Part shown: piece by piece, positions 1 to 31,155 of the stretch
Numbering within the stretch: position 1 is the first letter of the stretch
Layout of the letters: every line of letters starts with the position of its first letter
IMG/VR virus record: IMGVR_UViG_3300029448_000233
Location: 1 to 31,155 of that record
Reading direction: 5' to 3' (one strand)
DNA length: 31,155 nucleotides
DNA from: a virus
Notes under the pieces: model-generated
What the model was told of the DNA's origin: nothing
The model's input: the letters and a program-made list of their open reading frames with translations, nothing else
The model's database searches: none
Made by a program: the position numbers and the translations under genes

Positions 1-740
1 GCACTAGCTGTAGCTGAGTTTGCGGCAGCTGTGGCAGAGTTGGCAGCTGAAGTAGAAGATGTAGTTGCTGTTGCAGCATCAACAATTAAAGACCATTTAG
101 CACTATCGGTGTTAGTAGTTAATGGTTGTGAACCAGATGAAGTATGAGCAACAGTTGCAATAAAAATATTATTAGTAGAAGTATCTTTGACAAGATCTCT
201 AACTGCGTAAGTAGTAGAGGCAGCCCAGTTACCTTTAAAAGTTCCAAGTTCTTGAGTTACAGCAATCTCTCCAGAACTATCGAATGCTAGAATTTTATTC
301 GCTCTATTAGTTGCATCAACTGTAAATTCAGTCGATGTCATAGTATTTGTTCTTGATAGTTTTAAAGATCTATCAACTTGTTCTTGTAATTCTTGAGATA
401 TAGAAGTTACTTTATCATGTGCAGTCTCAATAGTATCTGCACTCATTGGATCATTATCAATAAGATCCATTGCTTGAGTTTGTGGTGTAGATCTTCTTAA
501 AACAACAGTTTCAGTTCCACTTGGAATATTACCAGATGTGAAAGTTACAGTTCCAGAATTATTTCCAACTCCAGCAACATTATAATGAGTACCTTTAGAC
601 TTTACAGTCTCAGATCCAGTTGCAGATCTTATAATTACCTGGATGTCATCATCATCAGTAATTTTAAAATTATAAGTAAAGGCTGATGTAGATCCATTTC
701 CAGAATAACTGTTTTTTATTATTGTAGTTGATATAGTCAT
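1..740 (-). CDS. Tail fibre protein, N-terminal part (cut by window edge)
   Basis: The frame is open from ATG at 740 to the window edge, giving 246 codons with no stop. It begins MTISTTIIKNSYSGNGSTSA and continues with a beta-rich segment of the kind found at the N-terminus of T7 gp17-like fibres, which attach the fibre to the tail. A segment at about residues 175-215 contains GNWAASTTYAVRDLV, then HTSSGSQP and a later W; this pattern resembles small carbohydrate-binding (CBM5/12-like) modules. The visible end is an Ala/Ser/Thr-rich repeat, typical of a fibre shaft. It starts 2 bases after the stop of the 981-aa virion gene in late-operon order. The receptor-binding C-terminus lies outside the window. 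The tail-fibre call is firm; the carbohydrate-binding reading is inference. Confidence 0.8.
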   Translation of the reverse strand, partial: MTISTTIIKNSYSGNGSTSAFTYNFKITDDDDIQVIIRSATGSETVKSKGTHYNVAGVGNNSGTVTFTSGNIPSGTETVVLRRSTPQTQAMDLIDNDPMSADTIETAHDKVTSISQELQEQVDRSLKLSRTNTMTSTEFTVDATNRANKILAFDSSGEIAVTQELGTFKGNWAASTTYAVRDLVKDTSTNNIFIATVAHTSSGSQPLTTNTDSAKWSLIVDAATATTSSTSAANSATAAANSATAS

Positions 741-741
741 G

Positions 742-3687
742 TTAATTTATTTGTTTATCTCCTTGTTGTTTCATCCATTTGTTTCCAGCTTGTATTTCAG
801 CTCTTGCTTCAATAGCTTCAAACATTTCTAATTCTTTAAATTCTAGTTTTGCGTCTGTCTTTGCATCTTCAACAGCATCTTTAAATAACACCAATTTATA
901 TGATTGATCTGTTTCGTTTATGTATGTTGGATCTTCTAATAATTCTTCTAAATATTGTCTAACATATTCACCAGTATAATAAACTAAGGTTGCATATTCT
1001 TCTTCTTTTAAAACAACATTAACTGGAATACCATAATCCAAATCACCTTCAACTGTTTCAGTATCAATACTGTAAGCATTGACCATTATTTTTTTTCTAA
1101 CTTTTTTTGGATTGTAACCAATCTCAGCAGCTTCAATATTTGCTGGATGCTCTTCCATAGAAGAAACAAAACCAAATTTTGGAACTGGTAATCCTAACCA
1201 GTCTCTATCTAAATATAAATCATTTTCAAATCCAGGTATCATTTTCTGGAGCATTGATTTAAACTCTATATTTAGTTTTCTAAAATCATCTTTATTAACT
1301 AAACCATAATTTTCTGTTTCAACTTTTTCTGATCCAAGATCATCAAAGTATGATAGCAGCATTCCGTAAGGCATCATGCCACTAATAATCTTTTTACCTT
1401 CTTTAATTGCTACTTCAGATTTAGTATTACTCATCTTCATGTTTGATTGAAGATCTGCTAATCTACCAGCACCATTAAGAACTGATGTATTTAAAAGGTT
1501 TTCTCCAATAGAGACAGCATAAGCAGTTAAAAAATTATAAAATTCTTTGTGTGTATTTTCCCAGCCAGACCAATCTTCTTGCATGTTATTAATAATAGCT
1601 CCAATATCAGCTGCTATTGCTGCTAACATTATTGCTGGCTCAAAACCATTTAAACTTAACTGAAGTTTAGATCCAGTAAGACCAGTTAATTCTTGTATCT
1701 CATCTGATAAAAAATTATGAAATCTAAAAGATTTAGGTTGAGCATTTTTAGCCTTTTTTAATTCGTATTTTTTTCTTCCTCTTAAATCAACATCTGATCC
1801 GTGAAATGTTCCAAAGTAACCTAATGGAACAAAGGTTGCCATAAAGGCCCATCCCATAACTGATTTAGCTTTTGCTATTTCAGCTTCAGCACCACCTTTT
1901 TTTAGAGCTTCTCTATGACTTCTTAAAATTCTATTTGCACCTGGAGATCTTTCCAAAACTGCTCCAAGTATATTTCCTGGAGTTCTTAAAAAAGTAAAAT
2001 ATTGTGATGATAAAATTGTTATCGGATTTAATGCTTTTATATTTTTTAAATCTGATACAGCACCAGTTAAATCTCCAACAATATCATTTCGTTTTTGCAA
2101 AGGAGTTTGAAAAGTTCTTCTTTGTGCTGCTTCAAAAGCAGTTTTAGTCATTGTCTTGTCTGGATTAGTAACTAAAGCTGCTAAATAATCTGCTGCTTTA
2201 TTTCTACTTAAACTACCCATCTTAATATTTTTAAGAGTATCTCTAAAAGCTAAAGCATAGAGCTCACTTTGATATGCAGAGTTTTTAAAATAGTTATCTG
2301 CATTCTGTAAAAATTTATAAGGCAGTCTATCAATAGTTAAAATTCTTCCGCTAACATCTACAAACTTTCCTAATACTGTATCTTGACTAACACCAAAAGC
2401 ATCTGCTGATAAAGCATTGACTGGACTTTCAAATTTAGTTCCAGCAATTTGACTTTCAACACCTGGAGCATTCTTATAAGTTTTTAATGGATTAGAACTT
2501 AATGGTTTAATTGATTTCCATTTTTGACTAAAGGCTCTAAACATATTTGTTGCTGCGAGGTGTTCACCAAAAGCAGCAGCTATATCTTCATACTCAGCAA
2601 CACTATCGACAGTTTTACCGCCATACATTCTAGCAGCAATCTTTCTTTCAGTTCTTTCCATTGCTTTATAGATCCAGTTACCACCAATGTTTTTTACATG
2701 TGTCATTGGACCAATCAAAATATTGTTTAAGAATATTTCAACTAAAGCATCTGAAGTTTTTGAACCAAAACTTTTTTCTGCAAATTTAATTTTACTTGCT
2801 AGGCCAGGTGTCTCTCCATACAACTCAGCAATTTTTATAATTTGCTCTTTGCCTCCTAAATTCATTAGGATGTTTTTTCTATTTAATTCGTCTAAATTAA
2901 TATTTTTAATTATGCTGGTGTTATTAGGCTCTTTCATAATATTAAGAGCTCTAGCTGTTTCTGTTTGAACACCTTTATAAATTTTAGTTAATTCAGCAGT
3001 CAAAGCATGTTGTTGAGCAAACTCTAAAGCATTCTTACTATTATCTCCGCCTTCAGATAATAATTTATTTTTTAATAATGCTAACTTTTCATGCTGTGTA
3101 ATTAATAAATTTTTTGCTGCTTTTATTTCATGTGCATTTAAAGCAGAGCCTGGTGTTAATTTTAAAAGATTAGCAGCTAACGTATCTGAGTTAGTTCCTA
3201 ACAAAGTTGAAAGTTCGTTAGTTTCTTTCCAGGTTACAACACCTCTATTTTGTTTTGCAATACTATTTTTATATTGATTACCAAGAACTCTTATGCTGGA
3301 TAATACATCATCGCTACTATTAATTTTATTAAAATTTAATATATCGCTTTCATTACCATCAAGTTTAGCTTCTTTTAAAATTCTTTCATCATCTTGTAAA
3401 AACTCATCAACCTTCTTCTGTGAAGTTGGTTTTGGCATTTTAACTTTGCTTACAATCTTAGGAGCTAAGTTAGGAGCAACACTTGATCCATCAATACCAA
3501 AGTCAGCAGTATTTTTACCAATATTTATTGGTTTAGATTTACCAGCTTGTATTTTTTCAATTTTACCTTGAGCTTCTTCTAATAAAGTTTTAGTCTCATC
3601 CTTTGTAAATTTTTCTGTGCCTTCAGGAAATTGTTTTGGTTTTACCTTACTCTTTCCAATGGCATTAATTATAGCCTTAACTACCAT
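742..3687 (-). CDS. Giant internal virion protein (gp16-like position) with polyvalent-protein domain
   Basis: This 981-aa protein sits last before the tail fibre, where T7-like phages encode the large ejection protein gp16. A segment at about residues 319-350 (VEIFLNNILIGPMTHVKNIG and onward) matches the 'LSxPKTHxxN' type of region found in large polyvalent phage proteins. Two hydrophobic stretches follow, near residues 609-632 (VMGWAFMATFVPLGYFGTF) and 679-697 (FEPAIMLAAIAADIGAII). They would suit a protein that enters the host envelope during DNA ejection. The C-terminal 150 residues are acidic. No lytic transglycosylase motif was seen, unlike T7 gp16. The virion and ejection role is inferred from gene order and domain type; no enzymatic activity is assigned. 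Confidence 0.65.
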   Translation of the reverse strand: MVVKAIINAIGKSKVKPKQFPEGTEKFTKDETKTLLEEAQGKIEKIQAGKSKPINIGKNTADFGIDGSSVAPNLAPKIVSKVKMPKPTSQKKVDEFLQDDERILKEAKLDGNESDILNFNKINSSDDVLSSIRVLGNQYKNSIAKQNRGVVTWKETNELSTLLGTNSDTLAANLLKLTPGSALNAHEIKAAKNLLITQHEKLALLKNKLLSEGGDNSKNALEFAQQHALTAELTKIYKGVQTETARALNIMKEPNNTSIIKNINLDELNRKNILMNLGGKEQIIKIAELYGETPGLASKIKFAEKSFGSKTSDALVEIFLNNILIGPMTHVKNIGGNWIYKAMERTERKIAARMYGGKTVDSVAEYEDIAAAFGEHLAATNMFRAFSQKWKSIKPLSSNPLKTYKNAPGVESQIAGTKFESPVNALSADAFGVSQDTVLGKFVDVSGRILTIDRLPYKFLQNADNYFKNSAYQSELYALAFRDTLKNIKMGSLSRNKAADYLAALVTNPDKTMTKTAFEAAQRRTFQTPLQKRNDIVGDLTGAVSDLKNIKALNPITILSSQYFTFLRTPGNILGAVLERSPGANRILRSHREALKKGGAEAEIAKAKSVMGWAFMATFVPLGYFGTFHGSDVDLRGRKKYELKKAKNAQPKSFRFHNFLSDEIQELTGLTGSKLQLSLNGFEPAIMLAAIAADIGAIINNMQEDWSGWENTHKEFYNFLTAYAVSIGENLLNTSVLNGAGRLADLQSNMKMSNTKSEVAIKEGKKIISGMMPYGMLLSYFDDLGSEKVETENYGLVNKDDFRKLNIEFKSMLQKMIPGFENDLYLDRDWLGLPVPKFGFVSSMEEHPANIEAAEIGYNPKKVRKKIMVNAYSIDTETVEGDLDYGIPVNVVLKEEEYATLVYYTGEYVRQYLEELLEDPTYINETDQSYKLVLFKDAVEDAKTDAKLEFKELEMFEAIEARAEIQAGNKWMKQQGDKQIN

Positions 3688-3745
3688 GTTTTTTTATTCC
3701 TATGATTTTTGAAAATAAATATTTGAAGCTATTTATTTATTACTA

Positions 3746-6616
3746 TTAATTTGTCGTTTGTGAAATAGTATTGTTTTTCATACTATCCGATACTGCTTGA
3801 GCTCCCCAGGTTGCTAAACTTACTCCACCAAGTAATTCAAACAGAGGTTGACTTGAACTTTGTACTCCAACTTTCATCTCATCTGATAATTCTAAAACTG
3901 TAACTGGAATATCATCAATAGGATCTAGGTCCACCATATCGTTTATTTCGTCATCAAAAACTTTTCTACCTAATTTATCATCATAAACTTTAGCATTCCA
4001 TTTCTTGGCATACTTTTTCATGTAGCTTGGAATAGTTTTGTTATATAAATCAAACTTACCTTTACCTGATCCCATTATTTCTGCTTTATCATAATTAACA
4101 GCACCTTGAATAGCATCTTCATCAGTAGCATCCATAACCATTTGTTGAAACTCTGGAAACTTTTTAGATCCAACATCTTTTTCATATTTCTTTAATGTTT
4201 CAAAAAATACTCCTTCTTTGTCTAAATTTGGATTAAAATTAACTGTTTTAAATATAGTTCCTTCATCATCTGCAAAAGTAATTCTTGCAGATCCTGGACC
4301 ATTAGGAATAGCCACTATGCTTTTAAGTTTATTTATTTCTTGACCATATCTATTAGCAGCAAGCTCTCCTTTAGGAATAGCAATAGCATCAAAGCCATTA
4401 TCAGCAGCATATCTAGTTAATCTCTTAATAGTGAACTCATACCAACTGTTTTTAAATGGAAAGTCTTTTAATACTTTATCTCTATTTGCATATCTCATTT
4501 CATCGGCAGCTCTTGATGTTGAGTTAGCACTAGCAAACATATCTGTTTTAGATGCTTGTAATAAATCTGATTGCATCTCTTCAACTGTTAAAACTTTTAA
4601 AGGAGGTTTTTTCATACCTCTATCAATTTCTCTTGTCTTAAATCTTACATGAGCAAACTCATTTGGTCTGTTAAAATGAGGAGAGTTAAAATCAATAGAT
4701 GTTTTCACTTCTGATTTAACTTTATTACCAGCAAGTGTACCAAATTCTCCTTCAAGTATTGCTGGAGTAGTTCCTTCTTTATTTTTAATTTTAAATACTA
4801 GCTCTGTATAATTTTCTCCTCCAGGAGAAGTATATCTTTCATATACTGGCTGATTAGATCCACCTTCGCCACTTAATTTATAATTTCTTATTTCATCTTC
4901 TAAATGAAGTCTTTCTAATTCAAGATTATCAATTTCGTATTTAGCAATTTTTTTATATTTATATTTTAAATCAATTTGTTCTAAACTATTTGAAGAAACA
5001 ATATATCTTTCTGTATATTCGTTTCCAGCTCCATCTTTAGAAACATAATTATAATCATCTTGAGGAAATTTTTTTAAAGCTTGTTGGTCTAATTCAATTA
5101 CATGACCAGTAAATTTACCAGTCTCCATATCTTTCCAAGGCTCTAATAAAGCATTAATAGTTTTCCATTTAGTTCCAGTTCCTAACATCTCTGCATCATT
5201 ATCCATTGCATCTATCAATGGATTTCTTACTGTAGATTGCCAATCTGTTGGTATAACTCTATCTATTGTTTTTCCATCTATTCCTGGAACTTCATAATTA
5301 ATATATCTAATATTATATTTGTCATAGTTAGGACTTACAGCATCTGCTAAATCGCTATCTCTCCATCTTGTTTCATAATCATCAACAAGTTTTCGTAATT
5401 CTGTATTTAAACCAACTGGAGCATCAGCTGAAAATTTAGTTTCAGACACATCTATTCTATTGTTATTGATAATGTCTAAAACTCTTTGTTTATCAAATTT
5501 TGTTTTTGCATCTCCGCCAATCAATCTGTCCAGGTCCATCCATTTCAATTCACTTTCTTTAACACCTGGAGTATTTTTAATTGTATTATAAATTTGTTCT
5601 CCAGTTCCAGTTGGTGGAAGTTTCTCTGCTGCATCTACAACAGCTGATTTAAACATTGGAATATTATCAACTGCATTAACGATAGCTTTTAATGGTGATC
5701 CTTCAGCTTCATTATCAGCAGTCATACCGATAGTAGCACCAGTAGTAGCTGTCATAGCTGGAACATATTGCTTCATAAATTTAAAGGCATCTATAATACC
5801 TGGAATAGCTGCTGAGAATGCTCCATATTCTAATGCCTGGACCACTTCATCTGCTATCTTATCTTCTGGTGTATCTGGTAAAATTCCAATTAGATTTTTT
5901 AGTTCTATAATATCTTTAGAGAAAAACTCTTGAGAGAATGTACTTTCTGCACCCATAATTTTATCTTCAATTCCGATTGCTCCACCAACACCACCAGAGA
6001 TAAAAAATGCTGGATATTTTGGAATACCAGCAGCTCTTAACTTATTATAAATTGGAATAGAGTAGAGTAGGTCTTGGCCCATTACTCCAACTAATTGAGA
6101 AACAAAATTATCGTCTTTTTTAAATTCGTTTAAGTATTCTCTAGCTTCTCCTAGATTATTTGAAATATTATTAGCAAAATCATAAACTTGTTTTTCATTA
6201 GCTTCATTTAAAAAACCTTCTGGCATACCAGTTGCTAACGGAGCTTTGTCTAAAGCTTTCACAAATAATGGCATTAAATTTGTTGCAACATCTGCACCAT
6301 TAACAACAGCAGTTGCTAAACTTAAAACTGTATCTTTACCAGTCTCAAGCATAAAATCGCTAACATTACCAAAAAATTCTTTTTGTACTTCTGGTGTTGC
6401 ATGTCTTGCAATCCATTCTTCTTTAGTACCGCCTTCACCTAAAAACTTATCAAAACTTTCAAAATTAACTACTCCAGCATCTGGATGATTTTCATAACCT
6501 TCAAGAGTTGAGGTGTCCATTTTATTTTTTGTAAGAAGTTTGTAAGCATCACCTTCTCTTATTTTTCTTTTAGTAAAATCTGGTAAGTAAATATTATTTA
6601 TTAAATCAGTCATCAA
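3746..6616 (-). CDS. Large internal virion protein with polyvalent-protein signature domains
   Basis: This is a 956-aa protein. Residues about 340-395 contain an IYNTIKNTPGVKESELKW-type block followed by a helix ending NNNRIDVSE. About residues 600-760 contain a second conserved block with HFNRPNEFAHVRF, then VEEMQSDLLQ, then WYEFTIKRLTRYAADNGFD and an R-Y-G triad. Both blocks are typical of the very large polyvalent proteins of phages and plasmids; their biochemical role is not established. Hydrophobic stretches lie near residues 95-120 and 180-215. The gene overlaps the upstream 557-aa gene by 4 bases (ATGA). Its place between the gp14/gp15-like genes and the 981-aa gene argues for an ejected internal virion protein. 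The domain assignment is from memory of the motif pattern. Confidence 0.65.
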   Translation of the reverse strand: MMTDLINNIYLPDFTKRKIREGDAYKLLTKNKMDTSTLEGYENHPDAGVVNFESFDKFLGEGGTKEEWIARHATPEVQKEFFGNVSDFMLETGKDTVLSLATAVVNGADVATNLMPLFVKALDKAPLATGMPEGFLNEANEKQVYDFANNISNNLGEAREYLNEFKKDDNFVSQLVGVMGQDLLYSIPIYNKLRAAGIPKYPAFFISGGVGGAIGIEDKIMGAESTFSQEFFSKDIIELKNLIGILPDTPEDKIADEVVQALEYGAFSAAIPGIIDAFKFMKQYVPAMTATTGATIGMTADNEAEGSPLKAIVNAVDNIPMFKSAVVDAAEKLPPTGTGEQIYNTIKNTPGVKESELKWMDLDRLIGGDAKTKFDKQRVLDIINNNRIDVSETKFSADAPVGLNTELRKLVDDYETRWRDSDLADAVSPNYDKYNIRYINYEVPGIDGKTIDRVIPTDWQSTVRNPLIDAMDNDAEMLGTGTKWKTINALLEPWKDMETGKFTGHVIELDQQALKKFPQDDYNYVSKDGAGNEYTERYIVSSNSLEQIDLKYKYKKIAKYEIDNLELERLHLEDEIRNYKLSGEGGSNQPVYERYTSPGGENYTELVFKIKNKEGTTPAILEGEFGTLAGNKVKSEVKTSIDFNSPHFNRPNEFAHVRFKTREIDRGMKKPPLKVLTVEEMQSDLLQASKTDMFASANSTSRAADEMRYANRDKVLKDFPFKNSWYEFTIKRLTRYAADNGFDAIAIPKGELAANRYGQEINKLKSIVAIPNGPGSARITFADDEGTIFKTVNFNPNLDKEGVFFETLKKYEKDVGSKKFPEFQQMVMDATDEDAIQGAVNYDKAEIMGSGKGKFDLYNKTIPSYMKKYAKKWNAKVYDDKLGRKVFDDEINDMVDLDPIDDIPVTVLELSDEMKVGVQSSSQPLFELLGGVSLATWGAQAVSDSMKNNTISQTTN

Positions 6617-8286
6617 TCTATTTTTTTATTTTTCTTTTTAATTTTATTAATTTTAACACCTGGTTTAGTTGCAAATACAAAAGGATCTTCGCCTGGAGGA
6701 GCTACTTCTGATCTTATTGCAAATACATCTCTTGCAAAATTTATTTGATCTAAACTTTCCATCATTATTTTTGCATCTGTATTTGTTTGATTAGAATTTT
6801 TATATTCTTCTAAAACTCTTGAGGCAACTTGGTCAAAATATGAATTATCAGTTAATGCTTTTGTCCAATCCTCTTGTTTTTCTGGAAAAACTAAACTATC
6901 TAAAGTTGGTATAAGAGATGTATGGAATTGTTCTTCTAAAGTTTCTAAGTAAGCATCTTCTGGAGTAACACCATTTAATACTTTTTTAGTATAGGCTTGA
7001 TTTATAAATTTTTCATTAGTTGCAATAAATTGAGCAATCGCTTGAGCATTTCTACTATTTACGTTTGAGATGTTTCTAATATTAGAATTTATTAACTGTG
7101 AATAAAATTTAAAATCTTTATGACTTGCAAAATCTCCTTTCGATTTATCAATTAAAGCATTAAAGTCAGCAGTATCATCCATAGCCATATTTTTTAAAAC
7201 ATTGTTGTCCAGGATGTATGACTTTTTAATATCATCTAATTGCTGAATAGTTGTTGCAGAATATAATTGTGTAGTGATTGCCATATACAGCTCATCATCA
7301 GTCATTCCATCTTGATCTTTGTCAACCAAGAAAGTTGATGCTTTAATAAACATCGCCTCATTAATTATACCATCTTCAAATAACTGATATAACTCATTGC
7401 CAGTTGGTAATTCGTTTTTAGAAAACTCATCATCTGGATTTTTTTGATAATTACTTATTCGATAAAGAACTTCTGAAAATGCACCTATTTGAGTTCTTTG
7501 ATCTCTTAATTCTGCAAGTTTATTTTCTTCATCTTTATTAAATCGTTTTGCAACTAAAGCATATTTAGCTTTTTGTAAATACTCTTTAGCTTCTTCTACT
7601 CCAACAGCCTCTATTAATGCTTGTTCATTTTCAAGAACACCTTTTGGATTAATGTTAAGCTCTGTATTTAACATTAATTTATTTTTAATTTTCTTTTTTT
7701 GTTTAACTAATGCTTTATATTCTTTTACTCCAATATATTTTTCATAACCTTTGTTATTAGTTAAATTTTCAAAAGCAATAGTTCCAATGGCTACTTCAGC
7801 TTGATCTTTAGAAAGCATTTGAGCAATAGATGTATCAAAAGCATCTCCAACAGTTAAAGTAAATTGTTCAATATTATTTGTTGAAACTGCACCATTTAAT
7901 TTAGGAACTAATATAGCTGCATTTTTAGAAATTTCATTTTTTAATAATCTTTGTACTGGAACACTTTGACCATTTAAAAATTTTTTAAAATTACTTGGCT
8001 CTAAATCTTTTAATAATTTATTAGGAGCATCTGTATCTATACTATCTTTATATACAGAATATTTTTTATCCATCTCAAGTTTAATTTGAGGATAAATTTT
8101 ATTTACATTATTTTGATCTTCAATCGCATACATTTCTTTTTGAATAGATGAGATTGATTTTGCAATATCTGTAACAGCTGCACCTCTTTGAGTTGCTAAA
8201 GACATTGGTAACGCAAGAGCAGAAGTTCTTGGTGTAGCACTTTCTTGAACTTTTGCCTGGCTATTAAATATTTCTAATTTTGCCAT
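6613..8286 (-). CDS. Internal virion protein (gp15-like position)
   Basis: This 557-aa protein is strongly helical, rich in Lys, Glu, Asn and Gln, and lacks a signal peptide or membrane segment. It begins MAKLEIFNSQAKVQESA and ends in a lysine-rich tail (KINKIKKKNKK). It lies directly after the gp14-like gene (stop and start share 8286) and before two giant proteins, matching the order of ejectosome genes in T7-like podoviruses, where gp15 forms a tube through the periplasm. No motif was recognised, so the call rests on position, size and helical character. Confidence 0.55.
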   Translation of the reverse strand: MAKLEIFNSQAKVQESATPRTSALALPMSLATQRGAAVTDIAKSISSIQKEMYAIEDQNNVNKIYPQIKLEMDKKYSVYKDSIDTDAPNKLLKDLEPSNFKKFLNGQSVPVQRLLKNEISKNAAILVPKLNGAVSTNNIEQFTLTVGDAFDTSIAQMLSKDQAEVAIGTIAFENLTNNKGYEKYIGVKEYKALVKQKKKIKNKLMLNTELNINPKGVLENEQALIEAVGVEEAKEYLQKAKYALVAKRFNKDEENKLAELRDQRTQIGAFSEVLYRISNYQKNPDDEFSKNELPTGNELYQLFEDGIINEAMFIKASTFLVDKDQDGMTDDELYMAITTQLYSATTIQQLDDIKKSYILDNNVLKNMAMDDTADFNALIDKSKGDFASHKDFKFYSQLINSNIRNISNVNSRNAQAIAQFIATNEKFINQAYTKKVLNGVTPEDAYLETLEEQFHTSLIPTLDSLVFPEKQEDWTKALTDNSYFDQVASRVLEEYKNSNQTNTDAKIMMESLDQINFARDVFAIRSEVAPPGEDPFVFATKPGVKINKIKKKNKKID

Positions 8287-8756
8287 TATGTAATTACTAA
8301 CCTTCCAGCATCTTGAGATTTAGATCCCATAGTTAGTAAGCTTCCAGCAGCTGCCATATATTGTGTATTAGCTGTCATCTTACCTTTAAATTCTTCACCT
8401 CTACCTCTAGCTTCAATTAGTAGAGATTGATTAATTTGATCTTGGACTGCAACTTTAGAATTGTAATCTGCTATTGCTAAATCAAAAGATTGTAATTGTT
8501 TATTTCTTAAAGCAACTATAAACGGAGTTGTTCCAGCTCTCATTTCTGCACCAGATCTTAAAGACTTTACAAAAAAATCTGAATATTGTTGATCTTGTTG
8601 ATCTAGTAATCTTGGCTTCTCAACTGTTTCATATACCTTTTGTTTTACAGCTGCTTTTTTTCTTTCGTATAAAGCTTCTTCGTAAGCTACACTTGAATTG
8701 TATTTACCAATTGTTTTTGCTCCTTGAGCAGCAGCTATATTACCTAGAAAACTCAT
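8286..8756 (-). CDS. Internal virion protein (gp14-like), 156 aa
   Basis: The start MSFLGNIAAAQGAKTIGKYN at 8756 is preferred over an upstream in-frame ATG at 8798 that would extend 42 bases into the neighbouring gene. The sequence is Ala- and Gln-rich and helical, with repeated charged helices (YEEALYERKKAAVKQKVYE). Small proteins of this type follow the gp13-like gene in T7-like phages and form part of the ejectosome. The gene overlaps the upstream GNAT-like gene by 17 bases and its stop touches the next start. The assignment is by size, order and composition. Confidence 0.55.
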   Translation of the reverse strand: MSFLGNIAAAQGAKTIGKYNSSVAYEEALYERKKAAVKQKVYETVEKPRLLDQQDQQYSDFFVKSLRSGAEMRAGTTPFIVALRNKQLQSFDLAIADYNSKVAVQDQINQSLLIEARGRGEEFKGKMTANTQYMAAAGSLLTMGSKSQDAGRLVIT

Positions 8757-9201
8757 AAATTTTTGCCATCCTATAATAGTTAGTTTGGTCTGGACCATAC
8801 ATGGTCATCAAACCTTCATTTTTTAAACCAAGCCATTCGGCAAACCGAATACCAGTTATAAATTCTTCTTTAACTGCTGTTTGCAATCTCCAAACTTCGT
8901 TATTCTTACAAAGTAAGTCTAATCTTCTCTTGACCGCAGAAGCTGATTTAATTTTATAGTTATGAACTTTTTTACTTGCCATAACCCAGCCTTCAGCAAC
9001 TCCATCCCAAAGAGGAATAATCCCACCAGAAAGTATAGGCTCATTGTCAGCCAATAAAGTGAATGACAGGCCAAAAACTTTAGTATCAATTCTAGTTTCC
9101 GTATAACTTGCATCTATATCCATTAATTTATGGTTTAATCCAAACTCAACCATTTCATCACCATGATGTCTCTCGTAAGGAATTATTTTAAAATTAGCCA
9201 T
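8740..9201 (-). CDS. GNAT-fold protein, T7 gp13-like
   Basis: This 153-aa protein shows the general outline of a GNAT acetyltransferase: a central beta hairpin (FTLLADNEPILSGGIIPLWD), a helix around residues 95-110, then EEFITGIRFAEWLGLKNEG, where acetyltransferases have the substrate-binding motif. The acetyl-CoA loop is not convincing, so it may be a structural relative without activity. T7 gp13 lies at the same place just before gp14 and belongs to the same broad fold group. The start overlaps the upstream tail gene by 8 bases. The role in virion assembly is inferred from gene order. Confidence 0.6.
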   Translation of the reverse strand: MANFKIIPYERHHGDEMVEFGLNHKLMDIDASYTETRIDTKVFGLSFTLLADNEPILSGGIIPLWDGVAEGWVMASKKVHNYKIKSASAVKRRLDLLCKNNEVWRLQTAVKEEFITGIRFAEWLGLKNEGLMTMYGPDQTNYYRMAKIYEFSR

Positions 9202-11212
9202 CCGATGTAACTAAAGTTGGATATATTGAAAGTATTGAACAAGGCAAAGGCTGATCTTGTTTAATAAATATAAATCCATCCGAATTATAGTCATCATTAA
9301 ATTCAATTTCTTTATCACCAGCAAGTAACGTATTAACTGGAGCAGATAAATTACTTGAAGTTGTTCTAAAAGGAATAATCTCAAGATTAGATAATGATGG
9401 TCCAACTTTAACACCAACAGTTTCAAATAATCTTAAAACAACTTTTGAAATTCTTTTTGTTTTACCTTGAGAGGTTCCTTCAGCAGCTCCACCTTCAATT
9501 CTCATTGTTTGTAAAATACTATCGTAAGATAAACCGATAACAGCTTTAGTAACTGATCTATCTAAAGTAACAGCACCAGAATTTACAACCTTATTTGCAT
9601 GTACAGATCCATCTGCCAATATTGATACAGTTTGACCTTCTAAATGACTTAATCCACTTAATGATGATACAGAAGATCCAGAGTAGGTAAGGTGGCTATC
9701 TAAAAATCTAAAACTTGTTGCATCTGTTTCATCAAATTCAAAATTAGAAAAACATTCTACATATCTTTTAGTTGCACCATTAATTGTTCTTTTAACAATA
9801 ACCCAAACTTCATCTTCTGTTAGTGTTCCAGAAATAGAAGCAACACTTTCACAAACAGAATTACCACTACCAAAAGATCCACCGAAAATATGTCTTGTCC
9901 AGGCAATAACATTTTCTGATCTTTGATATGTTAATGCAGCTAATACTCCATCATCTCTAACACACCAAATAATACTACTTGGCTCTTGTTGGAATGACAT
10001 TTCATTTATTCCAGTATCTGTAGCTGTTTCATTTAAAATAGTTAGATCTGGAGCTTGATAACCATCACTATCAAAGTTGTACTGTAATTCTCTAATTTTT
10101 CTTCTGGCTTTTTGTAGAAATAAAATTGCATTACCAGCTGGAATAGCATCTACATTAGCTGTTCCAAATGAACTTTGTTTTTTAATAGTTATATTTGTAG
10201 GAGTTATAGAAGCATCTGTACCATCTGCTGATACTGTAAATTCTCCTCCAGTCGTTCCAACAACTAAAGTTCTTACAGCTTTCATATATCTAATGGCATT
10301 AACTTGATTAGATGCAATCGTATAAACCATAGCATCACCAGCATTAGTTCCAGTTGTCATGTTTTCGTAATCACCAGCAGCAGAAAAAAATAATGTTTGT
10401 GGCTCATCTGTTGTTCCAGCAAATACTAATCTTTGCTCAAAAAAACTTACGCAGCTTGGATGGCCTGTCGTATCTGAAAAAGCTCCAAGCTTCCAATCTG
10501 CTTTAGCATTGGTATTTGTAAAGGCTGTTAAAATTGTACAAACAACAACTGTCGTATTTGTTCGAGATGTAATTTTTGCAATACCAGAATTAAAAGTAAT
10601 TAATCTTCCAACATCAGTTGTTTGAAATCCAGCACCACCATTTATTCCAGTAACCGCAGATGCAGTTATATTAACACCAGTTCCAACAGCTGCTGAGGCT
10701 GGAGTTAAAGTAGTCGTTGTAGAATTTATTGCAAGATAAGGTCCATCAGTAAAATCAACTTGTGTTAATGACCATGAAGTATGTCCAGTTCTTGAAAGCT
10801 TCATAGTTTCATGATTTGGATGCACAATGTACATTATGTCAGCAGATTGAGCCCACTTAATATCAAATAGTTCAGCTGTTAAATAAGGTGAAGATATTTC
10901 ATAAGGACTACCACCAGATAAAATCTGTCCTTTGTCTTTAAAAAATCTAATATAATTATTTCCAAATTCTAAAATATAAGTTTGAGTAGTTGAAAATTCA
11001 AAAGGTATTAATCTTGTTTTTGCACTACTTGATTTAACTTCAGCAATAAATTGAGTACCAACTCTTCTAGTAGCAGCACCTTGAGGATGTACTAAAAAAT
11101 TTTCTAAAGTTTTTGCTCCAGAACTATATTTTTCAAAATCAGTTCTACCTTCCATTTTAGGAGAAAATTCTCCAGATACAAAAGAAGTTAAAGCTAGTGT
11201 CGTTCTTGGCAT
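9194..11212 (-). CDS. Tail tubular protein B-like / tail stabilisation protein
   Basis: This 672-aa protein has an N-terminus typical of podovirus stabilisation or tail tube B proteins: SFVSGEFSPKMEGRTDFEKY, then an N-F-L-V-H-P-Q-G-A-A block, R-R-V-G-T-Q-F, and later IKWAQSADIMYIVHPNH. These proteins assemble below the portal and tail-tube A ring to form the nozzle. The middle is Ser/Thr/Gly-rich beta sequence. Size fits the family (about 600-800 aa). It overlaps the 72-aa gene upstream by 19 bases and the GNAT-like gene downstream by 8. Confidence 0.85.
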   Translation of the reverse strand: MPRTTLALTSFVSGEFSPKMEGRTDFEKYSSGAKTLENFLVHPQGAATRRVGTQFIAEVKSSSAKTRLIPFEFSTTQTYILEFGNNYIRFFKDKGQILSGGSPYEISSPYLTAELFDIKWAQSADIMYIVHPNHETMKLSRTGHTSWSLTQVDFTDGPYLAINSTTTTLTPASAAVGTGVNITASAVTGINGGAGFQTTDVGRLITFNSGIAKITSRTNTTVVVCTILTAFTNTNAKADWKLGAFSDTTGHPSCVSFFEQRLVFAGTTDEPQTLFFSAAGDYENMTTGTNAGDAMVYTIASNQVNAIRYMKAVRTLVVGTTGGEFTVSADGTDASITPTNITIKKQSSFGTANVDAIPAGNAILFLQKARRKIRELQYNFDSDGYQAPDLTILNETATDTGINEMSFQQEPSSIIWCVRDDGVLAALTYQRSENVIAWTRHIFGGSFGSGNSVCESVASISGTLTEDEVWVIVKRTINGATKRYVECFSNFEFDETDATSFRFLDSHLTYSGSSVSSLSGLSHLEGQTVSILADGSVHANKVVNSGAVTLDRSVTKAVIGLSYDSILQTMRIEGGAAEGTSQGKTKRISKVVLRLFETVGVKVGPSLSNLEIIPFRTTSSNLSAPVNTLLAGDKEIEFNDDYNSDGFIFIKQDQPLPCSILSIYPTLVTSDG

Positions 11213-11412
11213 ATTTTTCTAAAAATTTCTTGTTGGCTTAATCCTTGTTCTTCTCTTTTACATTTAGAAGTAGGATCAATCTCATGTTCGTTAATAATTT
11301 CTACTAATGCGTATCGATAAACTTTATTGTCATCTCCCCATTGAAAATGAAGAAGTGATTTAGGCTCAGAATATTTTTCTAATAATCTTGGATCAAAAGA
11401 TGATTTTGACAT
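11194..11412 (-). CDS. Small conserved-looking protein between tail tube genes, 72 aa
   Basis: Not recognised. The protein is hydrophilic, begins MSKSSFDPRLLEKYSEPKSL, and has a YRYALVEIINEHEID segment and two Cys residues near the C-terminus. It starts at the stop of the tail tube A-like gene and overlaps the tail tube B-like gene by 19 bases. That packing in the late operon supports a real gene, probably a small structural or assembly protein. Confidence 0.6.
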   Translation of the reverse strand: MSKSSFDPRLLEKYSEPKSLLHFQWGDDNKVYRYALVEIINEHEIDPTSKCKREEQGLSQQEIFRKICQERH

Positions 11413-11990
11413 TATAATCTAGCATCTGTAAATTCAGAGCTTTCAATAGTACCTAGTGAGTTTTCAGTTGCATCAATAAATCTTGCTTCTCTTAATCTTT
11501 CATCTGCTCTAACCATATATTTATCCGCTAGAGTTGCATTGTTTGTTACTGCATAAGCAAGATCAGCAGCAAGTTGATGAGAAATACTTTCTTGTAAATA
11601 AGTATCGTATTCATTTGGATCAGTTATTTTTGCAATATAAATTATATAAATAGTACCTTCGTTAGTTACTATATTTTTGCCTTCTAATTTATAATTAATA
11701 TCTGATTGAATACTATCTGTTGCTCCATTGTGTACTTTTAAAACTCTTAAACAATCTGAAGGAAGAGCATAAGCAAAAGAATATTCTACTACTGGAGCTG
11801 TACTGTTTTGAGCTAATTGAACTCTTTTGTGTAAACAATTCCAAGCATGAGATCTAAACACTCTATTTCTTACTGGCTCATATCTTTGATTACATAATCT
11901 AGCATTCTTACTATCATCGGTTAATGCTGAAATTGTTGATGCTCCTAATAAGTTAAGAGCTGAATTACACATATCTACTACTGATGCCAT
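11412..11990 (-). CDS. Tail tubular protein A-like (adaptor ring)
   Basis: This 192-aa protein begins MASVVDMCNSALNLLGASTI and contains R-Y-E-P-V-R-N-R-V-F-R followed by HAWNCLHKRVQLAQ. That pattern is characteristic of gp11/tail tube A-like adaptor proteins that bind the underside of the portal. A later SHQLAADLAYAVTNNATLAD helix also matches the family. Length is normal. It lies just upstream of the tail tube B-like gene, as in T7-like and related podoviruses. Confidence 0.85.
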   Translation of the reverse strand: MASVVDMCNSALNLLGASTISALTDDSKNARLCNQRYEPVRNRVFRSHAWNCLHKRVQLAQNSTAPVVEYSFAYALPSDCLRVLKVHNGATDSIQSDINYKLEGKNIVTNEGTIYIIYIAKITDPNEYDTYLQESISHQLAADLAYAVTNNATLADKYMVRADERLREARFIDATENSLGTIESSEFTDARL

Positions 11991-12214
11991 TATATATTCT
12001 CCACTTTGATTTCTTTACAATGAAATCTTATTGCTAATTTATTATTAATTATTTCTTCTCTATCTAAACTTTTTAAACTTCTATGTGATTGTAGATAGCC
12101 ATCTAAAATACAATCGTTGTAATTATTAAATTCTATTCCTAAAACTTGACCTGGCATACATTGAGGTTGAGATCCAGAAAATGAGCATAGATATAAAATT
12201 ATAATGTATTTCAT
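11990..12214 (-). CDS. Small putatively secreted cysteine-containing protein, 74 aa
   Basis: The N-terminus MKYIIILYLCSFSG is a short hydrophobic stretch, possibly a signal peptide or lipoprotein-like leader. Four cysteines follow or lie in it (residues about 10, 19, 35 and 66), with a YNDCILDGYLQSH core. Similar short Cys-containing secreted proteins occur in other marine phages, but I know no function. Start and stop abut the neighbouring genes, supporting translation within the late operon. Confidence 0.55.
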   Translation of the reverse strand: MKYIIILYLCSFSGSQPQCMPGQVLGIEFNNYNDCILDGYLQSHRSLKSLDREEIINNKLAIRFHCKEIKVENI

Positions 12215-12215
12215 T

Positions 12216-12491
12216 TTAGCATTTCCATCTTCGTCTAGCTTGTCTGATCCTTGAGTTTGGATTATTTTTAGTTTTTGCAGAAGATCGTTTAAGTTGACCT
12301 AAAGATCTTGCACAATATGATTTTCTTCTTTTAGCAGCAGCTGATCCTTTTTTAACTTTACCAGTTACTGCGGTTTTTAATTTTGATCCTGGATTAGCTT
12401 TTCTATAAGCTTTAACTCCAGCCTTTGTCATTCCAGCACCTTTTTTAGTAGGTCTGTAATTTTTTTTATTTCTTGAAATTGCTCTTGCCAT
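12216..12491 (-). CDS. Basic DUF6321-like protein, 91 aa
   Basis: The protein is very rich in Lys and Arg. It contains KKGAGMTKAGVKAYRKANPG, then KKGSAAAKRRKSYCARSLGQ, and ends NSRIRQARRRWKC. This layout matches the DUF6321 family seen in marine phages, whose function is unknown. High positive charge suggests nucleic acid binding, perhaps DNA packing in the capsid; that is inference. It lies downstream of the capsid and decoration genes, after a strong RNA hairpin. Confidence 0.7.
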   Translation of the reverse strand: MARAISRNKKNYRPTKKGAGMTKAGVKAYRKANPGSKLKTAVTGKVKKGSAAAKRRKSYCARSLGQLKRSSAKTKNNPNSRIRQARRRWKC

Positions 12492-12503
12492 TTTACTATT
12501 GCC

Positions 12504-12525
12504 TGGCGGAGTATTTCATCCGCCA
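12504..12525 (-). terminator. Strong hairpin after the capsid genes (attenuator or mRNA 3' end)
   Basis: The arms TGGCGGA and TCCGCCA form a perfect 7-bp GC-rich stem with an 8-nt loop in the short gap between the 149-aa protein and the DUF6321-like gene. No U-run follows on the minus strand, so it is not a classical terminator. It may slow RNA polymerase or protect capsid mRNA ends, which would favour capsid expression over downstream genes. Confidence 0.5.
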
Positions 12526-12539
12526 AACAAAATTAGTTA

Positions 12540-12989
12540 TTAGTCAATAACGTAAAACATCTGAAGCATGATAGTTCCTGTACCATTAGCACCAGCTAAT
12601 GTTACTGTAACTGGAACACCATCTTTATCTGCATCCGCTACTGAGTTTTTTCCTAAAGCTATTGTATCAAGAACAACAACACTTTGAGCAGATGTTGACG
12701 CAGCCGCAGCTTTGTATTCATCCACATCAAGAGCTTGATCTGTTCCGTCTGCTTTTTTATGAGCAGCATAACCTACAGAAATTGTAGTTGATGATCCTAA
12801 AGCATCATAACTAACAGCACCAGATAGCATTCTTGCACCATTTGGTATTGTAAACATAGTGATAGTTGATTGCTCCGCAGATGCTTCGTATTCAGCAAAT
12901 GCAGCTCTTACTCTACCGCTTAGTTCGTTAGTCTTAATCTTTTCAGAAGGAACACTAACAGTTTTCGCATATTGTATCGAATTAGCCAT
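12540..12989 (-). CDS. Probable head decoration/virion structural protein, 149 aa
   Basis: The protein is Ala-, Ser- and Thr-rich and mainly beta in character. It has MFTIPNGARMLSGAVSYDA in the middle and a final TGTIMLQMFYVID strand. There is no signal peptide or TM segment. It follows the major capsid gene by 19 bases with AGGAG before its ATG, so it is likely made in large amounts. Position and composition fit a capsid decoration or head-fibre protein; the family was not recognised with certainty. Confidence 0.55.
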   Translation of the reverse strand: MANSIQYAKTVSVPSEKIKTNELSGRVRAAFAEYEASAEQSTITMFTIPNGARMLSGAVSYDALGSSTTISVGYAAHKKADGTDQALDVDEYKAAAASTSAQSVVVLDTIALGKNSVADADKDGVPVTVTLAGANGTGTIMLQMFYVID

Positions 12990-13008
12990 ATTATATTTCT
13001 CCTATTGA

Positions 13009-13872
13009 TTAAGCTTCATGAGCTTGGATTGTTACAACTTTGTCTTCTTCCATTCTAGTTGCACCGATTGACTGGCAAACATAAACCTGATGAGCATAAC
13101 CTTTGTCAGATCTCTCATCAATTCTAGTCATTAAGTCTTGACCGATAGCCATCTTACATCCGTCCATTGCCCATACTAAGCAAAGTCTTTTAGATGATGC
13201 GATGTCTAGTCTGTTAGACACGATAAAGTTGAAGCCTAAGAATGAATTAACTTCTCCATTCGCTAGAGCTTTTACAGAGTTGAAATCACTAGATGTAACT
13301 TCAGTAGTTCCTAACAAATCAGTAATTTGTCTTGGACCAACTGCAATGTATCTAGTAATTGATGGATCAACAGATGCAGCATCAAGAAGTTCTTTTGCAC
13401 TTCTTAATTTAGCAATAGTTAAACCAGCAGTACCACTTTCAGTTATCTTTTGAGCAGATGGAAGAGCAGTAGATGTAGATCCAGTCTCTCCAGTAAATGC
13501 CGTTCCAGATAACGCAGCGATGATTTCGTCATCTTGTGCACGCCCCAAGGCATAAGCAGCAGCAGTAGCATAAGATGATGTTGGGTCAATTAGAGTTCTA
13601 ATTTTATCTTGGTTATCGATAAGATCAGCATACTCATAATCAACAAGGCTACATCTCCGTCTAGCATGTGGTGTATCCATCTGTGGAGTGTCAGCATGTC
13701 GAGTAGTTCTTTTAACCGCAGAGGCTACGCCAACTTGGTCAAAAAAAGCATTCTTGCCGACAACAGTTTCAACATCAACAGCAGATCTCAGTAATGAGCC
13801 TTTTTGTTGTGATAGCATTTGTACATTGTTTGAATACTGCTGTACAAAAGCTGTAGTAATTTGATTTGACAT
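13009..13872 (-). CDS. Major capsid protein
   Basis: This 287-aa protein contains R-A-D-T-P-like wording (TRRHADTPQMDTPHARRR in essence), LVDYEYADLIDNQDKIR, and later ITRYIAVGPRQITDLLGTTE followed by FLGFNFIVSNRLD. This is the pattern of HK97-fold capsid proteins of small podoviruses and siphoviruses. It sits after the scaffold gene and has a strong AAGGAG site before its ATG. Codon use is less AT-biased than in neighbouring genes (GGC-, ACC- and GAC-type codons occur), consistent with high expression. The length is short but within the normal range for this group. Confidence 0.85.
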   Translation of the reverse strand: MSNQITTAFVQQYSNNVQMLSQQKGSLLRSAVDVETVVGKNAFFDQVGVASAVKRTTRHADTPQMDTPHARRRCSLVDYEYADLIDNQDKIRTLIDPTSSYATAAAYALGRAQDDEIIAALSGTAFTGETGSTSTALPSAQKITESGTAGLTIAKLRSAKELLDAASVDPSITRYIAVGPRQITDLLGTTEVTSSDFNSVKALANGEVNSFLGFNFIVSNRLDIASSKRLCLVWAMDGCKMAIGQDLMTRIDERSDKGYAHQVYVCQSIGATRMEEDKVVTIQAHEA

Positions 13873-13949
13873 ATTTCAAATCTCCTTATGTTGTTGGTTA
13901 ATGTTAATCGACTTGGTTATCTCCAGGATGGAGGTCGCATCTGTAAATT

Positions 13950-14153
13950 TTAAGACTTCACTTTGTCTTTTTTCTTAGCGGTCTTTTCAGATTGTCGCTT
14001 AGAATTTTGTTTTACCCAGGTATAATAATTATCAGCTATTGGCAGAGGATCTCTTCGATCATTCTCTGGACCAAATTCAGTTGCTAGTCTTAAACATTCA
14101 AGTCTAACTTCTTCATCTGAAATTATTTCACCTGGCTCAAATTTATCCGCCAT
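13950..14153 (-). CDS. Small hydrophilic protein between scaffold and capsid, 67 aa
   Basis: Not recognised as a named family. The N-terminal half is acidic (MADKFEPGEIISDEEVRLEC) and the C-terminal half is basic (KRQSEKTAKKKDKVKS), with a D-N-Y-Y-T-W-V block between. It overlaps the end of the scaffold gene by 11 bases. The position suggests a minor assembly protein or capsid co-factor. Confidence 0.6.
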   Translation of the reverse strand: MADKFEPGEIISDEEVRLECLRLATEFGPENDRRDPLPIADNYYTWVKQNSKRQSEKTAKKKDKVKS

Positions 14154-14988
14154 TGAGCATCTCTCTTAACTTCAAGACTTCTTGAACTGCTTTTTGATGA
14201 TTTGGATGTGTTTTACTCCAATAAGCAGATCCTTCTTGAGTAAGTTCGTTAATCTCTCTTTCAATATCTTTAGCTGTCATATATTCAGATCCATCACCTT
14301 TAATGATTTCATCTTCAGATAATTTATCAGCTAGTTCAGAAAAAGCTTTTATAACTTTAATATTATCACCAATTCTTGATCCATCTTTTAAAAATGTATT
14401 TTCTAAAAATTCTGATCCTAAAGAATTAACTGCAAGCTTTTTAGCCTGGTCAAGTCTTTTAGCAAATTGTGGTCCAAACTCTTTTTTAAGTTCAGTTTCT
14501 GTAACTAATTGAGCTTGAGCAGCAGCTTCTTCTTCTGATACTGCAATATTACCATTCATCTCATTATAAAATTTAATAAGACCTTCAGCTTGTTTTGGAA
14601 GTAATCCTAATTGATGAGCAGTTTTATTAAACTCTTGAACTTGGTTTTGATCCATTTCCACATCTTTGAGATTATATTGATAATCTTCTGGAGTTTCTGG
14701 AGCACCCAATCTTTTAAATACTTCATTCCAATCCTCATCGGTTGCATGTTTATTAGGAACTGGAATTTTATCAGCTCCAACTAACTTTTGTGCATGGAGA
14801 TAACTTTTTACAAAATCTTCCATGTTATTAAAATTGTCCAAAGATTTTTCTTCTTTGAAACCTTCAGGAATTAAATCTTTAAAATTTGTTTCCTGGTTAC
14901 TTACAACATCCGTTGCTACAGTATTATTCTGAACAACATCTGTCGTTTGTTCAGATTGCACCTCTGGTGCAGTTGTCTGATTTTCCAT
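14143..14988 (-). CDS. Capsid scaffolding protein
   Basis: This 281-aa protein is acidic and helical, with a Gln/Thr-rich disordered start. A conserved block from about residue 38 contains LIPEGFKEEKSLDNFNNMED and then VPNKHATDEDWNEVFKRLGA followed by P-E-T-P-E-D-Y-Y. This 'D-W-x-x-x-F-x-x-L-G-x-P' block is typical of podovirus scaffold proteins. It lies between portal and capsid genes, as expected. The long helical C-terminus would contact the coat protein. Confidence 0.85.
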   Translation of the reverse strand: MENQTTAPEVQSEQTTDVVQNNTVATDVVSNQETNFKDLIPEGFKEEKSLDNFNNMEDFVKSYLHAQKLVGADKIPVPNKHATDEDWNEVFKRLGAPETPEDYQYNLKDVEMDQNQVQEFNKTAHQLGLLPKQAEGLIKFYNEMNGNIAVSEEEAAAQAQLVTETELKKEFGPQFAKRLDQAKKLAVNSLGSEFLENTFLKDGSRIGDNIKVIKAFSELADKLSEDEIIKGDGSEYMTAKDIEREINELTQEGSAYWSKTHPNHQKAVQEVLKLREMLNGG

Positions 14989-15002
14989 TATATACCTATT
15001 GG

Positions 15003-15233
15003 TTATTTTGATTTAAGCATTGCTTTTAAGAAGATAAAAATTGATCTTTGTCCTTCTAAAAAAGCGGTCTCATGACTGTTATCTTTTGAGAAAGTAGTCG
15101 AACTCTCATGACATCTTATAGAGATGTCCTCTAAAACTCTTTTGCCTTCTTCTGATCCAAAAACTATTTTGTAATCGTTTTTAAGTTGATCTAATTTTTT
15201 TTGTATTTGTTTATTGTGATCCATCTTGAACAA
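15003..15233 (-). CDS. Bbp19-like small protein, 76 aa
   Basis: The sequence has the pattern F-G-S-E-E-G-K-R-V-L-E-D-I, then CHESSTTFSKDN and AFLEGQRSIFIFLKAMLK. It resembles the Bbp19 family found between portal and scaffold genes in podoviruses; the function is unknown. The start overlaps the portal stop by 23 bases. An in-frame ATG three codons later (15224) is an alternative start; neither has a clear ribosome binding site. Confidence 0.7.
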   Translation of the reverse strand: MFKMDHNKQIQKKLDQLKNDYKIVFGSEEGKRVLEDISIRCHESSTTFSKDNSHETAFLEGQRSIFIFLKAMLKSK

Positions 15234-16827
15234 CTTTTGCTAAAGGAGCTGCATTTTTAGCCATTTCAGTTTCAGCCATTTGTTGCTGCATTTCCATTTG
15301 TTGAGCTTCTTGTTCGGCTCTATCTGATCTAATTTGTTCTACTTCAGCATCTGATTTAATTACTTTTGCTGGTAATCCTAAAATATCAATAATGTTTTTA
15401 ACTAATCCATTTTCATCGATGTAATCCATAACTGGCATAGTTTGAGCAAGTGAACCGAATATTTCTAATCCTCTCATTAAAGATTGTAATTCTTGTCCTC
15501 TTTGTGCTAATGCCATTGGAGATACAAATTCTATTTTCAATTCTTGTTGTTGTAAAATATCTGGAGATTGCATGAATAAACCATTTCTTAAAAGAATATT
15601 AAATACTCTGGTTATTAATGGAGATAATAATTCTGATTGTAATCTACCTAATACTGGTCCAAGTATTCTCATTTTTTCTTCTTGTCTTTGGACAACTTCA
15701 GTCGCAGTCATGTTTCTATTTTCAGTTACAACTAACTGATCGATATGAAACATTTTATTAATAGCATCTCTTCTTTGATTTTCGTTATTAATAGTAATTG
15801 AAGTGTTTGCATTAATATTTAATGGCTCAATTCTATCTCTTGATCCAGATCTATAATAATTAATAGAGCCTGGAGACATTCTAATAGGAGCTAACATACC
15901 ATCATCTGGAATGAGTAGAGGAGGATCAATTTGTTTTGCAGCAGCTTTTAAACTATTTTCAACCATCTTGTTTAAAACTTTGCAGTCTGAAAGTGCCGAC
16001 ATTCCTGGAGATCTTCCATACATTTCTGTTGATGATTTTAAATATCTAGGAATAACGTAAGGATTTTCTAAAAAACCACCTAAAGAAATTATATGACCAG
16101 TTCCATATTCAAAATAAATACTTTGAAATGGCATATTCTTTTTATCTTTTTTATCAGGATCGTAATCTAATCTTGGTCTTACAACATGAACTAAATCTAT
16201 GTCATCAAAAGGATTTTTGTTTGCTGTGTTTTGAATTTCTTTAGAAACATTTTCAAAACCAAATTTTGATACCGCTGCTTGAGCTGGCATTTTAAATCTT
16301 CGATAAACTGTATCGACATATCCTTTTTTATTTTCTTGGATATAAAGTTCTTTAATGTGTCTTGCAGAAAAATTTAATATATCTTCTTGATCTTCTTCAA
16401 TCATCAAGCATGAAGTTCCAAATGCAATCAAATCATGATATGCTTCAAAAATTTCTTGTTGAAAATTTGATTTAGCAATTACATCATACATTCTTGATGT
16501 TGCATCTTCTAACCATTCTTTAGCTTCATCACTTTCATTTAATTGCGTTTCTTTAAACCTTAGTGAAAACCATCTATTCGCAGAAGAAGTCAACATACCA
16601 TGCAGAGATGCAGCTAAAAGTTCAAGAGCATGAACAGCCGTTGCGTCAAATATTTGTGTATGTCGTTTATCGCCTCTTGCTCGTTCTTTTGTGATCTCTG
16701 CTTTTCTAGGTAACATAAGATCTGCTACTTCTTGCCAATGGCTTTCAAAGTTAGATCTTTTTTCCATTAACCTAGATAGGTTGTCTTTGAGCTGTCTAGC
16801 CAAAGTTCTAAATTCTTGTGATTGCAT
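15211..16827 (-). CDS. Portal protein (T7-type head-to-tail connector)
   Basis: This 538-aa protein begins MQSQEFRTLARQLKDNLSRL. The conserved connector block follows: W-Q-E-V-A-D-L-M-L-P-R, then a T-A-V-H-A-L-E-L-L-A-A-S-L-H-G-M-L-T segment and WFSLRF. Later blocks include YGRSPGMSALSDCKVLNKM and RNMTATEVVQRQEEKMRILG. This is the T7 gp8-like portal family, normal length. The C-terminus is Gln/Met-rich (EAQQMEMQQQMAETEMAK). It forms the dodecameric DNA gate at the capsid vertex and partners with the terminase. Its ATG follows directly after the stop of the basic 50-aa gene. Confidence 0.93.
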   Translation of the reverse strand: MQSQEFRTLARQLKDNLSRLMEKRSNFESHWQEVADLMLPRKAEITKERARGDKRHTQIFDATAVHALELLAASLHGMLTSSANRWFSLRFKETQLNESDEAKEWLEDATSRMYDVIAKSNFQQEIFEAYHDLIAFGTSCLMIEEDQEDILNFSARHIKELYIQENKKGYVDTVYRRFKMPAQAAVSKFGFENVSKEIQNTANKNPFDDIDLVHVVRPRLDYDPDKKDKKNMPFQSIYFEYGTGHIISLGGFLENPYVIPRYLKSSTEMYGRSPGMSALSDCKVLNKMVENSLKAAAKQIDPPLLIPDDGMLAPIRMSPGSINYYRSGSRDRIEPLNINANTSITINNENQRRDAINKMFHIDQLVVTENRNMTATEVVQRQEEKMRILGPVLGRLQSELLSPLITRVFNILLRNGLFMQSPDILQQQELKIEFVSPMALAQRGQELQSLMRGLEIFGSLAQTMPVMDYIDENGLVKNIIDILGLPAKVIKSDAEVEQIRSDRAEQEAQQMEMQQQMAETEMAKNAAPLAKVVQDGSQ

Positions 16828-16980
16828 TTATTTTTTTCTTTTTCTTTTAGCTTTATTTTTTTTGCTATTTGGAAAACCAGCTTTCATATTCTTGTAAGCT
16901 TTAGCTGATATTGTGGACTTCTTTTTAGATCTTGAAGTTCCAGCCTTACGTTTTTTATTAATGTTCCTATATAAGCTCAT
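16828..16980 (-). CDS. Basic Lys/Arg-rich protein, 50 aa
   Basis: It begins MSLYRNINKKRKAGTSRSKK and ends NKAKRKRKK. About 40% of residues are Lys or Arg. Its stop is immediately followed by the portal start (TAAATG), so it is well placed in the operon. Residues 33-40 (KAGFPNSK) resemble the KKG/KAG repeats of the 91-aa DUF6321-like protein. A nucleic-acid-binding or virion role is inferred from charge only. Confidence 0.65.
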   Translation of the reverse strand: MSLYRNINKKRKAGTSRSKKKSTISAKAYKNMKAGFPNSKKNKAKRKRKK

Positions 16981-16982
16981 AA

Positions 16983-17549
16983 TTAATATCCTAATAATGT
17001 TTTTTTACTTAATGTTGCCTTAGTATTATCTCCAGTAACAGAGGTTAAAACTGTTTTGGTTTTTCTACCTCTTTTTCTTCTTAACAATTTTTCATCCTCA
17101 GTAAGTTCTTCTGTAGGCATTTCAGTTTCTGTCGGAGCAGTTTTATCAGCTGTAATATTTTTTGATTTAATTTTAGTATTATCCATCTGAGCTTTTACTT
17201 TTGGTTGCTCAACAGATTTTTTAGTTTCTACTTTAGGAGGAGGATTATCATTTCGATCATTACCTCCTATTGGAGTAGTTACTTTTGTAGGTTTTTTTGC
17301 TACATCTCCTTGATAGTCTGGAGTACCTATAAGGCTGTCATTAACTTTTCTCTCAACCTTTTTCTCTTTAGCTTTTTTAACTGTTTTAGTAATGCCTTTA
17401 ATAATAGCTCCAGTAACTCCGCCACCTTTTATAAATTCTGCAACTGGATTTTTTTTTGGTGCAGAATATGATTTAGATTTAGTTTTTTTATTTGGATTAC
17501 TTCTGTCTGGTCTATTATCTCCTCCAGTATTTCCACTTGGTCCGCCCAT
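16983..17549 (-). CDS. Low-complexity virion-associated protein with KKTLLG tail, 188 aa
   Basis: The protein is mostly disordered: Gly/Asn/Pro-rich start (MGGPSGNTGGDNRPDRSNPN), a short helix AEFIKGGGVTGAIIKGITKT, then Lys/Thr/Pro-rich sequence. The last 32 residues (from RRKRGRKTKTVLTSVTG to KKTLLGY) align with the end of the 74-aa protein two genes upstream. Proteins ending in this basic 'R-x-x-T-I/V-L-T ... KKTLLG' tail are often encoded near the portal gene of podoviruses; the role is unknown. Confidence 0.6.
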   Translation of the reverse strand: MGGPSGNTGGDNRPDRSNPNKKTKSKSYSAPKKNPVAEFIKGGGVTGAIIKGITKTVKKAKEKKVERKVNDSLIGTPDYQGDVAKKPTKVTTPIGGNDRNDNPPPKVETKKSVEQPKVKAQMDNTKIKSKNITADKTAPTETEMPTEELTEDEKLLRRKRGRKTKTVLTSVTGDNTKATLSKKTLLGY

Positions 17550-17551
17550 AA

Positions 17552-17737
17552 TTATACTCCGAATGTTAATGTTGATTTAGTATCTTTAGTTTCTTTTTGT
17601 TTATTTATTTCTTTAACTTCATTTTCAAATGTTGCATCAACAGCTTGATCTAAAATTAAAATATCTTTTTTTACTTTTACTTTTACTTTTTTGTTTTTTG
17701 AATTTGATTTAAAAAATTTAATTATTGAATTTAGCAT
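17552..17737 (-). CDS. Small basic protein, 61 aa
   Basis: Not recognised. It begins MLNSIIKFFKSNSKNKKVKV and ends DTKSTLTFGV. The final STLTFGV may be a degenerate form of the TL-x-G tail of its two neighbours; a similar end appears in many podovirus structural accessory proteins. It starts directly after the stop of the 74-aa gene with no intergenic base. Confidence 0.55.
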   Translation of the reverse strand: MLNSIIKFFKSNSKNKKVKVKVKKDILILDQAVDATFENEVKEINKQKETKDTKSTLTFGV

Positions 17738-17962
17738 TTATCCAATTAAAGTTTTTTTATTAATGTTTTCATCTTCAATCTCATTCAAACCAGATCCAGT
17801 TAAAATTGTAGATCTTCTTCCTTTTCTTTTTCTTGCCGCTATCCTAGTTTCTTCTGCAACTGCCTCATCTCTTTCATCATCTACATACTCTGGAGCTTCT
17901 TCTGGCTCAGGCATAACGATTTTTGGAGGTGCTGGCATCTTTGGTTTAAAGATTGATCCCAT
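17738..17962 (-). CDS. Small protein with C-terminal KKTLIG tail, 74 aa
   Basis: The protein has a Pro-rich start (MGSIFKPKMPAPPKIVMPEP), an acidic middle (APEYVDDERDEAVAEETR) and a basic turn (ARKRKGRRSTILTGSGL), ending NINKKTLIG. The same tail architecture ends the 188-aa protein downstream. It lies one base after the large terminase gene, a place often held by such short proteins in podoviruses. A role at the portal or in packaging is possible but unproven. Confidence 0.65.
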   Translation of the reverse strand: MGSIFKPKMPAPPKIVMPEPEEAPEYVDDERDEAVAEETRIAARKRKGRRSTILTGSGLNEIEDENINKKTLIG

Positions 17963-17963
17963 A

Positions 17964-19235
17964 TTAAATTACCTTATAATTTGTATCGGCTATTGTTTGC
18001 CGCTTAGATTGATTAAATTTATTTTCTATTATGCCAGTTGCCAAAACTCTTAGGCTATCCGACATGTGGCTTGACCAATCATGGACTGGTTTTATTTTGT
18101 AAGTTCTTTCTTTGTCAGAAAACTTACGATGGTAATGCCTTAAAGCATTGATTAATTTTTTACAGTTATCGACATCGATTAGACATCTTGGCAGCAGCAT
18201 CTTTACAGCATGGATGCCATCTTCGATTGCCATTCTTGGAGCAACTTTAAAACGTAACCCCATCTGATACGCAACTTCTCTCCTGGTTTTACCAGTCGTA
18301 AAATCATGTTGGTCTAAATCATGTGGTCCATAGTTTTGACCAATGATATAATCTTTTTCTTTTATAACTTCTGCATAGTGAGGCAAAGGCTCATTAGTGT
18401 TTTCATAGCAATCAACAATGTGGATCATGTGTCCAATTTGCTGAAAAAATATTAAACTTGTTGCATCGTTGTAACCCAAATCCCAGCTAACATTAACTGG
18501 ATAGCTTGGATCTATTGGAACTCTTGTGATCTGCTTTTTGTCCTCCAAAGAAGATATAAGATCGCCAAAGATAGATCCTTGGATATTTCCAATAAAGCTG
18601 CACTCATATTCTTGATCGTACTTTTGTTGGCCCATCACAGATAATGCAGCAGCCAACTCATCATCATCAACTATCTTAGTTTGTGATGCTTTTGCAACAT
18701 GTAAAAACCATTTCGGATCTGATTGTGCTTTTTGATAATAATCATAAAACAGATTGGCCATACCTTTTGGTGTTCCAACCAAAACCATAAAACCTTTCCT
18801 ATCAGATAAAGCTGGAGTAATTACTTCATTAATCAGTTCTGAATTAATTTGTGCAGTCTCATCAATGATGCAGCCATCTAAATATATTCCTCTTATGCTA
18901 TCTGGATTTTCAGATGACAACAGAGTTATCCTAGATCCATTTATAAAATCAGCTCTTAGTTCAGTCTGATTATATTTCATACCAGGAATATTTTTTGTAA
19001 AATGCACCAGGTAATCGTAAGCTATCTTCTTGGCCTGGCTATAAGTAGGAGCTATATAGGCATACCTTGGTTGATGATTTTTATTAGTCATGCAACACTT
19101 AATAAGCTGATTAATACATAAAACAGTTTTGCCAAACCTTCTATGACAACAGAGCAAGCTATATCTAAACTTATCTAGTTGCTCATGAATTAAGGCTTGA
19201 GACTTCCTAGGCTTATATGGAATTGTAACTTGCAT
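17964..19235 (-). CDS. terL: Terminase large subunit
   Basis: The packaging motor ATPase-nuclease. With the start at MQVTIPYKPRKSQ (19235) it is 423 aa. Walker A is RRFGKT near residues 32-37; Walker B is GCIIDETAQ near residue 130; the coupling motif region contains LVGTPKGMANLFYDYY. The nuclease domain starts with VSWDLGYNDATSLIFFQ near residue 247. The frame is open 66 bases further up to an ATG at 19301, but that extension lies inside the 40-aa gene, lacks homology to terminases, and lacks a Shine-Dalgarno site. Length and motifs fit podovirus TerL. Confidence 0.92.
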   Translation of the reverse strand: MQVTIPYKPRKSQALIHEQLDKFRYSLLCCHRRFGKTVLCINQLIKCCMTNKNHQPRYAYIAPTYSQAKKIAYDYLVHFTKNIPGMKYNQTELRADFINGSRITLLSSENPDSIRGIYLDGCIIDETAQINSELINEVITPALSDRKGFMVLVGTPKGMANLFYDYYQKAQSDPKWFLHVAKASQTKIVDDDELAAALSVMGQQKYDQEYECSFIGNIQGSIFGDLISSLEDKKQITRVPIDPSYPVNVSWDLGYNDATSLIFFQQIGHMIHIVDCYENTNEPLPHYAEVIKEKDYIIGQNYGPHDLDQHDFTTGKTRREVAYQMGLRFKVAPRMAIEDGIHAVKMLLPRCLIDVDNCKKLINALRHYHRKFSDKERTYKIKPVHDWSSHMSDSLRVLATGIIENKFNQSKRQTIADTNYKVI

Positions 19236-19335
19236 TAAATTTTTTAATAAGTTCGTACCATTTAGCTTTAAATTCAGGTTTCTTTGTTTTGTTATAATCA
19301 ATAGCTGCTTGATCTATTTGTTTTAATAAATTCAT
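19213..19335 (-). CDS. Small protein coupled to terL, 40 aa
   Basis: The ATG at 19335 overlaps the stop of the 62-aa gene as TAATG, and the frame MNLLKQIDQAAIDYNKTKKP continues to PEFKAKWYELIKKF and stops at 19213, inside terL. Similar 40-50-aa 'LLKQIDQA..DYNKTK' peptides precede large terminase genes in other marine phages as I recall them. The overlap with the terL start suggests translational coupling. No function known. Confidence 0.65.
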   Translation of the reverse strand: MNLLKQIDQAAIDYNKTKKPEFKAKWYELIKKFNASYNSI

Positions 19336-19523
19336 TAGTGAAATGTAGGAACATCTTGCGTATGCCAGTATTTCATTTTAATTTTGGCAAATACAAAGTC
19401 AGCAAATTCTAAAATATCTGTTTGCTCTTCAAAGCCATCAAAGGATATGACAAGCTCATTATTAAATGTTGTAAAGCTATATGCCGATACGTTCTTGTAT
19501 TTGTTTTTAATCTTTTTGTTCAT
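19335..19523 (-). CDS. Hypothetical protein, 62 aa
   Basis: Not recognised. The N-terminus is basic (MNKKIKNKYKNVSAYS) and the rest looks like a small alpha/beta domain (SFTTFNNELVISFDGFEEQ, then LEFADFVFAKIKMKYW). It is the first gene after the noncoding gap that follows the small terminase gene. Its stop overlaps the start of the 40-aa gene. Confidence 0.6.
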   Translation of the reverse strand: MNKKIKNKYKNVSAYSFTTFNNELVISFDGFEEQTDILEFADFVFAKIKMKYWHTQDVPTFH

Positions 19524-19748
19524 GTGTTTGTGTCTGTGTGTTTCATCGGTATATTAATGTAATTAATACCCAGCCTCGATATTGTGGTGTGGTGGTCCTT
19601 TCCAGGAATTAAAAAGCCTTTCCTACAGAAACAAGGTTAACAATCGATAGACAGTCAACAACTCTAACTACTAATCATTAATTAATTTAAGAAGAGGTAG
19701 TGAATATAGTGAATTAGTTTCTATTATCCTAACCTCATGACGCAAGAC
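19524..19748. other. Noncoding gap between small terminase and terL cluster; possible regulatory or packaging site
   Basis: No open frame fits this 225-bp gap. It is less AT-rich at 19570-19630, with a GT-rich patch (gtggtgtggtggtcc), and holds several motifs also found around attP: AACAATCG at 19639, cagtcaacaactct at 19652-19665, TAGTGAAT twice (19698-19705 and 19707-19714), and TTATCCTAAC at 19724-19733. Terminase-adjacent gaps can carry pac or cos sites; that role here is a guess. Confidence 0.5.
19637..19658 (-). repeat. Copy A of a 22/23-bp block shared with the attP promoter
   Basis: On the minus strand this block reads TTGACTGTCTATCGATTGTT and then AA. It aligns with 28812-28790 (TTGACAGTCATCCGATTGTT and then TAA) with few differences. 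A TTGTTTCT string follows both copies. Here no good -10 box follows, so copy A may be a protein-binding site or a decayed promoter. Confidence 0.55.
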
Positions 19749-20180
19749 CTAACTTTGTTTGTCGTTTATAATACCGACCTCTACATCATTCGGAGTAACG
19801 TCAACAACATCCTTATCATCAGTAGTCCACTTGATCTCAATGTTTGTCTCTTGCTTGATCTCTTGTCTATCACCATAGACTGAGATTAACTTAGAAGCTA
19901 ACCACTTGGCTAACTGAACCTTCTCTCGAACAACCATGATGTTACGATTGTCAGCATGTTCCAGTTCATCCATTGCTTTCTCAATATAAGATTGAGCACC
20001 GATGCGTCTTGCTTCTTGAATACTATTTGCAAACTCTTTGTGTTCTGCAATCCATTTATAAATCTTTGTAAGGCTTGGCATATCCTTATCTCTAGCAATA
20101 CGAACTAAAGGAGTTCCAAGCATTAAGTCTTGGCAAATACGTTTAGATATTTTCTCTGTTAAGACTAGCTCTTTGGTCAT
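19749..20180 (-). CDS. terS: Terminase small subunit
   Basis: This 143-aa protein recognises phage DNA for packaging. It has an N-terminal helix-turn-helix-like segment (CQDLMLGTPLVRIARDKDMP, then LTKIYKWIAEHKEF), followed by the long helices FANSIQEARRIGAQSYIEKA and VREKVQLAKWLASKLISVYG-D. This is the Sf6-like small terminase pattern. The C-terminus is acidic and probably contacts TerL. The start lies inside the end of the HGG-motif gene (38-base overlap). Confidence 0.88.
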   Translation of the reverse strand: MTKELVLTEKISKRICQDLMLGTPLVRIARDKDMPSLTKIYKWIAEHKEFANSIQEARRIGAQSYIEKAMDELEHADNRNIMVVREKVQLAKWLASKLISVYGDRQEIKQETNIEIKWTTDDKDVVDVTPNDVEVGIINDKQS

Positions 20181-20355
20181 TGTATTTAATTATATTATTA
20201 GCAGATCTTGCCTTACCTTCTTTAGTCTTAGGTCCAGTAGAATAACCACCATGTACTTTACATCTTATCCTACCATTCTTCATTAGTATTCCAGGAGCCA
20301 TACAAGGTCTCTTGCCTTGCTTGGTCAATGTTTCACAAGCCAGTTTGAATTTCAT
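20143..20355 (-). CDS. HGG-x-S-T-G-P-K-T motif protein, 70 aa
   Basis: The protein contains CETLTKQGKRPCMAPGILMK and NGRIRCKVHGG followed by STGPKTKEGKAR. This C-x(10)-C...C-x-x-H layout with HGG-x-S-T-G-P-K-T is a well-known small phage family next to terS; the Cys/His set could bind zinc. Function unknown, perhaps in packaging. It is the first gene of the long late operon, 72 bases downstream of a good promoter. Confidence 0.75.
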   Translation of the reverse strand: MKFKLACETLTKQGKRPCMAPGILMKNGRIRCKVHGGYSTGPKTKEGKARSANNIIKYNDQRASLNRENI

Positions 20356-20426
20356 TGCTTTGATTAACTGTATGAAGAGACTAATTCAATCAGCTTATCA
20401 TGTACTGTTTTCAATCAGTCCTTCTT

Positions 20427-20454
20427 ATTTTACATCTGTTGGATAACTTTTCAA
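20427..20454 (-). promoter_or_regulatory. Sigma70-like promoter for the late operon
   Basis: On the minus strand, TTGAAA (20454-20449), 16-bp spacer, TAAAAT (20432-20427). Each box matches 5 of 6 consensus bases. It lies in the 154-bp gap upstream of the HGG-motif gene, with no other gene in between, so it is the best candidate for starting late transcription by host RNA polymerase. Confidence 0.5.
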
Positions 20455-20509
20455 CTATGATGTTTTCCTATGTTGAATTTTTATTTAAAAATATTTGAGG
20501 ATTAACTAA

Positions 20510-20971
20510 TTAACTAAACTTTTTGATTATTATGTCAATACTACTAACAATAACTTTATTTGATAGCTTATCCAATACTGTCTCATACATTCGCTTAACA
20601 GTAGATCTATTGATACCAAAATACTTTCCAATGCTAGTCCATTTAGATCTATTGGCTCTCATCCAAAAGATCTTACGCATCAATACTGCATCATCCGATA
20701 TATCTGTTTCAATCATCAATAATAAATCTAATGCTGTATCATAGTTTTGCATTTGTTTTGGAGTACCTCTAAGTTTAAGTTTTGGCTCAACATGATAACC
20801 CCAGTCTTTTTTATCATAATAAGTTTCTAATACTTGATACATGCTAGGACATCTGTTGTTTGATGGTTTTCTAATAAATTTCTCTGCTATGGCTGCATCA
20901 TATAAAATATTAACAATGTTAGATCTTACAAATAAATATTGCTGAAGATCATGCTCTATTTTTGATAACAT
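20510..20971 (-). CDS. HTH protein, DUF6362-like, possible late regulator, 153 aa
   Basis: The C-terminal half contains DDAVLMRKIFWMRANRSKWT, then S-I-G-K-Y-F-G-I-N-R-S-T-V-K-R-M-Y-E. That is a sigma-region-4-like helix-turn-helix and resembles DUF6362 proteins found near phage terminase genes. It is the last gene before the late promoter and may act on it; this is inference. The start overlaps the upstream gene by 23 bases. Confidence 0.6.
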   Translation of the reverse strand: MLSKIEHDLQQYLFVRSNIVNILYDAAIAEKFIRKPSNNRCPSMYQVLETYYDKKDWGYHVEPKLKLRGTPKQMQNYDTALDLLLMIETDISDDAVLMRKIFWMRANRSKWTSIGKYFGINRSTVKRMYETVLDKLSNKVIVSSIDIIIKKFS

Positions 20972-21464
20972 CTCTTAGTACCCATGGATATAATAATTGA
21001 CTTGATTTAATTTTATTTAATTCTTCAGTTGGCAAATCTTCTAATTGGTCCTGGAGTTCCCAGCGGTCCAGGCCAGGATATAAATATTCTTTATTTAATT
21101 CTTTACGATGTATTTCCTGAAAGTGATTATTAAGTGTTGCAAAACCTTTGTTGGAAAACTTTTTAAATCCTATGCTTTCAATAAAATTTTTATGGCTTGG
21201 CATATCAAAAGAAATATATTTATCTTGTTTGATACTAATCAATGGATAGTCATCTAATTTAATTTTAGATAGATTAATTAAAATTTCTTGAACTTCTTTT
21301 TTTGTTAATTGAAACAATCCAGCAATATCAACTATTCTAATAAAGGCAGATCTTTTTGTAATATTATAGTTTGAGCAAAGATAATGATAAATTCTAAACT
21401 CCTGGTCCGATAGAGCTGCTGTTATAATGTTAGGATCCGTTAAGTAAAACTTTGATGTAGTCAT
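20949..21464 (-). CDS. Winged-helix-like protein, possible replication initiator, 171 aa
   Basis: The N-terminus reads like a winged-helix domain: SDQEFRIYHYLCSNYNITKR, then a helix IRIVDIAGLFQLTKKEVQEI, and a beta wing (YPLISIKQDKYISFDM). The C-terminal half is charged and helical. Phage proteins of this form are often replication initiators or regulators. No polymerase, helicase or primase is nearby, so the role is open. It overlaps both neighbours. Confidence 0.45.
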   Translation of the reverse strand: MTTSKFYLTDPNIITAALSDQEFRIYHYLCSNYNITKRSAFIRIVDIAGLFQLTKKEVQEILINLSKIKLDDYPLISIKQDKYISFDMPSHKNFIESIGFKKFSNKGFATLNNHFQEIHRKELNKEYLYPGLDRWELQDQLEDLPTEELNKIKSSQLLYPWVLRDVIKNRA

Positions 21465-21927
21465 GCTGCCTCCTAAAGCTAATGTTGTATTCGTTATTCT
21501 CTGTTACTCGTTTCAATAAATAATCTTTTGCTTGGCAATCTGGAATGTGTTGGACCACTTTATATTCTAGGTACTGGAGCATCTGATCTGGTGTTAATCG
21601 CAGTCTCTGTCCATCTGTGAGCTGATTTTTGATATGAAATTCAATGATTTCTCTGTTTTTAGTGTTTTCATCTACTGTGTACCAGATTGTAAAAAAAGGA
21701 ATGTTGGCCGACCTGGCTATAAATTTATAAGGCCGATACAGCCAATGCGATTTAGATCTAAACTGATTATCTTTATTATAAATGTGATCCGCAATCATTA
21801 ATGGATGAGCACATGCTGGACAAATAGACAGTTGGTCAAGATCTGTATAAGCGATGCCATTATGAGCTTGTCTATGCCAATAAGAAAATGGAGTAACTAA
21901 TTGATTAAAAAATTGATCTCTTGGCAT
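21430..21927 (-). CDS. CxxC protein, possible nuclease-like fold, 165 aa
   Basis: The sequence includes SYWHRQAHNGIAYTDLDQL, a CPACAHPLMIADH motif, then FIARSANIPFFTIWYTVDEN. The order D-x-D, C-P-x-C, P-L-x-x-x-D/E, K..., then a beta strand recalls small phage PD-(D/E)XK-like proteins with a zinc knuckle. The catalytic lysine is not certain. It is the first gene of the leftward cluster, directly opposite the early operon. Function not assigned. Confidence 0.45.
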   Translation of the reverse strand: MPRDQFFNQLVTPFSYWHRQAHNGIAYTDLDQLSICPACAHPLMIADHIYNKDNQFRSKSHWLYRPYKFIARSANIPFFTIWYTVDENTKNREIIEFHIKNQLTDGQRLRLTPDQMLQYLEYKVVQHIPDCQAKDYLLKRVTENNEYNISFRRQHDYIKVLLNGS

Positions 21928-21934
21928 ATATTGA

Positions 21935-21962
21935 GATCTAATTTCCTCAGATAACTTGTCAA
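21935..21962 (-). promoter_or_regulatory. Possible promoter of the 20510-21927 cluster
   Basis: A perfect TTGACA box lies on the minus strand at 21962-21957, with a weak TAGATC -10 at 21940-21935 (16-bp spacer). The predicted start would lie almost on the ATG at 21927, so the message might be leaderless. The weak -10 keeps confidence low. Confidence 0.25.
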
Positions 21963-22101
21963 ATAAAAAAATATAATATTAAAAATAACCCAATTTAGGC
22001 CTAGTTAGAGTAAATATTATTTTCACTACAACTTACAATATTCCGAAAACTTTACGTCTATTATAAAGTCCTATTGTTATTATATTACAAATCATTACTT
22101 A

Positions 22102-22107
22102 TATAAT
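22102..22107 (+). promoter_or_regulatory. Candidate -10 box of the early operon
   Basis: A perfect TATAAT lies 50 bases upstream of the ATG at 22157 that has a Shine-Dalgarno site. No good -35 is seen at the right distance. The gap at 21928-22108 is the only divergent intergenic region between leftward and rightward genes and also holds one TTCACTA motif at 22022-22028. Confidence 0.35.
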
Positions 22108-22156
22108 TATGACTATTGAAAAAGTTAAATTAAAAAAATTAACAAAAAAGGAAGTT

Positions 22157-22306
22157 ATGAAAATTTTAAATAAAATTAAGGATAATTATTTCAAATATAA
22201 ATTTAAAAGATTGTATAGAAAATTTGTTAAAAAATTTAAGTATTTTATAAATAAATTTAAAACATTAAAAAACTGCACAAGTGGTGGAGGTTTAACGTAT
22301 GAATAA
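22157..22306 (+). CDS. Very basic small protein, 49 aa
   Basis: It starts MKILNKIKDNYFKYKFKRLY and is rich in Lys, Phe and Tyr, ending NCTSGGGLTYE. The ATG at 22157 has AAGGAAG upstream and is preferred to an in-frame ATG at 22109 that lies just after a TATAAT box. It is the first gene of the rightward early operon and its last codons overlap the next start by 8 bases. Function unknown; charge suggests nucleic acid or membrane binding. Confidence 0.55.
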   Translation: MKILNKIKDNYFKYKFKRLYRKFVKKFKYFINKFKTLKNCTSGGGLTYE

Positions 22307-22793
22307 AAAAACAGCTGCTCTTTTTAAACTAAGAGAAAAAAATATTTATAATAATTCAAAAAATAATTTTAAAGACATCAATGTAACACTTTCAAAAAAA
22401 AATGCTTTTGCAATGTCAGCTTGTTTTGCAAGAGAACAACTAACTTTTATAAGTTCATTTAGAAAATTTCCTTTAATGGAATACTTTGTCCAAGATCCTC
22501 ATAGATGGAATATTTTAAATTATATTATTTATTTTTCAGCAAAAAAGGAGCCAATATATTTAGAGAAATTAAAAAAATATATTAAAAAATCTGATCGTCA
22601 TGTTGAAAATATATTAAAAGATTGTTTAGCAACTGGAATTTTTATTGTGCTAGATCCGCATGAAACAGTATTAAACAATAAAAAAATTATAAATATAAGA
22701 CCATCAGAAAAATTAATTAAAGAATTTTATGGTCATAATATTTTAAAATATAGAAAATACATGAATATAATTAAAAGGTTTAAGTTTGAATAA
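22299..22793 (+). CDS. Hypothetical early protein, possible winged helix, 164 aa
   Basis: The central part (HRWNILNYIIYFSAKKEPIY, then LEKLKKYIKKSDRHVENILK and CLATGIFIVLD) resembles a winged-helix DNA-binding domain like those of MarR or replication initiators. The protein is rich in Lys, Asn and Ile. It overlaps the genes on both sides. A regulatory or replication role is suggested by its early position, not shown. Confidence 0.45.
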   Translation: MNKKTAALFKLREKNIYNNSKNNFKDINVTLSKKNAFAMSACFAREQLTFISSFRKFPLMEYFVQDPHRWNILNYIIYFSAKKEPIYLEKLKKYIKKSDRHVENILKDCLATGIFIVLDPHETVLNNKKIINIRPSEKLIKEFYGHNILKYRKYMNIIKRFKFE

Positions 22794-23052
22794 AAACGAA
22801 TTTTTAAAACCAGTTGAAGTGCAGCATGAGTACGGATTAAAAGTAAGGATGTTATCTTATTTTAGAGAGTGCAGCATGGATGAAGGAGTTTTAAGAGGAC
22901 CAAACTTTTTAAAAGACGGAGAGGTTGTTTTATATAAAAGAGAATGGATTGAGAGTTATATTAATTCTAAACAACCTTTCGCACCAGTACAAACTAAACA
23001 ATCTGAACAAAAACAAACAAAGACAGCAACTGTACATAAGTTTCAAAAGTAA
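22786..23052 (+). CDS. MerR/excisionase-like HTH protein, 88 aa (TTG start)
   Basis: The frame opens with TTG at 22786, preceded by AAAGG, and overlaps the stop of the previous gene. Residues 1-60 read like an AlpA/MerR-type winged helix (NEFLKPVEVQHEYGLKVRML, then EVVLYKREWIESYI). The C-terminal 25 residues are Gln/Lys/Thr-rich and disordered. With an integrase in the same phage, an excisionase (directionality factor) role is plausible, but a regulator is equally possible. Confidence 0.5.
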   Translation: MNKNEFLKPVEVQHEYGLKVRMLSYFRECSMDEGVLRGPNFLKDGEVVLYKREWIESYINSKQPFAPVQTKQSEQKQTKTATVHKFQK

Positions 23053-23107
23053 CAAATCATAACAAAGCTACATCGTAATCTCATTCAATAGGAATAAATC
23101 TTATTTT

Positions 23108-24130
23108 ATGAAACTTAATGATAAAATTAAGACAGATCCTTTACAAGAAGCATTACATAAAACACTTCCTCTTTTTGCAAAAAAATTAAAAATTAATCAT
23201 CATTCACCAACACAATTTGGAACTCCAGATCCAGCCTGGCTGTTTAAATATTGTTGGATGGACCAAAAAATGCGTAGAGAATTATTGCCTTCAAACTCTG
23301 CTATGGAAGCTGGAAAGAGAGTAGGTGGTGTATTACAAAAAATTTATGCAGATACAGTTTATGATACTCATCCAGTAACAAAAAAAGTTGCACCAAGAGA
23401 TAATAAAAAAGTATCTATAGAAGTTGCTCTCCAGGAAGAATTAGAATTATTTAAAGAGTATAAAGCAAAAGATGAAAAAGATAGCGATAAAAAAATAAAA
23501 TATTTAGAAGAAATTCCAGAAGTAATTACTCATGCACATTCTGGTTTAAAAGAGTTAGGTGTAACAAGTCCTTGTACTTGCGAAAGACAAATATCATTAG
23601 ATCAGTTGGAAGGTTTTAGCTCTCCGTTTTTACCAGTCGTTGGTCGTATTGATTTTGATTTCGTTCAATCTGGAATTGATGTCCTTGCATTACCAGAAAA
23701 AGTGGTTGAACTAAAAACGAAATGGTCTCGTTTAGGTAAAGTAAAAAAGGATGGTACTAGAAGTTTCTTACTAACACCAGTACCAGTTATGCCTAGCTTT
23801 AATCATGTTTGTCAAGTTGCATGTTATGCAGCTCATTTTAATTTTAAAGTTCCAGCTTATTTACTTTATGCAACTAAATCTGGTCATGTCATTTTTGATA
23901 GTAATAACTCTCATCATCTTACAGTTGATGGAATGAAAAAAAATTTACAAATTATGTTTAACAGTTTGAAAAGGAGAGAAAAAATACTTTCTCTGTTTGA
24001 ACATTTAACAAAAGAAGAAATTATTGAAGAGGCTGCTGGAATGATGGATATGAATTTAGATCATCCGTTTGCCTGGAATGATATGCCTCAAGAATTATTA
24101 AATGAAGCAAAAGCATTATGGAAAATATGA
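23108..24130 (+). CDS. RecB-family PD-(D/E)XK exonuclease
   Basis: This 340-aa protein has the nuclease core VVGRIDFDF near residue 178 and VVELKTKW near residue 200, giving the D...E-x-K metal site, plus a RecB motif III-like Q-V-A-C-Y near residue 237. The N-terminal region is helical with an A-M-E-A-G-K-R-V block before the core, as in Cas4/RecB-like phage nucleases. It lies two genes before an ERF annealing protein, so it likely resects double-stranded DNA ends for single-strand annealing recombination. Confidence 0.8.
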   Translation: MKLNDKIKTDPLQEALHKTLPLFAKKLKINHHSPTQFGTPDPAWLFKYCWMDQKMRRELLPSNSAMEAGKRVGGVLQKIYADTVYDTHPVTKKVAPRDNKKVSIEVALQEELELFKEYKAKDEKDSDKKIKYLEEIPEVITHAHSGLKELGVTSPCTCERQISLDQLEGFSSPFLPVVGRIDFDFVQSGIDVLALPEKVVELKTKWSRLGKVKKDGTRSFLLTPVPVMPSFNHVCQVACYAAHFNFKVPAYLLYATKSGHVIFDSNNSHHLTVDGMKKNLQIMFNSLKRREKILSLFEHLTKEEIIEEAAGMMDMNLDHPFAWNDMPQELLNEAKALWKI

Positions 24131-24261
24131 GAAAACAAACATCTGATTACATCCAATACAGATTGGACCAGAGGCAAAAACAATTAAAAATTAAATTAAT
24201 TAAAATATTAACAATAACAATAATAGGAGCAATAGCCTTATGGCTGATACAAATAAATTAG
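24127..24261 (+). CDS. Small single-TM protein, 44 aa
   Basis: It begins at ATGA overlapping the exonuclease stop and ends within the first codons of the ERF gene. N-terminal half is charged (MRKQTSDYIQYRLDQRQKQL), and the rest is one hydrophobic helix (KILTITIIGAIALWLIQIN). Stop-start chaining supports translation. Function unknown. Confidence 0.5.
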   Translation: MRKQTSDYIQYRLDQRQKQLKIKLIKILTITIIGAIALWLIQIN

Positions 24262-24818
24262 TTCAAGCAATAAATGAATTTAAGAAAAATCTGAATGGAA
24301 AAACTATTCCAATTCATGGTAAAGATTATGCAACAGTTGCAATGAGAGTAGCATTTGCAAGAAGAGTTCTTGGAACAGATCTTGATATACATACAAAAAT
24401 TGTAAGCATAGACAAAGAGACTGTTGTTATGGAGGCAGAGTTATATATTGATGGAACTCATATAGCGACTGGCCATGCAGAAGAAAAAAGAGCTGCATCA
24501 AGAATTAATCAAACTTCAGCATTAGAGAACTGTGAAACCTCTGCTGTTGGAAGAGCATTAGCTTTCTGTGGAATGATCTCAGATGGTATAGCAAGTGCTG
24601 AAGAAGTTTCAGCTGCAATCGTGCAGCAAGACAAAAAGATCCAGGAAGCCTTAAAAGAATTAGAGGCTTTGTCTCACAAAGGATCTTACACCGAATGGCT
24701 AACTAAACACAAAGTAATGATTGAAGGATTAAAGACAAATAATCCTCCAGCTTATGCACAATTACTTGAAGGTTTTAAAGCCGCAAAAAATAATCTGAAA
24801 ACCAAAGGAGCAATTTAA
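24240..24818 (+). CDS. ERF-family single-strand annealing protein
   Basis: This 192-aa protein carries the ERF-type conserved block ALENCETSAVGRALAFCGM near residues 98-116, preceded by VMEAELYIDGTHIATGHAEE. Such proteins bind single-stranded DNA and anneal complementary strands; phage P22 Erf is the namesake. The partner nuclease is two genes upstream. In a genome without its own polymerase it may help circularise DNA or make concatemers. An AGGAG lies 12 bases upstream of the ATG. Confidence 0.85.
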   Translation: MADTNKLVQAINEFKKNLNGKTIPIHGKDYATVAMRVAFARRVLGTDLDIHTKIVSIDKETVVMEAELYIDGTHIATGHAEEKRAASRINQTSALENCETSAVGRALAFCGMISDGIASAEEVSAAIVQQDKKIQEALKELEALSHKGSYTEWLTKHKVMIEGLKTNNPPAYAQLLEGFKAAKNNLKTKGAI

Positions 24819-24819
24819 T

Positions 24820-25092
24820 ATGTCAGATTTTGATATGGCAGCAGATGCTGCACCAAAAAAAGAAAGACCAGATCTTGGAGCTGCTTTTATAGCAACTAAC
24901 AAACAATCTCCAAGTTCTTACGATATGTCTGGAACAATAGTTATAGATGGAGTTAAACATAAGTTCGGAGCCTACCAGCAAAAAGCAAGTGGCAAAGGTA
25001 AGATGGCTGCTGGAACAGTTTTTTATACTTTTTACAGAGTAGAAAAAGCAGATGATCCAACTTCATTTAACCCAGCTGAACTAGAGGCATAA
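24820..25092 (+). CDS. Small protein after ERF, possible ssDNA-associated factor, 90 aa
   Basis: Not firmly recognised. After a polar start (MSDFDMAADAAPKKERPDLG) there is a compact beta-rich block: SGTIVIDGVKHKFGAYQQKA and then GTVFYTFYRVEKA. The two-strand layout and position next to the annealing protein would suit a small OB-like or DNA-end factor, but this is inference. Stop overlaps the next start (TAATG). Confidence 0.55.
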   Translation: MSDFDMAADAAPKKERPDLGAAFIATNKQSPSSYDMSGTIVIDGVKHKFGAYQQKASGKGKMAAGTVFYTFYRVEKADDPTSFNPAELEA

Positions 25093-25265
25093 TGAATCCA
25101 GATAAATTTAAAAGTGTAGCGATAAACATCAAGACTTATCAAATGCTTGAAACACTTTCTCAGAAAAAATTTGAGATGCCAATTAGCATGTCAAAGACTG
25201 TAGAGTTTTTTATCCAAAAGGCTCATACAGATTTCAAAGGTAAGGATGACAAGAAAAAATCTTAA
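25092..25265 (+). CDS. Ribbon-helix-helix-like small protein, 57 aa
   Basis: The sequence MNPDKFKSVAINIKTYQMLE followed by LSQKKFEMPISMSKTVEFFI has the beta strand plus two-helix layout of Arc/MetJ-type repressors, with an S-x-S-K-T-V-E-F helix 2. It starts at the TAATG overlap with the previous gene and ends inside the next gene. It may regulate the early or lysogenic genes; targets are unknown. Confidence 0.55.
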   Translation: MNPDKFKSVAINIKTYQMLETLSQKKFEMPISMSKTVEFFIQKAHTDFKGKDDKKKS

Positions 25266-25590
25266 TAGGAGGTTAGATGAGTTAGAGAAATCCAGGCAAG
25301 AGGATTATGGATCATTCAATGGCAATATGAAAAAAATTGCTGATGCTTGGTCCATAATTTTAGAGCCATATCTAAAAACCAACTTGCCAGGATTTTTAGT
25401 TCCGTTGATGTACGCACAAGCAAAATTAATTAGAGCAACCAATAAGTTTAAAGAAGATACTTACGATGATGCTCTAGCTTACTTAGTTCAAGCACATGAC
25501 ATGCACAAAGAAAAATCACAAGAGATTAATACCGATGAGTTACTGGGAGTGGAAACTAAACCAGGAGATGGCTTATCGAAACACTATTGA
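25246..25590 (+). CDS. DUF6378-like protein, 114 aa
   Basis: The pattern EDYGSFNGNMKKIADAWSII, then PLMYAQAKLIRATNKFKED and DDALAYLVQAHDMHKE resembles DUF6378 phage proteins: a helical domain with R/K-E-x-Y-G start, W, and D-D...D-x-x-A-Y. These are sometimes compared with MazG-like helical folds; no activity known. It overlaps the preceding 57-aa gene by 20 bases. Confidence 0.55.
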   Translation: MTRKNLNRRLDELEKSRQEDYGSFNGNMKKIADAWSIILEPYLKTNLPGFLVPLMYAQAKLIRATNKFKEDTYDDALAYLVQAHDMHKEKSQEINTDELLGVETKPGDGLSKHY

Positions 25591-25663
25591 TAACGATGAT
25601 AAATTTAGAACTGAATACAAGGAGTATTTAAAAAATGAGCTCAGAAAAAAGAAACCAGAATAA
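25535..25663 (+). CDS. Small protein, 42 aa
   Basis: ATG at 25535 opens MSYWEWKLNQEMAYRNTIDN and the frame ends DELRKKKPE-like (EYLKNELRKKKPE) at 25663. It bridges the 114-aa gene and the 94-aa gene, overlapping both. A second in-frame ATG at 25568 has AGGAG directly before it. The sequence is helical and charged. Moderate confidence because it is fully nested between overlaps. Confidence 0.4.
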   Translation: MSYWEWKLNQEMAYRNTIDNDDKFRTEYKEYLKNELRKKKPE

Positions 25664-25919
25664 TATTGTAAATTTTCCTGGAACAATAAATCCAGCTGTT
25701 GATGAGCAGCATAAAGAAATTGTTAAAGTGTTAGTTAATATTCAAACAAAAATGTCTGATGATAACACCTGGCATAATGCAATTTTAACAATTCCAGAAA
25801 TAAAAATTTTAGCAAACTATGGAGAGGCTATGGAATTAAAACCTCTTATCTCATCCAGGTTAAATTCTGTTTTAGCATCAACTTTAATACGAAGAACAAT
25901 ACTTGAGGATCTGATATGA
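25635..25919 (+). CDS. Hypothetical early protein, 94 aa
   Basis: Not recognised. It begins MSSEKRNQNNIVNFPGTINP and is helical from residue 22 onward (EQHKEIVKVLVNIQTKM ... NYGEAMELKPLISSRLNSVL). An AAGGAG lies upstream of the ATG, about 11 bases away. The stop overlaps the next start (ATGA). Confidence 0.55.
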   Translation: MSSEKRNQNNIVNFPGTINPAVDEQHKEIVKVLVNIQTKMSDDNTWHNAILTIPEIKILANYGEAMELKPLISSRLNSVLASTLIRRTILEDLI

Positions 25920-26191
25920 ATAGAAAAAAAAGAGAAAGCTATCTATCAATGAGTAAAGATACTTTTTTAAATGAGGCTACTGGTCCTTATCTAAGATTAG
26001 ATAGTACAGCTTGGTATTTAAAAAAATTTAAAAATAAAAAAGTTGGATTTTTTTTAAATATGAGTAGCAAATATCAACAGATGCCTAATACTTGTTTTGA
26101 GGCTACCGCTGCTAAAATACCAGATCTTAATATTCCAGCAGTTCAAGAACAAATCAAAAAATTCATGGAGAAAAATAATGAAAGCAATTAA
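25916..26191 (+). CDS. Hypothetical early protein, 91 aa
   Basis: Not recognised. It is basic at the start (MNRKKRESYLSMSKDTFLNE), has a KKFKNKKVGFFLNMSSKYQQ block, and a C-terminal helix. Starts in ATGA overlap with the previous stop and overlaps the HTH gene downstream by 14 bases. Confidence 0.55.
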   Translation: MNRKKRESYLSMSKDTFLNEATGPYLRLDSTAWYLKKFKNKKVGFFLNMSSKYQQMPNTCFEATAAKIPDLNIPAVQEQIKKFMEKNNESN

Positions 26192-26474
26192 AGACGCAGA
26201 ATACATAGCATTTGCTCACATGCTTGGAGGTAATATTAGATTTTGCAGATTAAGAAATTTTAAACCGCAAAAATCTTTAGCTTTTGCAATAGGTGTTACA
26301 CACCAAAACGTACAAAAATATGAAAGTGGAGACATTATTCCAACAGCATTTAGATTAAAAAAGATTGCCGATTTTTATGGAGTAAAGACAGATGATTTAG
26401 TCAGTCCAACATTTATACATGAACAAACAAAAGCGAATGAACTGCTTGATAGGAGTATTCATGGCGATAGTTAA
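26178..26474 (+). CDS. XRE-family HTH regulator (Cro/CI-like), 98 aa
   Basis: The start at 26178 (MKAIKDAEYIAFAHMLGGNI) has GGAG upstream and is preferred over an ATG at 26097 inside the previous gene. Residues 18-75 form an XRE helix-turn-helix: LRNFKPQKSLAFAIGVTHQN, then V-Q-K-Y-E-S-G and LKKIADFYGVKTDDLV. It is the clearest repressor-like DNA-binding protein in the window. No C-terminal cleavage domain is present. It sits inside the early operon rather than divergent to it, so a Cro-type or autoregulatory role is as likely as a lysogeny repressor. Confidence 0.75.
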   Translation: MKAIKDAEYIAFAHMLGGNIRFCRLRNFKPQKSLAFAIGVTHQNVQKYESGDIIPTAFRLKKIADFYGVKTDDLVSPTFIHEQTKANELLDRSIHGDS

Positions 26475-26619
26475 AACAACAACAGGAGAGGCAAGCTTTG
26501 TTTTAGAAGAAACATTTGAATCTAAGGAAAAAGCAACTGAAGGAACTGAGCCTGTTACCCAGGAGGTTAAACAATTAGAAATAAAAATTGATAACACTAA
26601 ATGGAGAAATGATGAATAA
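26461..26619 (+). CDS. Small acidic protein, 52 aa
   Basis: Start at 26461 (MAIVKTTTGEASFVLEETFE) with AGGAG upstream, overlapping the HTH gene by 14 bases. Glu/Thr-rich and probably disordered. Function unknown. Confidence 0.5.
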   Translation: MAIVKTTTGEASFVLEETFESKEKATEGTEPVTQEVKQLEIKIDNTKWRNDE

Positions 26620-26935
26620 AATTCCTTATGATTTACCTATTGATAGTAAAGTTCAAAGATTAAAAAGAAGATACCAAGGATTAAGCAGAGTAGCGGCAGC
26701 TATTAATGATCTTTATATATATGGAGTATATCCATCTAATTTTCCAAATCTTACAACAGTTCTTGAGCAAGCAAAGGATCATTGTAAAAAAATAATTAAA
26801 GAGACAAAACAGGAAATCGCTTTTGTTGAAAATCCTAATGGAATGTATGATTTAGTGATGGATGAAGTTTTAGAAGATGCAGATAAAGAAACTCCACATA
26901 GAACTAATTATCCAAAGGATGAGCCAGATGAATAA
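26612..26935 (+). CDS. Hypothetical early protein, 107 aa
   Basis: The start at 26612 (MNKIPYDLPIDSKVQRLKRR) is chosen because GGAG lies 5 bases upstream; ATGs at 26588 and 26609 are possible. The protein is helical with an acidic C-terminus (DEVLEDADKETPHR). No family recognised. Overlaps both neighbours by 8 bases. Confidence 0.55.
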   Translation: MNKIPYDLPIDSKVQRLKRRYQGLSRVAAAINDLYIYGVYPSNFPNLTTVLEQAKDHCKKIIKETKQEIAFVENPNGMYDLVMDEVLEDADKETPHRTNYPKDEPDE

Positions 26936-27179
26936 AATTTTAGAAAAAGTAATATTAGATAAGGATCATCAATCTATAATTAAAAAAATGGATGATGCAA
27001 TAAAAGCTAAAGATAAAGAAATTTTTGAAATGAAAAATATAGAAACGCAGCATCAAAGAATGAATGGATTGTTGCATGAAGAAATTGCTAAATTAAATAA
27101 AGAGATATTTAAGTTAAAAAAGGATAATGCAATTTTTAAGGAAAATATACAAGCAGAGCACCTAAGAGCAAAAAAATAA
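26928..27179 (+). CDS. Coiled-coil protein, 83 aa, last early gene
   Basis: From ATG at 26928 (MNKILEKVILDKDHQSIIKK) almost the entire sequence is a charged heptad-like helix rich in Lys, Glu and Ile. An ATG at 26877 is in frame but lies inside the previous gene without a good ribosome site, whereas AAGGA precedes 26928. The stop codon lies inside the integrase terminator. Function unknown. Confidence 0.55.
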   Translation: MNKILEKVILDKDHQSIIKKMDDAIKAKDKEIFEMKNIETQHQRMNGLLHEEIAKLNKEIFKLKKDNAIFKENIQAEHLRAKK

Positions 27180-27192
27180 GGCTCTGAGAGCC
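27170..27192 (-). terminator. Intrinsic terminator of the integrase gene
   Basis: On the minus strand GGCTC-TCA-GAGCC forms a 5-bp GC-rich stem with a 3-nt loop, followed by TTATTTTTTT. It lies 44 bases downstream of the integrase stop. The T-run is antisense to the last codons of the early coiled-coil gene, so one element serves the converging units. The stem is short but compact. A second small hairpin (CTGC...GCAG, 27200-27213) precedes it. Confidence 0.55.
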
Positions 27193-27235
27193 ACAGAGAC
27201 TGCGTTTAAGCAGCCTCCATGACCTAGACTTCATA

Positions 27236-28516
27236 CTATTTTTTTGTAATTACTTGAGAAATCAAGTTTGTATTTAATGCCTTGCCAGTTGCTTTAGCAA
27301 GTTTGTCTTGGTCTGATTTTGAAATACCAACTAATTTATTTCCATAAATTTCAGCAGTAGTTTCATATTTTAAATGACCAGCTCTAGCCTTAACTTGATT
27401 AGGATCCAAATTATATTTCTGCATATTGCTAATTAAAGTAGAGCAAAGTTTATGTCTAAAAGTTTTAGTTGGAGATCCTTTTAGTGATGAAGATAATATT
27501 TTAACATGACCATCTCTTCTGCAAACTATCTCAGCCAATCCATGTTCAGCATAATTTTTCCAGATCTGAGCATTAATATATTTATAAGATAATGGTCCAT
27601 CACCTCTAAGGCCAGGTAAAACCCAATTAGAATATTTATGATTTTTATCTAAGTATTTAAACCACATCTCAAAAAATCTAACAGCATCATCATCAAGAGG
27701 TATATCTCTTTTGCTGCCTCTGTTTTTAGTTCGGTTTAAATAACCACCTTCTGCTTGTATATAAACACCTTGAATTTTAAGAATTTTATTATTCAGATCT
27801 ACATTAGATCTTTTAATAGCAGCTAATTCAGATGCTCTTAAACCAAAGATAAATAACAAACATAATATGGCAAATCTATTAGCAGCATTCGTATCATTCC
27901 ACATTTGCTCATAATTAGTATTAATCATGACCATACATAAATTGTCATCTAAAATTTTAGTTTCTTTACGAAACAATAAATCATCATCTTTTGGAATTAC
28001 ATAAGGATAATCATAGATCTTAAATGTTTCCATATCTCGACAAACATCCCAGCCATACATATTAGCTTTACGAATAAAATGTCTAATATCCTTAACTGAA
28101 TTTCTTAGAGTTTTAAAAGGAACTCCATCATCAAATGCAGCTTTTAAAAACTGTTCCATTTGCTGTAGCTTAAATTCAGTCAGCAAAAGTGTTGGAGAGA
28201 TATATTTAGATATTCTTAGATCGAACTCTCTTTGATACCTAGATAATGAAGTTTGATTAATTCTATTTTTAGAATTTTTTAGATCTAATTTAGCTTGAGC
28301 AAATTTTTGAAAAGCATCATGAAAAGTTACTCCGCCTGGATCTTTTTTAATTGGAGTTGCAGATCCAGAAAGCTCAAGATTAAACATGGCTTGTTCCGCA
28401 TCTGATTTAAGTTTAAATGGAGCTCCATCTACACTAATCGTTTTTCTTGTTTCGATTGATTGAATGATCCATTTATTGTTCTTAGGTGTTACTCTGTAGT
28501 TTTTTGTTTTTGTCAT
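27236..28516 (-). CDS. int: Tyrosine recombinase (integrase)
   Basis: This 426-aa protein has an arm-binding N-terminal part, a core-binding SAM-like domain and a catalytic domain. Catalytic residues appear as R in LLFIFGLRASELAAIKR (near residue 222), a lysine hairpin around GYLNRTKNRGSKRDIPLDDD, R in KTFRHKL (near residue 352), H in RAGHLKYETT (near 378) and the Tyr nucleophile in AEIYGNKL (near 391). Box II has K in place of the usual first His (K-T-F-R-H instead of H-x-L-R-H), a known H/K variation. It starts 208 bases from the attP core and reads away from it. It would catalyse integration at a host tRNA-Asn gene. Confidence 0.93.
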   Translation of the reverse strand: MTKTKNYRVTPKNNKWIIQSIETRKTISVDGAPFKLKSDAEQAMFNLELSGSATPIKKDPGGVTFHDAFQKFAQAKLDLKNSKNRINQTSLSRYQREFDLRISKYISPTLLLTEFKLQQMEQFLKAAFDDGVPFKTLRNSVKDIRHFIRKANMYGWDVCRDMETFKIYDYPYVIPKDDDLLFRKETKILDDNLCMVMINTNYEQMWNDTNAANRFAILCLLFIFGLRASELAAIKRSNVDLNNKILKIQGVYIQAEGGYLNRTKNRGSKRDIPLDDDAVRFFEMWFKYLDKNHKYSNWVLPGLRGDGPLSYKYINAQIWKNYAEHGLAEIVCRRDGHVKILSSSLKGSPTKTFRHKLCSTLISNMQKYNLDPNQVKARAGHLKYETTAEIYGNKLVGISKSDQDKLAKATGKALNTNLISQVITKK

Positions 28517-28585
28517 TGATATTCAATAACTTCATGAGATAACTTTCCAAGAATAATTTGCTCTAATATAACTAGCTGTAAGTGT

Positions 28586-28607
28586 TTCACTATTTGGTGT
28601 TAGTGAA
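28586..28607. repeat. Inverted repeat TTCACTA/TAGTGAA, candidate integrase arm site
   Basis: Perfect 7-bp arms with an 8-nt spacer. The same heptamer occurs twice as direct repeats on the other side of the core, within the longer string TAATTCACTAA (28831-28841 and 28903-28913). Confidence 0.5.
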
Positions 28608-28686
28608 TAGAAGTGAAAGTTTTTTAGGAACAAACTATTTTCCGATATAATCTTGGAAAATAATAACATTTAGTTAACCTTTCTTT

Positions 28687-28705
28687 AGTTGTTAATTTAA
28701 CAACT
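28687..28705. repeat. Palindrome next to attP core
   Basis: AGTTGTTAA and TTAACAACT are perfect 9-bp arms around a single T. It lies 18 bases from the core on the integrase side. It could be an operator for a regulator of int or an excisionase site. Confidence 0.5.
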
Positions 28706-28723
28706 GGAAGGTGTTTCTAAGTT

Positions 28724-28766
28724 ATTGATTAACAGTCAACTGCTCTACCAACTGAGCTACCGAGGA
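28724..28766 (-). other. attP core: 5' half of a tRNA-Asn(GUU) gene
   Basis: Read on the minus strand from 28766: acceptor 5' strand TCCTCGG, TA, D-arm GCTC-AGTTGGTA-GAGC, A, anticodon stem GTTGA, loop CTGTTAA with anticodon GTT, and stem TCAAT. That is 7+2+4+8+4+1+5+7+5 = 43 nt, i.e. tRNA positions 1-43. No variable loop, T-arm or acceptor 3' strand follows, so it is not a functional tRNA gene. Beside a tyrosine integrase it is best read as the identity segment for integration into a host tRNA-Asn gene. Confidence 0.88.
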
Positions 28767-28783
28767 ATGTTTAAAGAAACAAT

Positions 28784-28812
28784 GTTTTATTAAACAATCG
28801 GATGACTGTCAA
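28784..28812 (-). promoter_or_regulatory. Promoter reading into the half-tRNA and integrase
   Basis: Minus strand: perfect TTGACA (28812-28807), 17-bp spacer, TAAAAC -10 (28789-28784, 4 of 6). The tRNA-like sequence begins 17 bases further at 28766, a spacing that suits a short tRNA leader. In the free phage it would transcribe through the half-tRNA to int, about 260 bases away. Confidence 0.6.
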
Positions 28813-28858
28813 AATAAATTTAGCGAAAAATAATTCACTAATTTATAAAAACACAAAC

Positions 28859-28872
28859 CAGTCAACTACTCT
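28859..28872 (-). repeat. Copy of the tRNA anticodon-arm sequence
   Basis: Minus strand AGAGTAGTTGACTG differs by one base from AGAGCAGTTGACTG in the attP core (28746-28733), 126 bases away. A third copy, AGAGTTGTTGACTG, lies at 19665-19652. May be an accessory core-type or regulatory site. Confidence 0.5.
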
Positions 28873-28921
28873 TATATCAAAGTTAGGATAATCTTATATA
28901 GTTAATTCACTAAGTAAAGAT

Positions 28922-29011
28922 TCACTTTTTTTTCTTTTTTTTAGCATAAGCTTTGGCTTTTTTCTTTCCAGCCTTCGTATATGCAAACTTTTTACCTTTT
29001 ACCATTGGCAT
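28922..29011 (-). CDS. Tiny lysine-rich protein, 29 aa
   Basis: ATG at 29011, preceded by AAAGGAG at 7 bases, the best ribosome site in this cluster. The product starts MPMVKGKKFAYTKAGKKKAK and ends in a run of lysines; more than half of residues are Lys. It overlaps the previous gene by 20 bases. The KKF-A-Y-T-K-A-G-KKKAKAY pattern recurs in small phage proteins of unknown role. Confidence 0.65.
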   Translation of the reverse strand: MPMVKGKKFAYTKAGKKKAKAYAKKKKKK

Positions 29012-29177
29012 AGTTTTTCTCCTTTGTATGTTTAGCCTGGCAATCCTTGTCTGGTGGATAGCCTGGAGTTTGTATTCTGCAAAATCTTAATCCTTTTTCA
29101 TTACAAATAAAATTTTCAGTTTGAGTTTTGCAATAATCACACTTAACAGCTATGACAAGCTTTTTACCTCTTTGCAT
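28992..29177 (-). CDS. Small Cys-rich protein, probable zinc binder, 61 aa
   Basis: It contains KCDYCKTQTENFIC and then LRFCRIQTPG and D-K-D-C-Q-A-K-H, giving a C-x2-C ... C ... C ... C-x3-H set that could bind zinc. Function unknown. It lies near the end of the late accessory cluster. Confidence 0.55.
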   Translation of the reverse strand: MQRGKKLVIAVKCDYCKTQTENFICNEKGLRFCRIQTPGYPPDKDCQAKHTKEKNYANGKR

Positions 29178-29197
29178 TAATAATGTGTTTTATTTAA

Positions 29198-29383
29198 TTA
29201 TCTATTAATTAAAGTATCGATGTAAGAATATATCCGAGACATATCTTTATTTAGATTAAGTAGTTCTTCCTGGATATGAGCTAATGAAACTTGAAGCTCA
29301 ATTATAGAAATGCAAATCCAACCACTAATTCCAGTTAGAATAAAACCAAGTATAGGAATTATATAATCATTATTTTTTTTCAT
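29198..29383 (-). CDS. Single-TM protein, 61 aa
   Basis: Start at 29383 (MKKNNDYIIPILGFILTGIS) is preferred over 29413, which lies well inside the 39-aa gene. One membrane helix spans residues 8-29, followed by a helical, coiled-coil-like tail (LQVSLAHIQEELLNLNKDMS). Its place in the lysis cluster suggests a holin-like or spanin-like accessory role; not proven. Confidence 0.5.
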   Translation of the reverse strand: MKKNNDYIIPILGFILTGISGWICISIIELQVSLAHIQEELLNLNKDMSRIYSYIDTLINR

Positions 29384-29489
29384 TTTTTTTATTTTTACAA
29401 TTAGGAAAATCAAAAGTCATAACCTCATCTACCTTTGCAAAAGCATCATCAATAAAGCCTAAAAATTTGTATATAAATTTATCAATCAC
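29370..29489 (-). CDS. Small protein with GTG start, 39 aa
   Basis: The GTG at 29489 overlaps the stop of the 44-aa gene (GTGA). The product reads (M)IDKFIYKFLGFIDDAFAKVD then EVMTFDFPNCKNKKNEKK. Short proteins of the form 'IDKFIY-K-F ... TFDFP-KKK' occur in lysis regions of marine podoviruses as I recall. It overlaps the next gene by 14 bases. Amphipathic start may contact membranes. Confidence 0.5.
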   Translation of the reverse strand: MIDKFIYKFLGFIDDAFAKVDEVMTFDFPNCKNKKNEKK

Positions 29490-29620
29490 TTGCCACCGCC
29501 TTTATATCTTGTGTTCTTTTGTTGTAATTTTTCTGATTTAGATTTTGATTTTTTGTGTTGTCCTGGTCCTCTTTTTTTAGGCTTATCTCTAACAACAAAG
29601 TCTTTGAACTTACGAGCCAT
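29486..29620 (-). CDS. Basic small protein, 44 aa
   Basis: It begins MARKFKDFVVRDKPKKRGPG and ends NTRYKGGGK. The 'RKFKDFVVRDKPKKRPGxHKKSxSKSEKL' pattern is a small conserved peptide of marine podoviruses with no known function. Start overlaps the stop of the 79-aa gene as TAATG. Confidence 0.65.
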   Translation of the reverse strand: MARKFKDFVVRDKPKKRGPGQHKKSKSKSEKLQQKNTRYKGGGK

Positions 29621-29859
29621 TACTTAAAACCAATAAACTGAAATACAGCTATAATAGTTGTCAAAGCACCAGCTAACCAAAGCAATACTTTAACAGCACC
29701 TTTACTGAATGAAATTTGTTGTTTTAATTCGTTAATATCTTTGGAATTATTTCCTACATCTTTATGCACTCTATGTAATTTAGAGCTCATATCATTAACA
29801 GCTTGAACTAATACATTAATGATAGTTGGAGTATCTTTTTTTTTGGTAGTCTTTTTCAT
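29620..29859 (-). CDS. Coiled-coil plus C-terminal TM protein, possible holin/XhlA-like, 79 aa
   Basis: Residues 13-50 are a hydrophilic helix (VQAVNDMSSKLHRVHKDVGN, then K-D-I-N-E-L-K-Q-Q), followed by one membrane segment (AVKVLLWLAGALTTIIAVFQ). This layout recalls XhlA-type lysis-accessory proteins. It is between a 3TM holin-like gene and small basic genes. Confidence 0.55.
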   Translation of the reverse strand: MKKTTKKKDTPTIINVLVQAVNDMSSKLHRVHKDVGNNSKDINELKQQISFSKGAVKVLLWLAGALTTIIAVFQFIGFK

Positions 29860-30194
29860 TATTTCTTAAAGATATTTGAAACTTTTATTCCAAAAGAAGC
29901 AGCTACGATGGCTCCAAAAATATAAAATATTTCAGATGGCATGGCAGATAAGACTTTGGCCCAGTTCATAAATCTTTCTGTTTCGCCTATTAATGGCAAA
30001 CTTAAAATAATTAAAAACCAAATTAAAATTATTTCATCTTTATAACTTCCGCCAGATTGTTTAATTTTTTCAATTTGGATTTCTTTTTGACACTCAATTT
30101 CTGCATTTCTTGCAACTTCTTTTTTTTTAATATGATGTTTTAATGCACCAATAGAATTTTCAATTAATGTTTTTCCAAGTAAATTTAATAGCAT
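29859..30194 (-). CDS. 3TM-type holin
   Basis: This 111-aa protein has a helical start (MLLNLLGKTLIENSIGALKH, KKKEVARNAEIECQKE), then SYKDEIILIWFLIILSLPLI, a middle amphipathic segment and a final hydrophobic stretch (IFYIFGAIVAASFGIKVSNI). This matches the GTA/phage 3TM holin family, normal length. It lies right after the endolysin gene (shared base at 30194) and would permeabilise the inner membrane. Confidence 0.75.
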   Translation of the reverse strand: MLLNLLGKTLIENSIGALKHHIKKKEVARNAEIECQKEIQIEKIKQSGGSYKDEIILIWFLIILSLPLIGETERFMNWAKVLSAMPSEIFYIFGAIVAASFGIKVSNIFKK

Positions 30195-30592
30195 TAATAT
30201 AACCAGCAGTTAGGTCGATGTGATACTTCATCTGAAGTAAGTATATCTATATGAATAAATGTTTTAGCAATACCAAGACCAGTTACTTTTGGAGCAAAGT
30301 AATCAATTAATTTTTTACGATGTTGAGAGTTTGATACATGTAGGTCAACCGATTTCGATGTTGTATGCGGTCCGTTTTCGCCAGTTGATGAAACTGCTGC
30401 ATTGTGGTCTGGACATCTGTAAGCTGATGTTATTTGTAATGGTCCTAATATATCTCTTGCACTTTGCAAAAGGTCTAACAATTCAGAATAAATTGAAACA
30501 TGGCCACATCCACATTGACATCTAAATTCATCAAGACTAAAGTTTTTCCACTTTTGATCCCAGTCTGATTGTTCTCTTATGTAAGTTGACAT
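30194..30592 (-). CDS. Endolysin, M15 zinc peptidase
   Basis: This 132-aa protein has the M15A carboxypeptidase pattern: LQITSAYRCPDHNAAVSSTG, G-P-H with D in SKSVDLHVS, and FIHIDIL. The zinc ligands are H, D and H in that order, with a catalytic His/Asp near the last. It cleaves peptide cross-links in peptidoglycan. There is no signal peptide, so export needs the holin. The gene overlaps the upstream nuclease gene by 56 bases, an unusually deep overlap. Confidence 0.85.
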   Translation of the reverse strand: MSTYIREQSDWDQKWKNFSLDEFRCQCGCGHVSIYSELLDLLQSARDILGPLQITSAYRCPDHNAAVSSTGENGPHTTSKSVDLHVSNSQHRKKLIDYFAPKVTGLGIAKTFIHIDILTSDEVSHRPNCWLY

Positions 30593-30824
30593 ATATATTT
30601 TTAACTCCTAATTTTTTTTGAATTTCTGATTGTTGCCTTTTTTTATGTCTGCTGGTCCTATCGGATTTAGCATCATAAAAAGTAACTTTGCCAGTTTCTT
30701 TATTGACAGTAATAATATCTATTGGTCCTTGACCTTGTAAGTTTTCAAAAACTAAATGGTCATCATCCAACAATTTAAGTATTGCCTCTAAATGAGCAGC
30801 AATACCTTTGTTGTAAAATTTCAC
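30537..30824 (-). CDS. Holliday-junction-resolvase-like PD-(D/E)XK nuclease, 95 aa
   Basis: The active-site set is E13 (GIAAHLEAILKLL), D36 in GQGPIDIITVN, and D51-A-K53 in VTFYDAKSD. This matches small archaeal-type (Hjc-like) resolvases, which cut four-way junctions. Placed in the lysis cluster, it may debranch DNA before packaging. Start overlaps the stop of the 78-aa gene (ATGA). Confidence 0.7.
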   Translation of the reverse strand: MKFYNKGIAAHLEAILKLLDDDHLVFENLQGQGPIDIITVNKETGKVTFYDAKSDRTSRHKKRQQSEIQKKLGVKNIYVNLHKRTIRLGSKVEKL

Positions 30825-31057
30825 TTATAATTAAAAAATCCGATGGCTGCTGCTGCTATAGATCCTAAAAATACTAAAACAGCTACAATGCCTTTACCTT
30901 TTGAAACACTATCTTGAAGTGTATCTACTTTTTTTTCTAATCTTTGTATGGATGTTATTAAACTACTCATCCGCTCCGAACATAGACGTTCATGTGAACT
31001 AAGTCTTATTCCTACACTTTGTTGAGCAAGTGTTGAAGCGGATTTCTTTTTAGGCAT
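30821..31057 (-). CDS. Coiled-coil plus C-terminal TM protein, 78 aa
   Basis: A basic start (MPKKKSASTLAQQSVGIRLS) is followed by a short coiled coil (MSSLITSIQRLEKKVDTLQD) and a membrane helix (GIVAVLVFLGSIAAAAIGFF). Same layout as the 79-aa protein, suggesting the two are related or partner lysis accessory proteins. Start overlaps the previous stop as TAATG. Confidence 0.55.
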   Translation of the reverse strand: MPKKKSASTLAQQSVGIRLSSHERLCSERMSSLITSIQRLEKKVDTLQDSVSKGKGIVAVLVFLGSIAAAAIGFFNYK

Positions 31058-31152
31058 TAGTCTTTCTTAACTTCTGCCTTAACTTCATCTTTAGGAAGTT
31101 CAGCTTTTAGAAGATTAGAATAATGACCTTGCAATATATTTACATCTGCCAT
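31057..31152 (-). CDS. Small protein, 31 aa or C-terminal part of a longer gene
   Basis: ATG at 31152 gives MADVNILQGHYSNLLKAELP then K-D-E-V-K-A-E-V-K-K-D, ending in a TAATG overlap with the next gene. Only three bases lie upstream, so the true start may be outside the window. Acidic-basic tail; function unknown. Confidence 0.4.
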   Translation of the reverse strand: MADVNILQGHYSNLLKAELPKDEVKAEVKKD

Positions 31153-31155
31153 TTC

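Follow-up and report, generated by a model that had tools for sequence, protein, structure and literature searches.

A phage that recombines inside the 5′ half of a host's only copy of a tRNA gene would part that gene from its promoter, and the question is what then expresses the rebuilt gene in the lysogen, and what is left in front of the integrase. This question is raised by a 31,155-base virus record related to pelagiphage HTVC028P, which was analyzed over its whole length and is called the window here. It has a copy of the 5′ half of tRNA-Asn ahead of a tyrosine recombinase gene, int. The tRNA-Asn that matches this half is that of SAR11, a group of marine bacteria that is the most abundant in the ocean.

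The attP core and its promoter-like box

On the minus strand, the window has in order TTGACA, 17 bp, TAAAAC, 17 bp, the tRNA-Asn 5′ half, a 207-bp leader, and int. The initial annotation had placed this box 17 bp upstream of the half-tRNA and pointing to int, and its coordinates and spacings are exact. The features are as follows.

27236 to 28516, minus strand: int, tyrosine recombinase of 426 aa (Pfam Phage_integrase)
28517 to 28723, minus strand: leader from the half-tRNA to int, without a promoter-like site of at least 9/12
28586 to 28592: putative arm-type site TTCACTA, P′ side, from motif comparison between lineages
28601 to 28607: putative arm-type site TAGTGAA, P′ side, from the same comparison
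28687 to 28705, minus strand: palindrome or hairpin AGTTGTTAAATTAACAACT, adjoining GAAAGG (28678 to 28683), with a hairpin here in nearly all relatives
28724 to 28766, minus strand: attP core, the tRNA-Asn(GTT) 5′ half through the anticodon loop, from comparison with the host tRNA-Asn
28777, minus strand: predicted transcription start, about 7 nt past the -10
28784 to 28789, minus strand: -10-like box TAAAAC, exactly 17 bp from the -35, with a family consensus of TAAA plus 2 variable bases
28807 to 28812, minus strand: -35-like box TTGACA, in the same place in relatives
28834 to 28840: putative arm-type site TTCACTA, P side, from the motif comparison
28906 to 28912: putative arm-type site TTCACTA, P side, from the motif comparison

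Position 1 of the tRNA is at 28766 on the minus strand, and identity to the host tRNA-Asn continues down to 28724 (43 nt), with 28729 to 28766 (38 nt) as the portion common to all relatives. Rfam scores the half-tRNA stretch as a weak tRNA with 31.4 bits because the 5′ half is intact. A complete phage tRNA, based on the Rfam match over 1 to 71, was considered and rejected, since ARAGORN detects no tRNA gene in the window. The int product matches PF00589 (Phage_integrase) with E = 2.5 × 10−13, and the gene is downstream of the box and half-tRNA and co-directional with them. The locus has the makings of a tRNA-targeting tyrosine-integrase prophage, with a tyrosine recombinase beside attP, a core that matches a host tRNA gene, and, in relatives, a tRNA rebuilt at one junction.

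Scanning with the 38-nt core finds 58 viral contigs, most of them in 2 classes. In classes A to D, int is 210 to 270 bp downstream of the half-tRNA start on the same strand; in class E it is upstream and divergent where it could be located. Several class E contigs have boxes at a similar place, reading TTGATA-17-TTAAAA (L021, L028) and TTGATA-17-TAAGAA (L130). A search of the phage collection found no class E isolates. HTVC028P (MW273921) shares the attP layout with the window, having TTTACA-17-TAAAAC, the half tRNA-Asn, the leader, and int. Its integrase is 48.5% identical to that of the window, and the half-tRNA, box, and attP are unannotated in the corresponding stretch of its record.

In a single sequence the box is unremarkable, being no more than is expected by chance, and the scan alone is uninformative; it is conservation that carries the claim. 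A simple promoter scan of 4.2 kb lists 16 sites versus 21.3 in shuffles, and the phage box is absent from its list for the window because the sixth base of the -10 is C and not T (TAAAAC differs from TATAAT at positions 3 and 6). Conservation was examined over class A to D attP sites, attL junctions, and the scars described below, and removal of those more than 80% alike left 15 non-redundant phage-type upstream regions. Of the 15, 11 match TTGACA in at least 5/6 bases and have TAAA exactly 17 bp further on, whereas 500 rounds of shuffling gave 0.046 on average and never more than 1, a comparison that carries no formal p-value because the sequences share ancestry. Column identity in the aligned phage-type upstream regions is 0.74 for the -10, 0.42 for the spacer, and 0.91 for the -35, the last figure being inflated because the rows were picked for possessing a -35. 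TTGACA or TTTACA occupies the -35 place in nearly all class A to D attP sites, in the attL of L097, and in the scars, and TTGCTT is found there in the L096/L109 lineage. Constant spacing across a diverged spacer is the trace that a promoter would be expected to leave, with shared ancestry inflating the statistic. From the predicted start at 28777, the RNA would have about 10 nt ahead of tRNA position 1.

In 16 aligned phage-type upstream regions, a T at spacer position 18 (-17), five bases before the -10, is invariant, although the rest of the spacer varies. It is mostly followed by G or A and is reminiscent of a partial TRTG-type extended -10 element.

Junctions and scars in SAR11 genomes

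In the surveyed Pelagibacteraceae, tRNA-Asn is single-copy, with 215 of 297 genomes matched; among the matches listed, only 4 genomes, with a prophage or phage contig, have 2 tRNA-Asn matches. For a lysogen to survive, transcription of the rebuilt gene must therefore come from the phage side, whether from a promoter of its own or by read-through. The host box in the spacer between tRNA-Cys and tRNA-Asn is TTGTTT (variants TTGAGA and TTGTTA), 16 bp, and TAAGTT, TATCTT, or TATGTT, and ends 8 to 16 bp ahead of tRNA-Asn. It remains beside tRNA-Asn even in a clade with about 456 bp between the 2 tRNA genes.

An integrase search of GTDB genomes gave 4 SAR11 single-cell genomes, the lysogens found being those of relatives, with none of this exact phage. 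In 3 of the 4 (L063, L064, L065), attR consists of host genes, tRNA-Cys, about 50 bp, the half tRNA-Asn, the phage leader, and int. The host promoter-like box is intact ahead of the half-tRNA and int, which is the arrangement claimed earlier for the host promoter after integration. Int is open and whole at these junctions; att is outside int, so integration does not split the gene. The attL junctions (L096, L097) run from phage genes through the phage box to a complete tRNA-Asn and then to the host genes that are downstream of tRNA-Asn in prophage-free strains, and in these relatives the phage box has indeed become joined to a restored tRNA as had been proposed. The phage genes of L097 match HTVC028P at 94% to 98% in 2 ORFs. 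The attL was found for 2 of the 3 attR genomes, on separate contigs of these draft single-cell assemblies, so that the pairing is a presumed one. For an element like those of class E, both junctions are present in genome G295. At the level of DNA, the junctions of these relatives show the swap of the candidate promoters.

At least 6 SAR11 genomes that are prophage-free at this site carry the phage upstream piece. In L100, L109, L150, L173, L232, and L234, phage P-arm DNA is found between tRNA-Cys and tRNA-Asn, with the native box replaced and the prophage gone. The L232 scar has only 46 to 53 bp of phage DNA, extending from just before TTGACA to the tRNA. Weaker matches to the phage arm are found in L111 and L112, with the detectable homology in L111 being the segment from -47 to -15, and native controls L226, L103, and L117 have zero matches to any phage arm. 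That scars without int still keep the box is the best evidence in the analysis that it serves tRNA-Asn, and it seems to be kept mainly for that gene; read-through from tRNA-Cys could alternatively supply tRNA-Asn in the scars. As a tRNA promoter, the phage box is strongly supported by these comparisons.

Some other observations concern the host side of the site. L095 (G004 contig 3) has a tRNA-Asn with no tRNA-Cys found upstream and a TTTACAG-17-TATTTA box that weakly matches phage P arms; the same cell has a phage contig with attP. In the SAR11 genomes L226, L096, L097, L130, and L142, an XRE/HTH_3 gene is encoded directly past tRNA-Asn in convergent orientation, with 34% to 41% identity to the XRE regulator of HTVC028P, possibly a phage repressor that was captured next to attB.

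A proposed promoter exchange and the readings that compete with it

The best explanation for the whole, to which we assign a probability of about 0.7, is that the phage supplies a replacement promoter and that promoters are exchanged reciprocally at tRNA-Asn. The tyrosine recombinase would insert the phage within the 5′ half of tRNA-Asn, a gene that the host has only once and that would normally be behind its own promoter-like box right after tRNA-Cys. Because the crossover would part tRNA-Asn from the host promoter, the phage would carry TTGACA-17-TAAAAC as a substitute, placed before its copy of the 5′ half. In unintegrated phage DNA, the phage promoter would read via the half-tRNA into int; once integrated, it would drive the restored tRNA-Asn, with the host promoter left to read via the half-tRNA into int. 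The initial annotation had assigned the former state to the circle. The position of the phage box ahead of int stands, but a circular form is unnecessary because attP lies within the phage DNA, with the box ahead of int whatever the form of that DNA.

We infer from this arrangement that the promoters are active, that either can transcribe int, and that integrase level is affected. The main selected role is probably to keep up tRNA-Asn expression in the lysogen, and int control may be a by-product or a further use. The tRNA role is the more secure because the box is kept in scars without int and in several class E phages with int elsewhere. The fullest version has a complete reciprocal exchange, with the host tRNA promoter in charge of int in lysogens, and with SAR11 lineages repeatedly losing the prophage but permanently keeping the phage promoter for an essential tRNA; we lean toward it, if only slightly. 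If true, the exchange would explain how lysogens survive phage insertion into the 5′ half of a tRNA gene that is essential and present only once, and how integrase supply follows the state of the phage, integrated or free, with no regulator devoted to the task. The scars would be a visible record of phage promoters adopted by host tRNA genes.

The leader bears on the int side of the exchange, as a strong int promoter within it had been named as one finding that would speak against the proposal. The scan lists zero promoter-like sites of at least 9/12 on the int strand from 28517 to 28723 of the window, and those in the leaders of relatives are scattered, with none conserved. The window scan also has no terminator-like site between the box and int, so an RNA started at the box would be expected to extend into int. 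The RNA from 28777 to 28510 folds better than shuffles, with z = −3.28. The stem sequence of the leader hairpin varies among lineages and the hairpin itself persists; in its flanks (28676 to 28711, minus strand), CCTTCC pairs with GAAAGG, a ribosome-site-like sequence. By analogy with the leader of ICEKp1, it may damp int expression. A conserved-looking micro-ORF in the leader (45 to 56 aa) was rejected, as variation is spread evenly over the three codon positions (114/128/120) and most codon changes, 242 of 263, are nonsynonymous. The leader conservation is better read as P′-arm DNA than as a gene.

A narrower reading would have the box as a promoter of tRNA-Asn only, with int driven by late read-through or by an unrecognized leader promoter, and with no meaningful integrase switch. 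It draws on the int-less scars that retain the box, on the class E phages in which int is upstream and divergent and yet several have a similar box, and on the structured int leader. Furthermore, the late genes upstream read toward attP with no terminator-like site between, so read-through could also feed int or tRNA-Asn. We nevertheless consider it unlikely, since the leader has no conserved promoter, nothing terminator-like would keep transcription from the box out of int, and the same geometry has been shown to drive int in ICEKp1 (PMC13023037).

Other readings would take the promoter away altogether. TTGACA is within attP, and TTGAC is also found in the core and at 28861 to 28867, as might suit an integrase arm-type or accessory protein site. 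The putative arm motifs, however, flank the core on both sides and switch in step among lineages (TTCACTA, TGCACC, TTCATCA) while the box stays constant, and for that reason TTGACA was rejected as an arm site. With the constant 17-bp spacing to TAAA suiting a promoter and TTGACA retained in scars that have no integrase, the site reading is very improbable. It is harder still to credit that the tRNA-Asn of the lysogen is fed only by late-gene read-through or long transcripts, with the box incidental. The late genes upstream of attL do aim at tRNA-Asn and the -10 is weak, but the box is conserved well beyond its spacer, and lysogens normally keep phage late genes off.

Relation to known integrating elements

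In ICEKp1, int is driven by the host tRNA-asn promoter when the element is integrated and by a promoter at its far end when it is excised, and state-dependent switching of int promoters has also been shown experimentally for ICEclc and ICEEc1 (PMC13023037). The likeness to ICEKp1 includes an int that adjoins att on the tRNA strand and has a structured leader. Both of the switching features are seen here as sequence, namely, a host tRNA promoter before int, in the attR of L063 to L065, and a conserved box before int at the other end of the element. The ICEKp1 case was made with RACE and reporters, whereas the present one is made from sequence alone. Because ICEs insert at the 3′ end, their target tRNA retains its own promoter; the pelagiphage core is the 5′ half, so tRNA-Asn itself changes promoter.

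The use of a tRNA 5′ half as the shared core is known from archaeal integrases of the pTN3/TKV4 type, in which the rebuilt tRNA loses its original promoter and is transcribed from the element's side, and such integration is stated to be seldom met in bacteria (PMC5495485, PMC8371274). The pelagiphages likewise have the 5′ half as core and a tRNA that leaves its promoter. Integration splits the pTN3 integrase gene, whereas the pelagiphage int stays whole and would gain the host tRNA promoter. As proposed, the pelagiphage system is a reciprocal variant that combines ICEKp1-like switching with pTN3-like use of the 5′ half, with int whole.

Actinobacteriophages with tRNA-dependent lysogeny also target an essential single-copy tRNA and must secure its supply, but they bring along a complete extra tRNA and leave the host gene unrestored (PMC10865867); here the window has no tRNA gene, the core is 38 to 43 bp, and the tRNA is rebuilt at attL. 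No paper on SAR11 prophages at tRNA-Asn was found in the literature searched. Pelagiphage HTVC022P differs in its target, integrating at tRNA-Cys, and its int is reported to be expressed at 1 to 2 h (PMC12753301). The same tRNA-Asn 5′ half is also carried by a second, unrelated-looking phage group (L019, L021, L023, L036, L040, and relatives), in which int, where located, is on the other side and divergent, and an A-tract and a hairpin are found directly upstream of the half-tRNA.
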